Below, in pieces: positions 1-64,000 of a stretch of DNA of 64,000 bases. Each line of letters starts with the position of its first letter. Positions within the stretch are counted from its first letter, which is position 1. The notes beneath the pieces were generated by a model. That model ran no database searches and was not told the origin of the DNA. It worked only from the letters and a program-made list of their open reading frames with translations. Source of the stretch: Nitrospira sp. MA-1 (GTDB lineage Bacteria; Nitrospirota; Nitrospiria; Nitrospirales; UBA8639); the NCBI GenBank assembly GCA_032139905.1, contig JAQJDB010000005.1:541001-605000 (forward strand), given 5' to 3'. A program made the position numbers and the translations under genes.

Positions 1-595
1 GCACCTCCTTAGCATCAGATTGCTCCAGAAGTCCCTGTAATCGTTCCACATTGAGGTTGAGGAGTGACACGAGCCGGTAGGCCACCGAAAGGGGATTTTT
101 TTCTGCTCGAAGCACCGCCACCAATTCCACTACGCCTTGGGTCGTCAATAATTCCGGTAATTGGCCAATGAGTTCCACCAGTTCACGATGCAAGGCTTCA
201 AGTTCCAGGTCGGATTCAAGAGAGAGAGCCAGTTGCCGGGACCGAACGATCATATGGGGTTCGGCTTGTTCCTGCTTGAGTAGGACGACGCGTTCGATGC
301 CCTGTGCGAGAACCTGGAGATGGCCGTCCGGAGTTTTTCCCATTTGCTTGATGACGGCCTTTGTGCCAATGCGATACAGGTCATCGAACCCGGGTTCTTC
401 CTTTTCAGAGTCACGCTGAGTGGCGAACACCAGAGCTTTGTCTTCCGAATTCATCGCGGCTTCCACCGCCGCGATCGAGCGGGGTCGGCCAATCGTGAAG
501 GGAACAAGGGTATCGGGGAACAAGACCGTTCGTTTGACAGGGACGAGCGGGAGGGAAACGATGAGTGTATTCTCGGGTTCTGGGGGAGTATCCAT
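1..595 (-). CDS. lon: Lon protease, N-terminal part (partial)
   Basis: This is the first 198 codons of an ATP-dependent Lon protease, which degrades misfolded and regulatory proteins in the cytoplasm. The reading frame is open from the ATG at 595 down to the window edge. The translation shows the Lon substrate-binding (LAN) domain: an N-terminal LPLVPVKRTVLFPDTLVPF segment, the IGRPRSIAAVE loop, DLYRIGTKAVIKQM, and a helical region ending in LLNLNVERLQGLLEQSDAKEV. The AAA+ and Ser-Lys peptidase domains lie outside the window. It is divergent from the TetR gene at 1004. A TATAAT-like -10 and a CTTGTT/AACAAG palindrome sit upstream. The family call rests on the LAN-domain pattern and is confident. 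Confidence 0.9.
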   Translation of the reverse strand, partial: MDTPPEPENTLIVSLPLVPVKRTVLFPDTLVPFTIGRPRSIAAVEAAMNSEDKALVFATQRDSEKEEPGFDDLYRIGTKAVIKQMGKTPDGHLQVLAQGIERVVLLKQEQAEPHMIVRSRQLALSLESDLELEALHRELVELIGQLPELLTTQGVVELVAVLRAEKNPLSVAYRLVSLLNLNVERLQGLLEQSDAKEV

Positions 596-629
596 TTTGG
601 TCCTTACCGTTCTTCAGGAATATAGCAAC

Positions 630-653
630 ATTATACTTGTTCTCCCCAACAAG
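630..653 (-). promoter_or_regulatory. lon promoter -10 with adjoining palindrome
   Basis: Read on the minus strand, a perfect TATAAT lies at 635-630, about 35 bases before the lon start. Directly upstream is the inverted repeat CTTGTT-GGGGAG-AACAAG (653-636), which fills the usual spacer. No good -35 hexamer is present, so the promoter may need an activator or be controlled by a repressor bound to the palindrome. The palindrome does not match the CIRCE or HAIR consensus. Confidence 0.45.
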
Positions 654-919
654 ATACGCATCTTTTTCGTTGAGTCAAATTGATTGGCAGGACTTACCCG
701 TGTTGTTATGCGGGTGGTAGTTAAAAAGCCTTTCATGAGCGAAACTGAAAACCTGCACCTATGTTGGTGATCAATTCTCGTCCTCATAATGCGAGGTGGA
801 ATCTCCGTGGTGTACATCTGAATATCGCAGAACATCCTGAGTATTGATGATTGTGATGAGTCAGAATTGGCCATGTAAGCTTTACGAATTTTCCACCCTT
901 CCCGAAAAAATTGCAAATG

Positions 920-985
920 ATCCAGATTTCCTGGATTCCTTGACAGCTTTCTGGGGAAATTTTAAAATTGTAAGTAAATACTTAC
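920..985 (+). promoter_or_regulatory. Promoter and palindromic operator of the TetR/ABC-efflux operon
   Basis: TTGACA at 940-945 and TAAAAT at 963-968 are separated by exactly 17 bases, a near-consensus sigma70 promoter. The predicted start (about 975) lies inside the perfect palindrome GTAAGTA-AA-TACTTAC (970-985), which ends 18 bases before the TetR start codon. A second inverted repeat, ATCCAG/CTGGAT (920-936), lies upstream of the -35. The placement is what is expected of an autoregulatory TetR-family operator. Apart from these sites and the lon promoter, the 596-1003 gap holds nothing recognisable. Confidence 0.7.
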
Positions 986-1003
986 TAATTAGGAAGCCCC
1001 CAA

Positions 1004-1678
1004 ATGCGATCATCACCGAAACGAATATCCGGTCCGGTCCGGAAGGCCAAAATCATTCAATCGGCGGCCTCCTTATTTGCCAAAAAAGGCTTTAGCGGGA
1101 CAAAGACCCGGGAGATTGCTCAGAGGGCAGGAGTAAGCGAAGCCCTTATTTTTAAACATTTTCCCAGTAAAGAAGATTTGTATGCGGCCATTCTTGCAGA
1201 GGAATCTCCCGTGCCGGGATTACTCTCCAGAGTGAAAAGTCTTGCTGGGGAACAAAAGGATGTTGAGGTGTTTTCCGTGATTGCCCGGACGGTGGTCGGA
1301 GGGGCTCCGGATTCCGATTTGATGCGGCTGATTTTATTTAGCGCACTGGAAAACCATGAGATGTCGGATATGTTTTTCCACAATCACATCCGAGTGTTTT
1401 ATGATTTTTTGGCCGGCTACATTCAACAGCGCATAGAAGATGGGGCCTTTCAACCGGTTCAGCCCCTTATTGCTGCACGCGCCTTTATGGGCATGCTGAT
1501 TTATCATCGGTTGTTGACGGTCCTATTTCAGGCTCAACTCCCTCAGACAGCTGAAGACATTTCCCGAACCTTTGTGAACATCATGATGAACGGACTTAAA
1601 ATTCCTTCACCGGAAGGAGCCGCCCGCTTGTCAGGTCAAATAAAAAAACCCCGGAAGCGGACGGCACGGAAAATATGA
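1004..1678 (+). CDS. TetR/AcrR-family transcriptional regulator
   Basis: This 224-residue DNA-binding repressor probably controls the ABC efflux operon that it heads. The N-terminal helix-turn-helix is clear at about residues 12-60 (ARKAKIIQSAASLFAKKGF-type start, TKTREIAQRAGVSEALIFKHF, SKEDLYAAILAEE). The C-terminal ligand-binding part is helical and has no family-specific signature. The last residues are Lys/Arg-rich. The stop overlaps the next ATG by four bases (ATGA), indicating translational coupling to the permease. A near-consensus promoter and perfect palindrome lie immediately upstream, fitting autoregulation. Ligand unknown. Confidence 0.92.
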   Translation: MRSSPKRISGPVRKAKIIQSAASLFAKKGFSGTKTREIAQRAGVSEALIFKHFPSKEDLYAAILAEESPVPGLLSRVKSLAGEQKDVEVFSVIARTVVGGAPDSDLMRLILFSALENHEMSDMFFHNHIRVFYDFLAGYIQQRIEDGAFQPVQPLIAARAFMGMLIYHRLLTVLFQAQLPQTAEDISRTFVNIMMNGLKIPSPEGAARLSGQIKKPRKRTARKI

Positions 1679-2808
1679 ATTACGTTGCACTGAAAATGTT
1701 GTTTGGCGATCGCCCCAAATACCTCATGTTGCTGGCAGGGCTCACATTTTCCACGATGCTCATTGTTCAGCAGGGATCCATTTTCTGGGGGTTGATGACC
1801 TGGTCACAATCGGGCATCACCAATGTGAATGCCCCTGTGTGGGTTACCGATTCCAATATCAATCAAGTCGAAGAGATTAAACCGCTGGCTGATACGACGG
1901 TGAACCTGGTTCGAAGTGTTTCCGGGGTGGAATGGGCGGTTCCTCTCTATAAGGGCGTTCAGCGTGCGAGGCTGCGGGATGGGAACTATGAACAAATTGC
2001 TTTAGTCGGAATTGAATCCAGTACCTTAATTGGCCGACCCGGTAAGGTATTGGATGGCAAGATTGAAGAGCTACGCTCTCCTGACGCGGTCGCGATCGAT
2101 CAATTAGGGGTGGAACGATTAGGTGGGCCCGAGAATATTCATCTCGGCACCACGTTTGAAATCAATGATCACCGTGTCAGAGTCGTGGCAATCGTGCAGA
2201 CTCAAAAAAGTTTTCAAAACTTTCCCTTTGTTTACACCACCTACGAGCGAGCCTTGAGTGTGACACCCGAAGAACGGCGGAAGTTGTCGTATGTGCTTGC
2301 CAGTCCGGTGAGTGGAGTCGGTCCCGAAGAATTAGCCAGGCGTATTCATGAGCAAACCGGATTAGGCGCATTTACCGAAGACCAGTTTGGATGGAAAACC
2401 ATTCGATGGATTCTACAAAACACCGGTATTGGCGTGAATTTTGGTACTACCGTCCTATTAGGATTTATTGTGGGGATGGCGATTTCCGGACAAACCTTTT
2501 ATCTATTTACGGTCGAGAATCTGCCGCAGTTCGGCGCGCTGAAAGCGATAGGAGCTAGCACGGGTATGCTGGCGCGTATGATTCTTCTGCAAAGTTTTAC
2601 CGTCGGGTCCATTGGATATGGAGTCGGTGTGGGATTGGCCACCCTGTTTGGATTGACCGCTGCAGGTGGAGGGCGGCTCCCCTTTAAAGAAACATGGCCT
2701 CTTCTCGTCGGAGTGGGCGTGGCGCTCCTGTTGATCTGTGCGGTATCGAGTGTGATTAGTATTCGAAAGTTGGCCAAACTTGAACCGGCGATTGTATTTC
2801 GGGGGTAG
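1675..2808 (+). CDS. ABC transporter permease, FtsX/MacB/DevC type
   Basis: This is a 377-residue inner-membrane permease. The topology is that of the MacB/FtsX family: one N-terminal membrane segment (about residues 17-37), a large periplasmic domain (about 40-255), then three C-terminal segments with the FtsX-like run GFIVGMAISGQTFYLFTVEN and the sequence LPQFGALKAIGAS, followed by a final helix ending LEPAIVFRG. The arrangement with an ATPase (2813), a membrane-fusion protein (3551) and an outer-membrane factor (4584) indicates a tripartite efflux or secretion machine like MacAB-TolC or cyanobacterial DevBCA. It overlaps the TetR gene by four bases. Substrate cannot be read from sequence. 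Confidence 0.88.
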   Translation: MNYVALKMLFGDRPKYLMLLAGLTFSTMLIVQQGSIFWGLMTWSQSGITNVNAPVWVTDSNINQVEEIKPLADTTVNLVRSVSGVEWAVPLYKGVQRARLRDGNYEQIALVGIESSTLIGRPGKVLDGKIEELRSPDAVAIDQLGVERLGGPENIHLGTTFEINDHRVRVVAIVQTQKSFQNFPFVYTTYERALSVTPEERRKLSYVLASPVSGVGPEELARRIHEQTGLGAFTEDQFGWKTIRWILQNTGIGVNFGTTVLLGFIVGMAISGQTFYLFTVENLPQFGALKAIGASTGMLARMILLQSFTVGSIGYGVGVGLATLFGLTAAGGGRLPFKETWPLLVGVGVALLLICAVSSVISIRKLAKLEPAIVFRG

Positions 2809-2812
2809 CGTC

Positions 2813-3550
2813 GTGAGTAATCCGTCTCCAACTCTCAATCATGATTCGGCTCACTGGCTGGTGCAGGCCAGGGGGGTGGTGAAATCGTTTGGGGAAGGAG
2901 AGACCCGGATCCCAGTCCTAAAGGGAGTGGATCTAAATGTCGCCCGTGGGGAAGTCTTGTTGCTGGTGGGGCCTTCAGGTAGCGGGAAAACGACGCTCTT
3001 GTCGGTGATTGCCGGTATTTTAGAAAGCGATGAGGGAGAGGTGAGAATTTTAGGCGAATCCATTCTGGAATTGTCCGCGTCTGAAAAAACGAAATTTCGC
3101 TTGGATCATCTCGGATTTATTTTCCAGCAATACCATCTATTACCCACCCTCACGGCGGTCGAAAATGCGGCTGTCCCGTTATTGATTCGGGGAGTAGCCA
3201 AACACGATGCCCTGGCTCAGGCGGAGAAGGTCCTTGGGAGCATGGGCATGGGAGCGCGCTTGGCCGCATTGCCAACCCGACTGTCGGGAGGGGAGCAGCA
3301 GCGGGTGGCGATTGCCCGAGCTTTGGTGAGTGATCCCCAGTTATTGCTGTGTGATGAACCGACGGCGAACCTGGATGGAGAGACGGGACACCGGATTGTC
3401 CAGCAATTACATGATATCGGGAAAAAGCATGATCGGGGGGTGATTATCGTGACGCACGATACCCGAATTTTTGAATTTGGCGATCGCATTGTCCACATGG
3501 AAGATGGACGAGTGAACCAGATCCAAGAAGGGCAGGAGACACCCGTTTAA
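2813..3550 (+). CDS. ABC transporter ATP-binding protein, LolD/MacB/DevA type
   Basis: This is the ATPase of the exporter, about 245 residues. Walker A is GPSGSGKTT, the Q-loop region is FIFQQYHLLPTLTAVENA, the signature is LSGGEQQRVAIARAL and Walker B is LLLCDEPTANLD, followed by the H-loop IIVTHD. FQQYHLLP and the Glu-Gln-Gln signature are typical of the MacB/LolD/FtsE subfamily. I place the start at the GTG at 2813, preceded by GGGGG and four bases after the permease stop; an in-frame ATG at 2780 would lie inside the permease gene. The stop is followed at once by the ATG of the fusion protein. It should power the mechanotransmission-type permease at 1675. Confidence 0.9.
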   Translation: MSNPSPTLNHDSAHWLVQARGVVKSFGEGETRIPVLKGVDLNVARGEVLLLVGPSGSGKTTLLSVIAGILESDEGEVRILGESILELSASEKTKFRLDHLGFIFQQYHLLPTLTAVENAAVPLLIRGVAKHDALAQAEKVLGSMGMGARLAALPTRLSGGEQQRVAIARALVSDPQLLLCDEPTANLDGETGHRIVQQLHDIGKKHDRGVIIVTHDTRIFEFGDRIVHMEDGRVNQIQEGQETPV

Positions 3551-4573
3551 ATGGTATTTCGACGTCTGAGCTTTTGGATCGCGGTGGGGGGCATTATTTT
3601 GACGATTGCGACGTTGTGGGGCGCCAATAAGAAAGTGGCTCCGCCTCCACCAATGGAAGCTCCTCCTCAGAATCCGTATCCAGTCACCGTGGCTGCGGCA
3701 GGCATTATTGAAGCGGTGAATGAAAATGTCCGGATCGCGCCTCCGGTCTCCGGTCTTGTGACGGAGGTGTCTGTCACGGTGGCGGATCATGTTGAGCAGG
3801 GAGATCCGTTGTTTCAGTTGGATGATCGGGAGTTGCGGGCACAATTGCAAACCAAGACTGATTCGCTCCCGTCTGCGGCGGCGCGGATCGCCGAGCAGGA
3901 GATCCGGCTTCGGGATCTCCATGACCAATTGAAGCGGCTTCAGTCGGTCACAGACCGTCGGGCGGTCAGTGAAGATGATGTGAAGCGAAAATGGCATGAG
4001 ACGGAAGGAGCCAAGCGGGCGTTGGTTCGGGCAAGGGCTGATCTCCATTTGGCCCGAACGGAACGCGATGAAGTCCAAACGTTGTTAAATCGTCTCACCG
4101 TCCGGGCACCACGTGCGGGGACGATTCTTCAGGTCAACGTTCGGGCTGGTGAATATGCCACGGTGAATCCCATAGAGCCGCTCATCTTATTGGGAAATAC
4201 GGAGACCCTACAGGTGCGGGCCGATATCGATGAGGTCAACGCGCCGTTGGTGGTGCCGGGAAGCCCGGCTGTGGCCTATCTCAAAGGGTTTACCGATAAG
4301 TCCATTTCTCTCACCTTTGATCGGATTGAGCCGTACATTGTGCCCAAACGTTCCCTCACTGGCGAAAATCGCGAGCGGGTCGACACCAGGGTGCTCCAGG
4401 TAATTTATGGATTTGAAAGGCCCTCGTTCTCGGTCTATGTTGGCCAACAAGTTGATGTCTATATTGAACGCTCTGCTGTTCAGGTCTCAGGACAGGACCA
4501 AAGCCAATGGGGGAAAGGGGCTCAGCAATCTGATGTCTCCCGTCCGTTGTCGAAGGCAGGTGAGACTCAATAA
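3551..4573 (+). CDS. HlyD-family membrane fusion protein of ABC exporter
   Basis: This 340-residue periplasmic adaptor links the ABC permease to the outer-membrane factor. It has one N-terminal membrane anchor (about residues 8-24), a Pro-rich linker, a biotinyl-lipoyl-like half motif (IAPPVSGLVTEVSVTVADHVEQGDPLF), a coiled-coil hairpin (about 95-180) and the second lipoyl half plus beta-barrel (VRAPRAGTILQVNVRAGEY onward). The C-terminal part has the MacA/DevB-like run VGQQVDVYIE. The ATG follows directly on the stop of the ATPase gene, so translation is coupled. Its final codons are followed 10 bases later by the outer-membrane factor start. Confidence 0.9.
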   Translation: MVFRRLSFWIAVGGIILTIATLWGANKKVAPPPPMEAPPQNPYPVTVAAAGIIEAVNENVRIAPPVSGLVTEVSVTVADHVEQGDPLFQLDDRELRAQLQTKTDSLPSAAARIAEQEIRLRDLHDQLKRLQSVTDRRAVSEDDVKRKWHETEGAKRALVRARADLHLARTERDEVQTLLNRLTVRAPRAGTILQVNVRAGEYATVNPIEPLILLGNTETLQVRADIDEVNAPLVVPGSPAVAYLKGFTDKSISLTFDRIEPYIVPKRSLTGENRERVDTRVLQVIYGFERPSFSVYVGQQVDVYIERSAVQVSGQDQSQWGKGAQQSDVSRPLSKAGETQ

Positions 4574-4583
4574 GGGGAAACGC

Positions 4584-6062
4584 ATGATCGCCAAGAAACA
4601 TGTACCCATGATGCTTGTGATTCTTTGTCTGCCGGGATGTCTGGTGGGGCCGGACTATCAGCAGCCGGACCTCAATGTCCCGGAAGACTGGAACAGAATG
4701 ACCCTGGAAGGCTCATCTTCTCTGCTTCCCATCACGGTCGGCCAAGTGCCGGAGGCCGAGTGGTGGCGAATGTTCGCCAACGATGAATTGAATGGATTGA
4801 TTGAACAGGCTTTGGATCGGAACCACGATCTGCGACAAGCTGCGTTTCGGGTGCTGGAGGCTCGTGCGATTGCCTATGGGTCAGGAGCCGGGCTTTATCC
4901 CAATGTGTCGTTGAATGGATCTTATAGCCGGATTCGTCGATCGGAAAGCATTTTGGTCGGTCCCACAGGAGGGGCACCTGAAGGGTTCGCGCCGCCCGGA
5001 GCTGATTTTGATATTTGGCGTGCGGACATCGATCTTCGATGGGAACTGGATTTATGGGGTCGCATTCGCCGCGGAAAGGAGGCCTTTACCGCAGAAGCGT
5101 TGGGGAGCGAAATGAATCGCCGCGGTTTGTTATTGAGCCTGGTGGGTGAGGTGGGAGATGCCTATTTTCGGCTTCGCGAACTCGATGAACAAGTGGAAAT
5201 TGCCGAACGGAACCTGGCCCTTCAACAAGACTCACTGTCGATCATCCGGAGCCGTGCGCAGGCCGGTCTGGTATCGGACCTGGATGTGAAACGAGAGGAA
5301 ACCCTTGTGGCTCAAACGGCCTCGCAAATTCCCGAGTTTCGTCGTCAACGGGCTGTGCAACTGCATCAACTCGAAGTGTTGACCGGGGCCAATCCTGGGA
5401 CGCTGGTGTTGTCCTCCAAACCCCTTCGGTCCGTGATGGCACAACCAACGATCCCTGTTGGTCTGCCTTCAGATCTCTTGCAACGGCGCCCGGATATTTT
5501 GGAAAAGGAGGAAACCTTAAAAGCCGCCAATGCTCGAATTGGAGAAGCGCGCGCCTACTTTTTCCCCAGCGTGGCCATCACGGGAAACGGAGGATTTCTC
5601 ACCAGCGAATTCGATCAATGGTTCAAATGGGGCAGCCGCAACATGGCGATCGGTCCTTCGGTTACCCTTCCGATCTTTGAAGGCTATACCAATTTGGCCA
5701 GATTAGAGGTGGCGGAAAACCGGTATCAGCAAATGTTAGAAGACTACCAGCAAACCATTCTGAATGCGTTCAGGGAAGTGGCTGATGTGCTGGTTGCCCT
5801 GCAAACGCGCAAAGAGCAATTGGTCAGTCAACACCAACATGTGGGAGCGGCGCGGGAATCACTGGAGCTGGCGGACATACGGTATCGCAAGGGATTGGTC
5901 AGCTATATCGACGTCATAGATGCTCAGCGCATCGTGCTCGATGCAGAATTGGGAGTGGTCCAAACCGAGCGGGCACGTCTCACGGCTATGGTGGATTTGT
6001 TCAAAGCTGTAGGCGGCGGTTGGCAGAATGAACAGTTGGCTCACCTGACCAAAAAGCCCTGA
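4584..6062 (+). CDS. NodT/TolC-family outer-membrane efflux lipoprotein
   Basis: This 492-residue outer-membrane channel completes the tripartite exporter. The start at 4584 is chosen because AAGGGGA precedes it and it yields a lipoprotein signal (MMLVILCLPGCLVGPDYQ, lipobox LPGC); upstream in-frame starts would overlap the fusion protein gene. VGPDYQQP and the later LDLWGRIRRG and RPDILEKEETLKAANARIGEARA segments are hallmarks of the NodT subfamily, with two outer-membrane-factor repeats. Expected to be acylated and inserted as a trimer. It is the last gene of the TetR-headed operon. Confidence 0.93.
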   Translation: MIAKKHVPMMLVILCLPGCLVGPDYQQPDLNVPEDWNRMTLEGSSSLLPITVGQVPEAEWWRMFANDELNGLIEQALDRNHDLRQAAFRVLEARAIAYGSGAGLYPNVSLNGSYSRIRRSESILVGPTGGAPEGFAPPGADFDIWRADIDLRWELDLWGRIRRGKEAFTAEALGSEMNRRGLLLSLVGEVGDAYFRLRELDEQVEIAERNLALQQDSLSIIRSRAQAGLVSDLDVKREETLVAQTASQIPEFRRQRAVQLHQLEVLTGANPGTLVLSSKPLRSVMAQPTIPVGLPSDLLQRRPDILEKEETLKAANARIGEARAYFFPSVAITGNGGFLTSEFDQWFKWGSRNMAIGPSVTLPIFEGYTNLARLEVAENRYQQMLEDYQQTILNAFREVADVLVALQTRKEQLVSQHQHVGAARESLELADIRYRKGLVSYIDVIDAQRIVLDAELGVVQTERARLTAMVDLFKAVGGGWQNEQLAHLTKKP

Positions 6063-6761
6063 CCGGTAGAGACATCGGGCGATACGTCTATCTTTCATGA
6101 TCGAATGACGTGCACTGAAAACAAGGTTCCATCGGAACGTCGCGACAAAGAAATAACCATTTTTGTTGCTTATAATCATTAATGACTTTACCTGATGCTG
6201 TGGAGCCGGCATGGTAGGGACCCCTACGAAAAAGGTAGAGTGCATCGCCTGCCAAAGTTCCCCCTCTCAATTGTCGTCATTCCGACAAGTCATTAGCCGG
6301 AATCAGTTCCAATTAATCATGACACCAATGTCTCTCTCTCAATAGAAGTCGATGGGTCACCCCCACGTTGTGACGGGATTGGGCACCGAACCCTTCTCAA
6401 TTGATCTCGGACCACCCTGTCCGATGTAGAGACGCCCCGGTGGGATGTGCAGCATGAATGGCCAGACGACCGGCGACATCACCTCCCAAATCTACAGAAG
6501 ATGTGTCGTGGATGGCCACCCGACGTGCGGTGAAGACGACGTTTCACGGGAACGCCCCTACGAAGAAACAAATTCGGTGGGAGAGATGCCATAGCAAAGG
6601 GTAGGAATTATTCGGTGGATTTGCTGTAATTGGATTCCGTTTTCTTTTGACTGGCAATTGAGTGAAACACACAGTAGTCATCGTCGATATATTTTAGGAA
6701 GCGTTTGTTCCGCCGGGGAGAATCGGTGGGTATATCACCAGTACTGTATGAGGAATAACCA
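6063..6761 (+). other. Non-coding leader before the CHAT/hydrolase locus
   Basis: About 700 bases without a convincing gene. No terminator with a T run is evident after the efflux operon. The sequence CCCCTACGAA occurs twice (near 6222 and 6556). A TTGACT hexamer at 6647-6652 could be a -35, but no good -10 lies at the right distance. The giant gene has its own ribosome site (AGGA about six bases before 6762). The long leader may carry the promoter for the accessory locus. Confidence 0.4.
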
Positions 6762-9700
6762 ATGAAATGTCTTCGTGTTCATGGGCAACGTGAGCCCCTC
6801 GACCTGAAATCCGCAACTCCCGATTTCCCTGGCAATTTGAAGGACCTGGTCACTCTTAAACACAGTGCCAGGGTCCAAGGGGCTCGCGCGGGCCAACCCC
6901 CTCTGGAAATTGATGATCTGAGTTCAGACGATCTCATCCAACTGGAATTGGATCAGGGGATTAAATTCTGGGTGCGTGCCGATGATCTGGAAAGGGATTT
7001 TGGATTGACTCCCAGCCGAGGGTCTACCGGTGACGTGGTCGAGCTTCCCCTTGCGTTGCCTCTAGGGACTCCCAGTCGGGGCATCGTCGGCAATTGGGTG
7101 ATTAAAGGGTTCAAAGTGTTTGGCCTGGACCCTGTCGGTGCGACCACAGACTTGATTAAGGACAAGGTCGAAGGTGTGATGAAACCTGGTCCTGGACTCT
7201 ATCGGTGGGAAGGAAAAGAATCGTCTGATTACACACGGATCAAATCCCTGGCAAAGGAAAAGACAGATACACCGTGGCTGGTCTTCATTCATGGAACCGC
7301 CTCTTCGACCGAAGGCAGTTTCGGCGGACTCTGGGAGGGGGGCGCCAATGCCCGCATGGTGCAACTTCTTGGCCATTACCCCAAACGTGTGCTGGCCTTT
7401 CAACATCGAACGCTTTCTCAGAATTCCATTCAAAACGCGTTGGACCTTGCCGGATATTTTCCCGAAGGGGCTCGTCTGCACCTGGTCTCGCATTCCCGTG
7501 GCGGACTCGTGGGGGAATTGCTCTGTCGCAGCATCATGGAAGGCCGATTTCCCTTTGATCAGGATGATTTCCAGGTCTTTGCGCAACCGGATCGAAAGGA
7601 CGATCTGAAGCAGTTGGAGCAACTCGGTCATCTGCTCCAACAAAAGCAATTGATCATTGAACGGTTTGTTCGGGTTGGGTGTCCAGCTCGCGGAACTACG
7701 TTGGCCAGTGGCCGGCTGGATCGGTATCTGTCGATTATCCTGAACGTGGTTGAGGCCATCCCGGGGCTGAAGGGCAATCCGGTGCTGGAAGGTCTCTCCG
7801 CATTCCTGCTGGGCGTGGTGAAAAACCGGACCAAACCGGAAGAGTTGCCGGGGTTGGAAGCGCAGATGCCGACCTCCCCGTTGGTTCGCATCCTCAATCG
7901 CCCGGGAATCCGGTCAATGGCTGATCTGCATATTTTAGGCGGGGATGTGGCCGGAGAAGGGGTGGTGGGGCGGCTCAAAACCTTCGTGACGGATTTATTC
8001 TATCGTGAAGATCATGATCTGGTGGTGAATACCCCGGCGATGTTCGGTGGGACAGAGCGGACAGGGGAGGTGCAGTATTGGATCGACACCGGAAAGGAGG
8101 TGGATCATTTCCATTATTTTCGCAATCCGGAAACGGCAAATCGGCTGATGCAAGCTCTCACCAAGGATGCGCCTCATTCTCTATTTCACCGACTGGAGCG
8201 TGAACCTTCCGAAGTGACCGAAGATGATTACCGCAAACGTGCTGTGGGATCCCCACAGCCTGTTGTCTATGTCCTTCCCGGCACCATGGGCAGTCAACTC
8301 AAGGTGGGAAACGATCGTGTCTGGTTAGATAAGTTGGATTTAGCTTTTGGCGGCCTGAAAAAACTGAAGTATACCGCGAAGGGTGTGGAGGCTGATCAAC
8401 CGATCGGGAGTGGCTATAAGGACCTCATCAAGTATTTGGCCAATTCACATACGGTTAAACCCTTTGCCTATGATTGGCGAAAATCCCTGATCGAACTTGC
8501 TGACCGGTTTCGTAAGGATTTAGAGGAAACGGTCAAAGTACAGGAAGCTGTGGGACAACCGGTGCGGATTGTCGCGCACTCCATGGGCGGATTGGTGGTG
8601 CGAGTCATGATGGCGACGGAAGAGGGAAAGAAGGTGTGGGATCGCATGTGCCGGCATCCCGGTGCCCGGTTCATCATGTTGGGCACACCCAATATGGGGT
8701 CGCATGCCATCACCGGCATGCTCATGGGGCGTGATCCACTGGTGCGAATGTTAGACCTTCTGGATATTACGAATTCCCAAACGACTCTTTTGGGAATTAT
8801 TTCCAGATTTGATGGAGTGTTGCAGCTTCTCCCGCATACCGGGACTCTTGATGTGTATCAAGTGGAAACCTGGCGGTCCCTCCTGGAGCATGACCGGGAT
8901 CGAGTGCGAGGGCTATTCGGGGCGAAAGTGGCGACCTCAAAAACTGCTGGTATTGAGTGGCCGGTGCCTGATGCCGCACAACTGGCTGATGCCTTCAAGG
9001 TTCAGCGACTTCTTCAGGACAGCCCGATTGACTCTCAACGGATGATCTATGTTGCGGGGCGTGCGGATGCGACACCGTGTGATGTCTCCATTGATCTCTC
9101 GGCCTCAGCCGAACGGCGAATACGGATTGATGCGACCCCCTTTGGGGATGGTCGGGTTCCCTGGGATACCGGTATTCCTGAAGCCCTTAAGCACCAGACG
9201 TATTATATGGACAGTGAGCATGGTGACCTGGCCAATGCTCCGGAAGCCTTTGATGCCTTGCTTGATTTATTGAATGCCGGGGTCACCACGAAGTTGTCCC
9301 AAGTGCCTCTCGTTCGTCGGGGGGTGTCCGTTGTCCCCTTTGAGCTCCCCGAGGTTCGGCTCGAAATGTATCCCAACGAGGAGGATCTCATTGCGTCCGC
9401 CCTGGGCTCGGCTCGCATCAAAAAGAAACGCCAGCCTACCCGGAAAATTAGCGTGACCATGGTCCATGGCAATTTGTCCCGCGCCTCGTCTCCTGTGGCG
9501 GTGGGGCATTATGAAGGAGACACGATTGTTAGTGCCGAGGCCTATCTTGACCGGCAACTCAATGGTCGATTGCGTGAACGACAGTGCTTGGGTCTCTATC
9601 CGGATAAACTTAATACTTCTGCCGTGGTGCTAACCGATGGGGATTGTGATCAGGAAAGAACGCATCCAGGGGCCATCGTCGTGGGGTTGGGCATGGTTGG

Positions 9701-12320
9701 GGATTTAACCCCCGGAGGGTTAACGAGCACGATGGCCGATGCGGTCGTCAACTATGCGCTCAAATGTATCGAGGTTGAGCGGAAACGTCGCAGTGCCACG
9801 GCGGTGGATGGTTCGTGTGGGCCACGACTGAACATCCCTCTGACTATGTTGCTGATCGGGACGGGTGCGGGTGGACTGTCCCTGATTGATTCTCTCCAAT
9901 CCCTTCTTCGCGGAATTCTTCAGGCGAATCGGCGTTTGGACAAGCTGGAACGGACGGAGACGCCTGAATCTGAAGGGCAGACCGCCGATGATGACCGCCT
10001 CACGGGCTCCATCGAGACAGTCGAGATACTCGAGTTGTATCAAGATCTGGCCATTCAAGCCACAAAATCGCTATTGGAACTTGGACGGTCACGAGACTTT
10101 CGGGAACATTTCAATATCTGTGAAGTAATGGTCGAGGGAGTTGAGGGGCGTCGCCGTGCCTCATTTGATGAAGATGCGGGCTGGTGGCAACGATTGCGCA
10201 TTGCCATCCAGGAGGACGGCTCCTTGAAATTTGAAGCCCTCACCAATCGTGCGCGGGCCGAAACCTATTTGCAGCCGGCACAACGAAAACTTATTGAACG
10301 GTTTTTGGAACGGGCTATGGCCACCACGCAGAATGATCTGGAATTATCCAGCACCTTGTTTGAACTGATCATTCCGAATCGGATGAAGGAATATGCTCCG
10401 GACCGTCGAAGTATGGTGCTGGTACTGGACGAAAAGTCTGCCGCTTATCCTTGGGAATTATTGCACAATCGGTTTGATCCCAACTCGCGTCCTCTGGCTG
10501 TGGAGGCCGGGATGGTCCGGCAAATGGCGGTTCCGCAATTCCGGGAAAAGGTCCTCCATGGGACAGCCCTCAATGCGTTGGTCATTGGCGATCCCACCAG
10601 TCACGAACCCTCAGGGAAATTTTCTCCCTTGCCGGGTGCCGCGAGGGAAGCTCGGGAAGTGGCGCAACTCATTCGGCATCAGGAGTACCGTGAGGTGGTG
10701 GAACTCGTGGAGGGAGACGCGACACCGGATGCGATTCTGACGGCGCTGTATCAACAACCCTATCGTATTGTGCATTGCGCGGCGCATGGCGTTTTTGAAT
10801 TTCCAATAGAAGAAGAGCTGGCCAAGCTCGGAATTCCAGGCTCCCAAAGGGACCCTGGTACGAAACCCAAGACGGTCACGGGGATGGTCCTCGGGGAAGG
10901 TCTGTTTTTGACACCGGCCGAAATCAATCAAATGCGGTATGTGCCCGAATTGGTGTTTTTGAATTGCTGCCATCTGGGACAAACCAAAGGCAGTGCTGAA
11001 CAATCAAACATTCCGTTTCATCAACTCGCCTCCAATCTGGGGACGCAACTGATTCGCATGGGTGTGCGGGCGGTGGTGGCAGCCGGTTGGGCGGTGGATG
11101 ACCTTGCCGCTAAAACCTTTGCAAAGAAATTCTATGAAGAGATGTTTCAAAATCGAACATTCGGCGATGCGGTGCGGCTGGCACGTGAGGAGATTTTTCT
11201 TCGCCATGGGGGTTCCAATACGTGGGGTGCGTATCAATGTTATGGGGATCCGGATTTTTCGTTACACATCGGAGCGAAAAGCATAGGTAGGGAGCGCCGG
11301 ATGGTGGCTCCCGTCGAATTGCGAGAGGAATTGTATAATCTGGTTCAAGAAGCCAAAACAGCCGAGCCGAAAGATGAAGCCCGGTTGAGACGCCGATTGC
11401 AGGAATTGACTGCCGGTGTTGGTCAAGGGTGGACGGATTCCGCGGCTATGTGTGCTGCCCTGGGGTTGGCTTATGGGGAATTGGGCCTCTTTGCGGAGGC
11501 GGTCCGATTCTATGATCGAGGAAGAACCCTGCAACCGGCCGATGCGACGGTGGAGTCGCTGGAACAGTTAGCCAATTTGAAAGTCCGATGGGCACTCGAT
11601 CGCGTCGAAAGACAGGGAGATCCCACAGCACAAACGCTCCACCCCATAGAAAAAGATTTTCCTATCCAGGACCTGTTTGATGATGCGGAAAATATTCTCG
11701 CAGGCCTTCTTACGATTCAACCTACCCAAGAACGGTATGCCCTCAAAGGGAAGCTCTATAAAGGGAAAGCCATGTTGCTCACCACTAAGGCGGATCAACG
11801 GAAAGCCCTACTCGAGATGAAGCGTTGTTATGATGAAGCCTATACTATTGGCAAAGCGGTAAAGCGAAACGATGCGTATTATCCCTTGGAAAACCGGCTC
11901 GCGGCTGAAATTGTGCTCTCGTGGGATCAGCCGAAAGGACGGCAACCACAACGAGGGAAAAAGAAAGGACCTGATCCGATCACAGAGGGACTGGCTGATT
12001 TAGCCACATATGCCAAGAATTTTAAAGAAAATAGACAATCCTTCTGGGATATAAGTCTGCCCCCGGATCAAAAACTGCTTGAGGCCTTATATGCACAGCG
12101 TATGACAGGAAAGGATCAGAAAGAAATTGGTAATGGATATCTTGAAGCCAAACGACGGGGAGGGTCGGCCAGAGAAATGGATTCCGTCATCAAACACATC
12201 AGGTTCTTTGAATTAATGGTTGCCACGCAGGCACCTCCCAGCATTCGTCAACAGCTTAGCGCCGGATTGAAAACATTACGTGTGAATATTGTATCCGATG
12301 ACGGAGGTAAGGGGGTGTGA
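6762..12320 (+). CDS. Giant protein: two alpha/beta-hydrolase (lipase-like) modules + CHAT protease + TPR-like tail
   Basis: A 1852-residue soluble protein without signal peptide. Module 1 (about 120-480) is an alpha/beta hydrolase with HG oxyanion residues 177-178 and nucleophile Ser245 in SHSRGG. Module 2 (about 500-850) resembles LCAT/PGAP1-type acyltransferase-lipases: PGTMGSQL, YDWR, Ser607 in AHSMGG, likely Asp796 (GDGRVPW) and His820 (SEHGDLA). A linker domain of unknown fold follows (about 880-1190). The CHAT caspase-like domain spans about 1193-1500, with His1342 in HCAAHG and Cys1403 in LNCCHLG as the likely dyad. The C-terminal 350 residues are helical and TPR-like. CHAT proteases in bacteria often activate effectors by cleavage; here the likely effectors (lipases) are on the same chain. 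The neighbours (secreted protein, TIR protein, protease) suggest a conflict or stress system. Domain calls are confident; the function is inferred. Confidence 0.88.
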   Translation: MKCLRVHGQREPLDLKSATPDFPGNLKDLVTLKHSARVQGARAGQPPLEIDDLSSDDLIQLELDQGIKFWVRADDLERDFGLTPSRGSTGDVVELPLALPLGTPSRGIVGNWVIKGFKVFGLDPVGATTDLIKDKVEGVMKPGPGLYRWEGKESSDYTRIKSLAKEKTDTPWLVFIHGTASSTEGSFGGLWEGGANARMVQLLGHYPKRVLAFQHRTLSQNSIQNALDLAGYFPEGARLHLVSHSRGGLVGELLCRSIMEGRFPFDQDDFQVFAQPDRKDDLKQLEQLGHLLQQKQLIIERFVRVGCPARGTTLASGRLDRYLSIILNVVEAIPGLKGNPVLEGLSAFLLGVVKNRTKPEELPGLEAQMPTSPLVRILNRPGIRSMADLHILGGDVAGEGVVGRLKTFVTDLFYREDHDLVVNTPAMFGGTERTGEVQYWIDTGKEVDHFHYFRNPETANRLMQALTKDAPHSLFHRLEREPSEVTEDDYRKRAVGSPQPVVYVLPGTMGSQLKVGNDRVWLDKLDLAFGGLKKLKYTAKGVEADQPIGSGYKDLIKYLANSHTVKPFAYDWRKSLIELADRFRKDLEETVKVQEAVGQPVRIVAHSMGGLVVRVMMATEEGKKVWDRMCRHPGARFIMLGTPNMGSHAITGMLMGRDPLVRMLDLLDITNSQTTLLGIISRFDGVLQLLPHTGTLDVYQVETWRSLLEHDRDRVRGLFGAKVATSKTAGIEWPVPDAAQLADAFKVQRLLQDSPIDSQRMIYVAGRADATPCDVSIDLSASAERRIRIDATPFGDGRVPWDTGIPEALKHQTYYMDSEHGDLANAPEAFDALLDLLNAGVTTKLSQVPLVRRGVSVVPFELPEVRLEMYPNEEDLIASALGSARIKKKRQPTRKISVTMVHGNLSRASSPVAVGHYEGDTIVSAEAYLDRQLNGRLRERQCLGLYPDKLNTSAVVLTDGDCDQERTHPGAIVVGLGMVGDLTPGGLTSTMADAVVNYALKCIEVERKRRSATAVDGSCGPRLNIPLTMLLIGTGAGGLSLIDSLQSLLRGILQANRRLDKLERTETPESEGQTADDDRLTGSIETVEILELYQDLAIQATKSLLELGRSRDFREHFNICEVMVEGVEGRRRASFDEDAGWWQRLRIAIQEDGSLKFEALTNRARAETYLQPAQRKLIERFLERAMATTQNDLELSSTLFELIIPNRMKEYAPDRRSMVLVLDEKSAAYPWELLHNRFDPNSRPLAVEAGMVRQMAVPQFREKVLHGTALNALVIGDPTSHEPSGKFSPLPGAAREAREVAQLIRHQEYREVVELVEGDATPDAILTALYQQPYRIVHCAAHGVFEFPIEEELAKLGIPGSQRDPGTKPKTVTGMVLGEGLFLTPAEINQMRYVPELVFLNCCHLGQTKGSAEQSNIPFHQLASNLGTQLIRMGVRAVVAAGWAVDDLAAKTFAKKFYEEMFQNRTFGDAVRLAREEIFLRHGGSNTWGAYQCYGDPDFSLHIGAKSIGRERRMVAPVELREELYNLVQEAKTAEPKDEARLRRRLQELTAGVGQGWTDSAAMCAALGLAYGELGLFAEAVRFYDRGRTLQPADATVESLEQLANLKVRWALDRVERQGDPTAQTLHPIEKDFPIQDLFDDAENILAGLLTIQPTQERYALKGKLYKGKAMLLTTKADQRKALLEMKRCYDEAYTIGKAVKRNDAYYPLENRLAAEIVLSWDQPKGRQPQRGKKKGPDPITEGLADLATYAKNFKENRQSFWDISLPPDQKLLEALYAQRMTGKDQKEIGNGYLEAKRRGGSAREMDSVIKHIRFFELMVATQAPPSIRQQLSAGLKTLRVNIVSDDGGKGV

Positions 12321-12876
12321 GATAAGAAGCAATGGCCGGGAAGATGTTCATCTGCCGAATTTTCAGAGACCTGGATTGGGAGAAAGAGGGCTCACAAGGT
12401 ACCTCGCATGTAGCAAGAGAGCGTCGATTGAGTAAGCGAGGACTGGGTGGGAGTACATAGTGACAAGACGATCTTGCTGAGGTAAACACGCCTACCTTCG
12501 CCTTCCGATTCTTTTCCGATCATAATCTCTCTATCAATTACACCCCTTCCGGCCAGTTCTTGATCGAAATAATTCCCTGAATTTTTCTTCCATGTTATCT
12601 GAGGGGTTCACCAATGCTCTGGATGTCTGATATCACTAAAGCTGCCCCCGGCATTCCCGCAAGTTGTTCCCCTGAATCTCTCTTTGAATCGTGGCTCTTT
12701 CAAAACTACCTGAATGGCGATGTGTGTAGAACATTAGGCCGTTGCCCGAATCCTTTGTTCCTCTAGATTCGTTTTCTCGTCCGCGTTAGACTTCTCGACA
12801 TCGATATTCGGGTTTCTCACTCGAACGTCTTCAGATTATGAGATTTTACCCCATTGGCGAGGCGGAGCAGAACGTT
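12321..12876 (+). other. Spacer between giant gene and secreted-protein gene
   Basis: About 550 bases with no recognisable gene, repeat or strong terminator. Short reading frames on both strands lack ribosome sites and family resemblance. An independent promoter for the 12877-15184 pair may lie here, but I cannot point to one. Confidence 0.35.
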
Positions 12877-13653
12877 GTGATAAAACGATATGCGTATGGT
12901 CTATTCCTGACTCTGGTTTTCCTCGCAGCGGTCCCATCGTTACTCTGGGCTCAACCGGATTTAGAGTATCAAATAAGGCGTCAGGAGCAATCGGGCAGTT
13001 GGAAGGAAGGCGTCAAACCGAAGCCGGTCTCGGGATTGAATATCGAATTGATTTCAGTTTTGGCCGACTATCAGGAAACGGTCTCCTCTGACAACTTTCC
13101 AAATGGAGTGAAGCTTCAATTTTATCTAGATGATGAGCATGCGGTGTATCTGACCGTTCGCGAACTGGATTATCGAACCTACTATTGGTTGGATAAGGTG
13201 GAACCTGCCCGGGTCTGGAAAAAGGGATTTCAGAATGTCTTTGCCTGGCCGACCGATCCTGTCCTGAGACAACTAACTCCCAAACTTGATCTCTATGAAT
13301 TGGGAGCCCTGGTTCGCCTGGATGCCGAGACGACCTCCAGTTTAGAGCGAGTGGCGCCTGCGGTGCTTTACCACAAGGATGCACCATCTGAAATTGATGG
13401 CTATTTCTTTACCTTGAAAACCGGTGAAGATGCGCGATTGATGGCGACCATCACCCGGGAAGCCACAGGACAAGAAGTGGAGACGCAAATGTTCAGAAGG
13501 AAACGTGCCGGGCGCCCCTTTACCACTCATTGGAACGCCAAAGATGCGGAGGCCGGATTCTATAAACTGGACATCAGCGGGTTTTCGCTTTCGACGAATC
13601 AAACCATTTTCAAAGAAATTCATTTCTATCATCAGCCCATTGTAACCCCATAA
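12877..13653 (+). CDS. Secreted protein of unknown function in the CHAT/TIR locus
   Basis: I do not recognise this family. From the GTG at 12877 the product is about 258 residues with a signal peptide: Lys-Arg start, hydrophobic core LFLTLVFLAAVPSLL, and a probable cut after LLWA before QPDLEY. GGCGGAG about nine bases upstream supports this start; an ATG at 12838 adds 13 residues but has no ribosome site. The mature part is rich in predicted beta strands and contains an aromatic stretch DYRTYYWLDKVEPARVWKKGFQNVFAW. The C-terminal third (FTTHWNAKDAEAGFYKLDISG) looks like an Ig-like or FlgD-like beta domain. Only 19 bases separate it from the TIR gene, so the two are probably co-transcribed. 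It may be the periplasmic partner of the TIR protein's outer domain. Confidence 0.75.
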   Translation: MIKRYAYGLFLTLVFLAAVPSLLWAQPDLEYQIRRQEQSGSWKEGVKPKPVSGLNIELISVLADYQETVSSDNFPNGVKLQFYLDDEHAVYLTVRELDYRTYYWLDKVEPARVWKKGFQNVFAWPTDPVLRQLTPKLDLYELGALVRLDAETTSSLERVAPAVLYHKDAPSEIDGYFFTLKTGEDARLMATITREATGQEVETQMFRRKRAGRPFTTHWNAKDAEAGFYKLDISGFSLSTNQTIFKEIHFYHQPIVTP

Positions 13654-13672
13654 CGAGAGTACCCCTTCAGGA

Positions 13673-15184
13673 ATGAAAGACGTGTTCATCAGTTACGCCA
13701 GTGAGGATCGACCTGTGGCCCAACAATTGGCGGATGGCTTGGAGCAGTCGGGGATCTCGGTTTGGTGGGATCGCCAGATTCAAGTGGGCAGCGAGTGGGA
13801 TAAAACCATTGAAGACGCATTGGCCGACGCGAAATGTGTGGTGGTGTTATGGACGGGGCACGCAAAAGATTCCCGATGGGTGCGGGCCGAGGCTCGGGAA
13901 GCCTTGATTAAAGAAAAGGTCGTACCGGTCATGTTGGAGGCCAATGCTATCCCATTAGCGTTTACAGGTATTCAGGCCTTGTGTTTTCTTGGATGGAATG
14001 GGTCGTCCAGGTCCAAAGAATTTGAGATTCTTCTCGGCGTCATCAAAGCAAAATTAGAGGGGAAGTCCGTAGAATTCCCGGAGGCTTCTTCCACAAAAGC
14101 GTCCGTGGTGGGGAAGGTGGTGGCCCTTTTGGGGATCAGGACGATGGTGGGCGGTATTTTTGCCCTTCTGCTTATCGGCAGTTCATTTGTGCGAGTGGCC
14201 CCGGTGATTTCCGTCCATGTTGAGACGGCTCGTATTGAATTTACGGTGGCTCCCGGTTTGGATAATAAGCGACTGACCGATGCCATAACCTTTGACTCCC
14301 TGACGGTTGAAAACGTCGGAAAGCTTTCCGTCACTCCGGACAGGCTGCTCGTCGCTGATCCCGCTGATTATGATATGACGTCGGATAGTTATCCACCGAA
14401 AGCCTGGCTGGATTTGCCGATCAATGGGCGGACCGTACAATTTGCAGCGGACAGGCCCAGCATCTCCTCGGAAATCACGATCGAAACCACGGAGGATAAG
14501 TCTGCGGCTGCGGGACAACTCGATGGGATCGTGCTTACCGACGAGGCCCTGGTGAGTATGGAGGTTTCCAATGACAATGCCCTCACCTGGTCGATCCGAG
14601 CGAAGCAAGGGCGACAGCGAGTGGTGATGTCCAGGATTCATGCCGTTCAACTTCTTGAGACAGGAATGAAGGCATCTCCGGGACTCTCTATACCCTTTCC
14701 CCAAGATCAGGAGCTGACCTATCAAATCATTTTTGAACAGAAGCCGGGAACGATCGAACTGTTTGGACAGGACCAGGCCTTTGTCCTGGTGTTGAAAGAA
14801 AAAGAAACCACAGCCAAGAAACCCATTTCCGGTTCAGTGTTGCCGATTCAATCTGTAGACTTTTCCTGGCAGGATCCTGGTACCGGTGAACGCAAACCGC
14901 CAGAGGACTTTTCTGGAACCGTAGAATATATGAGTCCCCACGGGATGCCTTCGGTGCCGGTTGGAATGAATGCATTTCTAACCCTGGATGACCTGGACCA
15001 TTTTGAAATCACGTCCATCAGCATTGACCCGGTCAGCCATACATTCATGGTGGATCTGAAGGGGAAGGCCGGCTATGTCAAAACGGGGACAGCCGGTAAT
15101 CCACAGGACCTTCGCCCCACCCTCTTCGATCGAATTCGATATAGCCCTTTATTTGAACCAGTCAAGAAAATAATCGGATTTTAG
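13673..15184 (+). CDS. Membrane-anchored TIR-domain protein
   Basis: This 503-residue protein starts with a TIR_2-type domain (about 1-130): MKDVFISYASEDRPVAQQLA, WWDRQIQVGSEW, and DSRWVRAEAREAL, where Glu73 aligns with the NAD-hydrolysing glutamate of enzymatic TIRs. One hydrophobic segment (about 155-174) follows, preceded by basic residues and followed by Arg-Val-Ala-Pro, implying TIR in the cytoplasm and a 330-residue C-terminal part outside. That part is beta-rich and unlike anything I recognise. Known bacterial TIR effectors deplete NAD or make cyclic-ADP-ribose signals. A single-pass TIR with an outer sensor-like domain is unusual outside eukaryotic receptors. It sits 19 bases after the secreted protein gene. 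Confidence 0.88.
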   Translation: MKDVFISYASEDRPVAQQLADGLEQSGISVWWDRQIQVGSEWDKTIEDALADAKCVVVLWTGHAKDSRWVRAEAREALIKEKVVPVMLEANAIPLAFTGIQALCFLGWNGSSRSKEFEILLGVIKAKLEGKSVEFPEASSTKASVVGKVVALLGIRTMVGGIFALLLIGSSFVRVAPVISVHVETARIEFTVAPGLDNKRLTDAITFDSLTVENVGKLSVTPDRLLVADPADYDMTSDSYPPKAWLDLPINGRTVQFAADRPSISSEITIETTEDKSAAAGQLDGIVLTDEALVSMEVSNDNALTWSIRAKQGRQRVVMSRIHAVQLLETGMKASPGLSIPFPQDQELTYQIIFEQKPGTIELFGQDQAFVLVLKEKETTAKKPISGSVLPIQSVDFSWQDPGTGERKPPEDFSGTVEYMSPHGMPSVPVGMNAFLTLDDLDHFEITSISIDPVSHTFMVDLKGKAGYVKTGTAGNPQDLRPTLFDRIRYSPLFEPVKKIIGF

Positions 15185-15450
15185 GTGTCATTCCTGGATG
15201 AAAAAAAGTGTACGAAGAAAAGATTGTTTGGGTTGATTAACATTAAGTTTCATCACAGATGAAATCATCATCGCGTTTATATGAAAGGGCAGATTCAGGA
15301 AAATTTTGGGAGGAAAAAGAGATGATGACTTCTGCCGAACTTTCTTCATTCCATTGCACGAGTTCTGGGTGAATGGTCTTGGTTTCTTAGGATTGTTGTG
15401 ACAAGATTACGGGGGTATGTGAACCTTATGACAGAGTATAGGACTTGCCC

Positions 15451-16764
15451 ATGCTATTCATCCGTTTTCTGATTTTTTTTCTTATTGCCATGTTGGGTAT
15501 GGTCCCACCGGTCTTGTCCGAGGTGGATATCGACAAGCTGAAAAAGGGTGTGGTCAAGATCACGGCTCAATTCGCCAAGAGGCAAAAGGTCGGAACCGGC
15601 TTTGTGGCTGGACAGGGGAAAAAACATCTGTTTATTGTGACCGCTTCACATGTGATTGAGGGAGAGGCTGAAGTCCCTCAGTCAATCACCGTTACTTTTT
15701 TTTCTCATCAAGAAGAACCGTTGGTCGCTGAGGTGATCAATAAAGAAGGCGGGGATCCCAGAGGGTTGGCCCTGTTGAAAGTGGGCGGAGATCTCCCCGA
15801 TGACGTGGAGATGTTAGAGTGGGATACCCAGAGTCAATTGCATGGGGGTGAAGACGTGCGGGTGATCGGGTTTCCACAGGTTGGTGGCAATCCATGGGCG
15901 GTAACCCGAGGGACTCTGTCTGGATTTGACGGACCCATTCTCAAGTTTTCTGGTGCGGTTGAAGAAGGGAACTCTGGAGGACCATTGCTTTACCGGGGAA
16001 AAGTCATCGGTGTCATTGTGGAAATTATCCGGCAGTTTGGTAATGCCAAGCCGTCTCAAATTGCTCAATTCACCGTTGATAATTGGCCGGGGTTTAGCCG
16101 TCAAGTCAGGATTGAACCCAAAAATATTTCACCGGGGAGCATCACAGATACCGATGAATTAACTGGAAAGAAATTGGCCGCGTTGGTTGTTACCACCGTT
16201 CCCAAGGATGCGGAGGTGTTTGTTGATGATGAATTTGTGGGAAACACCACACAGGGACCAGTCGTCGTGGGTCAATTATCTCCCGATGAATACGAGGTGG
16301 CGGTCAAAAAGAAAGGCTATCGACCTTGGTTTATGAATGTCGAACTTCTTCCCGGCGAACGTCGGGCGTTGAACGCGACTCTCCAGGAAGGAGCCGTGGT
16401 TGATGTGACAGGTATCTGGAAAAACCCGGATGAACCGACCGTGGTCTATGTCCTGCAACAAATTGGAGATCGGGTGGTCATGAGAGAGGTGACTACCAGT
16501 GTGTTGGGAACCATGGTGACCGCCGAGGGAGAAGGACAATTGCAAGGCAACCAATTATCCATTTTCTATCGGACTGTGTTGGGAACGATGGGCCAATCTG
16601 CAACCACGATATCCGATGATGGGAGAACCTTAACCGGGACCTTCCAGGATTTTTCCAATATGATTCCTATTAGTCTCTCATTGGTTCGATCGGAAGATTC
16701 TCCCGCCTCCTTTGGTTTACCAGGCAATGATGCGTGGAACGCCATTCAGGGTTTTGGGCAGTAG
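15451..16764 (+). CDS. Secreted trypsin/HtrA-like serine protease with PEGA domain
   Basis: A 437-residue exported protein. The hydrophobic N-terminus (residues 2-22) is a signal peptide or anchor. A chymotrypsin-fold protease domain follows with His67 (VTASHVIE) and Ser175 (EEGNSGGPLL). The place of the usual Asp in the DLALLKV motif is Gly105 (GDPRGLALLKV), with Asp102 three residues before, so the triad needs checking. A PEGA domain spans about 247-315 (VTTVPKDAEVFVDDEFVG, KKKGYRPW), often a surface-layer or adhesion module. The last about 115 residues form a beta domain (DVTGIWKNPDEPTVVYVL). The start ATG at 15451 is chosen over an in-frame TTG two codons upstream. Gap to the TIR gene is 266 bases. 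It may belong to the same accessory locus. Confidence 0.85.
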   Translation: MLFIRFLIFFLIAMLGMVPPVLSEVDIDKLKKGVVKITAQFAKRQKVGTGFVAGQGKKHLFIVTASHVIEGEAEVPQSITVTFFSHQEEPLVAEVINKEGGDPRGLALLKVGGDLPDDVEMLEWDTQSQLHGGEDVRVIGFPQVGGNPWAVTRGTLSGFDGPILKFSGAVEEGNSGGPLLYRGKVIGVIVEIIRQFGNAKPSQIAQFTVDNWPGFSRQVRIEPKNISPGSITDTDELTGKKLAALVVTTVPKDAEVFVDDEFVGNTTQGPVVVGQLSPDEYEVAVKKKGYRPWFMNVELLPGERRALNATLQEGAVVDVTGIWKNPDEPTVVYVLQQIGDRVVMREVTTSVLGTMVTAEGEGQLQGNQLSIFYRTVLGTMGQSATTISDDGRTLTGTFQDFSNMIPISLSLVRSEDSPASFGLPGNDAWNAIQGFGQ

Positions 16765-16907
16765 GGATCATTCAGTTCCCTGTATATCTTTACCGCAATC
16801 GTGCAAACCTGTGTCGGTGTCCAGATCCCATTTGTCCAGCCGGACAGGGAATGTTCAACCCGTCCTGAAAGAAGGCTTTCTCCACGATATCTCGACGGAG
16901 GTTTCAG

Positions 16908-17894
16908 ATGAAATCGTTGGTTATTGGTGGAACCGGGCAACTTGGAGCGAATGTCGTTCGCGCCCTACTTGAGCGGGGGGACCAGGTTCGTGTGCTGCAT
17001 AGATCCACCAGCAACACCTTCACCATTGACGGTCTGAATATTGAACGTGTGGTGGGCGACCTCAATGATGGAGAGTCCTTGCGCCTGGCTTGTGAAGGAA
17101 GGGATGTGGTCTATCATACCGCCGGGTATTATCCGTCGGCGACAATTCCGGTTGAGCTGGCCAAGGGGCAGGCTCTGAAAGAAACGGCACTCGTGTTAGC
17201 AGCCGTTCGTGCGGCCAGAGTGGACCGACTCGTTTTCGCCAGTACGCTCACGACTGTGGGATTTCCCAAAACAATCGGCCATCCAGCCAATGAAACTTGT
17301 CAATTTTCAACTCGATATACGAACAATCCGTATCTCATGGCCAAGGCCGCCATGGAAGAAAAGATTCTGCAATCAGTTCACCGGGGTATTCCCGCAGTGG
17401 TGGTGATCCCGACGGAGTTTTTCGGCCCTTACGATCAGCGCCCGACAAGCGGCACTCATATTCTCATGGTCGCGAAAGGGCGGATGCCGGTATATATCCC
17501 CGGCCGGGTGAATGTTATTGATGTGCGCGATGTGGCCGTGGCCATGATCCGGGCGGCAGAACGCGGTCGTGTCGGGGAACGCTATCTCGTAGGTCACTGG
17601 AATACGACACAAAAGGACTTGAATGAACTCATTGCGCAGGAAATTGGAGTGCCGCCTCCTTTCTTTCCGGTTCCATTGGCTCTCGCCCGTTGGGGAGCAA
17701 AAGTCGGGGAGTGGGTTTCACGTTCTCTCTTACGCCGGCCCCCCTTTGTGCCTGCCTTTTTTGTCGAAGTGATGGCGCAAATGCAGCATTACGATTGCTC
17801 AAAAGCTCGGCGAGAATTGGATTATCCGCAGAGTGACACCCAAGGGGCAATTAAAGATGCCGTTACCTGGTTTCGGGAAAATGGGTACCTCTAG
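16908..17894 (+). CDS. NAD-dependent epimerase/dehydratase (extended SDR, HpnA/DFR-like)
   Basis: This 328-residue oxidoreductase has an N-terminal Rossmann motif, GGTGQLGANVVRALL, the acidic GDLNDGESL segment after strand 3, and the HTAGYYP and YLMAKAAMEE regions. Tyr and Lys of the YxxxK pair occur in PYLMAKA. The closest familiar group is the dihydroflavonol reductase / HpnA-like extended SDRs, which act on sugar nucleotides or terpenoid-linked substrates. A strong GGAGG lies six to seven bases before the ATG. It follows the protease gene by 143 bases and probably is independent of the accessory locus. Substrate unknown. Confidence 0.88.
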   Translation: MKSLVIGGTGQLGANVVRALLERGDQVRVLHRSTSNTFTIDGLNIERVVGDLNDGESLRLACEGRDVVYHTAGYYPSATIPVELAKGQALKETALVLAAVRAARVDRLVFASTLTTVGFPKTIGHPANETCQFSTRYTNNPYLMAKAAMEEKILQSVHRGIPAVVVIPTEFFGPYDQRPTSGTHILMVAKGRMPVYIPGRVNVIDVRDVAVAMIRAAERGRVGERYLVGHWNTTQKDLNELIAQEIGVPPPFFPVPLALARWGAKVGEWVSRSLLRRPPFVPAFFVEVMAQMQHYDCSKARRELDYPQSDTQGAIKDAVTWFRENGYL

Positions 17895-18359
17895 GGTAAA
17901 AATTTTAATTTCATGGTCAGACCTTGGATGGGCCAATTGTGATTGCAGGGCACGTCAATTCGCCTGTCATATTGATCCAATGGCCAAGGGTCTGTACCTG
18001 GGTTGAAGTGCCACGACTGTGCGAGATCCTTCGGTTCCCTCAGGATGACAATATCTATCTGAGGTGAATTCATTTGTTGCTCGCTCAGAATTTATCTGGC
18101 ATTGTCCGACATATCCATTTCAAGCTTTTTCTAAACAGAGAGCGAGTGGAATGTTCCGATGCGCCACCGCTGCTCTTAGCTCTTCTCTTTGGATAGTTGA
18201 GAGCCAGCCAGCAGAAGTGCAATATGAGGCACTGAGAGTGAATCTTGCCCTAAGAGTCCTGAGAAAACGAGCAAGAAGGGGTTTGAGAAAATCAGGATAT
18301 AGCCGGTCGTGGGGAATGTGACCTTCCGGATCTCGAGTCAAAAGGACAGATGGTCTGGC
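17895..18359 (+). other. Intergenic stretch with a small hairpin repeat-like motif
   Basis: No gene is supported in these 465 bases. At 18026-18046 the segment ATCCT-TCGGTTCCCTC-AGGAT forms a small hairpin resembling the short palindromic intergenic motifs dispersed in many genomes. Two open frames of 73-85 codons on opposite strands (around 18064-18341) lack ribosome sites and look non-coding. Confidence 0.35.
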
Positions 18360-18614
18360 TTACGCGGTGCCTCCTGATTCTTCTTCGGCCTTGTTTAAGA
18401 CTTGTGAAAAACGGCCTCCTACGAGTGTGGTGACCTTTCCCATCACTTCGGTCAGCTCCTTCCATTCTTCGGGTTTCAACTCCTCTTTAAGATTTGGATG
18501 GAGTCCCCATTTGGCACTGACCTGCTTGCCATCCCTTTGAATCACGACGTATAGGATTTCTGTTTCCTGGGAATCGGTTGCTGCTGGTGTCGTTCCGGAA
18601 CTGCTTTGTGCCAT
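18360..18614 (-). CDS. Small hypothetical protein (84 aa)
   Basis: I do not recognise this protein. The start at 18614 is chosen because GGGAGAG lies just upstream on the minus strand and it opens with MAQSSSGTTPAATDSQETE, a typical low-complexity N-terminus. The rest is a short strand-rich core, ILYVVIQRDGKQVSAKWGLH, then a charged helix (LKEELKPEEWKELTEVMGKV). It is soluble, with no signal or membrane segment. It stands alone on the minus strand between an SDR gene and a DUF502 gene, both on the plus strand. Coding seems likely from amino-acid composition and ribosome site. Confidence 0.6.
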   Translation of the reverse strand: MAQSSSGTTPAATDSQETEILYVVIQRDGKQVSAKWGLHPNLKEELKPEEWKELTEVMGKVTTLVGGRFSQVLNKAEEESGGTA

Positions 18615-18862
18615 GCCTGCTCTCCCTGTTAAGAATGTGTTGAGGCGATTGTACTGCATTGCCCTGTCCCCTGTAACCACCCACCATTCCCCATGTTGAC
18701 CTCCGTCCGACGTTTGTGTGACTTTTGGCGGTGGGGTACTTTCCTTAACTGGGAGACGGTCTGTCCATGTATCATTTTTCCCAGGAATGGGGAGTTTTCA
18801 TAATGTCTCAATCTTGTGAGCTGGGCATGCGGGTAATCACTTTCTTATGGGGGTAGACTGAT

Positions 18863-19453
18863 ATGGAATTACAACGACCCAAATTTTGGGACAATATCAA
18901 TGTGAACGATCTGGCCAGGAATTTTTTTGAAGGTCTCTTAATCCTGGTCCCGGTTGTGACGACATTGTATGTGGCGTGGTTGGTGCTTCAAACCATTGAT
19001 GGCTGGCTGAATATTCCCATCCCGGGTGTGGGATTTCTGGTCACGGTCGGTTTAATCACCTTGACCGGCCGGTATGCGTCCACCGTGTTTGTGCAAAAAA
19101 TGTTGGATGTGTTGGAACGGGTGTTGGTCAAAGCGCCCTTCGTCAAAATTCTCTACACTTCACTCAAGGACCTGATAGCGGCGTTTATGGGGGAAAAGCG
19201 TCGCTTCGATCAGCCTGTGGTCGTGACTCTTTCGCCGGGTGGGTATGCGGAGGTGGTGGGTTTTGTGACTCGAACGGATTTGGAATTTCTCGGCCTGCTT
19301 GACCATGTGGCCGTTTATTTTCCGCAATCTTATAATTTTGCCGGACATGTTCTGGTCTTTCCAAAAATGCAGGTTCGTCCACTTGAGGCGGAAAGCGCGG
19401 ATGTCATGGCATTTATATTGTCCGGAGGGGTCTCCGGTGGAGAGAATAGGTAG
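18863..19453 (+). CDS. DUF502 family membrane protein
   Basis: A 196-residue inner-membrane protein of the DUF502 family (function unknown; homologues are widespread in bacteria and plants). Two membrane segments are evident: FEGLLILVPVVTTLYVAWLV and the region PGVGFLVTVGLITLTGR. The family-specific run follows: VKAPFVKILYTSLKDLIAAFMGEKRRFDQPVVV, then VGFVTRTDLEF and VAVYFPQSYNFAGHVLVFP. The C-terminal part should be cytoplasmic. The start ATG at 18863 fits the family length. No operon partner is evident; the next plus-strand gene is far away. Confidence 0.9.
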   Translation: MELQRPKFWDNINVNDLARNFFEGLLILVPVVTTLYVAWLVLQTIDGWLNIPIPGVGFLVTVGLITLTGRYASTVFVQKMLDVLERVLVKAPFVKILYTSLKDLIAAFMGEKRRFDQPVVVTLSPGGYAEVVGFVTRTDLEFLGLLDHVAVYFPQSYNFAGHVLVFPKMQVRPLEAESADVMAFILSGGVSGGENR

Positions 19454-19682
19454 GGGTAGGTGCACAGGAAATCTCCTCATAAGAATGTGAGTGAGTTCGA
19501 TGGTAAGTTCATTGACGGGAATTAGGATAACCAGACAATTTTTCTGAAGGAATATTTTGTTCAATTCAAACATTACCTCACCCCTACCCCTTGTTACTCA
19601 AGAATTTCGACATCACTCTCTGACCTAGTTAGGCCTCTGAAATATTCATGATACTCTATTCCCAGAACGCAAAGTGCCAAAT

Positions 19683-19820
19683 CTAAGAAGCAGGGCTCTC
19701 ACGAATTTTGGAAGCATAGTCCTCTTGCCGTCTCATTCTCTGTAGGACTTCAATCAGCTGGTCTAGGCAATCTATCCACCCTACCAAAGATTTCAGCAGG
19801 GTTCTTCGAAGAATTTCCAC
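19683..19820 (-). CDS. Possible very small protein overlapping the preceding gene (45 aa)
   Basis: A GTG-initiated frame of 45 codons overlaps the end of the 73-residue gene at 19793 in another frame. The translation (EILRRTLLKSLVGWIDCLDQ, then LIEVLQRMRRQEDYASK) forms an apparently amphipathic helix and looks protein-like. There is no clear ribosome site; expression would rely on coupling to the upstream gene. It could instead reflect a frameshifted extension of that gene. Low confidence. The remaining 19454-19682 stretch shows nothing else. Confidence 0.3.
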   Translation of the reverse strand: MEILRRTLLKSLVGWIDCLDQLIEVLQRMRRQEDYASKIRESPAS

Positions 19821-20014
19821 GCAAAGATGGTTCTGGTTTTGGGTGTGACCTTCAATTCAACCCATGTGCCGTCCGAATCACGAGCTTCACCTACATACCA
19901 TTGGTCATCATATAGAATACTAAAAACCTGATAACGCTGTTCCTGAAGCCAGGTAAAGATTTGTCCGGGGGTATCCCAGGCATGGGTTTCGCCAGGCATA
20001 TATAGGTGGTTCAT
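19793..20014 (-). CDS. Small hypothetical protein (73 aa)
   Basis: I do not recognise this family. The product is a 73-residue soluble protein rich in aromatic residues: MNHLYMPGETHAWDTPGQIF, TWLQEQRYQVFSILYDDQWY, and a C-terminal strand TKTRTIFAWKFFEEPC. The predicted mixed helix-strand pattern suggests a compact small domain. AAGGAGG lies a few bases upstream of the ATG on the minus strand, a strong ribosome site that supports expression. It may be followed by an overlapping 45-codon frame. Confidence 0.65.
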   Translation of the reverse strand: MNHLYMPGETHAWDTPGQIFTWLQEQRYQVFSILYDDQWYVGEARDSDGTWVELKVTPKTRTIFAWKFFEEPC

Positions 20015-20204
20015 ATGTCCTCCTTGGTTGGCTGAATCTACGAGGATCTTCTGATGGTTAAAAGTGCCATACGGTTCTGATCTTCATGCGTATCATCTAA
20101 ATCGTTATAAAAGATCTGCTCGGTTAATCTGCTAAGGTTACATGCTATGTCGGGACCTGATTACGAAAATGCATTCAGGATCAACATTCCGGCAATTCTG
20201 TTGC

Positions 20205-20236
20205 TCACACCCTCCACCAATTGATGGAGGGTGTGA
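20205..20236 (-). terminator. Strong hairpin after the OB-fold gene
   Basis: A perfect 12-base-pair inverted repeat (arms 20205-20216 and 20225-20236, core CACACCCTCCA / TGGAGGGTGTG) with an eight-base loop lies 23 bases beyond the stop of the 20259 gene. No T run follows on either strand, so it is either an atypical terminator, an mRNA-stabilising hairpin or a protein-binding site. Confidence 0.4.
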
Positions 20237-20258
20237 AGTCTTGATAGACCGTTCCTCC

Positions 20259-20714
20259 TTAATGCAGTTGATGCAGGGTTACGCTCTGGTCTGAAGTCGG
20301 CATGCCGTCAATTGGGTTGGTCGGAACGGAATGGTCCGATTGCAACCGACTCAGGTCTGGACTTGAGACGATCTCCATCTCGATTTGTTTCACTTCAATT
20401 TCCGTGGTCCCCCATTCTCGATCGATTTCTCCCGATACTCGCAGGATGGTTTCCGGGTTGGCGGTGACGTTTCCCCAATCTTCGTGATCGATTTCGACGA
20501 TCATTGTCCCAGTAGGATCCCGAAAAAGGTAGCGTTCTTCTCCCACTTGGCGAAGAATGGTGCCGCTAAGCACCACCCAGGAATCATCAACCGCCTCTTG
20601 AGCGGCAGATATGCTCGTAATGCCAGGCGTTCCTGGTCCCTGGAATTTCGCCCAGAGAGTGAGAGTACTGAATAAAAGAAATCCGACGGTCATGAAGATA
20701 ATGTGTTTGCTCAT
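20259..20714 (-). CDS. NirD/YgiW/YdeI-family OB-fold periplasmic protein
   Basis: A 151-residue exported protein. The start at 20714 has AAGGAG upstream and gives a signal peptide (KHIIFMTVGFLLFSTLTLWA). The mature region contains the BOF (bacterial OB-fold) pattern of YgiW/YdeI: DDSWVVLSGTILRQVGEERY, LFRDPTGTMIVEIDHEDW, then ILRVSGEIDREWGTTEIEVKQIE. In enteric bacteria these small periplasmic proteins are induced by stress or cationic compounds. An additional tail of about 35 residues lacks a known motif. Alone on the minus strand, flanked downstream by a strong hairpin. Confidence 0.8.
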   Translation of the reverse strand: MSKHIIFMTVGFLLFSTLTLWAKFQGPGTPGITSISAAQEAVDDSWVVLSGTILRQVGEERYLFRDPTGTMIVEIDHEDWGNVTANPETILRVSGEIDREWGTTEIEVKQIEMEIVSSPDLSRLQSDHSVPTNPIDGMPTSDQSVTLHQLH

Positions 20715-21024
20715 AATGTTTCTCCTTGGTTGAAAAAGGTTTGAGGTGTAAGGCACCTAAGGCTTGTTTCGGCTGATAGCCCAACCAATCATCCAACCCT
20801 CTACATGCCAAATGATGGGTCCGTTGACCTCTCCGACTATTCCCTGAACCTCCTTTCTGTGTGTCTCAAGCCTGTCATGATTCTTTTGGGATTGTACCTC
20901 CAGCATCCTGAAGCCACGCTGAAAATGCATTTCAGCCTGGCTTAAATGTTGGATCGTTAGGATGCGGTTCTAGATAGGAGCAGGGTTATGGATTTATGGA
21001 GCAGGGACGGAGAGAAAATTAGGA

Positions 21025-21810
21025 ATGAACAATTCATTAATTGCAGTCTGGTTTCTTCTTCTCATGACTATTTCGAATATAATCCACGCCTCTGAACGTG
21101 GAACATATAGCGACTCCCCTCGTCTCCCCGAGCCCATGGTGTTTGATTTGGTGTTACCCTTGGGAGCCCATAAAAATGAGTACGAGTTCAATGCCCTGTC
21201 TCAATATAATTTCAAAGACGATGCCATGAGATTCAATCCTGAATTCGAGTACGCCTTTGCAGATGGCTATGGGATTGAATTTGAGTTACCGATGCAAAAT
21301 GGTGTCGTGAAAGCCTATAAACTGGGATTGCAAGGTACCTTTGATTTTCTCCGAAATAGTCGGTTTATTCACGGCTGGCAATACATCGGGGAATACCATA
21401 GGCATCTTGCACAGTTTGAAGATGCGAGTGGAGAGTTTGAAGGTGATCCTGGAGAGTTTAAAGGTGGTGGAGGGTTTGAGAATGATCTGCTCTACGTATT
21501 TGGATATCAGTTCAATCGGCATTGGAGTATGTTGAATATGACGGGATTGCGCCTGACGGACATCGGGTCTCACGGGCATCTTGAGGGATTGGTGAATGGC
21601 AACCTTATTTATTCATTCTCGAAAAAATTTCATATGGGATTAGAGATGAATTGGGAATCTCGACCAAAGCGCCCTGATTTATTGTTAGTGATGCCCCAAC
21701 TGCATGTTCGTTTAGCCAAACATGCAAAAATACAATTCGGATTCGGGATGGAAAGAACAGAACATCAGAATTTTTCAGTTGCTGCTGCACGGGTTATTTT
21801 CGGATTTTGA
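21025..21810 (+). CDS. Putative outer-membrane beta-barrel or porin-like protein
   Basis: This 261-residue exported protein opens with a signal peptide (SLIAVWFLLLMTISNIIHA, cut before SERG). The mature part alternates polar and hydrophobic residues with frequent aromatic girdle-like residues and ends in RVIFGF, a C-terminal Phe as in outer-membrane barrels. An acidic Gly/Phe insertion, EDASGEFEGDPGEFKGGGGF (about 133-152), contains an imperfect repeat of GEFEGD/GEFKGG and may be an extracellular loop. Resembles the transporter/porin-like proteins with the phrase VFDLVLPLGA. No partner gene is evident. The family is not firmly recognised. Confidence 0.65.
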   Translation: MNNSLIAVWFLLLMTISNIIHASERGTYSDSPRLPEPMVFDLVLPLGAHKNEYEFNALSQYNFKDDAMRFNPEFEYAFADGYGIEFELPMQNGVVKAYKLGLQGTFDFLRNSRFIHGWQYIGEYHRHLAQFEDASGEFEGDPGEFKGGGGFENDLLYVFGYQFNRHWSMLNMTGLRLTDIGSHGHLEGLVNGNLIYSFSKKFHMGLEMNWESRPKRPDLLLVMPQLHVRLAKHAKIQFGFGMERTEHQNFSVAAARVIFGF

Positions 21811-22149
21811 TCCATTGTTTATGCACCCATAGAATGCCCAAATCGATAAAACCTTCCTGAAACTCCTCAACGTATATTCCGGAGGGATGATGAGGAGGGG
21901 GGCTGGATGGGAAAAAATGAAAGTTATGTCAGAGGGAAACCTTCGTATCGGTGGGCTCGATTTGACCTATGGGTCGTCGCGGTCCTGGGCTTCTTCACGC
22001 CCTATTTGTCGTCCTCGATGGCCGTTTTTGCTGTCTCTTGCCTTCGAGAATATTCACCCTTTCGACTACCGTTCATGACGTGTTGATCCTCTGGGTGTGT
22101 TTTTTGTGAATGATGATAAATCCGGTAGGTCTTATGTCCTGATTTGGCG

Positions 22150-22194
22150 CTTAACGGAATTTTAAGCTTGGCGTAAGGTTGGTCATGATAAGAT
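22150..22194 (+). promoter_or_regulatory. PmrA/QseB-like box and -10 ahead of the PepSY two-component operon
   Basis: CTTAAC-GGAAT-TTTAAG (22150-22166) is close to the YTTAAK-N5-YTTAAK tandem half-site used by PmrA/QseB-type OmpR regulators. An extended -10, TGATAAGAT (core TAAGAT 22189-22194), lies 22 bases downstream with no good -35, as expected of an activator-dependent promoter. It is 55 bases before the PepSY start. The rest of 21811-22248 shows no gene. Confidence 0.45.
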
Positions 22195-22248
22195 TTTGCT
22201 CCAGAGAGGTTTTCCCATATGGCCGCAAAGGGAAAGGAGGAAGAGAAA

Positions 22249-22596
22249 ATGAACCTTGATCGACAGAAAATATCCAAAAACGATAGGATTGCATTACCGT
22301 GGATCGTCGGGGTTATGATCGGCCTGTTCGGATTTCTCCCACCAGCTTATCCGGATGACGACATTCCCGGGTATCAACAATTAAAGGCGGAAGTGGTTCC
22401 TGTCGAACAATTGTTCCAAAAGGTGCAAAAAGAGTTTGAGGGAATCATTCTTGAGTTGGAATTAGAAGAGGAGAATTTGCGCTGGATTTATGAGGTCAAG
22501 CTTCTGACCCCGCAGGGCAATGTTTTGAAAATCGACTACGACGCCAAAACAATGGCGGTTCTCATGGTCAAAGGGCAGCGAGATCCCTCACCATGA
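22249..22596 (+). CDS. PepSY-domain protein
   Basis: A 115-residue exported or anchored protein. The start at 22249 follows AAAGGAGG. A basic N-terminus is followed by a hydrophobic segment (LPWIVGVMIGLFGFLPPAY), so it is secreted or membrane-tethered. The remainder is a PepSY domain: VVPVEQLFQKVQKEFEGIIL, ELELEEENLRWIYEVKLLT and the closing strand NVLKIDYDAKTMAVLMVKG. PepSY proteins commonly sit beside OmpR/QseB two-component genes and are thought to modulate signal or protease activity at the membrane. Only 28 bases separate it from the response-regulator gene, so the three genes form one operon. Confidence 0.85.
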   Translation: MNLDRQKISKNDRIALPWIVGVMIGLFGFLPPAYPDDDIPGYQQLKAEVVPVEQLFQKVQKEFEGIILELELEEENLRWIYEVKLLTPQGNVLKIDYDAKTMAVLMVKGQRDPSP

Positions 22597-22624
22597 TAAG
22601 CACCCTCTGTCCCCCGTTTATCTC

Positions 22625-23296
22625 ATGAGAGTACTCGTTGTTGAAGATAACTCCCAAGTGGCCAGGCAAATAGTCGATGCGCTGCAGCGGGCAGCGTATG
22701 TCGTGGATGTAGCTCCTGATGGTGAGCAAGGAGAGTTTTACGGTCAGACGGAATCCTATGACGCGGTGATTCTTGATCTGGGTCTTCCAAAATGTGAAGG
22801 TTTGACCGTGTTACAACGTTGGCGCCAAGCGGGACGCACGATGCCCATTCTTATTTTAACCGCGAGGGATACTTGGCGGGAAAAAGTGTTGGGTTTGCGT
22901 GCGGGCGCGGATGATTATCTTACCAAACCCTTTGAAATTGAAGAAGTCGTGGCCCGGATTGAGGCTCTCATTCGGCGGGCTGCGGGCCACGCCAACGCAG
23001 TCCTGACTTGGGGGTCAGTTTCCCTCGATACGAGTAGCCAGCGGGTGACCATTCACGGTCACCCCGTGGAGTTGACTGCCCTGGAATTTCGTACCTTATC
23101 GTATTTTCTCCATCATCCTCATGCCATCATTTCTAAAACCGAACTCACGGAACATATCTACAATCAGGACTTTGATTTGGATTCTAATGTGATTGAAGTT
23201 CTAATCAATCGATTGAGAAGGAAGTTAGGATCCTCATTTATCAGCACCCATCGGGGTAAGGGATACCAACTCACCGAGTTTGTTCATGAAACGTAA
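22625..23296 (+). CDS. OmpR/PhoB-family response regulator (QseB/PmrA/PhoP-like)
   Basis: A 223-residue two-component regulator. Receiver domain (1-115): MRVLVVEDNSQVARQIVDAL, phospho-acceptor Asp in VILDLGLPK, Thr in LILTARD, Lys in YLTKPF. DNA-binding winged helix (about 125-220): VELTALEFRTLSYFLHHP, recognition helix SNVIEVLINRLRRKLG, wing ISTHRGKGYQL. The short ALIRRAAGH linker and the gene order PepSY-regulator-kinase resemble QseBC/PmrAB systems. Its stop overlaps the kinase start by 11 bases. It may bind the PmrA-like box at 22150. Confidence 0.93.
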   Translation: MRVLVVEDNSQVARQIVDALQRAAYVVDVAPDGEQGEFYGQTESYDAVILDLGLPKCEGLTVLQRWRQAGRTMPILILTARDTWREKVLGLRAGADDYLTKPFEIEEVVARIEALIRRAAGHANAVLTWGSVSLDTSSQRVTIHGHPVELTALEFRTLSYFLHHPHAIISKTELTEHIYNQDFDLDSNVIEVLINRLRRKLGSSFISTHRGKGYQLTEFVHET

Positions 23297-24635
23297 TACG
23301 CTTGCCCTGCGCCTGCTGACTCTATCGAGCGTGTGGGTGGTGCTGACTCTTGTGGTGGTCGGTGTGCTGCTCATCCTTCTCTTTCGCTCCCATGTTGAAC
23401 GTCGTTTTGATGATTTTTTGTTTGATCAGCTTAAGGGCAATATTGCGGCCAGTGATATTTCTACCAAGTCCGGAGTGTTAGAGATGACCTGGACTCCTTC
23501 CAATCTTCGCTTTCACCGGCCCCTATCCGGTTGGTACTGGCAGATCCTCGAAAATGGGAAATTGGTTGCCCGCTCCCGCTCCCTCTGGCAGCATACCCTT
23601 GAGGTCGTCGATCCGGGCATTGGGACCGGTTTGCAACATCAGGCTCTCACGGGGCCTGCCGGAATGCCGCTACGTGGTCTCGTTGAAAATGTCACCCTGC
23701 CTGATTCAAATGCCTCCTTTACGTTTGTGGTGGCAGGCCCCGTTTCCAATATTGATCAGGATGTCCACGAATTTTCTAAAATGTTGTTAGTCACGTTGAT
23801 CGCATTGGGGGTAGGATTAGTGGGTGCCGTGTTTTTTCAGATTCGAATCGGGTTACGCCCGCTTTCCCGGTTACAACAGGCCTTGGCGGAAACCCGATTG
23901 GGAAAAACAGCCAGGCTTCCGGAAAGCTTTCCAGGGGAAGTGCAACCGGTTGTCTCCGAATTAAATGCGCTTCTGGATCATAATGCGGCTCTCCTCGACC
24001 GAGCTCGAACTCAAACGGCAAATTTAGCGCATGCGCTGAAGAATCCTTTAACGGTCCTGACGAATGAGGCTCGTACCATGGAGGGAGAGCAGGGGAGTCT
24101 GCTGGGAGAACAACTGAAGAACATGACCCACTCGGTGCATCGGTATCTTTCAAGGGCTAGAGCGGCGGGGGCGAACGGATTTGTGGGTATCCGAACGCCT
24201 GTCGGGACCATAGCCGAGGATTTGCGTTTTTCGATGGATCATCTTTACAAGGGCAAAGCCCTCAACATTCATGTCATAGGGCTGGAGGAGATTTACTTTC
24301 ATGGCGATGTCCAGGATTTAGAAGAAATGTTGGGCAATCTTATAGACAACGCCTGTAAATGGGCCAAAAAAGAAGTTCAGATTCGTGGAGAGTGGGCGGG
24401 GGACAAATGGCGGGTGATTGTGGAAGATGATGGTCCTGGTATCCCCGAAGGCCAGGAAGCTGTGGTCATTCAACGAGGACGCAGGCTCGATGAAGCCATA
24501 CCGGGTAGCGGTCTGGGGTTGGACATCGTTTTTGATATTGTCATGCTGTATGGCGGCTCATTGTACTTGGACCGATCGACGTTGGGAGGCGTGCGCGCGA
24601 ATCTAGAATGGCCCGCAGTGGATGAGCTGTTGTGA
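23286..24635 (+). CDS. Sensor histidine kinase (PhoQ/QseC/PmrB-like)
   Basis: A 449-residue inner-membrane kinase. Two membrane segments (about 10-35 and 160-180) enclose a periplasmic sensor of about 120 residues containing WYWQILENGKLVARSRSLWQ. A HAMP linker follows, then HisKA with the phospho-accepting His in NLAHALKNPLTVL, and HATPase with N box NLIDNACKWA, G1 VEDDGPGIP and G2 GSGLGLDIV. The start is the ATG at 23286, overlapping the regulator gene by 11 bases; a TTG two codons earlier is less likely. Expected to phosphorylate the response regulator at 22625. Signal unknown; PhoQ-like kinases sense cations or peptides. Confidence 0.93.
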   Translation: MKRNTLALRLLTLSSVWVVLTLVVVGVLLILLFRSHVERRFDDFLFDQLKGNIAASDISTKSGVLEMTWTPSNLRFHRPLSGWYWQILENGKLVARSRSLWQHTLEVVDPGIGTGLQHQALTGPAGMPLRGLVENVTLPDSNASFTFVVAGPVSNIDQDVHEFSKMLLVTLIALGVGLVGAVFFQIRIGLRPLSRLQQALAETRLGKTARLPESFPGEVQPVVSELNALLDHNAALLDRARTQTANLAHALKNPLTVLTNEARTMEGEQGSLLGEQLKNMTHSVHRYLSRARAAGANGFVGIRTPVGTIAEDLRFSMDHLYKGKALNIHVIGLEEIYFHGDVQDLEEMLGNLIDNACKWAKKEVQIRGEWAGDKWRVIVEDDGPGIPEGQEAVVIQRGRRLDEAIPGSGLGLDIVFDIVMLYGGSLYLDRSTLGGVRANLEWPAVDELL

Positions 24636-24820
24636 TCCACAAGCTCCATGCTCACCTGTCTGAGCAAATCAACGGGCTCACACTTTCGGTGAACTGACAA
24701 GTAGGGATTGGGCATATGTCATCATCCTCATGACCGTATTTATGTGAAGAGTAGAAGATGGATTTCAAGAAACGTGCGATGGGCATACATTATTTATAAC
24801 AGAGCGATTGGAGATGGGAA

Positions 24821-25327
24821 GTGAACATGATGACCAAAGAGATTCAAGTTGTAAAAATTGGACTGGGCCTCGTGCTGTTGGGACTGATGTTTGGTGTGGG
24901 AATGGGAATTCTCTTCGGTATCAATGAAGATCTGTATAAAGATTATATTAAACAGGGCATTGAAGCGAATCCGGCAGTACATGATGCCAAAAGTGCGGAT
25001 AAGATCTGGCGATATGCGCAACGTGCGCACTTCCATGCAACGGGTATTGCCGCCTTTTCCCTGGGACTGATCATACTCACCATGTTGTCTGGAATGAAAT
25101 CCAGATACAAAAAAAATTCCGCAATTTTTCTCGGCCTCAGCAGCTTGTATCCACTTTCCTGGCTGACCATGTTTCTCTTGGCCCCCTCGATCGGGCGTGG
25201 TCCGGCTCATGGCCATTTTCTGACGGAAATATTCGTGTACACGGGTGTGGGAGGTTTATTGATAGGCGTTGTTCTTCTTTGCGGAAATCTGTTTTTAGGA
25301 TACTTTCGCGAAGAGACTAAGTTGTAG
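24821..25327 (+). CDS. Four-helix membrane protein of unknown function, His-rich loops
   Basis: I do not recognise a named family. The product is about 168 residues with four apparent membrane segments: IGLGLVLLGLMFGVGMGILFG, ATGIAAFSLGLIILTMLSGM, IFLGLSSLYPLSWLTMFLL and YTGVGGLLIGVVLLCGNLF. Histidines cluster at segment ends (RAHFHATG after helix 1 and GPAHGHFLTE before helix 4), which may bind heme or metal. The GTG at 24821 follows GGAG closely; ATGs at 24827 and 24830 are alternatives. It follows the kinase gene by 185 bases, with a possible separate promoter. Confidence 0.7.
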   Translation: MNMMTKEIQVVKIGLGLVLLGLMFGVGMGILFGINEDLYKDYIKQGIEANPAVHDAKSADKIWRYAQRAHFHATGIAAFSLGLIILTMLSGMKSRYKKNSAIFLGLSSLYPLSWLTMFLLAPSIGRGPAHGHFLTEIFVYTGVGGLLIGVVLLCGNLFLGYFREETKL

Positions 25328-25848
25328 GACATGGTGGGGGTAATCTTTAATTCAGAGCCAACCGAATGGGTGGGTTGCAAGTACAAAAAAACTAAACTAA
25401 TTTAGGAAGGGCCACCTATATCCCTCCCAGATCGTTATAGGGTGTCTGTAATCTCATTTCGGCTATCTTCCCATGAGCCCCCTTTTGTAGGACTCCCGAG
25501 AATTTGAGGGAGCCGGTCTTCTCACATCATCTTCCCTATCTTGTCACTCCAGGCATATATCTTCCACATCTGGAAAGGGATTGGCCGGAGATTTCGGCGT
25601 TCTGCCCGGGTGTTATCCTTCTCTTTTTCTCCTATTAAAATAGATGGATGAATGATTAAGGAATGAGAGGGGGGTGGATCAGATCTTGGGCTACCCTTCC
25701 TCTGCTCAGTGATAGGGCAAAATGGCTGTAAAGTGACCCTAAGGTAGCTCAAAATCAGAGTTCTACTCAGGAAATAGGATTCCCGGTAAATTTTTCCTAT
25801 CAGAAAAGGACCAATAGGACCGAAAAGGAATGGAATCAGAATGTCATG

Positions 25849-25885
25849 TTGTGGAATGAGTATTCATATTTTAGAATAGGTATTC
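25849..25885 (+). promoter_or_regulatory. Promoter with twin putative TetR operators
   Basis: TTGTGG (25849-25854) and TAGAAT (25872-25877) are 17 bases apart, a good sigma70 promoter. Two copies of GAAT-N4-ATTC lie at 25854-25865 and 25874-25885, exactly 20 bases apart, one in the spacer and one over the -10. This is the geometry of a dimer-binding repressor, most simply the TetR protein encoded just downstream. The rest of the 25328-25921 gap holds nothing recognisable. Confidence 0.65.
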
Positions 25886-25921
25886 AAAGCTGGCTAGAAC
25901 TTTTTCAGTAAAAGGTCATTT

Positions 25922-26557
25922 ATGAAAGTGATTTCCAATCCTCGGGCACAACGAAAGCAGCGGGAATATGAAGCCCGGCGGGAGGAAATACTCTTAGCTG
26001 CTGAGCGAAAGTTTTCTCAGAACGGGTTTTTCAAAACCAGCATGGCCGAGATTGCGGAGGATGCTCAATTTGCCATGGGGACGGTGTACCGGTTTTTTAA
26101 GAGCAAAGAAGACATTTATATCTCTCTGGTGGAAGCCAAGGTGGAGGATTTACTCCGCCTTTTGGAAGAAGCGACGCAAAGCCGTCTCCCTGCCCAGGAA
26201 AAATTACGTGCAGTGATTCAGGTAAAGTTAGCCTTCGCTGATCAAAACCGTGCGTTCTTCCGTATTTATGTTTCCGAGTGGAGCGGGTTTGAATGGACGG
26301 TGAAAAGCGCGTTTGGCGAGCGGGTGTGGAAACGGTACTTGGCGCAAATTGATCTCGTCGCGAATCTCATCAAGGAGGGTATCAAGACCGGAGAATTCCG
26401 CAAAGTGAATCCCAAAGATACCTCTTTGGCCTTTCATGGCATGTTAAACTCCACCATCTATCTTTGGATTCTCCAGTCAGGCCCGAAAGAATCACTTGTG
26501 GACAAAGGCGAGTGGTTAGGGTCCTTGTTGCTTAACGGCCTCGGGAATTCAACATGA
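25922..26557 (+). CDS. TetR/AcrR-family transcriptional regulator
   Basis: A 211-residue repressor-type regulator heading the RND efflux operon. The N-terminal helix-turn-helix is clear (about 12-62): REEILLAAERKFSQNGFF, TSMAEIAEDAQFAMGTVYRF and FKSKEDIYISLVEAK. The C-terminal domain resembles the AcrR/TetR_C group with ENQRAFFRIY-like phrasing (FADQNRAFFRIYVSEWSGF). Stop and next start (26577) are separated by 19 bases. The twin GAAT-N4-ATTC sites on the promoter suggest autoregulation and control of the whole operon. Ligand unknown, plausibly a pump substrate. Confidence 0.92.
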   Translation: MKVISNPRAQRKQREYEARREEILLAAERKFSQNGFFKTSMAEIAEDAQFAMGTVYRFFKSKEDIYISLVEAKVEDLLRLLEEATQSRLPAQEKLRAVIQVKLAFADQNRAFFRIYVSEWSGFEWTVKSAFGERVWKRYLAQIDLVANLIKEGIKTGEFRKVNPKDTSLAFHGMLNSTIYLWILQSGPKESLVDKGEWLGSLLLNGLGNST

Positions 26558-26576
26558 AAAAGGTCAATATAAACGT

Positions 26577-27683
26577 ATGACATATCTGCCTAAAAGCCGC
26601 ATCTGGTTGGTGTTTGGCCTGATCCTAGCTGTGCAGGGATTGCAGGGGTGCAGCGAACAGGAGGCCGCCCAGCCGCCAACGGGACGTCCGCCCTCGCCGG
26701 TCAAGGTCGTGACCGTTTTGAGTAAGCAGGTTCAGCGATCGGTTTCATTGGTGGGAACAGCGGAGCCACGCAAGCGAAGCCTTGTGGCCAGTGAAGTGGC
26801 AGGCCTGGTCAAGGCCTTTCCCGGTAAGGAAGGTCAGTTTGTTAAGACAGGACAACTGCTCGCCAGTCTTCGAACAGACACCCTGGACATTCGTCTTGAC
26901 TCGGCAGTGGCTTCGCATCGTGAATCCAAAACTCGCCATGAACAGGCCCAGAGGGATTTGGACCGAAGCAAGATGTTGTTTGCCAAGGAATTGGTAACTC
27001 AAAAAGAAATGGACGATGCGGTTGTTGAAGAAAGCGCTCTAGAAAAGCGGCTGATTCAATTAGAAGCGGAAATTCGACTGGTACGTGATCAAGTGACGAA
27101 ATCAAGAATTCTGGCGCCTTTTTCCGGTTGGATCACGAAAGAATATACGGAAATCGGCCAATGGGTCGAAGAGGGTGGACCGGTGGTGGAATTGGTGGAC
27201 CTGTCTCAGGTCGAGGTGCAAGTGCCGCTTCCGGAAGAATATGTGCGGGATGTCAGGGTCGGGGATCCAGTGATGGCGGTGTTCGATGCCTTGCCTGGGG
27301 ATGAGGTCGAAGGAACAGTCTTTTCCGTCGTCGCGCAAGCCGATCGGTCGGCACGGACATTTCCGGTCAAGGTTGTGCTGGCCAATCCGGATTTACGCAT
27401 TAAAAGCGGGATGGTCGCACGGGTGAAGTTAGCCGTGGGCGCTCCTTACCAGGCGGTCGTGATACCCAAGGATGCGTTGGTGCTCAAAGGGGGCAAGGAA
27501 TTCGCCTTTATTGTTGATAATAATACCGTCACGCAGGTCACGGTGATTCCCATAGCCCATTTTGAGGACGTGGTTGAAGTACAGGGAGCTATTGAAGAAG
27601 GCATGCAGATAGTCGTGGAAGGGAATGAGCGCCTCCTGCCCGGTCAATCGGTCAGGATATTAGAGGAGCCGACAGAAACATGA
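26577..27683 (+). CDS. RND efflux periplasmic adaptor (membrane fusion lipoprotein)
   Basis: A 368-residue adaptor of the AcrA/MexA family. The N-terminus carries a lipoprotein signal (IWLVFGLILAVQGLQGC, lipobox LQGC). Then come the first lipoyl half (KRSLVASEVAGLVKAFPGKE), a coiled-coil hairpin (about 105-175), the second lipoyl half (ILAPFSGWITKEYTEIGQWV), a beta barrel (VQVPLPEEYVRDVRVGDPVM) and a membrane-proximal domain (VVIPKDALVLKGGKEFAFIV). It joins the RND pump at 27680 to an outer-membrane channel. Its stop overlaps the pump start by four bases, so stoichiometric coupling is likely. Confidence 0.93.
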   Translation: MTYLPKSRIWLVFGLILAVQGLQGCSEQEAAQPPTGRPPSPVKVVTVLSKQVQRSVSLVGTAEPRKRSLVASEVAGLVKAFPGKEGQFVKTGQLLASLRTDTLDIRLDSAVASHRESKTRHEQAQRDLDRSKMLFAKELVTQKEMDDAVVEESALEKRLIQLEAEIRLVRDQVTKSRILAPFSGWITKEYTEIGQWVEEGGPVVELVDLSQVEVQVPLPEEYVRDVRVGDPVMAVFDALPGDEVEGTVFSVVAQADRSARTFPVKVVLANPDLRIKSGMVARVKLAVGAPYQAVVIPKDALVLKGGKEFAFIVDNNTVTQVTVIPIAHFEDVVEVQGAIEEGMQIVVEGNERLLPGQSVRILEEPTET

Positions 27684-30600
27684 ATCTGGTTCATTCCGCT
27701 ATCCGTTATCCGGTCAGCACCGCAGTGGGTGTGCTCTTAGTGGTGTTGTTCGGCATTGTGGCGTTGGTGAAGCTCCCGGTTCAATTGGCACCCGATGTGG
27801 AAAAACATGAAGTCACCGTGGATACCATGTGGCCTGGGGGAAGCCCGCATGAAGTCGAGCGGGAAATCATTGATGAGCAGGAAGAGCAACTCAAAGGTGT
27901 CGAAGGCCTGGAGAAAATGTTCAGCGAAAGTTCCTATGGTCAGGGAAAAGTCATTCTTCGATTTCCCACAGGAACGAATACCGACACGGCCTTACTCCAA
28001 GTCTCCAACCGGTTGAATCAGGTCAAGGAGTATCCGCTTGAGGCGGATGAACCCGTCATTAGCAGTGCGGATACCCGTGGGGCCGCCATGGCCTGGTTTA
28101 TTTTAGACACCTTGGAAGGTAATCCCGTCAATATTGAAACCATGCGGGATTTTGCAGAGGATATCATCAAGGCCCGTTTCGAACGGGTCAAGGGTGTTGC
28201 CGCTTCGAATGTCTACGGCGGGCGGGAGCGGGAGCTTCGGGTGACGGTCGATCCGGCTAAATTAGCGTCCAGAGCGTTAACCATTATGGATCTGGCTCGA
28301 GCGTTAGATCAGGAGAATCGGGATTACAGTGCCGGGGATTTCGATGAGGGGAAGCGGTCGTATGTCGTACGTACGGTGGGGGAATATCTTAATCCCCAGG
28401 ATGTGGAAAATGTCATTATTGCCAGGCGTGATGGCGCGTCGGTGTATGTGCGGGATGTGGCGACCGCCCATATTGATTACAAGGATCCAACCGTTGTGGT
28501 GCGACAAAAAGGCCATCCCGCCATCGCGATCAACGCGATTCGGCAGACCGGCGCGAATGTGTTGGAAGCCATGGACGGTCTGCGCGAGGCTGCTCTTGAG
28601 CTCAATGAAGAAACGTTGAATGCACGAGGGTTTCAGTTATTTCAGGTCTATGATGAAACCATTTACATTAACCGTTCACTATCTCTTGTCCAGCAAAATT
28701 TAATCGTCGGGAGTGTCTTGGCGATCTCCATCCTGTATCTATTCCTCCGCACGGGCAGTAGCACCCTGGTGGTCGGTCTGGCCATTCCGATCAGCATGAT
28801 GGGAACGTTTATTATGCTGTGGGCGTTGGGCCGGAATTTCAATGTCATCAGTTTAGCGGGAATGACGTTCGCTGCCGGTATGTTGGTGGATAATTCGATT
28901 GTGGTGCTGGAAAATATTTACCGTCACCGGGAATTGGGAAAATCGTTATTTCAATCTGCCTATGATGGCACTGTCGAGGTTTGGGGGGCAGTGCTGGCCA
29001 GTACCCTCACCACGATTGCGGTATTTGTGCCCATTGTGTTTATGGAAGAACAATCGGGCCAGTTATTCCGAGACATTGCCATTGCGATTAGTGCGGGTGT
29101 GGGCTTGAGCCTGGTGGTGTCAATGACCGTGATTCCTTCGTTATCTGCCAGAGTCTTAAAGACGGTCAAGAAATCAAAAAAAAGAGAAGCTGCCACTGCT
29201 TGGGATCCATCAACATTGGCGGAAAAGGGCTTGTCGGAAAGACGGCCTTCCGGGTTGGACCGTATCAAAGAGGCATTGGGATCTCTCGTCTATGACCTCA
29301 GTGGAAGTGTGTTCTGGCGAAGTGTGACCATTTTGGGGTTCACCTCGCTTGCCATGGTGGGAAGCTGGGCTTTGTTGCCGAAGGCGGAATATCTTCCTCA
29401 GGGAAACCGGAACCTGGTCATCGGTATTCTGCTGCCTCCGCCGGGTTATAACGCCAACGAATTTGTCAAAATGGGAAAGCCGATTGAATCGACCTTAGGC
29501 CCGTATTGGGACGCGAAGCCTGGTTCCCCGGAAGAAGCTGCCTTGGATGGACCCAGCATTGCCAATTTTTTCTATGTGGCGCGTGGGCGATCGGTCTTTA
29601 TGGGTGGTCGGACGAATGATCCCGACCGAGTCAAAGAATTGATCCCTCTATTTCGCCGAGCCACGGCCGATCTTCCAGGCGTGATTGGTATTATCACCCA
29701 ACGCGGCCTGTTTGAACGTGGCCTGGGCGAGGGACGAAATATTGATATTGAAATTACCGGGCCGGAGCTGGATACGCTGGTGGGGTTGGGTATTCAAGTC
29801 TTCGGTCAGGTAAAAGGGGTGCTGCCCGAGGCGCAGGTCAGGCCTATTCCCAGTTTGGATTTGGGAAGCCCGGAAGTCCGTGTCACCCTGAAACGGGATC
29901 GGGCAGCCGATGTGCAGATGACCAATCAGGAACTCGGATTTACAATAGACGCCCTGGTCGATGGGGCAAAGGCCAGCGACTACCAATTTGAGGGCGATGA
30001 AGTTGATCTGACGATTCGTGGGGTCGATCGGTATGCCAATCAGACGCAGTCGCTCAATTCCATTCCGATTTATACCAAAGGCGGGCAGTTGACGACGGTC
30101 GGCAATATTGCCGATGTCACATTAGTCTCCGGGCCGGAACAAATTAATCATATTGAACGGGAACGATCCATTGTCATTCAGGTGATCCCGCCCGTTGAGA
30201 TGGCGCTGGAGGAGGCGATGGATGTCATTCGAACGAAAATCCTTGGGCCATTGAAAGAAAGTGGGACGTTAGGACGTTTGTATAATGTCCGGTTGTCGGG
30301 GACGGCTGATGATCTCACCGAAACCTATGAGGCGTTAAAATGGAATTTTCTCTTGGCCTTTACGATTACTTATTTGTTGATGGCTGCCTTGTTCGAAAGT
30401 TTTCTCTATCCCCTGGTGATTATATTTACGGTGCCGTTTGCCGCAGCCGGTGGTTTTCTGGGGCTTTCTCTGGTCAATAATTTTATTGCCTACCAGCCAT
30501 TGGATGTGTTGACGATGTTAGGTTTTGTCATTCTCATCGGGGTGGTAGTTAATAATGCCATTCTGGTGGTGCACCAGGCCTTAAATTTCATGAAGGGACG

Positions 30601-30934
30601 GGACCAGACGGATTCGATTGAAGAAGAATTGTGGCAAGGATTACCGCTTCGGGAGGCGATTCGTGAATCCGTCAAAATCCGCGTCCGGCCGATTATGATG
30701 ACGACACTCACGACGCTCTTTGGCCTTTTTCCGCTTGTGGTCTCGTCTGGCGCGGGATCCGAGCTGTACCGGGGGATCGGGAGTGTGGTCCTGGGTGGCC
30801 TCTTGGTCTCCACGGTGTTCACTCTTATTGTCATTCCGGCTTTGTTTACTTTGGTCATTGATACGCAACGCAAATGGGCAGTGAAAAGAAAGCCTCAATT
30901 GGTGGCTCAACAACCCTCGGGAGGCTCTCTGTAG
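27680..30934 (+). CDS. RND efflux transporter permease (AcrB/HAE family)
   Basis: A 1084-residue inner-membrane proton-driven pump, of usual length for the family. It has the duplicated RND layout: N-terminal helix (RYPVSTAVGVLLVVLFGIVA), first periplasmic loop with pore-domain segments, helices 2-6 including GMLVDNSIVVLENIYRHRE with the proton-relay Asp, a basic cytoplasmic linker (KKSKKREAATAW), helix 7 and the second loop, then helices 8-12 with FVILIGVVVNNAILVVHQAL. Helix 4 has Asp-Asn rather than the Asp-Asp of AcrB. It forms a tripartite system with 26577 and 30951. Substrate cannot be assigned; drug- or amphiphile-type export is most likely. Confidence 0.94.
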   Translation: MNLVHSAIRYPVSTAVGVLLVVLFGIVALVKLPVQLAPDVEKHEVTVDTMWPGGSPHEVEREIIDEQEEQLKGVEGLEKMFSESSYGQGKVILRFPTGTNTDTALLQVSNRLNQVKEYPLEADEPVISSADTRGAAMAWFILDTLEGNPVNIETMRDFAEDIIKARFERVKGVAASNVYGGRERELRVTVDPAKLASRALTIMDLARALDQENRDYSAGDFDEGKRSYVVRTVGEYLNPQDVENVIIARRDGASVYVRDVATAHIDYKDPTVVVRQKGHPAIAINAIRQTGANVLEAMDGLREAALELNEETLNARGFQLFQVYDETIYINRSLSLVQQNLIVGSVLAISILYLFLRTGSSTLVVGLAIPISMMGTFIMLWALGRNFNVISLAGMTFAAGMLVDNSIVVLENIYRHRELGKSLFQSAYDGTVEVWGAVLASTLTTIAVFVPIVFMEEQSGQLFRDIAIAISAGVGLSLVVSMTVIPSLSARVLKTVKKSKKREAATAWDPSTLAEKGLSERRPSGLDRIKEALGSLVYDLSGSVFWRSVTILGFTSLAMVGSWALLPKAEYLPQGNRNLVIGILLPPPGYNANEFVKMGKPIESTLGPYWDAKPGSPEEAALDGPSIANFFYVARGRSVFMGGRTNDPDRVKELIPLFRRATADLPGVIGIITQRGLFERGLGEGRNIDIEITGPELDTLVGLGIQVFGQVKGVLPEAQVRPIPSLDLGSPEVRVTLKRDRAADVQMTNQELGFTIDALVDGAKASDYQFEGDEVDLTIRGVDRYANQTQSLNSIPIYTKGGQLTTVGNIADVTLVSGPEQINHIERERSIVIQVIPPVEMALEEAMDVIRTKILGPLKESGTLGRLYNVRLSGTADDLTETYEALKWNFLLAFTITYLLMAALFESFLYPLVIIFTVPFAAAGGFLGLSLVNNFIAYQPLDVLTMLGFVILIGVVVNNAILVVHQALNFMKGRDQTDSIEEELWQGLPLREAIRESVKIRVRPIMMTTLTTLFGLFPLVVSSGAGSELYRGIGSVVLGGLLVSTVFTLIVIPALFTLVIDTQRKWAVKRKPQLVAQQPSGGSL

Positions 30935-30950
30935 TCAAGAGGCGAAGGGA

Positions 30951-32300
30951 ATGGATATGATGGTAGGACAGGTTTCGAAGGTGGTGTTGCTATTTGTGGT
31001 GAGCATCGGAGTGTCGGGCGGATCCAGCCCGGTGACGTGGGCTACTCCGCTGGAATCTTCCACGGCTCGGGATCTTCCCGAGTTGCGGTTGAGTTTGCGG
31101 GAAGCCATGGAGGCCGCCGTCGATCAAAATCCCACGGTCCGGTTGTTTAAAGAACGTATTGCACAGGCGCAGGATAGAGCCAATACTCAACTTGGCGAAT
31201 TATTGCCCAATCTTTCAGGAACGGCAGGCGCCGCCCGGCGTCGATTCTTTACAGGGTCCTTTGGCTCGAATGCCACCGTCGTCGGTCCCAGGGATTTTTA
31301 CGAAATGCGGGCCTTTCTCACCCAGAATGTGTTCAGTTTGAGTCTCATCCAAAAATGGCGGGCTGCCAAGGCGGGAGTCGATGTGGCAGGATTGGATGCA
31401 GAAGTCACTAAACGGGATACCATGGCGACGACAGGTCTGATTTATTTGGAAACGCTTCGAGCCAAAGCGGCAGTGAATGCTCGCATGGCGGATGTGGCGC
31501 TGAATAAGGAATTACTGCGTTTGGCGGCCGAACGAAAATCCGCGGGCATGGCGACCAGCCTTGATGTGACGAGGGCGAAGGTTCAATTGGAAAACGCCAG
31601 GCAGCGATTATTGGTCTCTGAAAATGACCGGGATCGTGCCAAACTTAATCTCATTCGGGCGATGGGGTTGTCGTTCGATGTGCAGTTGGTGCTTACCGAT
31701 GTCATGAAATTAGAAAACGTCTCTGAACAATCCGTTGGAGAAGCCTTGCAGGTGGCAAAAGAAAACCGGACTGAACTGAAGGCACAGCAGAATCGTGAGC
31801 GACTGGCTTCCCTGACGTTAAGTTCCGTGACCAACGAACGGGTGCCCTCCATTCAGGCCTTGGGCGATGTGGGCATGATTGGTAATCAAATCCCCAATGC
31901 GTTGACCACCGACAATGTCCAGGTATTAATGAGGGTGCCGATTTTCGATGGGGGAATGCGGGAAGCCAGAATTTCAGAGAGTCGCAGTCTCGTCAGGCAG
32001 GAAGCAATCAGGACACAGGATGTACAATATCAGGTGGGTTTGGAAGTGCGCGATGCGCTGATCACATTGAGTTCGGCCAAACAGCAAGTGGCGGTTGCGG
32101 AAGAAGGTTTGAAATTTTCTCTCACGGAATTGGAATTATCCCGTGAACGGTTTGCGGTCGGTGTTGCCACCAATCTCGAAGTCACCGACGCGCAAACCCG
32201 TGTGGCACAAGCCAGAGATAATTTGATTGAAGGCCTCTTCACCTTTAATGCCTCTCGCCTGAGCCTGGCCCGGGCGCAGGGTCAGTTGGAGAAATTATAA
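30951..32300 (+). CDS. TolC-family outer-membrane channel of the RND pump
   Basis: A 449-residue outer-membrane factor. Signal peptide at the N-terminus (VVLLFVVSIGVSGGSSPVTW, cut near ATPLE). Two repeats of the outer-membrane-efflux helical hairpin are visible, e.g. LRLSLREAMEAAVDQNPTVR, ERKSAGMATSLDVTRAKVQL, and in the second repeat LSRERFAVGVATNLEVTDAQ. No lipobox, so it is TolC-like rather than NodT-like. It lies 16 bases after the pump gene and ends the operon. The prfC gene follows after 30 bases and may be read through. Confidence 0.92.
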   Translation: MDMMVGQVSKVVLLFVVSIGVSGGSSPVTWATPLESSTARDLPELRLSLREAMEAAVDQNPTVRLFKERIAQAQDRANTQLGELLPNLSGTAGAARRRFFTGSFGSNATVVGPRDFYEMRAFLTQNVFSLSLIQKWRAAKAGVDVAGLDAEVTKRDTMATTGLIYLETLRAKAAVNARMADVALNKELLRLAAERKSAGMATSLDVTRAKVQLENARQRLLVSENDRDRAKLNLIRAMGLSFDVQLVLTDVMKLENVSEQSVGEALQVAKENRTELKAQQNRERLASLTLSSVTNERVPSIQALGDVGMIGNQIPNALTTDNVQVLMRVPIFDGGMREARISESRSLVRQEAIRTQDVQYQVGLEVRDALITLSSAKQQVAVAEEGLKFSLTELELSRERFAVGVATNLEVTDAQTRVAQARDNLIEGLFTFNASRLSLARAQGQLEKL

Positions 32301-32330
32301 TCGATCGGGCCTATTCGCCCAAAAGGTAAT

Positions 32331-33932
32331 ATGACGACCATCCAACTCAAACAAGAAATCCGCTCAGAAGCGAATAAGCGTCGGACCTTTGCCATCATCA
32401 GCCATCCGGACGCCGGCAAAACCACCTTGACCGAAAAACTCCTGCTCTACTCAGGGCTGGTGCGCACCGCCGGTATGGTAGGAGGGCGGAAAAACCGGAA
32501 AATGGCCACGTCGGATTGGATGGAAATGGAGCAGGAGCGCGGAATTTCCATCACCGCCTCGGCGATGCAATTTCCCTATAAACGGGCGGTTATCAACGTG
32601 TTGGATACGCCAGGCCATCAGGATTTTTGCGAGGATACTTACCGGACACTCACGGCGGCCGATAGCGCGATCATGGTTATTGACGCCGCCAAGGGCGTTG
32701 AAACGCAAACACGAAAATTGTTTGAAGTCTGCCGTCTTCGCCAGATTCCCGTATTGACCTTCATTAACAAGATGGACTTGCCGGGACGGGCCCCGCTGGA
32801 TCTCATGGCAGAAGTGGAAGACGTATTGGGCATTCATGCCAGTCCCATCAACTGGCCCATCGGGTCGGGACAAGACTTTCTCGGGGTCGTGAATCGGCAA
32901 ACCAGAAAGGTGTTGCTCTATACCAAAACGGCTGCGGGAGGGGCGTCGAAACCGGACCTCATGGAACTCTCGTTGGACGACCCCTCAGTGAAAAACCGGA
33001 TGGCCGGGTATATCTGGGATGAATTGATGCATGATCTGGAATTGCTGGATATTGCCGGGAATCCGTTTTCGAAAGATGAGTTTCAAAATGGAAAAGTCAC
33101 GCCGGTCTTCTTTGGATCAGCTATGACCAATTTCGGCGTGGAAGCATTTTTCGATGCGTTTGTGGAATTCGCCCCTTCCGCTCACGGTCGATTAGCGGAT
33201 ACCCCGGATGGCCGTGAAATGATGATCGATCCGGTGGAGACACCATTCAGCGCCTATGTGTTTAAACTCCAGGCCAATATGAATCCACGCCATCGCGATA
33301 GTACGGCCTTTTTACGGGTCTGTTCCGGGCGATTTGAGCGGGATGTGGTGGTGAAACATCATCGGACCAACACGGAGGTGCGGCTCTCAAGGCCCCATAG
33401 TATGGTGGCGAAGGAACGCAATACGGTCGATGTGGCATATCCCGGTGATGTCATTGGGATTATCAATCCAGGGATTTTTCAGATTGGCGACACGATTTCG
33501 GTGGCGGACGCGTTTAATTACAAACCGCTTCCACAATTTCAACCGGAAGTCTTTGCCCGTGTGCGCCCCACTGATACCACCATGCGGAAGTCGTTCGACA
33601 AAGGGATCGAGCAACTCGCCAGGGAAGGGACCATTCAAATCCTTCGGAGTCTGGATGGCCTGGAATCTTTTGTAGCTGCCGTCGGAAAACTCCAGTTTGA
33701 TGTATTGGAATTTCGTCTACAAAGCGAATACCGCGTCAAGGTGGTGGTGGATGTGTTGCCCTATGAATCCAGTGCCTGGTTGGTGGGCGATGTGGAGGCC
33801 TTTAAACCGCCATCAGATGCCCTGGTCGTCAAAGACAGCCGGGACCGCGCCGTCGTCCTGTTTCGCAGCTCGTGGTCGAAAAACTTCGCCGCCGAACGCA
33901 ATCCCGAGCATAGTTTTAGGGATATGGGGTAG
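32331..33932 (+). CDS. prfC: Peptide chain release factor 3
   Basis: A 533-residue translational GTPase that recycles RF1 and RF2 from the ribosome after termination. G motifs: G1 SHPDAGKTTLTEKLL, G2 ERGISITASAMQF, G3 DTPGHQDFCEDTYRTL, G4 FINKMDLPGR. VGGRKNRKMATSDWMEMEQE and the C-terminal ERNPEHSF are characteristic of RF3 rather than EF-G. Full length with all domains. The ATG at 32331 is preceded by AAAAGGTA. It lies 30 bases after the efflux channel gene without an obvious terminator between. Confidence 0.95.
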   Translation: MTTIQLKQEIRSEANKRRTFAIISHPDAGKTTLTEKLLLYSGLVRTAGMVGGRKNRKMATSDWMEMEQERGISITASAMQFPYKRAVINVLDTPGHQDFCEDTYRTLTAADSAIMVIDAAKGVETQTRKLFEVCRLRQIPVLTFINKMDLPGRAPLDLMAEVEDVLGIHASPINWPIGSGQDFLGVVNRQTRKVLLYTKTAAGGASKPDLMELSLDDPSVKNRMAGYIWDELMHDLELLDIAGNPFSKDEFQNGKVTPVFFGSAMTNFGVEAFFDAFVEFAPSAHGRLADTPDGREMMIDPVETPFSAYVFKLQANMNPRHRDSTAFLRVCSGRFERDVVVKHHRTNTEVRLSRPHSMVAKERNTVDVAYPGDVIGIINPGIFQIGDTISVADAFNYKPLPQFQPEVFARVRPTDTTMRKSFDKGIEQLAREGTIQILRSLDGLESFVAAVGKLQFDVLEFRLQSEYRVKVVVDVLPYESSAWLVGDVEAFKPPSDALVVKDSRDRAVVLFRSSWSKNFAAERNPEHSFRDMG

Positions 33933-33936
33933 ATGC

Positions 33937-34131
33937 ATGAGTTCAGTTAGGGAGGTTTTAGGGCCGGTAATTTTATCTGGTCTTCTGGGAGGGTGTTGGG
34001 GAGAGCATGGTCAATATGTAGGGAGTTCCCTGGATGAAAATGGACATCCTTGTGAGACTTATGAATATTCAGATGGAACTCAAGGGACGCATTGTGATCT
34101 TCAAAATCAGAACCCACCCTCTGTTCAATAA
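33937..34131 (+). CDS. Putative small lipoprotein (64 aa)
   Basis: A short frame beginning four bases after the prfC stop. Its N-terminus (REVLGPVILSGLLGGCWGE) contains a possible lipobox LGGC, and the mature part is polar with a Cys pair (NGHPCETYEYSDGTQGTHC) suggesting a disulfide. No close ribosome site is seen beyond the purine-rich ATATGGGGTAGATGC ahead of it, so translation may be coupled to prfC. Function unknown. Coding is plausible, not certain. Confidence 0.45.
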   Translation: MSSVREVLGPVILSGLLGGCWGEHGQYVGSSLDENGHPCETYEYSDGTQGTHCDLQNQNPPSVQ

Positions 34132-34588
34132 TTCGAATCTTCTCCGTTCTCCTCACTCACCACGAATCCTTTCTCCCTCATCATTTTTCCTTAAAACAAC
34201 AGATTGCTCTCTCATCGTTATTTTAAATGATTCCCAGGCCGTTCCTGTTTTTGAGTCATGCCATTTATAATGTTCTGAAACCCCTATACTTCTCTTTATC
34301 CGACGCCTGCCCTCCCTCTCCCCGTGGTCGAATATGCTATTTAACCGGTGGGCCTTGCCTTGGCGTAGCGAGTTGTTCCGCCTTTCTGTGTCTTGCGTTC
34401 GTCCAATCCAATGAGGCCGGGTGGGGCGTCAATGGTTATGGGTCTTTTTGCCAAAACCTGGCATCTATAAGCCTTTTGAAATGGGTTGTGTCACAAGCTG
34501 AGGAAAAAGACCATTTGGTGATGTACGAGAACACCCATGTGGGCGGCGACCCTGAAAGCGGAGCGGAGAGATTCAATAAGGAGATTTG
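34132..34588 (+). other. Intergenic stretch without recognised genes
   Basis: About 450 bases between the small lipoprotein and the thioredoxin-like gene. An open frame of 120 codons exists in one frame but is Cys/Pro/Ser-rich without ribosome site or family pattern. I see no terminator, repeat or RNA gene. Confidence 0.35.
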
Positions 34589-35113
34589 ATGATGGGAAAG
34601 AAAAGTTTATGGAGTTTGGTTGTCTTAGGGCCGATCTGTATTCTTTTCTATTTTGTCACCCTAGGTTTTGCAGCTAATGTTCCTGCTCCAGAAATTATCA
34701 GTCCGGCTTGGATTCACTCAGCACCACTTAAGATGGAAGATCTCCGTGGCAAAGTCGTGGTGGTGGGGTTCTGGACCTTCGGATGTTGGAATTGCCGGAA
34801 CATCGAGTCCAATGTCAAAGAATGGCATGACATGTCCGCCAAGCAAGGGTTGGTCGTGATTGCGGTGCATTCGCCGGAGTTCAAATATGAATACGATGTG
34901 GAGAAAGTCAAAGAGTATATCCAGGAGCACAACATTCCCTATGCCGTGCCGATCGATAATGATTTCCGGAACTGGCGGCAGTATCGCAACCGATATTGGC
35001 CGACGCTGTATCTAATCGATAAGCGGGGAAATATTCAATACACCAAGATCGGTGAAGGCAGCTATGAGGAAACCGAACTAAAAATTCAGCTGCTGCTTGC
35101 CGATCCGACATAA
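34589..35113 (+). CDS. Periplasmic thioredoxin-like protein (TlpA/redoxin type)
   Basis: A 174-residue exported redox protein. AAGGAG lies about seven bases ahead of ATGATG at 34589/34592. The signal segment (LWSLVVLGPICILFYFVTLGFA) ends near AANVPAPE. The thioredoxin-fold core contains MEDLRGKVVVVGFWTFGCWNC, with redox pair CWNC, then VIAVHSPEF, a cis-Pro loop YWPTLYLIDKRGNIQY and the final helix ETELKIQLLL. The ~10-residue insert EYDVEKVKEYIQEHNIPYAV is typical of DipZ/TlpA-like proteins with NHL partners. Likely reduces or oxidises extracytoplasmic thiols. No partner gene is adjacent. Confidence 0.88.
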   Translation: MMGKKSLWSLVVLGPICILFYFVTLGFAANVPAPEIISPAWIHSAPLKMEDLRGKVVVVGFWTFGCWNCRNIESNVKEWHDMSAKQGLVVIAVHSPEFKYEYDVEKVKEYIQEHNIPYAVPIDNDFRNWRQYRNRYWPTLYLIDKRGNIQYTKIGEGSYEETELKIQLLLADPT

Positions 35114-35222
35114 CAGGAAGCTTGTGAAGAATTATACAAAGACTAGGGGTACTGAGAAGGTTGGACGAAAGAGACTTTGATGAAATCGTGATCCGGTATC
35201 GATCAACGATATGATGAAGAAT

Positions 35223-36032
35223 TTATTCTTGACGACATTTCTGAAGGACCTCAGCCATTTCCTGATGGATATGGCCGTTGGTGGCGATAAGGGTGGTTCC
35301 ATAGATGGAGTAGGGCTCTCCCGCGTAATCGGTGAGGTTTCCTCCGGCTTCTTCCAGGATGACTTTTCCTGCCGCAGTGTCCCACGGATTGAGTTGTAGC
35401 TCCCAAAAGCCATCGAATCGGCCGCAGGCGATGTAACAGAGGTCAATCGCGGCGGTGCCGGTGCGCCGCATCCCGCGCGCGCGTAGGGTGAATGCGCAAA
35501 ATTCCTTGAGGTTGTTATCTTTGGCGGTGTGCACGTCATAGGCAAAGCCGGTGACGAGCAACGCTTCGTTTAATTGAGGTGTCGCCGAGACATGAATCGG
35601 TGTGCCGTTGAGTGTGGCTCCCTTCCCTTGTTGTCCCAGAAACAGTTCGTCCCGTGTGGGATCATAGACCACTCCGAGAACGCATGTGTCTTCATATTCC
35701 ACGCCGATAGAGACATTGTACATTGGAAAGCCGTGGGTGAAGTTGGTGGTGCCGTCTAAAGGATCGACGATCCATTTGACGGGATGGGAAGGGATGTCCT
35801 GCAGGCCCTGTTCTTCGCTGAGGATCTGGTGTTCGGGAAATGCCTGTCGGATGGTCTGAATGACGGCTTCCTCTGAACGCAGGTCCGCTTCGGTGACCAG
35901 GTTGATGGCTTGATCCTTTTGATGGACTTGAAATCCTTTTTTGGCGTAGTCGAGAAGGATCGCTCCGCCCTGCCGGGCGGCTTGAATGGCGATGGGGGTT
36001 AACGAGTGATATTCGGTAGTAGATAGTGGCAT
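35223..36032 (-). CDS. Inositol monophosphatase family protein
   Basis: A 269-residue Mg-dependent, Li-sensitive-type sugar phosphatase (SuhB/IMPase family). Motif one is WIVDPLDGTTNFTHGFPMY and motif two is LNPWDTAAGKVILEEAGG; the metal-binding Glu occurs in ILSEEQG and an additional Asp in NLVTEADLRSEE. Full length. Substrate may be myo-inositol-1-phosphate or a related sugar phosphate; SuhB paralogues also act in transcription antitermination. It stands apart from the downstream thioredoxin-like gene (convergent) and is 171 bases from the next minus-strand gene, separated by a terminator. Confidence 0.9.
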   Translation of the reverse strand: MPLSTTEYHSLTPIAIQAARQGGAILLDYAKKGFQVHQKDQAINLVTEADLRSEEAVIQTIRQAFPEHQILSEEQGLQDIPSHPVKWIVDPLDGTTNFTHGFPMYNVSIGVEYEDTCVLGVVYDPTRDELFLGQQGKGATLNGTPIHVSATPQLNEALLVTGFAYDVHTAKDNNLKEFCAFTLRARGMRRTGTAAIDLCYIACGRFDGFWELQLNPWDTAAGKVILEEAGGNLTDYAGEPYSIYGTTLIATNGHIHQEMAEVLQKCRQE

Positions 36033-36140
36033 AGATAATGTGGGAAAGAACGTTTTCCAGCATACCTGAAGTCTGCGGAAATCCCAAGCGTCAGGTTACG
36101 TTCATGCGAATCAGTGATGTGAGTGTTTAAGGGAGTTAGA

Positions 36141-36180
36141 AGGAAAAACACACTGGGAGTGGGTGGCCCCACTCCCAGTG
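36141..36180 (-). terminator. Intrinsic terminator of the HARE-HTH/basic-peptide operon
   Basis: A perfect 13-base-pair inverted repeat (36151-36163 and 36168-36180, core CACTGGGAGTGGG) with a TGGC loop is followed on the minus strand by TGTTTTTCC. It lies 22 bases past the stop of the basic peptide frame and fits a Rho-independent terminator for the minus-strand genes. Confidence 0.75.
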
Positions 36181-36202
36181 GCACTGCAGGTGGGCTCTAC
36201 AG

Positions 36203-36332
36203 CTACTTCTTCTTGGTCTTTGCTTTTGCTTTGGGTTTCGCGGCGGCCGCGGCCTTTTTCTTTGGAGCGGCTTTCTTTTTTGTTGCTGCCAATTCACTCA
36301 CCCCCTTTCAGATCATCGATCATGCCCGTCAT
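36203..36332 (-). pseudogene. Lys/Ala-rich histone-tail-like small protein, apparently split by one base
   Basis: From the ATG at 36332 the frame reads MTGMIDDLKGGE and then stops. In the +1 frame a 32-codon stretch continues from a GTG at 36301: SELAATKKKAAPKKKA, then AKPKAKAKTKKK and stop at 36203. Removing one G from the G5 run (C5 at 36301-36305 on the plus strand) joins both into a 42-residue protein, MTGMIDDLKGVSELAATKKK plus the Lys/Ala tail. This is a histone-H1-like basic peptide, probably DNA-binding. The split could be a real mutation, a sequence error in the homopolymer, or a programmed slip. It lies six bases after the HARE-HTH gene, in the same operon. Confidence 0.6.
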
Positions 36333-36338
36333 TGCGGG

Positions 36339-36863
36339 TCAGACGGCTTTGGTTAATGTTTTCTCGTGATTGACTTCAAATGTATTAGGCCCCACTTTTC
36401 GAAACCGAGGATCGCGTTTTAAGGATGTGGCAACTGATGTGACTGGAGTTTTTCCCCGGATCGGCATCCCGCCTTCTTTGAGGCGTTGAAAAAGTTCTTT
36501 GGCATGTAGTGGACGACCGATCTCTTGGAGAACCATGTACACCGCATCAGGTACACTCATACCCACGTATTTGCTTCGGCCTAGGAGAATTTCCCTCGAC
36601 TTAGACGCGACATCCGTATCGGCTGAGGACAGATGCCCTTCCTTATTCGAGAAGATCTGGCTGGAGAGACTCGCCAGCTTCGCTTTGTCAGCTTCGACGC
36701 GATAAAGGGTTTTTGCCAACTCCAGGTATTTCTCAACCGTCGCGATTTCCTCACCAACCTGCTCCCGTTTTTTTTGAAGATCCTTGAGTTTTCGCTCATA
36801 AACACTAATGCGCTGTTCCAGCCCATCACTGATATCTTTAAGCTGGTCATTTTGATCCTCCAT
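36339..36863 (-). CDS. Coiled-coil protein with C-terminal HARE-HTH winged helix
   Basis: A 174-residue soluble protein. Residues about 1-75 form a charged coiled coil (QLKDISDGLEQRISVYERKL, KKREQVGEEIATVEKYLELA). Residues about 100-170 form a HARE-HTH-type winged helix: VPDAVYMVLQEIGRPLHAKE, LFQRLKEGGMPIRG, then PVTSVATSLKRDPRFRKVGP. HARE-HTH domains link chromatin, transcription (RNA polymerase delta) and restriction systems. GGTGGAG precedes the ATG, and a TTGACT-N17-TAGAAT promoter is upstream. It is co-oriented with a histone-tail-like peptide six bases downstream, hinting at a nucleoid or transcription role. Confidence 0.75.
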   Translation of the reverse strand: MEDQNDQLKDISDGLEQRISVYERKLKDLQKKREQVGEEIATVEKYLELAKTLYRVEADKAKLASLSSQIFSNKEGHLSSADTDVASKSREILLGRSKYVGMSVPDAVYMVLQEIGRPLHAKELFQRLKEGGMPIRGKTPVTSVATSLKRDPRFRKVGPNTFEVNHEKTLTKAV

Positions 36864-37602
36864 TTCGCGAACTCCACCATATGTTGAGTCTAATTCTATT
36901 CGTGTTTTAAAGCAAAGTCAACAAGCAAGCTTTAAATTTTTATTATTAAAGGTTGCCTTCAAACAAATATGCAAATTGCGATTGGTTTATTATAAGTCAA
37001 TGGTCTGTTTGTGAAGTGATCATTATGAAATTAATCTATTAAAATGAAAAGCCTAAACTTAGTGGTTTATGATTCTGTGAATTCAATATTTGGTAGGATA
37101 GTCGTTCTTGCAGTATGTGAATGTGCCTTATTAACTAGGTATTGTATCGTGGTATTGGCGTTTGGAATGGTTGGTTTGAGAGTGATGATAATTGACATAA
37201 ATTTCTACAATAATGAGCGATAATGTAAGCGGCTCATTTTTTGACGGAATTTAAGTCAGAAAATATGCTATGGAGTAAACCGTTGTTTAAAGCATTTCAT
37301 GAATGAGTTGACAACATATTGTGGTGTAGTCCTACCTAGGAAAATGTCTGAATAGGGAGGAATCGGCTGTAAAGGTTTCTACGCGGTCAAAAATTCTCCG
37401 TTTTCTTGACCCATCCACGATGGGCCAGTGAAATCGTCAAACCTCGGCTTTGCTCAGTCGCCATTTCGCTCTGATCACCCCGGACAGACAGGCTCTAGGT
37501 GTAAACCGAGCATATTGAGACAGGCTGGAATATTTTTAAGATGGCTTGGGAAGATAAGGATGCTATGATTGATGAATTATTTGATTGTTGGACTTAAACG
37601 TG
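36864..37602 (-). other. AT-rich intergenic island
   Basis: Roughly 740 bases, distinctly richer in A and T than the rest of the window. Apart from the minus-strand promoter at 36893-36921 I see no gene of convincing composition, no terminal repeats and no integrase remnant. The rlmN promoter must lie near the right end (a TATGAT occurs at 37564-37569). Confidence 0.4.
36893..36921 (-). promoter_or_regulatory. Promoter of the HARE-HTH gene
   Basis: On the minus strand TTGACT (36921-36916) and TAGAAT (36898-36893) are separated by exactly 17 bases and lie about 30 bases before the start codon at 36863. This is a good match to a housekeeping sigma70 promoter. Confidence 0.65.
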
Positions 37603-38706
37603 ATGACTGCAAATACCCCCCCTCTCAATCTCCTTGCCCTCAACGCAAATGAACTGAGTGCCTTCATACAGGAACTCGGTTGGCCACGATATCGGGCAGG
37701 TCAAATTCTGCGATGGCTCTACCAGCATCGTGTAGTGGATATTGAGTCGATGACCAACTTGTCTAAGACCGATCGGGGCAGGTTGCAGGAGGTAGCGACT
37801 ATTCACGGCATGGAATCTCTACCTCCCACGATTGCCAGCGATGGCACAGTTAAGTTTGTATGGAATTTAGAGGATGGCTTGGCTGTAGAGACGATATTGA
37901 TTCCGGATGGCCGTCGGCGGACCTTGTGTCTGTCTTCCCAAGTCGGGTGCACCCTGGATTGTGGTTTTTGTTTGACGGCCGAGATGGGCCTGAAGCGAAG
38001 CTTGCGCGCCCATGAAATTGTCGGGCAGGTGTTGAATGTCCAAGCTTATCTGCCGGAAGATGAGCATCTGTCTTCACTGGTGTTCATGGGAATGGGAGAG
38101 CCGTTGGTGAATTTTGAGCCGGTCGCCGATGCGATCCAGCGTCTCACCAATATTGAGTGGGGCTTGGGTTTTTCCCCACGACGCATCACGGTGTCCACGG
38201 CGGGCTGGATCCCGCGATTTCCAGATGTGAGACGATTAGGCGTGAATCTGGCCATATCCTTAAATGGCACGACCAATGAACAACGGGGACAACTGATGCC
38301 TGCAGTGAATGGGCGCTACGATTTATCTGAATTGCTTGATGCCTGTCGTCAATATACTCAATTCAGCGAACGCCCTCTGACGTTTGAATATGTGTTGTTA
38401 GCGGGCGTCAATGATTCACCTGAAGATGCCAGGCGTTTGGTACGGCTTGTACAGGGGATCCGGTGTAAGGTGAATTTGATTCCGTTTAATGAGTTTCCGG
38501 GTAACCCCTTTCGACGTCCGTCACCAGGTGTGGTTGATGCCTTTCAAGATATTGTTAGAAATAAAGGCCTGGATGTGTTTCTCCGAAAAAGCCGGGGAGA
38601 CGATGTGTTGGGAGCTTGCGGCCAATTAGGTCGATCAGCTGCTGAAGTTTTGAATCAGTCGACCACGAACAAGAAAAGGAGTCTCACTCTCTATGCTCAG
38701 CCTTGA
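37603..38706 (+). CDS. rlmN: Dual-specificity 23S rRNA/tRNA adenine C2-methyltransferase
   Basis: A radical-SAM enzyme that methylates A2503 of 23S rRNA and A37 of some tRNAs; 367 residues from the ATG at 37603. The cluster motif is CTLDCGFC (within SSQVGCTLDCGFCLTAEMGL), preceded by ETILIPDGRRRTLCLSSQ and followed by NLVFMGMGEPL-like LVFMGMGEPLVNFEP. Substrate contacts and the second catalytic Cys are seen in DDVLGACGQL. The TTG at 37585 would add six residues; the ATG is preferred. Its end overlaps the larE start by 14 bases, so the two are co-translated. Confidence 0.95.
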   Translation: MTANTPPLNLLALNANELSAFIQELGWPRYRAGQILRWLYQHRVVDIESMTNLSKTDRGRLQEVATIHGMESLPPTIASDGTVKFVWNLEDGLAVETILIPDGRRRTLCLSSQVGCTLDCGFCLTAEMGLKRSLRAHEIVGQVLNVQAYLPEDEHLSSLVFMGMGEPLVNFEPVADAIQRLTNIEWGLGFSPRRITVSTAGWIPRFPDVRRLGVNLAISLNGTTNEQRGQLMPAVNGRYDLSELLDACRQYTQFSERPLTFEYVLLAGVNDSPEDARRLVRLVQGIRCKVNLIPFNEFPGNPFRRPSPGVVDAFQDIVRNKGLDVFLRKSRGDDVLGACGQLGRSAAEVLNQSTTNKKRSLTLYAQP

Positions 38707-39520
38707 ACCAACTCTGCAGGGGAAGTATGAAGCCTTGCAAGAACTCTTTTCCGATATGGAATCGGTGGTGGTTGCATTTTCTGGTGGGGTCGATAGCACA
38801 CTCGTTTTGAAGGTTGGCTTTGACATACTTGGGTCTCAGGCCAAGGCCGTGACGGCGGTTTCGCCAACATTTCCGGCATTGGAAGTGGAAGAGGTCAAAC
38901 AATTAAGTGCAGCGATCGGCGCGCCTTTGCAATTGGTCGAAACGGATCAGTTGCAAATTGAGTCATTTGTCAAAAATGATGCAACCCGATGTTTCCATTG
39001 CAAAACGGATTTATACCGATTGCTTTCCAGTCTTCGGGATGCCGTGGGGTTTCATACCATTGTGGATGGGACCAATGTGGATGACTTGGGTGAAGATCGT
39101 CCGGGCATTAATGCGGCCAGACAGCTAGGTGTGCGGAGTCCTTTGGTTGAGGCGGGACTCAGTAAGGCGGATATTCGGGAATTGGCCAAAGGGTTGGGGC
39201 TAGCCAATTGGAATAAGCCGGCCGCCGCTTGTTTGTCTTCACGAATTACCCGAGGGCTCCCCATTACGAAGGCCTATCTTTCCCGGGTAGAACAGGCCGA
39301 GGCCTTTTTGGTGGCTCAAGGGATTATGCAAGTGCGGGTTCGCCTTCACGGCGATTTGGCGAGAATCGAGATAGACCCGACGCAAATGGGAATTCTGATG
39401 GAAGAACCAGGAAGATCCCGGTTAGTGGAGAAATTTAAAAAGCTTGGATTTCAAACGATCACACTTGACTTGGAAGGGTATCGGGCCGGAGGAGGGAACC
39501 TTCCCTCAGGTCCGGTTTGA
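38693..39520 (+). CDS. larE: ATP-dependent sacrificial sulfur transferase LarE
   Basis: A 275-residue PP-loop enzyme of the LarE family, which adds sulfur to the pyridinium cofactor used for the nickel-pincer nucleotide of lactate racemase-type enzymes. The PP-loop is SVVVAFSGGVDSTLVLKV. Other family segments are AVSPTFPALEVEE, DGTNVDDLGEDRPG, and NKPAAACLSSRI, whose Cys is at the expected sulfur-donating position; an additional CFHC pair is present, so it could be a cluster-binding variant. It overlaps rlmN. No larA, larB or larC is visible in the window. A bidirectional terminator follows. Confidence 0.88.
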   Translation: MLSLEPTLQGKYEALQELFSDMESVVVAFSGGVDSTLVLKVGFDILGSQAKAVTAVSPTFPALEVEEVKQLSAAIGAPLQLVETDQLQIESFVKNDATRCFHCKTDLYRLLSSLRDAVGFHTIVDGTNVDDLGEDRPGINAARQLGVRSPLVEAGLSKADIRELAKGLGLANWNKPAAACLSSRITRGLPITKAYLSRVEQAEAFLVAQGIMQVRVRLHGDLARIEIDPTQMGILMEEPGRSRLVEKFKKLGFQTITLDLEGYRAGGGNLPSGPV

Positions 39521-39600
39521 AGTCTATACCAAAATTGTTGTGAATGGGTTAACCGGGAGAGTTTTACCTATGTCCTATTGTCTGATGTGTTCGGGGAGGC

Positions 39601-39635
39601 AAAAAAAAAGGGAAGTGATGCTTCCCTCTTTTTTA
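39601..39635. terminator. Bidirectional intrinsic terminator
   Basis: GGGAAG-TGATG-CTTCCC (39610-39626) is flanked by A9 on the left and TCTTTTTTA on the right, so it works as a Rho-independent terminator for larE on the plus strand and for the F0 operon on the minus strand. A second plus-strand hairpin, CCTCC-TGCGAT-GGAGG followed by TTTTT, lies at 39677-39697. Confidence 0.8.
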
Positions 39636-39717
39636 TTGTGCACGACGGTTTGATAGGAGCGATCCCGGAAAGAATGCCTCCTGCGATGGAGGTTTTTCCA
39701 AGAAAATTTGGAAATAT

Positions 39718-40224
39718 TTAGTTTTTTGACTGGGCAGCGACTGCCTCTAGAGCTTCCTGTGCAAATCGCCGATGGTCGTCGTCCGATAAGCTTCGACCAA
39801 TCACCTTCTCGGCAACCAAAATGGCCAACTCAGCCGATTGGGTCTTAATGTCTTGAATGGCCTTCCGTCGCTCACGATCAATGTCTTGCGTCGTTTCCTC
39901 TTTAATCCTCTGTGATTCCACGCGAAGCCGCTGCTCGTTTTCGTCAAGTAGCCGTTGAGCCTGTTGCTTGGCCTCTGTCAGGATCGTTTCCACTTCTTTG
40001 GCAGCCAACTGAAGCTTGGTTTCATATTCCTTGAGCTTTCCCTCTGCTGCAACTCGGTTCTGCTCGGCCTGGTCGAGGCTTTCTCTGATCTTTCGTTCAC
40101 GGGCTTCCAGCGTTTCCAGGATCGGGGGCAAAGCGTACTTATAGAGCACCCATAGAAGGATCCCAAATGAGAGGAGTTCCCAGAATATCAGTGACGAAAA
40201 GAAATGTGAGTCAAATTGTGGCAT
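39718..40224 (-). CDS. atpF: ATP synthase F0 subunit b
   Basis: A 168-residue peripheral-stalk subunit. One N-terminal membrane helix (about residues 10-30, FWELLSFGILLWVLYKYALP) is followed by a long charged helix (ARERKIRESLDQAEQNRVAA onward) ending near ALEAVAAQSKN. Length and pattern are typical of b subunits. It is the last gene of the F0 operon; no delta or F1 subunit gene follows, since larE lies convergent beyond the terminator. One b gene only is seen (no b-prime). Confidence 0.93.
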   Translation of the reverse strand: MPQFDSHFFSSLIFWELLSFGILLWVLYKYALPPILETLEARERKIRESLDQAEQNRVAAEGKLKEYETKLQLAAKEVETILTEAKQQAQRLLDENEQRLRVESQRIKEETTQDIDRERRKAIQDIKTQSAELAILVAEKVIGRSLSDDDHRRFAQEALEAVAAQSKN

Positions 40225-40238
40225 AGATCAGGAGCCCT

Positions 40239-40466
40239 TTATCCTTTGCCCATGATGATAAAGGCGATGACCAGCCCGTAGAGCGCGATGGCTTCGACCA
40301 GGGCGAACCCGATCCACATATACTTGCCGACCCTGGCTTCTGCCTCTGGTTGACGGGCGACTGCCTCAATCATTTTTCCAAAAATATACCCGATGCCGAT
40401 CCCGGCGCCCGCAAAGCCCGCGGCCGCTAGGCCCATTCCCAAAAGTGCTGCTGCTGCAGAATCCAT
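40239..40466 (-). CDS. atpE: ATP synthase F0 subunit c
   Basis: A 75-residue proteolipid forming the rotor ring. Two membrane helices with a polar loop (ARQPEAEARVGK, containing the family RQPE motif). Helix two carries the ion-binding Glu in GFALVEAIALYGLVIAF. The Na-binding signature (Gln in helix one, Glu-Ser-Thr in helix two) is absent, which points to proton coupling. It lies 14 bases from atpF and 71 from atpB. Confidence 0.95.
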   Translation of the reverse strand: MDSAAAALLGMGLAAAGFAGAGIGIGYIFGKMIEAVARQPEAEARVGKYMWIGFALVEAIALYGLVIAFIIMGKG

Positions 40467-40537
40467 TGTAGTGTTGTCCTCCCAGTTTAAAAGGGACTAA
40501 TTGTGAGTGTTCCCTTATCGTTTTGTTCGAGCGTGAT

Positions 40538-41263
40538 TTAGTGCAGATGCATGGCGTCACCAATGTAGACGCAGGTTAAAACTGTAAAAATATAGGCTTG
40601 AATAAAGGCAATTCCGACTTCCAAGCCATAGAGTGCGATGGTAAATGAAAAAGGCAGCCACCCAATCATAAGCCCGCCTGCTATGGTAAGGCCGAACAAA
40701 ACCCCAAGAATGACATGTCCGGCAGTCATATTGGCAAATAATCTGACGGCCAGAGAGATCGGTCTAGCCAGTTGGCTGATTAATTCAATGGGAATCATTA
40801 GGGGAAGGAGCCATCCTGGTGTGCCAGGAGGAACAAGTATCCCAAAGAATTTAGCGCCATGGAGTTGGAATCCTATGATAAGACTGAGGAGATAGACGCC
40901 TACAGCAAACACCCCGGTCACAATAATTTGGCTGGTAATCGTATAAGATCCAGGTATGAGACCGACCAGGTTTGAAAATAAGATAAACAAAAAGAGGGCA
41001 CTGATGAGGGGGAAATATCGCATCCCAGAGGCCCCCATCGTGTCCTGAATAATTCCGCGAATAAAGTCGACCAGCAACTCTCCAAGACTTTGGAGCTTAG
41101 AAGGCACCAATGCCCTGGCGCCACCAGCTTTCATCAATAGGAGCGTAACAAGCCCCACCACAACCCACATCATCAAGACGGCCTTATTGACGGAAATGTC
41201 AAGGCCGAAAAAGGAAAGCGGGAGAAAGTTATGAAGCTCGAAGGGATGTAACGGATCTTCCAA
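40538..41263 (-). CDS. atpB: ATP synthase F0 subunit a
   Basis: A 241-residue stator membrane protein. Multiple helices are visible, with the essential Arg in ISLAVRLFANMTAGH and the conserved GLEVGIAFIQAYIFTVLTCVYI run at the C-terminus. LGELLVDFIRGIIQDTMG near the N-terminus is also typical. It forms the proton half-channels against the c ring. First of the three structural F0 genes, preceded by a small AtpI/AtpZ-like gene 23 bases upstream. Confidence 0.94.
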   Translation of the reverse strand: MEDPLHPFELHNFLPLSFFGLDISVNKAVLMMWVVVGLVTLLLMKAGGARALVPSKLQSLGELLVDFIRGIIQDTMGASGMRYFPLISALFLFILFSNLVGLIPGSYTITSQIIVTGVFAVGVYLLSLIIGFQLHGAKFFGILVPPGTPGWLLPLMIPIELISQLARPISLAVRLFANMTAGHVILGVLFGLTIAGGLMIGWLPFSFTIALYGLEVGIAFIQAYIFTVLTCVYIGDAMHLH

Positions 41264-41286
41264 AACTAAACCTTGTGTCTAGTGAC

Positions 41287-41589
41287 TCATTGTTTCCAAC
41301 GCTGAGCTGCACGGTAGGCATTGCGAACTCCAGCGATTAATCCCAGTACCAGTCCTAACGCCATACCCCACGGTGTGGTATCCAACACATACGAATCAAT
41401 TAACCAACCAAGGAATCCACCGACGATAAGGGCGGCAAGAAGGTCCGTCCCCACTCGCATTGCCTGTCCCAGCCCCGCAAACATTGGATCCTGAGAAGGT
41501 GCCATTTTTTTAATCGGCCAGGCGAGTCGTCGGAAGGGGACACATTCAAGCAAAAAATCACGAATCATGTCAAGCAACAAAGGTCCCAT
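41287..41589 (-). CDS. AtpI/AtpZ-like membrane protein
   Basis: A 100-residue protein with two membrane helices (VGTDLLAALIVGGFLGWLID and WGMALGLVLGLIAGVRNAYR), typical of the AtpZ/AtpI group located upstream of F0 genes and thought to help c-ring assembly or Mg transport. The N-terminal 35 residues are amphipathic; an internal ATG before APSQDPMFAGLG (41505) is an alternative start. It leads the F0 operon on the minus strand. Confidence 0.8.
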   Translation of the reverse strand: MGPLLLDMIRDFLLECVPFRRLAWPIKKMAPSQDPMFAGLGQAMRVGTDLLAALIVGGFLGWLIDSYVLDTTPWGMALGLVLGLIAGVRNAYRAAQRWKQ

Positions 41590-41687
41590 TTTTCAATAAT
41601 GGTATGGTAAGGTACGCCTGATCAAGACAGAGAATCATGAAGCCTCTTAGCTGGTTCAGTACTGTTACTAATATTTAGGCCGACATT

Positions 41688-42272
41688 ATGATGAAGAAGC
41701 AGTTGGTGTTCCTCCTGATCATGGCGTTTGCAGCATATGAGAATCCCCTGGGAGCCACTTCCTCAGGGGTGGATGATTTGCCGGATTTAACGGGTGGGGT
41801 GGTGCCTGTTGTTCAATATAAGCAGCTCGATCCCTTCTCCGGTAACGATATATTAACGTCTGTCAGTGAAGTAGAATATACGGTGAAGGTCAAAAACCAA
41901 ACGGGGGATCCGTTGATTGCAGATTCCTTAATCCTGGTAGTGGATTCTGTGCTGGAAATTTCCGGGAAAGAAATTTCCAATCGAATCAAAATCGAGGGAT
42001 CGGATGGTATGACTGGGGAGGGAAAACATTTTTTCAGGATTCCCAGTAATCGAAAGGATCTTCCACCCTATGGGGAAAGTGAAACGGTCACCATACGGGT
42101 GACGAATCCTGATTTTCTTCGGTTTTATCCCCCCGGTGTACGGGTTCGCGGGATCCGACGCTCTTCTGAAAAAGCCGCCAAAGATCTGCTTGATAACCTG
42201 GTGCAAGAGGGGTTGTTGTCTCCCGAGGACGCCATGCGGGCCTTAGAAAATCCTTCATCAGATAGTCCTTAA
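41688..42272 (+). CDS. Exported protein of unknown function
   Basis: I do not recognise a family. The product has about 194 residues with a signal peptide (KQLVFLLIMAFAAYENPLGA) and a mature part that looks like a single Ig-like/CARDB-like beta sandwich: VSEVEYTVKVKNQTGDPLIA, SLILVVDSVLEI, ESETVTIRVTNPDFLRFYPP. A C-terminal helix pair (AKDLLDNLVQEGLLSPEDAM) follows. It is divergent from the F0 operon and lies only three bases before the pabB-like gene, so they may be co-transcribed despite unrelated functions. Confidence 0.7.
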   Translation: MMKKQLVFLLIMAFAAYENPLGATSSGVDDLPDLTGGVVPVVQYKQLDPFSGNDILTSVSEVEYTVKVKNQTGDPLIADSLILVVDSVLEISGKEISNRIKIEGSDGMTGEGKHFFRIPSNRKDLPPYGESETVTIRVTNPDFLRFYPPGVRVRGIRRSSEKAAKDLLDNLVQEGLLSPEDAMRALENPSSDSP

Positions 42273-42275
42273 CCC

Positions 42276-43784
42276 TTGTCCTCCATTCCCAAGCATGCCG
42301 AACGAGGCACTCATGCCTCGCTTCATTCGACCTCGTGTTTTCCCCTTATTCAGCACTGCTCCCCCGCTTTTGAAGATCCCTTTGATCTCTTTGGCCGGGT
42401 GACCGGTTACGCTCCACATTCATTTTTCATGGAGCATGACGCCGTTCAAGATGGGGTGTCCTGTCGTTTTTCTTATTTGGGGTGCGATCCCTATCGCGTG
42501 GTCCGGGGGAAGGGGCACGCGTATGAATCGGTTTCGTTGGGTAAAAAGGAAAAGCACATCGGTGATCCATTCGCGATGTTGCAGCGTACCTTCGCGAGGC
42601 AGACTGCCGGTTCGGGGCACCAATTCCCGCCGTTCCAGGGAGGAGCGATCGGCTGTTTCAGCTACGACCTTGCCCGTACGTTTGAGGTTCTACCCGAGTG
42701 TCTGCCGGATGATCTGCATTTTCCTGACCTGTACTTTCTGTTTGTCGAGATCTTTGTGGCCGTGGATCATCAGGCTCCGGGGGTCTGGCTGATATTTGCG
42801 CCTTCGCCTGAGCGATTGGCGGGCGAAAGCTGGGATCACTTGTTGCGGGAAGGGCAGGCGCGCCTGTCTGATCTGCAAGCCAAAGTGATGATTCCTGAGA
42901 ACCTTCAAACGAAGATGCATTCCGCTATGTCCTCGCTTCGCATAGAGGGGGAGCAATCGTCTTTGGAATATATGGATCGCGTGCGTGCCTGCAAGCACTT
43001 CATTGCTGCCGGAGATATTTATCAGGCTAATCTCTCTCATCGATTCCGGGTTGAGGGAGTGACTCATTGTTTTGCAAGCCAAGTCGAAGCTGGAGCTGAC
43101 ATATATCGGCAATTGCGGAAGGTCAATCCTTCCCCCCATTCGGCCTTCCTCGTGTTGGAGTCTGATGTCATCGTGTGTAATTCTCCGGAACGATTAGTAC
43201 GGCTTTCAGGGGGACGTACGGATATGCGTCCTATCGCGGGTACCAGGTCTCGGGACATAGAGCCTCAAGTTGATCGACGGTTGGCGGAAGATCTGTTGTC
43301 TTGCCCCAAGGAACGGGCGGAGCATCTCATGTTGGTTGATTTGGCTCGAAATGACCTGGGGCGGGTGTGCGACTACGGATCCGTTCGAGTCAATGAGTTG
43401 ATGACCGTGGAACGATATTCTCATGTCATGCATATGGTCTCCCAGGTTTCCGGCCGTTTGAGTGACGTCTGCCATGGTTTCGACCTTATTCGAGCCACGT
43501 TTCCTGGAGGGACCATTACCGGAGTGCCTAAAGTCCATTGCATGGAACTCATCGAGCAGCTTGAGCCCGTTCGTCGGGGAATTTACACCGGGTCGATTGG
43601 GTTTATCGGGTGGAACGGGGATCTTGACTTGAATATTGCCATTCGCACGTTATGGCTCACGGCGGGACAGGGATATCTCCAGGTGGGAGCGGGGATTGTG
43701 GCTGATTCGGACCCTGAGCGGGAGTATAAGGAAACGCTCAAAAAGGCCGAAGCTTTTTTCCAGGTTCTGAAAGGGAATTACTGA
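42276..43784 (+). CDS. pabB: Chorismate-binding synthase component I (aminodeoxychorismate or anthranilate synthase)
   Basis: A 502-residue chorismate-utilising enzyme. The N-terminal half has the PabB-like SCRFSYLGCDPYRVVRG and QGGAIGCFSYDLARTFE. The C-terminal catalytic half has FIAAGDIYQANLSHRF, VCNSPERLVRL, PKERAEHLMLVDLARNDLGR, FPGGTITGVPK and GIVADSDPEREYKETLKKA. The motif PIAGTRSRD carries Ala where E. coli PabB has Lys (PIKGT), as in anthranilate synthase. The next gene, 20 bases on, is a class IV aminotransferase/lyase like PabC, which favours p-aminobenzoate synthesis. The only usable start is the TTG at 42276; the frame has no ATG before about residue 50. Symbol is tentative. Confidence 0.85.
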   Translation: MSSIPKHAERGTHASLHSTSCFPLIQHCSPAFEDPFDLFGRVTGYAPHSFFMEHDAVQDGVSCRFSYLGCDPYRVVRGKGHAYESVSLGKKEKHIGDPFAMLQRTFARQTAGSGHQFPPFQGGAIGCFSYDLARTFEVLPECLPDDLHFPDLYFLFVEIFVAVDHQAPGVWLIFAPSPERLAGESWDHLLREGQARLSDLQAKVMIPENLQTKMHSAMSSLRIEGEQSSLEYMDRVRACKHFIAAGDIYQANLSHRFRVEGVTHCFASQVEAGADIYRQLRKVNPSPHSAFLVLESDVIVCNSPERLVRLSGGRTDMRPIAGTRSRDIEPQVDRRLAEDLLSCPKERAEHLMLVDLARNDLGRVCDYGSVRVNELMTVERYSHVMHMVSQVSGRLSDVCHGFDLIRATFPGGTITGVPKVHCMELIEQLEPVRRGIYTGSIGFIGWNGDLDLNIAIRTLWLTAGQGYLQVGAGIVADSDPEREYKETLKKAEAFFQVLKGNY

Positions 43785-43804
43785 CGACGAAACGGGTATA
43801 AGAG

Positions 43805-44686
43805 ATGTGGATCTTTCTCAACGATCAGTTTGTTAAAAAAGAGGATGCTCGAATATCGGTCTTTGACCATGGGTTTTTATATGGGGATGGTGTCTATGAA
43901 ACCCTCCGTGTCTATCAGGGGCGCATTTTTTTATTAGAACGACATTTGGCACGTCTTCGACGATCTTGTGATCTGATCGGTCTGGTTCTTCCGATCCAGG
44001 ATGACGCTTGGGAAGCCATCATGACCGAAATGTTGATTCGAAATGAACTTGAGGATGCCAGTCTCCGCATAACGATATCTCGAGGTGAAGGGGAACTCGG
44101 GATTGACCCTGGTCTTTGTCCCCGCCCGACTATTGTCGTGATGGCGAGGTCTGTGGTGGCCTATCCTGCCCAAATGCGGGAGCAGGGAGTCAGGGTGCAA
44201 CTCGTTTCAGTTCGACGAAATCCGGAATCTGCCCAATCACCTCAAATTAAGTCGCTGAGTTTTCTCAACAATATTTTGGCCAAGCAGGAAGCCGTACAGG
44301 CAAGAGCGTTTGACGCCCTGATGTTGAATATGGACGGTCATGTGACGGAATGTACGACGAGCAATATCTTTTTTGTGGCAAACCACCGATTACATACTCC
44401 TTCTGTTGCCTGCGGAATCCTGGAGGGGATCACTCGAGAAGTGGTGATCGCCTTAGCCAGGGATTTAAAAATTGAGGTGGAGGAAGGGGCATATTCCCCT
44501 ATGGACATGCTTCAAGCCGATGAATGCTTTATGACGAACACAGGACTGGAAGTGATGGCGGTCTCTCAAGTTGGAGAAGATCCTATAGGTCAAGGAAAGA
44601 GTGGGCCAATCACGATGGCATTATGGAAGGGTTTCCAGGATAATTTGGAAAGATGGTTGGGGCCGGTTATCACGCGCCCTCAATAG
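43805..44686 (+). CDS. pabC: Class IV PLP aminotransferase/lyase (aminodeoxychorismate lyase or branched-chain aminotransferase-like)
   Basis: A 293-residue fold-type IV PLP enzyme. Motifs: FDHGFLYGDGVYETLRVYQG, LRITISRGEG, KSLSFLNNILAKQEA, ALMLNMDGHVTECTTSNIFF, and GILEGITREVVIALA. The Lys of KSLSFLNN is the expected PLP-binding residue. Position directly after a PabB-type gene (20 bases) suggests 4-amino-4-deoxychorismate lyase for folate; IlvE or D-amino-acid transaminase activity cannot be excluded from sequence alone. With folK at 53305 the window supplies two folate steps. Confidence 0.82.
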   Translation: MWIFLNDQFVKKEDARISVFDHGFLYGDGVYETLRVYQGRIFLLERHLARLRRSCDLIGLVLPIQDDAWEAIMTEMLIRNELEDASLRITISRGEGELGIDPGLCPRPTIVVMARSVVAYPAQMREQGVRVQLVSVRRNPESAQSPQIKSLSFLNNILAKQEAVQARAFDALMLNMDGHVTECTTSNIFFVANHRLHTPSVACGILEGITREVVIALARDLKIEVEEGAYSPMDMLQADECFMTNTGLEVMAVSQVGEDPIGQGKSGPITMALWKGFQDNLERWLGPVITRPQ

Positions 44687-44695
44687 ACATAACAT

Positions 44696-46345
44696 TCAAC
44701 GCGGTGTGGTATTTTTTGTATTCTTTGGGGTAATAACCGCAGTGGGTTTGGCGTCATTGTCCTGTTGACACCGGCTATGAGTTTTCCAGGCGAGTCCTTT
44801 ATGGAACGGAAAATCTTCACGGAAATGGGCTCCCACGCTATTGGATCGCCAAAGTGCAGCTTCCGCAATGCATTGTCCAACCAAAACCATATTCCGGGTT
44901 TCTAGTCCAGGCCGGCTCCACGGGGCCGCCAAAAGCTTGGATGACCATAGCTGAGCCTGATCGACGGTTTTCTTTAATGAATTCCCCGTTCGCACCAATC
45001 CGACTTTAGACCACATCAGACGCCGTAAAGAGTTTCTGATTTTTTCCACATCTTGAGTGGACATCTTCCGTCCGCTGGGTTTTCGGAGGAGCGGAGAATT
45101 TGAAAAGTCAGGGCAGGAGCTGATCGTCGAACAAGAAGAAGCGGCTTGGGCTGCCCGATAGCCAAAGACCAGACCTTCCAGCAAAGAATTACTCGCGAGT
45201 CGATTGGCACCGTGAACTCCGGAACAGGCTACTTCCCCTGCCGCAAACAGGCCTGGGATGGTGGAAGCCCCATCCAGGTCGGTTTTAACGCCGCCCATAA
45301 AATAATGAGCACTGGGGGAAACCGGGATCCATTCCTCTGTGATGTCAATATCGTATCGTAAGCAGGTCGAGTAGATGGTAGGAAACCGTTCTTTCAAAAA
45401 TGCGGCCCCCAAATGGGTCACATCTAAATAGACATGACGAGCTTTGGTTCGTTGCATTTCCGTCCAGATAGCCCGGGAGACGATGTCCCTTGGTGCGAGG
45501 TCCTGGCTTCGATGATAGTTTTTCATGAAGCGCTCGCAGCGATTATTGCGTAAAATCCCTCCTTCGCCTCGTAAAGTTTCGGACAGCAGAAAAGGAGGAC
45601 TGGATGGGAGATACAGGGCGGTTGGATGAAATTGGACGAATTCCATATCCTCCAGAATGGCACCCGCCCGATAAGCCATGGCAATGCCATCTCCGGTCGC
45701 ATTGGCCGGGTTGGTGGTTCGAGCATAGACCTGCCCGGCCCCCCCTGTGACTAAAAGTGTGGCGGGAGCACAGACGATCTTAAGAGTCCCACTCAATTCA
45801 TCAAGGATTAACGCTCCCCAGCATCGTCCGTCCTGGATGCATAGCTCAACCGCAACATGATTTCCCATCCAGGTCAGGTTTTTCAGGGTTTGGGCTTTGA
45901 CGCTGAGTGCACGAACCATTTCGCTGCCGGTGGCATCCCCTCCGGCTCGTAATACTCGATGACGGCTGTGGGCGCCTTCCCTGGTGAACGCGAGTTTGCC
46001 ATCCACTGTGTCAAATTTCGCTCCCCATTCAATCAATTCATGAATACGGGAGGGTCCTTCTTCAACGAGTATTTTGGTGGCTGGCCGGGAACAGAGTTGA
46101 TGGCCGGCTTTCAGAGTATCTGCCAAATGGAGAACCACGTCATCTTCCTCGCTGAGCGCGACCGCTACGCCTCCTTGGGCATAGAAAGAATTATTGTCTT
46201 GTGGCCCACCTTTGGCGACCATGGTGACACGACCATATCGACTTAATTCAATTGCAGCTCGAAGGCCTGCCACACCCGCGCCTAAAATCAGGAAATCCGT
46301 CGAAATCACGTGGGAGGAATGATGTGATGCGGCAGCGGAAGACAT
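44696..46345 (-). CDS. nadB: L-aspartate oxidase
   Basis: A 549-residue FAD enzyme that oxidises L-aspartate to iminoaspartate, the first step of de novo NAD synthesis with NadA. The dinucleotide motif is DFLILGAGVAGLRAAIEL. Other marks are NSFYAQGGVAVAL, HSRHRVLRAGGDATGSEMVRA, EFVQFHPTALY, YFMGGVKTDLDG and GVHGANRLASNSLLEGLVFG. The C-terminal helical domain is present and ends with a short Asn/Thr/Lys tail. It lies 32 bases after a lipoprotein gene on the same strand. The opposite-strand pabC ends 10 bases away, convergent. Confidence 0.94.
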   Translation of the reverse strand: MSSAAASHHSSHVISTDFLILGAGVAGLRAAIELSRYGRVTMVAKGGPQDNNSFYAQGGVAVALSEEDDVVLHLADTLKAGHQLCSRPATKILVEEGPSRIHELIEWGAKFDTVDGKLAFTREGAHSRHRVLRAGGDATGSEMVRALSVKAQTLKNLTWMGNHVAVELCIQDGRCWGALILDELSGTLKIVCAPATLLVTGGAGQVYARTTNPANATGDGIAMAYRAGAILEDMEFVQFHPTALYLPSSPPFLLSETLRGEGGILRNNRCERFMKNYHRSQDLAPRDIVSRAIWTEMQRTKARHVYLDVTHLGAAFLKERFPTIYSTCLRYDIDITEEWIPVSPSAHYFMGGVKTDLDGASTIPGLFAAGEVACSGVHGANRLASNSLLEGLVFGYRAAQAASSCSTISSCPDFSNSPLLRKPSGRKMSTQDVEKIRNSLRRLMWSKVGLVRTGNSLKKTVDQAQLWSSKLLAAPWSRPGLETRNMVLVGQCIAEAALWRSNSVGAHFREDFPFHKGLAWKTHSRCQQDNDAKPTAVITPKNTKNTTPR

Positions 46346-46377
46346 GGAAATGATTGGAGCAGTGAAAAAGTTGATGG

Positions 46378-46872
46378 TTAAGAAGAAAAATTGAGACGGT
46401 GTGTCATGGCAAAAGGCAGGTTTCCTTCAATCCCCCGGAGCAGGATGACTTGATTGCCACTCCACAGCAGGACCCCATGACCGCTGGCTTGAGCGGGAGC
46501 TTCCTGAGGGGAGCGTTCCCAGTTGCCTTGCCAGGAGACAAAGGCCGAAATACGATCTCCATCAATCACCATGCGATCGATGGTCAGGTCCAGCTGAATA
46601 GTGGTAAAAGTAGCGAAGTCTTCTCGAACCTTGGCTTCTAAGAGGTCAAGGTTTTCAAGGGGAAGTAGTAGGTCCTGGAAGCCCGATGCATCGTGATTGA
46701 CATAGGCTTTTTCCAGTGTTTTGATAGCTTGCACTACTCGTTGGAATCGGGCGTGGTCCTCAGGGTATTTGGGGGCTTTTTTCGAACATCCTGATCCTGC
46801 GAGGGAAATAAGGATCGGAAACGTTATTAAAAGCAACAAAAGATGGTTATTTAAAAATCGAAGCAGAATCAT
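46378..46872 (-). CDS. Lipoprotein with NTF2-like fold, function unknown
   Basis: A 164-residue putative lipoprotein: hydrophobic signal LLLLLITFPILISLAGSGC with lipobox AGSGC, followed by SKKAPKYPEDHARF. The mature part alternates helix and strand in the style of small NTF2/SnoaL-like domains: VVQAIKTLEKAYVNHDASGF, then IQLDLTIDRMVIDGDRISAF, VSWQGNWERSP and a last strand MTHRLNFSS. Upstream of nadB in the same orientation. Family not firmly recognised. Confidence 0.72.
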   Translation of the reverse strand: MILLRFLNNHLLLLLITFPILISLAGSGCSKKAPKYPEDHARFQRVVQAIKTLEKAYVNHDASGFQDLLLPLENLDLLEAKVREDFATFTTIQLDLTIDRMVIDGDRISAFVSWQGNWERSPQEAPAQASGHGVLLWSGNQVILLRGIEGNLPFAMTHRLNFSS

Positions 46873-47095
46873 GAAATTCTATAATGAAGAAGAATGCTGG
46901 AGGGGGTCAAGAGAATTTATAGAAAGTAGATGATTAATGAGTGAAGGAACAGGTATGATGTGGATGGTTTCCTTGACACCTTTCCTGACCCTATGATAGG
47001 TAGTCAGCCGGCAGTCGGGGACTTGTTTGCCAAATTCAGCGCGAGACTCTCTGAACCAAGATAGCCGCATCGAATTCACCCAGGAATGTACCTTT

Positions 47096-47191
47096 ATGTC
47101 CAGTGTTGTCAAAAAGCGACGGAAGAAAATGCGCAAGCATAAACATAAAAAACTCCTTCGCCGAATGAAGTTTGCCAAACGTCGTAATTAA
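47096..47191 (+). CDS. Small basic COX24/bS22-like ribosome-associated protein (31 aa)
   Basis: A 31-residue, extremely basic protein: MSSVVKKRRKKMRKHKHKKL followed by LRRMKFAKRRN. The pattern SVVKKRRKKMRKHKHKKLLRR is the signature of the AURKAIP1/COX24 domain, found in mitoribosomal mS38 and in the small bacterial ribosomal protein bS22 of actinobacteria. It is likely a small-subunit ribosomal component binding near the decoding centre. AGGA lies ten bases upstream. A consensus TTGACA (46973-46978) lies 118 bases ahead but without a well-spaced -10. Genes this short are often missed by automated annotation. Confidence 0.82.
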   Translation: MSSVVKKRRKKMRKHKHKKLLRRMKFAKRRN

Positions 47192-47223
47192 TTTACATAG
47201 GCGGGATGGTCAAGGGCTTGAAT

Positions 47224-47445
47224 ATGACCCAGGGGAAAAAAACTCGTATTCGGGTCCGTTCCTCTTTGTCGTCATATGTCGGAGATCTCTTAATCCCGCC
47301 TATGCGAAATAGAATTTCAGATGTGTTAAATGATGAGTCTGTCCTGTTTATTAACTTAACGGATGTGCTGATCAATGACACTGAACATTCTGCGTTTGTC
47401 GCTTTAAACAAAAATCAAATCGAATCGGTTATTCAACTCGACTAG
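47224..47445 (+). CDS. Small conserved-looking protein of unknown function (73 aa)
   Basis: I do not recognise a named family. From the ATG at 47224 (AAGGGC upstream) the product is 73 residues: MTQGKKTRIRVRSSLSSYVG, then DLLIPPMRNRISDVLNDESV, FINLTDVLINDTEHSAFVAL and NKNQIESVIQLD. It looks like a small beta-rich single domain with conserved-looking VGDLLIPPMRNRISDVLN. An ATG at 47206 would add six residues. It lies 32 bases after the bS22-like gene, in the same direction, so a shared transcript is likely. Confidence 0.7.
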   Translation: MTQGKKTRIRVRSSLSSYVGDLLIPPMRNRISDVLNDESVLFINLTDVLINDTEHSAFVALNKNQIESVIQLD

Positions 47446-47556
47446 CCTCCATTTTGTCATTTCTCTCGCCTTGTCGCACCCTCCGATTGTGAATTGGTGA
47501 CGTCGCTTCTTACCTACCTCTAAACGGATTTAAGCACCTGTTCGTGTAAGGCCATT

Positions 47557-49323
47557 ATGAACTATCTGTCTCGATTTATTCCCTTCCTCCGTCCCTATCT
47601 GATGACCATGGTCGGTGCGGGGGTTTTGGTGATGGGTGTCGCGGCCTGCAACCTGTTGCTCATCAGGTTGGGCGGCTCGCTGTGGGATCTTATAACGGTT
47701 CAACGGGACTTGCCGAAATTGACCAGCATGGTGTGGGTCTTTGTCGGGTTGGTGATCGGCCAGGGCCTGTTATCCATGGCTCATAGTTATTTGACCGCGC
47801 TGGCTTCCCAGCATGTAATGGCGGATTTTCGTACCCACGTCTTCTCTCATCTCCATCGGTTATCACTGAATTTCTTTGCGAAACGGCGAACCGGAGAGTT
47901 GATTTCCAGATTGATGAACGATGTCGGGGTGATTCAGAATTTATTAACGGAGACCCCGATGGATGCCCTGAAGCATCTTGTGACCATCATTGGGGGCGTG
48001 GGATTTCTTTTGGTGATGAATTGGCGGCTGTGTCTCCTGATTCTCATTCTCTTGCCTTTGCTGGCCCTTGTCGCCAGGATGTTTGGGAAGCGGTTAAAAG
48101 TCTTATCGATGCAAATTCAGGATCAAACCGCCCATGTCACCACGTTAATAGAAGAAGTGGTGTCAGGCATTAGGGTGGTCAAATCCTTTGTCCAGGGTAA
48201 ACGGGAGGAAGCACGGTTTCGTTCAGCCATAGAGACCTTGTTAGCGACCACCATGAAACGGACCGCGGTGTTGGCCGTGTTTGTTCCCGTCATCACCTTC
48301 TGTACGTTTGTGATGGCGATTGGCGTCTTATGGTATGGGGGCAAGCAAGTCATCGAAGGTCAGCTATCACCTGGGGAATTATTTTCGTTTGTTCTCTTTG
48401 CGGGAATTTTAATTGGCCCATTCGGATCAGCCGCCCGGATGTTCTCTCAGGTGAAGGAAGTGCAAGGAGCGATGACGCGGGTGTTTGAGCTCCTGGATAC
48501 TCCACTGGAAATTCAGGATAGTCCGATGGCAAAGGCCTTAACGCCCATTCACGGGCAGGTGCAGTTTGATCAAGTACAATTTAGCTATGAGGGCCGGCCC
48601 CCTGTTTTGGATGCCGTATCTTTCTCGATTCAGGCCGGGGAATGTGTGGCCCTGGTGGGACCAACCGGAGCCGGGAAAACGACTATTGTGAATTTACTGC
48701 ATCGTTTTTATGACCCAACCGCCGGTCGGGTGCTGGTTGACGGGCATGATCTCACCTCCATTCAAGTGGATAGTTTGTATCAACAGTTAGCGCTTGTGCC
48801 TCAGGAAACACTGCTTTTTGGTGGAACGATCGCAGACAATATCCGGTATGGTCGAGCGGAAGCTCCTGAATCCGACATGATAGAGGCCAGTCGCCGAGCC
48901 AATGCGCATGAATTTATTCAGGCGCTTCCCGAGGGCTATGATACCATTCTAGGTGAAAAAGGAATTAATCTGTCTGGAGGACAGCGACAGCGCATCGCTA
49001 TTGCAAGGGCGCTACTCAAAGATCCGAGAATTTTGATCCTGGATGAAGCCACCTCAGCCTTGGATAGTCAGTCGGAATCGTTGGTGCAGTCAGCCTTAAC
49101 GGAGCTGATGAAGGGTCGTACCACGCTGATGATCGCGCATCGCTTTTCCTCCATTCAGCGGGCAGATCGAATTCTCGTCTTACATAAAGGCACAATTGTG
49201 GAGGAAGGACAGCACGAAGAACTTCTTGCCAAGCGGGGACTCTACCATCATCTCTATACACTGAGAGAGGTTGAGGGAATAACGGAGCGTATGGAGATCG
49301 CAGAACAACCCTTGCCTCAATAA
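47557..49323 (+). CDS. MsbA-type ABC exporter (fused membrane and ATPase domains)
   Basis: A 588-residue half-transporter that dimerises. Six membrane helices (residues about 15-310) with the intracellular-loop motif FFAKRRTGELISRLMNDVG, then an ATPase domain (about 340-575): Walker A GPTGAGKTTIVNLLHRFYDP, signature INLSGGQRQRIAIARALL, Walker B ILILDEATSALD, H-loop MIAHRFSSIQ. It resembles MsbA lipid A flippases and related multidrug exporters. No lpxK is adjacent, so the lipid A role is a guess from family likeness. Stand-alone gene 111 bases after the small 47224 gene. Confidence 0.92.
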   Translation: MNYLSRFIPFLRPYLMTMVGAGVLVMGVAACNLLLIRLGGSLWDLITVQRDLPKLTSMVWVFVGLVIGQGLLSMAHSYLTALASQHVMADFRTHVFSHLHRLSLNFFAKRRTGELISRLMNDVGVIQNLLTETPMDALKHLVTIIGGVGFLLVMNWRLCLLILILLPLLALVARMFGKRLKVLSMQIQDQTAHVTTLIEEVVSGIRVVKSFVQGKREEARFRSAIETLLATTMKRTAVLAVFVPVITFCTFVMAIGVLWYGGKQVIEGQLSPGELFSFVLFAGILIGPFGSAARMFSQVKEVQGAMTRVFELLDTPLEIQDSPMAKALTPIHGQVQFDQVQFSYEGRPPVLDAVSFSIQAGECVALVGPTGAGKTTIVNLLHRFYDPTAGRVLVDGHDLTSIQVDSLYQQLALVPQETLLFGGTIADNIRYGRAEAPESDMIEASRRANAHEFIQALPEGYDTILGEKGINLSGGQRQRIAIARALLKDPRILILDEATSALDSQSESLVQSALTELMKGRTTLMIAHRFSSIQRADRILVLHKGTIVEEGQHEELLAKRGLYHHLYTLREVEGITERMEIAEQPLPQ

Positions 49324-49440
49324 AGGGTCATAGAGCCGGAAGGAAAACAAACAAAACCGGTTCTGAGTCCTGATCCGATTGAGACGAGAATAGTTCTCAA
49401 TCCTCTGGCATCTTTATGCCTGGGTCTCATAAAAATCGGG

Positions 49441-50106
49441 TTAATGAATTTTGGAGAAGTCGGCTGGTATGTTAATCAGTTTTCCATCGGGAAAGAACAC
49501 GGCGAGGGTTCCTGGAGCTAGTGGATCGAAGTCGGCATAGGCAAAGCGTGCGGTAAACCTCGACCGAAAGCTGACGGTATCTCCTGGATTTTTTCGGCCG
49601 CGCTCAGGAGGGCCAATATCCACGGGGCGAATCGTGTTTGAGCCTTGCTGAAGAGCAATATCTGCCCCTTCCGCAAAGAACTCATCTTCCCCGCATAAGC
49701 GAATTTCAACTTCAAGGTAGGGCATTTCCAGAATTTCCTGAATTTTAGCCTCCGGCATACGAATGTCTTGTTTCTGGCGTTTGGATTCCGCCGCTTCGCG
49801 TCGGCCAAAGTATTCCAACCAATAGAGTCGTGTTCTTAATATGGCATGTGCCCCACAGGGTTCCACTTCCGGGTTAGCGCCGACTCGAACTGCACGTTCC
49901 GAGGCTTTCATCACTGTAGCCACATCCTCTACTGAATCGGCTTGTTCCATGGTTTTGCGACCAGATGCCATCGCCTCATTGGCTTGCTCTAATGTGAGAG
50001 ACAGGTCGATCCCGGAGGAAATGGATGGGTGAGTCCCTACACCGATTATAGTGAGGGCACAAAGAGTAAGCGGGAGACGAATGTACGAAGACAGCAATGA
50101 AACCAT
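49441..50106 (-). CDS. Exported protein of unknown function
   Basis: No family recognised. I choose the start at 50106 because AAGGAG lies about seven bases before it; this gives 221 residues with a signal peptide (VSLLSSYIRLPLTLCALTII, then GVGTHPSISSG). The mature part is helix-rich at first (LEQANEAMASGRKTMEQADS), contains one Cys-bearing loop (NPEVEPCGAHAI), and ends in strands (PGDTVSFRSRFTARFAYADF, GTLAVFFPDGKLINIPADF). The second half may be a beta sandwich. It is alone on the minus strand between the exporter and the methyltransferase, divergent from the latter. Confidence 0.7.
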   Translation of the reverse strand: MVSLLSSYIRLPLTLCALTIIGVGTHPSISSGIDLSLTLEQANEAMASGRKTMEQADSVEDVATVMKASERAVRVGANPEVEPCGAHAILRTRLYWLEYFGRREAAESKRQKQDIRMPEAKIQEILEMPYLEVEIRLCGEDEFFAEGADIALQQGSNTIRPVDIGPPERGRKNPGDTVSFRSRFTARFAYADFDPLAPGTLAVFFPDGKLINIPADFSKIH

Positions 50107-50465
50107 GCGCATTCTCCTTGGCACTTTTCGGGCATGACTCAGGATGAAAGTCGGAATTGTAGAGGACACCTGAAATCTTTGCAATCCCTGCCCTATGTAC
50201 GGCTTGAGAGGGATCATGTCCGTACATATACACAGTTGGGGAGTAGGAGTAACTGGAAAAGTGATTTGTAGTTGACTCCCTCATGCCGCTCCGGTAGATT
50301 AGCGGCCTGTTTGGTTGAAATTAGGTGGACCGTCCCCCTACGGCACCAGTTATTTGGGGTTCTCGCCTCAGGTAAGCAATCCCTTATTACACGAAATATC
50401 ATGTTGAACGTCAATTTCCCTTGAAGGGGTGTGGATTGCGAAGGACATCATCATTTGGAGAAACA

Positions 50466-51134
50466 ATGAATATTGAGAAAGTTGAGCGTGTATACAGTGC
50501 GTACGCGTCTGTTTATGACCATACGTTTGGTAAAGTCTTTCAGCAATCACGCGAGTCGGCGGTGCGCGGCCTTCCTATTGAGCCCGGCCATCGAGTTCTC
50601 GAGGTCGGCGTAGGAACCGGAGAGGCGCTCCCTCTTTATCCCTCCTGTTGCGAAGTCCTTGGTATTGACCTCTCGGATGGCATGTTGGAACATGCCCGAC
50701 GTCGGGTCCAGGAGCACCGGTTGGATCATGTGACCCTCAAGAGAATGGATGCGGGGAAAATGGATCTTCCCGATAATCACTATGATATTGTGATGGCTGC
50801 TTACGTGGTCACAGCAGTTCCTGATTATCGAAGTGTGGTGGATGAAATGATCCGGGTGTGTAAACCCGGTGGCCGGATCATCATGCTGAATCACTTTAGC
50901 AATGGGAATAAAGTTATTGCGGCGGTGGAAAAATGGATTTCTCCTTTCTGTAAGCATATTGGATTCAGAACCGATCTGGCATTGCACACGGTCCTGGAAG
51001 GCACGTGTCTGATGGTGGTCAATAAAAAGAAAGTGAACCCCTTGCGGTTCTGGCATTTGGTGGAATGCGTGAATAAAAAGAATGGTCAACAGGCTTTGTT
51101 CACAAATGGTTTTGCGTTGAATGGACATTCATAG
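50466..51134 (+). CDS. SAM-dependent methyltransferase, phosphatidylethanolamine N-methyltransferase (PmtA)-like
   Basis: A 222-residue class I methyltransferase. The start at 50466 follows GGAGAAACA. SAM motif I is HRVLEVGVGTGEALPLYP, motif II region VLGIDLSDGMLEHARRRVQE, and the post-motif is MDAGKMDLPDNHYDIVMAAY. YSAYASVYDHTFGKVFQQSR and GGRIIMLNHFSNGNKVIAAV strongly resemble Rhodobacter/Sinorhizobium PmtA, which converts phosphatidylethanolamine to phosphatidylcholine. Membrane-surface enzyme. The C-terminal part is typical of the family. Confidence 0.82.
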   Translation: MNIEKVERVYSAYASVYDHTFGKVFQQSRESAVRGLPIEPGHRVLEVGVGTGEALPLYPSCCEVLGIDLSDGMLEHARRRVQEHRLDHVTLKRMDAGKMDLPDNHYDIVMAAYVVTAVPDYRSVVDEMIRVCKPGGRIIMLNHFSNGNKVIAAVEKWISPFCKHIGFRTDLALHTVLEGTCLMVVNKKKVNPLRFWHLVECVNKKNGQQALFTNGFALNGHS

Positions 51135-51275
51135 CCCTCTCCACCCATTGTCGTGCCCTGTATCCCCTTGCCTCCGGACATTTTGCCCTATTCTCAGGTA
51201 GATCACGTCACGAAGGGTATGACTTGTCCTTCGTGAATCGGCTTCTTGCCCTGAACCCAACCTAAACGCGGCGTC

Positions 51276-51956
51276 ATGAAGGTTGCCCTCTGCCTCCAAC
51301 ATGTCTTGTTTGAAGGCCCTGGCGTTTTTCGTCGGGCTCTAGAAACTCGTGGGTATGCGGTCAGAAATGTTGTCGTGCCCGCTGAGGGTTTGCCTGCAGG
51401 CCCATGGGACTTTCTCCTCATTATGGGGGGACCGATGTCCGTTAATGATGGTGATGCGTGGATCGAGGCCGAACTCAAATTTGTGATGACGGCTCTCGCG
51501 AAAGGTATTCCTGTCCTGGGGATTTGTTTTGGAGCTCAGTTGCTGGCGAAAGCGTTGGGTGGTTCGGTGACACCGGGGCCGAAGTTTGAACTTGGCATGA
51601 GTGCCGTGTCCCTTTCCGACCTGGGAAAAGTCGATCCTATCCTGAGTGCCATGCCCCAGGACTTTCTCGTGTTTCAATGGCATGGAGAAGGGATCACGCT
51701 TCCGCCTGGAAGCGTGCATCTGGTGACTTCTGCTGATTTTCCAGTTCAGGCATTCCGGATGGCGGATCGAACATATGGCCTCCTGTTTCATCTGGAATTA
51801 GAGGAATCGGGCATAGAGGCCTTGTGCCGGGAATGTCCTCAAGATGTTCAGCGAGGTGGGATGACACCGGAGTCAATTCAAGCCCCGTCGCGACCCCACC
51901 TACCCAGGCTCCATCAATTGGCTGATCGCTTCATTGAACATTTGATTCAGGCATGA
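51276..51956 (+). CDS. Class I glutamine amidotransferase-like protein
   Basis: A 226-residue stand-alone GATase1 domain, similar to GMP-synthase-like amidotransferases. Nucleophile Cys is in VLGICFGAQLLAKALGG; the oxyanion strand is FLLIMGGPMSVND; the catalytic His-Glu pair lies in YGLLFHLELEESG. The substrate partner domain is absent, so it acts alone (for example as a gamma-glutamyl hydrolase/transferase) or with an unlinked partner. Gap to the methyltransferase is 141 bases. ATG at 51276 gives usual length. Confidence 0.87.
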   Translation: MKVALCLQHVLFEGPGVFRRALETRGYAVRNVVVPAEGLPAGPWDFLLIMGGPMSVNDGDAWIEAELKFVMTALAKGIPVLGICFGAQLLAKALGGSVTPGPKFELGMSAVSLSDLGKVDPILSAMPQDFLVFQWHGEGITLPPGSVHLVTSADFPVQAFRMADRTYGLLFHLELEESGIEALCRECPQDVQRGGMTPESIQAPSRPHLPRLHQLADRFIEHLIQA

Positions 51957-52091
51957 TGACACCTCCTTCTTGATTCATTTTCCCATTTCCCGTTTCGAAA
52001 GCATTTTTTCCTGGGCGGTACCGGAACGGGTTACATATTTGGTACCGTAGCAGGTTCATATTCACCGGTTTTTGATAAGGAGTACGAATTC

Positions 52092-53267
52092 ATGGCTGAG
52101 TTTCCTATTCAATATGCAGAGCGGATCCGCACCTTACCCCCCTATTTATTCGCTGCCATCGATGACATGAAGCGTAAGGCCATCGAGCGGGGGATGGATA
52201 TCATCAATTTGGGTATTGGCGATCCTGATTTGCCCACACCAGAACCGATCATTGAATCGTTACGACGTGCGGCGGGAAATCCCAAACATCATCAGTACCC
52301 GTCGTATGATGGCATGTTGTCATTTCGGACTGCGGTGGCCGATTGGTATCAACGTCGGTTTGGCGTGACCCTGGACCCCAAAACAGAAGTGGTGACATTG
52401 ATCGGGTCAAAAGAAGGCATCGGCCATGTTCCGTTGGCCTTTGTCGACCCGGGAGATATTGTGTTGGTTCCGAGCCCGGGATATCCGGTATACCCGGTCG
52501 CAACCAGCTTTGCCGGGGGGATTTCCTACACCATGCCTTTGACAAAAGAGAATGGGTTTTTGCCGGATCTATCTGCCATTCCCAGGGATATTGCCCAAAA
52601 AGCCAAAATGATGTTTCTCAACTCCCCGAATAATCCTACGTCGGTGGTGGCGAGCAAGGAATTTTTCAAAAAGGTCGTGGATTTTGCGCGTGAGCATCAG
52701 ATCATTGTCTGTCATGACGCCGCCTATTCCGAAATTTATTATGACGGCAACCGGCCTGCGAGCTTTATGGAGGCAGCGGGTGCAAAAGACGTGGGGGTGG
52801 AATTCCACTCGCTGTCAAAGACGTACAATATGACCGGATGGCGCATCGGATTCGCCGTTGGGCGAAAAGAAGTCATCGCGGGTTTGGGGAAGGTCAAAAC
52901 CAACATTGATTCAGGCGTGTTTCAAGCGATCCAGGAGGCAGGCATTACCGCGTTGCAACTGGATGGTTCAGTGACAGAAGGCTTGCGAACGATTTATCAA
53001 GAACGGCGGGATGTTCTGGTGCCCGGCTTGAAAGCCATGGGATTGGAGCTGGATTCGCCTCCGGCGGCGTTTTATGTTTGGATCGGTGTGCCGAAGGGAT
53101 TCACCTCGGCGTCTTTCACGGCCCATCTCATTGAGAAAGCCGGAATTGTGACCACGCCCGGCAATGGATTTGGCGATCCGGGAGAAGGGTATATCCGAAT
53201 GACGGTCACGACCACAAAAGATAAATTGGCCGAAGCGGTGGAACGCATGAAAAAGATTGGCTGGTAG
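52092..53267 (+). CDS. dapL: LL-diaminopimelate aminotransferase
   Basis: A 391-residue fold-type I PLP enzyme making LL-diaminopimelate from tetrahydrodipicolinate in one step. [40 protein letters not shown], the NSPNNPTS loop, [12 protein letters not shown], and [20 protein letters not shown] (PLP-binding Lys in LSKTYN) match the DapL family. The family is found in Nitrospirota, Chlamydiae, cyanobacteria and plants. AAGGAGT lies nine to ten bases upstream of the ATG. It is followed 37 bases later by folK and panC, forming a biosynthetic run. Confidence 0.9.
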
Positions 53268-53304
53268 GTCCTTATTCATTTCGGCTAATCTGGTAAACAT
53301 CGAA

Positions 53305-53862
53305 ATGGCTCAAGAAATTGTGTATATCGGTTTTGGTTCCAACGTCGGAGATCGTCAGGAGTTATGCGATCGGGCTGTGGCGTTGATGAACCTGCTCCCT
53401 CGTTCTTGTGTCACAGGCGTGTCTTCATATTATGAATCTGAACCGATCGATCCCCAGGGAATCCTGGGACCTACCTGGTTTTATAATGGCGTGGTGCGGT
53501 TGGAAACTGGTCTCAGTCCCCAACGACTTCTGGGCATCCTCCAAGAAACCGAACGAGCGTTGGGCCGTGATGGAGATAACCGTTGCGGCCCCCGCACAAT
53601 GGATTTTGATATTATCTTTTTTGGCCAACATGTGATCGAACAACCAGGACTCATTATCCCTCATCCGCGTCTGCATCAGCGACGATTTGTCTTGGAACCG
53701 CTTGTGGAATTAGATCCTGATTGGAATCATCCCTCCTTTCGCCGTTCGGTGAAAGAGTTGTTGTCGTCGCTTGAAGATACCAGTAGGGTCAACAAGCTGG
53801 ATGTTATCCCCGGGGCGAAGTACGGCTCCCGACCAGCCTGCTCGTCTGGGCCTTCAGCCTGA
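53305..53862 (+). CDS. folK: 2-amino-4-hydroxy-6-hydroxymethyldihydropteridine pyrophosphokinase (HPPK)
   Basis: A 185-residue folate-pathway enzyme transferring pyrophosphate from ATP to the pterin. Motifs: VYIGFGSNVGDRQELCDRAV, SSYYESEPIDPQG, WFYNGVVRLETGL, RCGPRTMDFDIIFF (metal-binding Asp pair) and LIIPHPRLHQRRFVLEPLVE. The start at 53305 removes an unsupported upstream extension. A C-terminal tail of about 30 residues follows the domain. The next gene, panC, starts three bases after the stop. Confidence 0.93.
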   Translation: MAQEIVYIGFGSNVGDRQELCDRAVALMNLLPRSCVTGVSSYYESEPIDPQGILGPTWFYNGVVRLETGLSPQRLLGILQETERALGRDGDNRCGPRTMDFDIIFFGQHVIEQPGLIIPHPRLHQRRFVLEPLVELDPDWNHPSFRRSVKELLSSLEDTSRVNKLDVIPGAKYGSRPACSSGPSA

Positions 53863-53865
53863 TCC

Positions 53866-54717
53866 ATGCGAGTCTTCCACTCTGTTCGAAATCTCCATAG
53901 CTGGAGAACCAAGCAGGAATTGTTGGAAGGTCCGATTGGGTTTGTCCCGACGATGGGCGCCTTGCATGATGGACACCTGTCGTTAATGCAACGTGCGCGA
54001 AAGCAATGTCGGACCGTCGTCGTCAGTGTCTTTGTGAATCCGCTCCAGTTTGGTGAAACTGAAGATTTGGGCCGCTATCCGCGGAGTTTTCGCGCCGACC
54101 GGCGCTTGTGCCGGGAGGCTGGTGTGGATCTCCTCTTTGCTCCTCCTCCGGAAGAATTCTATCCAGCAAATTTCCAAACCACCGTCACGGTAAATCGTCT
54201 GACGCGACGCTGGGAGGGGGAAGCACGACCCACCCACTTTCAAGGGGTCACGACGGTGGTGACGAAGTTATTCGGTCTGGTCCGTCCTCATCTCGTGTAC
54301 TTCGGACAAAAGGATTATCAACAATGCCTGGTGGTGAACCAGCTCATTCAGGATCTCAACTGGGATATGCGAATGATCCGTTGTCCAACGGTGCGGGAAT
54401 ACGATGGTCTAGCTGTCAGTTCCCGCAATCGATTTCTTTCAGCCCATCAACGCGTGCAAGCCGGGCTTTTGTCGAAGGCGTTACGGCAAGGGAGCGATGT
54501 CATTAGGACCGGATTCCGGAATGTTCGGACCATACAATCCCGAATGGAAAAGATTTTGGGGAGCGATCCCGATGTACATCTGGATTATCTGGCAATTTGT
54601 GATTCCAGGGATTTGGAGCCACTCACTCAGGTGCGTGGGACGGTGGTGATCTTAGGAGCCGTCAGATTGGGGAAGATTCGATTGATAGATAATCTACTCG
54701 TCCGTTGTCCCCGATGA
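53866..54717 (+). CDS. panC: Pantothenate synthetase
   Basis: A 283-residue ligase joining pantoate and beta-alanine. The HIGH-like loop is GFVPTMGALHDGHLSLMQRA, followed by VVVSVFVNPLQFGETEDLGR, YFGQKDYQQCLVVNQLIQDL and the KMSKS-like SSRNRFLSAHQR. Full length. Start ATG at 53866, three bases after the folK stop, so coupled translation is likely; the next gene is convergent. A small palindrome, AGGTTAACCT (54720-54729), lies between the two stops. Confidence 0.93.
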   Translation: MRVFHSVRNLHSWRTKQELLEGPIGFVPTMGALHDGHLSLMQRARKQCRTVVVSVFVNPLQFGETEDLGRYPRSFRADRRLCREAGVDLLFAPPPEEFYPANFQTTVTVNRLTRRWEGEARPTHFQGVTTVVTKLFGLVRPHLVYFGQKDYQQCLVVNQLIQDLNWDMRMIRCPTVREYDGLAVSSRNRFLSAHQRVQAGLLSKALRQGSDVIRTGFRNVRTIQSRMEKILGSDPDVHLDYLAICDSRDLEPLTQVRGTVVILGAVRLGKIRLIDNLLVRCPR

Positions 54718-54722
54718 TAAGG

Positions 54723-55373
54723 TTAACCTGAAATAAGGTTGTTCGGGAGTTCGTTGGGATTGGGACCAGAGGGACCTACCGGGAAATATTCGGTTAAGAC
54801 CTCACCACAGTGGGTAATGGCCTGACACAACGACTCCACGGGATTTCCTTTGTGGAAGCCTTCTTGAATCAGGCTCAGCATCGTGTTCCAGGTCTCCGCG
54901 GGAATCCGTTCAAGAATGACGCGGTCTGTCAGGATCTCAATCCGGTGTTCGAGTAACGAAATAAGAATCAACACACCTGTGCCGAGTTCTGTCCGATGAA
55001 GCCCATGTTCCTCAAAAGCCTGATGGGCGCGAAGGTTCACTTTATAGCTCATTCGTTCGTTGGAGGTGAGCACCCGAATCACCGAGTCGAACGTTCCCAA
55101 CCAAAATCCAAGTCCATAGGAAGCAAACACCGCCAGAAGGAGCCACCCGGCATTGGTGGCATGCCATCCCCAAAACATCCATTCCCAATCCATGGTTAAC
55201 AGGGCACTCAGCACAAAAAAAGCACAACCTGCTCCTGCCCGATATTGCGTCTCACGGTATCGGGCTGAGCGTTGAATGATCATTGGCACGATTTCTCCAC
55301 GAGTATGGCGTTCAGCTTCCCGGATGCTTTGATGAATACGTTCATGATCCTGGTCTGAAAAAACCATCGTCAT
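54723..55373 (-). CDS. TPM-domain membrane protein
   Basis: A 216-residue protein with the TPM fold (about 7-115): FSDQDHERIHQSIREAERHT, then RGEIVPMIIQRSARYRETQY. Two hydrophobic stretches, GAGCAFFVLSALLTMDWEWM and AGWLLLAVFASYGLGFWLG, interrupt it and anchor it in the membrane. The rest, EEHGLHRTELGTGVLILISL and GNPVESLCQAITHCGEVLTE, is TPM-like. It starts immediately after the stop of the previous TPM gene (TAA then ATG). Third gene of a lemA-TPM-TPM operon, function unknown but conserved as a set. Confidence 0.8.
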   Translation of the reverse strand: MTMVFSDQDHERIHQSIREAERHTRGEIVPMIIQRSARYRETQYRAGAGCAFFVLSALLTMDWEWMFWGWHATNAGWLLLAVFASYGLGFWLGTFDSVIRVLTSNERMSYKVNLRAHQAFEEHGLHRTELGTGVLILISLLEHRIEILTDRVILERIPAETWNTMLSLIQEGFHKGNPVESLCQAITHCGEVLTEYFPVGPSGPNPNELPNNLISG

Positions 55374-56273
55374 TTACCAGCTTCCCGAGGCGCCGCCGCC
55401 TCCGAAACTCCCGCCGCCTCCCCCAAACCCACCTCCAAACCCTCCCGATCCGCCTATTGATCCCGATTGTCCGGGCCATCCCAAGTTGGATCCGTGTATA
55501 AATGGGTTTCGAGTCGATGGGCCTCCGACATTGTTGAACAAACCGACAAGAAGGGAGGTCACCACCCCCGCGAGAATACCCAACCAGATGGCCATGGGAA
55601 ATGCGACCAGAAACGACAGGACCATGCCAATCACGCTCCCATTCACACGTCGGCCAGAACCTAAAAATAAACCGGCCAACGTTCCCACTATGATGGCCAA
55701 GCCAAAAGTTTCCCAAAGCCCCATGTGCCCAGAATTCTCAATGGAGGAGGGAGTGTTGACATAGGTTCCTTCAATAGTGGCAAGAATGGCATGAGTACCG
55801 GACATGATCCCTCCGGAGAAGTCCCCCGATCGGAAACGGGGCACCACCTCATGGCGAATGATTCGCGAACTTTTGGCATCGGTCAATGTCCCTTCCAATC
55901 CATAGCCCACTTCGATGCGCACCTTTTTTTCTTGCACGGCAATCAGGAACAGGACGCCGTTGTCCGTGCCCTTTTTCCCAAGTGCCCAGGCCGTTGCCAC
56001 CTGATGAGAAAGCTCCTCCAGGGGATGGCCTTCCAAGGAGGCAAGCGTGAGGACCGCCACCTGGTTGGAGGTTTTGGATTCATGGGCAGCCAAAGCGGTA
56101 TTCAGGCTGGAAATGGCAGAAGGGGAAAGCAGCTGGGCCTGGTCTACGACCCGACCGGTGAGGGGCGGAATATCTAAGCACCAACCTGCCGAAGCCAGGA
56201 AGAAGGTACCGAGGAGTCCCAACCAGCCTAACCCGTGAAGGCTCAGCCCCGGTCTTGGCCTCATCATGTTCAT
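55374..56273 (-). CDS. YgcG-type TPM-domain protein with Gly-rich tail
   Basis: A 299-residue exported protein with signal peptide (LGWLGLLGTFFLASAGWCLD), TPM domain (about 32-160: PPLTGRVVDQAQLLSPSAIS, NQVAVLTLASLEGHPLEELS, LGKKGTDNGVLFLIAVQEKK, VRIEVGYGLEGTLTDAKSSR), two membrane helices, and a low-complexity tail with repeated FGGG/GGGG units ending GASGSW. The architecture is that of YgcG/BatB-neighbour proteins. Operon with LemA upstream (24 bases) and a second TPM gene at its stop. Confidence 0.85.
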   Translation of the reverse strand: MNMMRPRPGLSLHGLGWLGLLGTFFLASAGWCLDIPPLTGRVVDQAQLLSPSAISSLNTALAAHESKTSNQVAVLTLASLEGHPLEELSHQVATAWALGKKGTDNGVLFLIAVQEKKVRIEVGYGLEGTLTDAKSSRIIRHEVVPRFRSGDFSGGIMSGTHAILATIEGTYVNTPSSIENSGHMGLWETFGLAIIVGTLAGLFLGSGRRVNGSVIGMVLSFLVAFPMAIWLGILAGVVTSLLVGLFNNVGGPSTRNPFIHGSNLGWPGQSGSIGGSGGFGGGFGGGGGSFGGGGASGSW

Positions 56274-56297
56274 GTCGTCAGGTGCACCACTGCAGGG

Positions 56298-56894
56298 TTA
56301 GAATTTCACCTCGGGAGGCGTCGACACGGCCTTTTCATCAGCGACAGTAAAGTTTGGTTTCACCTCAAGTCCCAAGAGGTATTTGGCCGTCAGATTGGTC
56401 GGGAAAAATCGAACACCCTTATTGAATTCCGCGACCTTGTCGATGTAGCGCTTGCGGGCCACCGTGATGCGATTTTCCGTACCTTCCAGTTGGCTTTGGA
56501 GATCACGAAAATTTTCATTGGCTTTGAGGTCAGGATATTTCTCGACCACGACCATCAGCCTGGAAAGAGCAGAAGTCAGTCCCTGTTGAACCTCTTGGAA
56601 TTTCTGAAACAGTGTGGGATCTTTCAAGGCTTCCGGAGTGAGAGTTAGCCCCGCCACTTGGGAACGCGCTTGGGTCACCCCCTCCAGAGTGTCCTTTTCG
56701 TGGGCTGCATACCCTTTCACCGTCGCCACAAGATTCGGGATTAAATCCGCCCGGCGCTGGTATTGATTCAAGACCTCACTCCAGGCGGCATTGGTTTCTT
56801 CGTCCAGACCTTGGAGGTCGTTATAGCCGCATCCACTCAGGGATATAGTCAGCAGGAGCAATCCGAGCACAAGACGTTTACAAGAACTTTGCAT
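56298..56894 (-). CDS. LemA family protein
   Basis: A 198-residue membrane-anchored coiled-coil protein. The start at 56894 follows GAGGAGG. N-terminal signal/anchor with lipobox-like LSGCGYNDLQ, then the LemA core: VLNQYQRRADLIPNLVATVK, GYAAHEKDTLEGVTQARSQV, LMVVVEKYPDLKANENFRDL, GTENRITVARKRYIDKVAEF and FFPTNLTAKYLLGLEVKPNF. LemA and TPM/YgcG proteins are commonly encoded together; their joint role in envelope quality or signalling is not settled. First gene of the operon. Confidence 0.92.
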   Translation of the reverse strand: MQSSCKRLVLGLLLLTISLSGCGYNDLQGLDEETNAAWSEVLNQYQRRADLIPNLVATVKGYAAHEKDTLEGVTQARSQVAGLTLTPEALKDPTLFQKFQEVQQGLTSALSRLMVVVEKYPDLKANENFRDLQSQLEGTENRITVARKRYIDKVAEFNKGVRFFPTNLTAKYLLGLEVKPNFTVADEKAVSTPPEVKF

Positions 56895-57216
56895 TATCCA
56901 TTCCTCCTCTGCGAGATAAGCCGGCGGTCCACTCAACAGGGCGTCATTATCAGATAATCACCGATATCGTGAAAACAAGAAATAGACAAATGATCGAGGA
57001 GGTAGGTGGGAAAGTCGGAGATGATTGTTAATTGTGGCACCCTTAGCAAAAAAGAGCAAATCTAATGAGATACGATTCTTTTCAGAAATTAGTCAAAATT
57101 AGGTGAAGCCTCAGACAAAAGGAATAGGATAGGTCATTGAAAAAAATCTCATAGCAATTGACATTTTTCCCTTTTGCGATTTGGGAAAAGATCGGCTGGC
57201 AGCCGGGGCTTTTTGG

Positions 57217-57345
57217 CAAAAGACCCAAAACCATTGGCGCCCCGTTCGGCCTCATTCTAATGGGTGGACGCTGTTTTTGAAAGGACGGGCTAACTCGCGA
57301 TGCTCAGACAGTGCCCGTCGGTTTATTAGGGCGTCCACCCCATGG
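57217..57345. repeat. Nested inverted-repeat element (structured, probably dispersed)
   Basis: Outer arms GGGTGGACGC (57262-57271) and GCGTCCACCC (57331-57340) enclose inner arms GACGGGC (57284-57290) and GCCCGTC (57313-57319). The internal loops are U/A-rich and the apical loop is about 22 bases. A small hairpin with CTTTTTGGCAAAAG flanks it (about 57210-57223). The region looks like the intergenic, RNA-structured repeats seen in many copies in some genomes. No gene is supported in 56895-57375. Confidence 0.6.
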
Positions 57346-57375
57346 GTTTGGTCGGAAGGCGTCGGTTAGGATCGA

Positions 57376-57762
57376 TTAACCTTGGTTTTGAAGAGATTGG
57401 GCTTCTAAAATTTTATCAAGAGACGCCGGGGAGTAGGTTGGGGGTTTGACCCATTTGCCGTCTTCCCGTTTGTGGCCGCCGACTTTGCTCATGTTCGACC
57501 GATGGACTTCCTTGAAGACCGGCTCCATGTCAATGCCCAGGGACACGGCGGTGCCATAGACGACATACAGCAAATCAGCAAGCTCCTTCGCAATTGAGGG
57601 TAAGTCCTTTCCCTGCATGGCTTCCTGCAGTTCGTCGAATTCTTCCTGGATGAGACGTTTCCGAAGGAGTTGGGTTGGCTCATCGGGGATCGAGGGAGTG
57701 GGAGACACGTGGATCTCAAATTGCTTGTGGAATTCCTGGACCATGCGTTGCGCGTCGTTCAC
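57376..57762 (-). CDS. MazG-like nucleotide pyrophosphohydrolase
   Basis: A 128-residue all-alpha pyrophosphohydrolase of the MazG/PRA-PH superfamily. The metal-binding pattern is visible in LIQEEFDELQEAMQGKD and IAKELADLLYVVYGTAVSLG. The remainder, EVHRSNMSKVGGHKREDGKW, is shared with PRA-PH-like and integron-associated dNTP pyrophosphatases. Likely removes pyrophosphate from a (d)NTP or related nucleotide. It lies 56 bases downstream of the glycerate kinase gene on the same strand. Confidence 0.82.
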   Translation of the reverse strand: MNDAQRMVQEFHKQFEIHVSPTPSIPDEPTQLLRKRLIQEEFDELQEAMQGKDLPSIAKELADLLYVVYGTAVSLGIDMEPVFKEVHRSNMSKVGGHKREDGKWVKPPTYSPASLDKILEAQSLQNQG

Positions 57763-57818
57763 TGTTCTTGACCTCCTCTGGCTCTTTTTTAATGGAGCAA
57801 AAAATGAAAATCTTCAGA

Positions 57819-59186
57819 TTAATAGGCGACGATCAGATAAATGTCGTTTACGTTCGTGCCGGTTGGGCCGGTCATGATGTGACTGCGGATGTGCTGGAAG
57901 AAGGTATAGCTATCATGCTCTTGTAACGCTTGTTCAATGGAGAGGCCGTTCTTCTTGGCCCGCTGAACCGTCCTCCCATCGACTACGGCTCCGGCCGCAT
58001 CCGTTGGGCCATCGGTCCCGTCAGTTCCGAACCCTGCCACAAATACTTTACTGAGTCCAGCCAGTTCCTGGGCTGCGGCTAGGACGCATTCCTGTGCACG
58101 CCCACCCTGGCCTTTTCCGGTGACGGTGACGGTCGGTTCTCCTCCGGCGATGAAACAGGCAGGTCGGTGAACCGGGTTGCCGAATTCCACGAGGTCTCTG
58201 GCAAAACCGCCCAGGATGCTGCCGATCTCCTTTGCTTCCCCTTGCAGGGAGTAAGGAAGAATGAAAGGTTTGAGCCCTAATAGCTTGGCAGATTTGGCCA
58301 CCCCTTCGAGGGCCTGGCGATTGTTGGCAAGAATGATATGCCGATTTCGTAACGACTGTCTTCCGGTAGGTTTTCTGGGCGTCTGTTTATACTTGGTACA
58401 ACCTTGTTGTAAGTGGCGTTGCACGGATTCAGGCACTTTGCGCCAAATCGAATACTGTTGAAGAATGTCTATGGCATTCTGGAATGTGGAGGAATCGGTG
58501 ACCGTCGGGCCGGATCCAATGGTGGATAGGTCATCTCCTAAAACATCGGATATGATTAAGGTCAGGATCGTCGCCGGGGAGGCTTGGGCTAATTGCCCGC
58601 CCTTGATGGCAGACAAATGTTTTCGAACAATATTGATGTCATGAATCGTAGCTCCGCATCGTAAAAGCAACTGCGTGGTACGTCGTTTGGCAGCTAATGT
58701 GAGGCCGATTGATGGCGCACAGAGCAGGCTAGAAGCCCCACCGGAAAGTAGAACAATCAACAAGTCACGTCGAGAAAGTGAATGAGTCAGTGCCAGGAGC
58801 TGTTTCGTGGATTTTACTCCTCGTTCGTCCGGCATCGGATGTGCGGCTTCAAAAATGCCAACCTTGTCGCAAGGTACACCATATCCGTCAGGGACAATGA
58901 TGGTTCCACCTTCCAGCTTATCTCCTAGCACCTGCTCCAGAGCCATCGCCATCTGTGCAGAGGCTTTCCCAGCTCCGACGCAGATGATGCGATCATAGTG
59001 AGTCAGATCGTACTGAATATCTTGAACCTGAAGTCGGTTCTTGTGGAGATGGAGGGTATCTGCAATGGCTTGAGCAGGGTTGCACGCATTCAGTCCTGCA
59101 TTGAGGAGGGATTTCAAAATGCGTTTAGTGTCCGGACTGGAATGTTGGACGATGACGTGTGTGTTTTTAAGGTGTGGTAATGGCAT
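57819..59186 (-). CDS. Glycerate 2-kinase (GckA/TtuD, MOFRL family)
   Basis: A 455-residue glycerate kinase of the DUF4147/MOFRL type. The first domain has YDRIICVGAGKASAQMAMAL, GTIIVPDGYGVPCDK, FEAAHPMPDERGVKSTKQLL, LIVLLSGGASSLLCAPSIGL and TLIISDVLGDDLSTIGSGPT. The C-terminal MOFRL domain has CFIAGGEPTVTVTGKGQGGR and GTDGTDGPTDAAGAVVDGRT. The product feeds 2-phosphoglycerate into central metabolism; hydroxypyruvate reductase annotation is a legacy name for the same family. Start ATG at 59186. Confidence 0.92.
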   Translation of the reverse strand: MPLPHLKNTHVIVQHSSPDTKRILKSLLNAGLNACNPAQAIADTLHLHKNRLQVQDIQYDLTHYDRIICVGAGKASAQMAMALEQVLGDKLEGGTIIVPDGYGVPCDKVGIFEAAHPMPDERGVKSTKQLLALTHSLSRRDLLIVLLSGGASSLLCAPSIGLTLAAKRRTTQLLLRCGATIHDINIVRKHLSAIKGGQLAQASPATILTLIISDVLGDDLSTIGSGPTVTDSSTFQNAIDILQQYSIWRKVPESVQRHLQQGCTKYKQTPRKPTGRQSLRNRHIILANNRQALEGVAKSAKLLGLKPFILPYSLQGEAKEIGSILGGFARDLVEFGNPVHRPACFIAGGEPTVTVTGKGQGGRAQECVLAAAQELAGLSKVFVAGFGTDGTDGPTDAAGAVVDGRTVQRAKKNGLSIEQALQEHDSYTFFQHIRSHIMTGPTGTNVNDIYLIVAY

Positions 59187-59397
59187 CTGGATGATTGCTC
59201 AAGACATGATGGTAAGGAGAGTAAATGATTTTTCGAATAAAATTGTCTGCAATGTACCATATTATCAATCGAAATGAGTCTGAGAAATATAAGGTGAGTT
59301 TCTGTCACCCTCGTTAGTCAGTACAGGGAGTTCTCGAGAAGAGATAGAGGCCGGAGGGTCTTTCACCGAGTGTATGAAGATGGGGACCGGGACACAA

Positions 59398-61830
59398 CTA
59401 ATGGGAGGAAGGGGAGAAAGAGGACATCTGTCCTGATGGATCAGAAGGGGTTTGTCCGGATGCGAGGGGAGCTTGACGCCAGAGTCTTTGGTGAACCATG
59501 TTACTCAGTTCGATCAGCGAATAGGGCTTGGTAATCACGCCGACGAATCCATGGGAGGCATAATTGGCCATGATCGGATCATTCGAATATCCGCTGGACA
59601 CGAGTGCCTTGACCTGTGGGTCAAGTTGGCGTAACCGGGCCAGGGTTCCCATGCCGCCGAGTTTTCCGGGCACGGTCAGGTCCAGGATCACCAAGAGAAA
59701 AGGCGTATGAGAGTCCATGGCCTGTTGATAGAGTGCCAGCGCTTCCTCTCCATCCTTTGCCATTTTTACCTCGTATCCACAATGCGATAACATTTCTCCT
59801 GCCATCATTCGAATTGACTCTTCATCATCCATGACTAAAATTTTTCCTTGCCCCTGACGAATATCCAGATTCAAGGGTTTGGGCGATGGGGTGGCCCTGG
59901 GAGAGGCAGGGAAGTAGAGTGTGAAGGTGGTGCCTCTTCCGACATGGGATTCCACAGCCACATGACCGGCGTGTTTTTTCATAATGGCATAGGTTGAGGC
60001 CAACCCCAGACCCTGTCCAGCTGACTTTGTTGTAAAGTATGGCTCAAAGATTTTTGGCAAATGATCTTCGGCGATTCCGATCCCTTCGTCGGTGATGGTG
60101 ACTTTCACATATGGGCCAGTAGGAAGAGGCAGAGGGCTCCTGATGTCCGGATCGGATAATTGGAGGTTTTCTGCACGAATGGTGATGGATCCTCCCTGAG
60201 GCATCGCATGGATGGCGTTCATGAGGAGATTTTGTAAAACCTGGTTGATTTGTCCAGGGTCCGCTTCGATGGTCCATAGGTTTGGATCGGCCCATGTTTG
60301 GCATATAAGCGATGATCCGGAAAGAGCCAGATCGGAAGATTCCTTGATCAACTCGTGTAAGTCCACGGTTTGTTTAATGGGATCGCCGCCTTTCGAGAAC
60401 GTGAGTAATTGGTGCGTCAGATGTTTGGCATGAAGGGCCGCACGTTCAGCGCGTTCTAAGTAGGCCTGGGGTTGCTTGGAAGAAGGCAAGATTTGTTTGG
60501 TCAGAGTAATATTTCCCAGGATGGTCGTCAGAAAGTTGTTGAAGTCATGGGCGATGCCGCCGGCTAGATTTCCCACCGATTCCAATTTTTGGGAACGAAG
60601 CAATTGGGCTTCCAGGCGCTGCTTTTCCTCTTCAGTTTTTTTGCGTTCCGTCACATCTCTTGTGACTCCCGTAATGCCTATGGGGCGATTGTGTTTATCG
60701 AGCAGGAGGCTTCCCCGCACCTCCGCCCAGGCTGAGGACCCATTGTGATGTTGATGTTCCAGGACTAACAAAAACGATCGATTTGGCTCATGAGGGTGGG
60801 ATTCGTGATGGGCACGTTCCTGTTTGATGGCTTCCTTCAGAGTGACCATGGAAGCAGGCATCAAAATGGTGTCCGGCGAAATTGTGTCAAGGGCATGGCC
60901 CGAATACCCCAACAAACGTTCGAGAGAGGGACTGATATAGGAAAACTTCGACCCTTCCAGGTCCATGACCCAAATGACATCGGAAATTTTTTCGACAACC
61001 ATTCGATACCGGGCTTCAGATTTTTGTAAATCGGCAGTCCGAATCCCCACAAGTGACTCAAGATGGTCTTTGTGATGAAGGAGTTCCTTTTCAATTTCTA
61101 TGCGGTTCTTAATTTCCTTGCTTAAGGAACGATTAAACCTTTCAGCTTTCGAGTGAGCCTGTTTCAATTGGGTAATTAATTCGAAATTCTCTTTTTCTAA
61201 GGTGAGTGTGTTTTTTATCATGGAAAAGTTTCGGTAGGCGGTGACTGTAATCACAGCCAGAAAGGTAAAACCCATAATACCCACGGCTTGGTGGGGAGGG
61301 TCACCCTGTGCGAAAAATTGATAAGTGAGGGGCAACGTAGTGGGAAGACTGTAGGCCAAAAACGCAGGGAAATAGGCTGCATGGATGGCAGTTGAGCCTG
61401 CGGCCATTCCCCCCAGCACCAAGGCTAAAAACATTTGGTGGCTTGGGGAAGAAGATGGGTACAGTGCAATACCGGCCATGCCCCAAATCAATCCGGAGGC
61501 AGTATTGCCGGCCACAAACAAGCTCATCCATCTGCTTGGGTGTAAGAGTGGTTTCGAGACCCGGCGATAGGCCAAGACCAAACCTGACCAGAGAATGTTA
61601 ATTCCCACAATACCGATGATCCACCAGGATACGACCGTTGAGGGAATAACCTCCATGAGAATAAAGGCAACCAGTCCGCCGTTAATGATGGAGGCCAGAA
61701 TGGCCATCGGCACTAAAGAAAAAAGTTGATGAATTTGTTTACGACGAAGTTCAATGATTTGGTGGAGGGGTGAAGAAGAGAAGGGTGGATCTGAGGGTCG
61801 AATGTGACTCGATTCCGGCCGCGTGAGCAT
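59398..61830 (-). CDS. Hybrid sensor histidine kinase (membrane sensor, PAS, kinase, receiver)
   Basis: An 810-residue hybrid kinase. About six membrane helices in the first 210 residues form a MASE-like sensor (MAILASIINGGLVAFILMEV, GLIWGMAGIALYPSS, GFTFLAVITVTAYRN). A coiled coil leads to a PAS domain (ARYRMVVEKISDVIWVMDLE, ITGVTRDVTERKKTEEEKQR). The HisKA His is in VGNLAGGIAHDFNNFLTTIL, and the HATPase has NQVLQNLLMNAIHAM, ITDEGIGI and GLGLASTYAIM. The C-terminal receiver has MDDEESIRM, acceptor Asp in LLVILDLTVPG, and ITKPYSLIEL. No adjacent output regulator is present; a separate partner is expected. Confidence 0.92.
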   Translation of the reverse strand: MLTRPESSHIRPSDPPFSSSPLHQIIELRRKQIHQLFSLVPMAILASIINGGLVAFILMEVIPSTVVSWWIIGIVGINILWSGLVLAYRRVSKPLLHPSRWMSLFVAGNTASGLIWGMAGIALYPSSSPSHQMFLALVLGGMAAGSTAIHAAYFPAFLAYSLPTTLPLTYQFFAQGDPPHQAVGIMGFTFLAVITVTAYRNFSMIKNTLTLEKENFELITQLKQAHSKAERFNRSLSKEIKNRIEIEKELLHHKDHLESLVGIRTADLQKSEARYRMVVEKISDVIWVMDLEGSKFSYISPSLERLLGYSGHALDTISPDTILMPASMVTLKEAIKQERAHHESHPHEPNRSFLLVLEHQHHNGSSAWAEVRGSLLLDKHNRPIGITGVTRDVTERKKTEEEKQRLEAQLLRSQKLESVGNLAGGIAHDFNNFLTTILGNITLTKQILPSSKQPQAYLERAERAALHAKHLTHQLLTFSKGGDPIKQTVDLHELIKESSDLALSGSSLICQTWADPNLWTIEADPGQINQVLQNLLMNAIHAMPQGGSITIRAENLQLSDPDIRSPLPLPTGPYVKVTITDEGIGIAEDHLPKIFEPYFTTKSAGQGLGLASTYAIMKKHAGHVAVESHVGRGTTFTLYFPASPRATPSPKPLNLDIRQGQGKILVMDDEESIRMMAGEMLSHCGYEVKMAKDGEEALALYQQAMDSHTPFLLVILDLTVPGKLGGMGTLARLRQLDPQVKALVSSGYSNDPIMANYASHGFVGVITKPYSLIELSNMVHQRLWRQAPLASGQTPSDPSGQMSSFSPSSH

Positions 61831-62118
61831 GTACGCTATTCCAATATTTTAGAGGTCCCGACATAAGCGATATCATGGTATGACTGGTTCATACCGTCAA
61901 CCTGACGAAGAAGCGATAGTCGGAACGGAATCAGCCCCGCCTCTAGGTGATAGCCTGCCTCTCATGAAGGACAATGTCAAGACGACCGGGATTGTCTGGA
62001 TAAAGAAAGGAACATGGGAAAGCCGGCTATCGCCGGGGTGCTATTCGAACCGGAAAGTTTGGATCGGGATCCCTGGAGTTTGGACCGGTTGCGGCCAATT
62101 TATGCTACGATCCCCAGG

Positions 62119-62805
62119 ATGAGACCGTTCACACTTCTTCAGAAGACTATTACGGACTGCACGATCTGTGAACGGCTGACGACCTACCGTCAGGCTATTG
62201 CCAAGGAAAAGGTCAAACGGTTTCGGGATTGGAATTACTGGGGTCGGCCCATTACCGGGTTCGGGGATCCCAAGGCTCAGGTCTTCGTTGTGGGCTTGGC
62301 TCCCGCAGCTCATGGAGGGAATCGAACGGGACGCGTGTTTACCGGTGATCGAAGCGGAGACTGGTTGTATGAAGCACTGCATGTGTTCGGGTTTGCCAAT
62401 CAGCCGGATTCGATCCATCGAGACGATGGGCTCACGCTCACCAATTGTTTTGTCGCGGCGGTGGTACGTTGTGCCCCCCCTGCCAACAAACCCACAAAAG
62501 CGGAATTCGCCGCCTGCCGTCCCTATTTGCAGGAAGAATTACGGTTGTTGGGGCGGGTCAAGGTTATCGTGGCCCTTGGGAAGATTGCCTTTGATGAATA
62601 CTTGCGGACCTGCCAGGCAATGGGTTTGCACGTACCATCTCCTCGACCAAAATTCAGCCATGGGGCTCAATATGCCTTACCTTGGGGAGTGACCTTGGTC
62701 GGGTCTTATCATCCCAGTCAGCAAAATACCTTTACGGGCACACTCACCCGCCCGATGTTTCACGGGATATTTAGCACCGTCCGCAAGCTGATCTCACCCT
62801 CCTGA
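62119..62805 (+). CDS. Uracil-DNA glycosylase, family 5 (UdgB)
   Basis: A 228-residue base-excision repair enzyme removing uracil, and in this family hypoxanthine, from DNA. Motif A is VVGLAPAAHGGNRTGRVFTG with GDRSGDWLYEALH, and motif B is VGSYHPSQQNTFTGTL. Iron-sulfur cysteines are expected in DCTICERL and in the middle region (VRCAPP, AACRPY). The absence of a polar catalytic residue in motif A is typical of UdgB. Start at 62119 gives MRPFTLLQKTITDCTICERL, a natural N-terminus; an ATG at 62014 would add 35 residues. Confidence 0.87.
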   Translation: MRPFTLLQKTITDCTICERLTTYRQAIAKEKVKRFRDWNYWGRPITGFGDPKAQVFVVGLAPAAHGGNRTGRVFTGDRSGDWLYEALHVFGFANQPDSIHRDDGLTLTNCFVAAVVRCAPPANKPTKAEFAACRPYLQEELRLLGRVKVIVALGKIAFDEYLRTCQAMGLHVPSPRPKFSHGAQYALPWGVTLVGSYHPSQQNTFTGTLTRPMFHGIFSTVRKLISPS

Positions 62806-62838
62806 GATTCGGATTTTTCCATGGCCATAATGGTCCGA

Positions 62839-63492
62839 TTAGGCCTTGTTGGAGGGTCTGGCTTCCCAATCCGAGAGAAATTTTTGTAAACCATTATCTG
62901 TCAACGGATGTTTGACGAGCTGCTGGAATACGGCATAGGGCATCGTGCAAATATGTCCGCCAGTGAGAGCCGCTTCGACTACATGTTGGGGATGCCGGAC
63001 GCTGGCGACGAGCACCTGTGTGGTGAAATTGTAGTTTTCGTAGATCGTCAGGATTTGTCGAATAAGCTCCATGCCATTTGAACTGACATCGTCCAGCCGG
63101 CCAATAAATGGCGAGACGCACCATGCCCCGGCTTTGGCGGCCAACAAGGCTTGAGTGGGTGAGAAGCACAAGGTGACGTTGACACGGATACCTTCACTGG
63201 ACAATTGTTTCGTGGCCTTGAGCCCTTCCGGGATGAGGGGACATTTCACCACGATATTCTTGTGAAGTTTCGCTAATTCCTTTCCTTCCTTCACCATGGC
63301 CGCGGCTTCCGTGCTGACGACTTCTGCACTGATGGGCCCATCCACAATTCCGCAAATTTCCAGGAGTAGATCCTTGAAATCACGTCCCTCCTTAGACACA
63401 AGCGAAGGGTTTGTGGTGATGCCATCGACCAGGCCATAACTGGCCGCTTCACGAATCTCCTTGACGCTGCCGGTATCGAGATAGAGCTTCAT
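62839..63492 (-). CDS. Transaldolase (TalC / fructose-6-phosphate aldolase type)
   Basis: A 217-residue class I aldolase of the small transaldolase group. The start at 63492 gives [20 protein letters not shown], the standard N-terminus; a 28-residue upstream extension is not supported. [40 protein letters not shown] (Schiff-base Lys in VKCPL), [20 protein letters not shown] and SPFIGRLDD are characteristic. Acts in the pentose phosphate pathway or, as FSA, on fructose-6-phosphate; residues deciding between the two were not assigned. Monocistronic, convergent with the UDG gene. Confidence 0.92.
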
Positions 63493-63828
63493 ATCGAGTC
63501 CCCTTTTTGGTTTGTCCACTGGTGTTGTCTGAGTTGTCTCGTGTCCTATTGTAATCCACACCCCTGGCTTGTACAAATTTCCCTATCCATTATTTAGAAG
63601 GGAAATTCATCTGCGAGCCTGCCTGACAGATGGTCACGGAGGGGGAAGTGCCAGCCTCTAGGAGGGCAGTTACCTATTGTTGACCTACCACGCGGAGAGG
63701 AGGAAGATTGAGTCCTCCTCCAGGATGATGAGTAACATTGTTTGACTGGTAGAGGATCGAAGGCTAGAATTTTCACAGAGTAAACAGTGTGTTCGCGTTT
63801 TCAGTCATTGTTGGGGGAGGAGACGGGT

Positions 63829-64000
63829 GTGATCCACAAATATTTGCTGATAGGCCTGTTGGGATTATTGTGTGCCGGTTGTGGAGGGAATCCGTATTTA
63901 GACGCCTCCCTTGATCCCGCTAAATTTGAAGGAAAAGACAAGGCCTGGTTCGAGGAAAACTGGGGAAAGCCGAGCGGGAAATCCGCTCGATTCTTTGGAG
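63829..64000 (+). CDS. Small lipoprotein, N-terminal part (partial)
   Basis: A GTG-initiated frame open to the window edge (57 codons). GGGGGAGGAG lies upstream. The signal IHKYLLIGLLGLLCAGCGGN has lipobox CAGC, so this is a lipoprotein. The mature start (NPYLDASLDPAKFEGKDKAW, FEENWGKPSGKSARFFG) resembles SmpA/BamE-like small envelope proteins in its ENWGKPSG phrase, but the visible part is too short for assignment. Confidence 0.65.
   Translation, partial: MIHKYLLIGLLGLLCAGCGGNPYLDASLDPAKFEGKDKAWFEENWGKPSGKSARFFG

Follow-up and report, generated by a model that had tools for sequence, protein, structure and literature searches.

Bacterial MITEs and other dispersed intergenic palindromic repeats are short, gene-less, intergenic, palindromic, multicopy and sharp-ended, and REPs are several-fold shorter than the ~190-bp unit that we describe here from Nitrospira sp. 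MA-1. This unit resembles the bacterial MITEs and dispersed palindromic repeats in being short, devoid of genes, intergenic, palindromic, present in many copies and sharply bounded. Unlike MITEs, it has neither a terminal inverted repeat of its own nor a target duplication, and its long fold and unpaired motifs are conserved across phyla. With REP/RAYT systems it has in common that it is an intergenic palindrome without target duplication, but it is longer, its motifs differ and its copy-rich genomes lack a Y1 gene. Where its copies gather into islands, folded sites pointing in the same direction lie between toxin-antitoxin-rich cassettes whose order varies by species, as in integron cassette arrays and CALINs (the subject of the IntegronFinder paper, PMC9024848). 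Unlike those arrays, the islands have no integrase over the cut-off and comprise two arms facing each other round a slot, and copies of the repeat are also scattered singly. In occupying a fixed chromosomal site at which defence systems differ between genomes, the islands further resemble the core defence hotspots of Pseudomonas aeruginosa (PMC10250203); unlike at those hotspots, the slot here is flanked by inward-pointing arms made of a mobile repeat. We consider it probable (roughly 0.6) that the unit is a non-autonomous mobile structured repeat, without genes of its own and dependent on an enzyme acting in trans, which secondarily became a cassette or recombination border.

The window, that is, the whole stretch of 64,000 nucleotides that was analysed, had been the subject of an earlier note that pointed to two nested perfect stems of 10 and 7 pairs in a gene-free gap. 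Both stems are present and perfect: 57262-57271 pairs with 57331-57340 (10 pairs) and, nested within it, 57284-57290 pairs with 57313-57319 (7 pairs), the two lying between a PRA-PH/MazG-like gene (57376-57762, minus strand) and a lemA-family gene on the opposite side (56298-56936, minus strand). By itself the stem is weak evidence, because the fold z-scores are small and nested pairs also arise in shuffles. The folding energy of the stretch is unremarkable relative to shuffles (z −1.87 for the plus strand and −1.48 for the minus strand), and the window contains 13 ten-base inverted repeats with one nested case, against means of 6.4 and 0.3 in 20 dinucleotide shuffles, four of which yielded at least one nested case. 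Fold energy was dropped as proof of structure on account of these small z-scores, and copies and covariation were used instead. Chance is ruled out because the genome itself holds 42 BLAST and 115 covariance-model copies, with compensatory changes among them.

Setting the 42 own-genome BLAST matches (query 57190-57375) in one direction defined a unit of ~190 nt, which in the window occupies 57182-57365 on the minus strand and reads from 57365 to 57182 (type A, 3' end worn; covariance model 137.5 bits, E 5.2e-36; edges taken from copies at unrelated loci). The span 57217-57345 to which the earlier note had drawn attention is real and forms the middle of this unit, but it is too narrow, with the P4 and P5 hairpins, the spread and the islands all lying beyond it. 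On the element strand (the window's minus strand), the 5' part consists of helix P1 (GACGCC../..GGCGTC; arms at approximately 57349-57363 and 57236-57249, placed from alignment A1 and pair counts) around P2, which is the 10-pair stem with its 5' arm at 57331-57340, and P3, the 7-pair stem with its 5' arm at 57313-57319, both located by the stem check and by covariation. On top sits the conserved apical loop TGTYTGAGC..GCGAGTT, found at 57292-57310 as TGTCTGAGC..GCGAGTT and delimited by comparing copies, including those of the superfamily alignment. The 3' part is made up of a conserved single-stranded linker, AATGGTTTTGG (57225-57235; invariant columns in alignments A1 and A4), followed by hairpin P4 (NNNCTTTTG-CCGAAA-CAAAAGNNN) and hairpin P5 (GCCGGG..CCCGGC). 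The window copy, which begins 10 bases after the stop of the PRA-PH/MazG-like gene, retains P1 to P3, while its P4 and P5 are worn to degenerate remains (57182-57224, where numerous pairs are broken when the copy is aligned to the model), and it is most likely an inert leftover. A second and more worn copy in the window lies at 34300-34480 on the plus strand (84.6 bits, E 1.1e-21), and its P4 and P5 are degenerate too. Both strands of the worn 3' end of the first copy also show, at 57192-57206, hairpins that resemble terminators and carry T-runs (two found, 0.9 expected).

The helices covary, and the fold has been preserved through compensatory changes. In alignment A1, which comprises 28 of the 30 loci from the own-genome BLAST (loci existed for all but 12 of the 42 matches, and L013 and L021 were omitted as carrying another inserted repeat), 94.0% of the pair cells are paired, as against 88.0% after shuffling and at most 48.2% in slid versions; the structure was drawn from the same sequences, which biases the comparison with slid versions in its favour. 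Both-sided changes occur in 20 of the 48 pairs (10.3 when shuffled), compensatory cells number 82 (24.4 when shuffled), and the covariation score is 0.203 (0.102 when shuffled); the weakest helix, P3, has 85.7% of its cells paired. The repeat inserted at the two omitted loci is another dispersed short repeat (..CCTTCGA..CTCAGGACAGG..) that sits in, or extends, P4 at L013 and the apical loop at L021, and also occurs at C7:190417 and C5:105624. A coding reading of the P4 stretch, MVL.(T/P)FAETK, was rejected by eye because its variable codons change together with the pairing partner and its ATG is CTG in several copies; inspection by eye likewise revealed no reading frame common to the copies.

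The earlier note had suspected a dispersed element, and the unit is indeed multicopy: the 4.76-Mb genome contains the 42 BLAST matches and, at E up to 0.001, the 115 covariance-model matches, a few of which overlap (150 of 1220 candidates were scored), and two complete genomes of the genus have 74 and 97 covariance-model matches at E up to 1e-9. Among 98 copies of 170-230 nt, 85 belong to type A and 13 to type B, a form of ~196 nt with different arms. The search of relatives by covariance, also proposed in the note, covered 97 genomes at E up to 1e-5 with stricter filters and found matches in all 19 other members of the genus and in 19 of 28 members of the family's other genera. At the same threshold and filters, none of 49 genomes from other families of the order had a match. 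In a phylum-wide sample of 198 genomes, the six with matches all fall within the same family. A single copy without compensatory changes, the outcome that the note had named as speaking against its proposal, did not occur.

Rfam gave no match for the window at the curated gathering score and none for 20 copy-bearing loci at E up to 1; for the region around position 57 kb at E up to 10 it returned two matches, both to unrelated families, due to chance and located in other parts of the gap. Plasmid and phage collections contained no blastn match to one type-A copy, a query that would miss the Gammaproteobacterial relatives described below, and a search of titles and abstract openings found no description of either the repeat or the islands. 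No name for the repeat family was found in Rfam or among these titles and abstract openings; it falls into the wider category of mobile repeats that are dispersed and structured.

Scanning a named genome collection for the linker-plus-P4 pattern recovered at least 120 stretches which, among the matches listed, come from many Nitrospirales as well as from Xanthomonas, Acinetobacter, Sedimenticola, Lysobacterales, Acidiferrobacteraceae, Natronospirales and one Buchananbacteria contig. Once 17 type-A hits had been set aside by regular expression, 108 further hits were left, some type-A copies having slipped through. The apical loop TGTYTGAGC..GCGAGTT, which is absent from the scan pattern, was found by regular expression in 64 of these 108 hits among the matches listed, bearing out the remark in the note that the apical phrase on the minus strand recalls repeats of other genomes; 34 of the 64 make up alignment A4. 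In the Gammaproteobacterial relatives the linker and hairpin are kept, the loop is often kept and the arms are replaced, with the apical loop missing or looser in several hits. The Acinetobacter relatives (L143, L148, L164 and L171) are low-copy, at two to three per genome, lie between differing housekeeping genes and have a shorter, looser apical loop. Three variable P4 pairs, compared over 135 copies with 33 arm combinations, comprise 346 Watson-Crick, 37 G-U, 9 A-C and 13 other cases. Allowing up to one mismatch, the hairpin pattern occurs 2 to 17 times in 12 of the 14 genomes behind the relative loci, once in G261 and not at all in G259, and the backward-pattern control is at zero in each of the 14. 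No neighbour gene common to the relatives in other taxa was seen at 14 loci. On these sequence patterns, relatives with replaced arms are seen to occur in other phyla.

Copies about 93% alike at unrelated loci match from CCGACGCC to CCCGGCA and then end abruptly, with longer flanks common to some pairs; these common abrupt edges argue that the unit is or was mobile. The suggestion of a mobile non-autonomous repeat made in the earlier note is thereby supported, without proof from a clean empty site. At the window locus the copy is common to G003, only its 5' part is found in G004 and G016, and the other seven aligned genomes have no copy; this provides no clean empty site because the 3' end of mazG also differs in the copy-less genomes. 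The unit is gene-less and multicopy, as MITEs are. Across the 98 copies of 170-230 nt there is no consistent target-site duplication, the flanks being pyrimidine-rich on the 5' side and A-rich on the 3' side, and the unit has no terminal inverted repeats of its own, its ends CCGACGCC and CCCGGCA not being complementary. A putative enzyme in trans would recognise the fold, either as RNA or as single-stranded DNA, and move the unit, and the fold would be needed for the spread of such a non-autonomous element.

The same fold could instead belong to a structured RNA, transcribed from the minus strand of the window, that does a cellular job at each site, for example within the 3' part of transcripts, with its copies kept for their function. 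We regard this as unlikely, although covarying helices combined with a conserved unpaired loop and linker across phyla would suit it, as would the position of the window copy just after a gene on the same strand. If RNA of one strand is what matters, G-U mispairs are expected to outnumber A-C mispairs, and they do so by 150 to 85 in 99 aligned matches (pairs whose consensus is itself G-U set aside; alignment fitted to the model) and in the superfamily P4 counts given above. However, P1 alone has 23 G-U against 30 A-C, two single pairs contribute 47 of the 150 G-U cases, and when distinct P4 arms are counted once the ratio is 12 to 7 (p 0.36). The balance of mispairs thus leans towards RNA of the minus strand, a form that appears weakly favoured; of the structured RNA envisaged in the earlier note, the structure stands and the RNA form is a leaning. 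A function at each site is further opposed by the orientation of the neighbours, which is not fixed: among 115 copies, the upstream gene lies on the same strand in 49 and on the opposite strand in 26, and the downstream gene on the same strand in 40 and on the opposite strand in 49. A reading of the unit as a 3' UTR was rejected on this mixed orientation. The loss of P4 and P5 in the window copy and the lack of an Rfam match also weigh against an RNA with a cellular role, and a mobile repeat with a fold that serves its spread remains the reading that we prefer.

Outside the islands, the repeats lie mostly next to ordinary genes. An association with toxin-antitoxin genes as a general rule was rejected, since the neighbours belong mostly to ordinary Pfam families, none with more than three members (115 of 139 listed neighbouring proteins were covered).

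In three species, arms of repeats face a central slot with differing defence systems, and cassettes have changed both order and island. This evidence comes from two loci in three genomes, whose genes were predicted with an in-house codon-usage script. On contig C3, 37 of the 115 own-genome matches fall into two regions, one at ~18-52 kb and one at 234-252 kb that stops where the contig stops, and syntenic regions in G010 and G018 resemble these islands of the MA-1 genome (G000), giving six islands in all. Along the six, the signs of the copies run from plus to minus, so forming arms of same-direction copies that face inward to the slot, with exceptions in G000, where one minus copy lies within a plus arm, and in G018, where two plus copies trail. 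Neighbouring copies at most 3 kb apart point in the same direction in 27 of 29, 21 of 21 and 22 of 23 cases inside the islands of the three genomes, and in 20 of 28, 16 of 19 and 16 of 21 cases outside them (the counts took in 115 of 115, 65 of 74 and 85 of 97 matches, respectively). Type I restriction occupies four of the slots: G000 I1, where a GmrSD-like gene accompanies it, G000 I2, and both I1 and I2 of G010. In G018, the I1 slot contains a DSR1-like system that is spread over two reading frames and matches SIR2 weakly, and the I2 slot contains a C5-methylase together with Vsr and a weak match to type IV. Different systems at one syntenic place, the mark of a defence hotspot, are thus found at the six island centres. 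The DSR1-like protein of G018 (C1:3448489-3452239, L302) is split over two overlapping reading frames, whether in reality or through an assembly error.

The genes between copies are small, several of them toxin-antitoxin or related (PIN, HicA, HTH_3, DUF2283, DUF433, DUF4926 and Unstab_antitox), with some larger ones. The island in which cassette families F02, F04, F13, F30/F31 and F33 lie, on the side of the left arm, differs from species to species; cassette order differs within the arms, the right arms partly keep theirs, and the genes beyond the arms largely do so. Among 256 ends of cross-species matches on unmasked sequence, 58 lie no more than 30 bp from the edge of a repeat (22.7% versus 6.8% expected) and 26 inside a repeat (10.2% versus 7.1% expected), and only five matches span a copy plus both flanks. 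A breakpoint test on masked repeats (20% of ends within 30 bp versus 3.3%) was discarded because masking itself ends matches. In 208 repeat-genome comparisons on masked sequence, both flanks were in line in 4, both out of line in 7, a single flank was conserved in 91 and neither in 106; this one-sided conservation may come in part from poorly conserved non-coding flanks.

Arrays of same-direction cassettes, many of them toxin-antitoxin, that are reshuffled between species as in chromosomal integrons and bounded by a folded site might suggest that the repeat is a site-specific recombination site, akin to the integron attC, whose own recombinase moves the cassettes. We hold this to be decidedly improbable. 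An integron integrase over the TIGR02249 cut-off was found in none of 20 genus genomes, the partial matches in 19 of them being read as Xer-like. The paired R boxes found at the base of attC sites were not seen at the unit ends when the alignment consensus was inspected by eye. In 34 cross-species pairs there is neither a switch point nor a gradient inside the repeat, and hence no fixed exchange point, and the unit also occurs singly between ordinary genes. If the unit is a mobile repeat, as we favour, homologous recombination between same-direction copies of an arm could excise a cassette as a circle, a step for which no special enzyme would be needed. The circle could then reinsert at any other copy, with its direction kept and the arms staying uniform, and a mobile repeat would in this way have been turned into a cassette border. 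The lack of a gradient or switch point inside the repeat, and the mostly ordinary genes beside copies outside the islands, count against this border role as well.

Spread as a passenger, inside a DNA transposon of the MITE kind with GGATCATACAGAAT inverted ends, is very improbable for the family as a whole, although some copies do sit inside such a larger MITE. The start of a common 3' flank is present, in register, in 18 type-A copies; inverted ends are visible by eye on both sides of at least four (C7:71881, C2:87180, C7:190417 and C7:133110), and the GGATCATACAGAAT end has 18 matches in the genome versus none for its reversed control. Most copies, however, lack these flanks, MITEs with the same ends also enclose contents other than the repeat, and where other pairs cease to match, they do so at the edges of the 190-bp unit itself. 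Also observed, at G000 C4:272952-273263, C6:1062150-1062485 and C7:636752-636921, was a family of MITEs whose ends read GGATCATAC..GTATGATCC and whose contents vary, in some cases including the repeat. Transposition by a Y1 (RAYT) enzyme, with a REP-like repeat moving in the form of single-stranded DNA, would fit an intergenic, palindromic, multicopy unit without target duplication but is hardly credible, no Y1 gene having been found at E up to 1e-5 in the copy-rich G000 and G018 or in six further copy-bearing genomes (G022, G029, G031, G037, G040 and G044), which largely refutes present activity, although an enzyme lost since then may have existed.

Beyond the probable non-autonomous mobile repeat, we tentatively propose, at somewhat less than even odds, a gene-less mobile class that extends over several phyla, depends on its fold for spread and became the border of an integrase-free platform, in which inward-facing arms of toxin-antitoxin cassettes hold and exchange anti-phage systems in a slot. 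The surprising part is the repeat as a cassette border round defence slots, seen in three genomes. If the proposal is true, a mobile repeat, probably together with general recombination, could give rise to integron-like arrays and swappable defence slots in which no integrase takes part, and new defence genes could be sought by a simple signature in the sequence, inward-pointing arms around a slot. The repeat superfamily itself is structured, lies outside Rfam and spans Nitrospirota and Gammaproteobacteria, and its description opens to testing both the mobilising enzyme and whether the fold forms in RNA or in single-stranded DNA.
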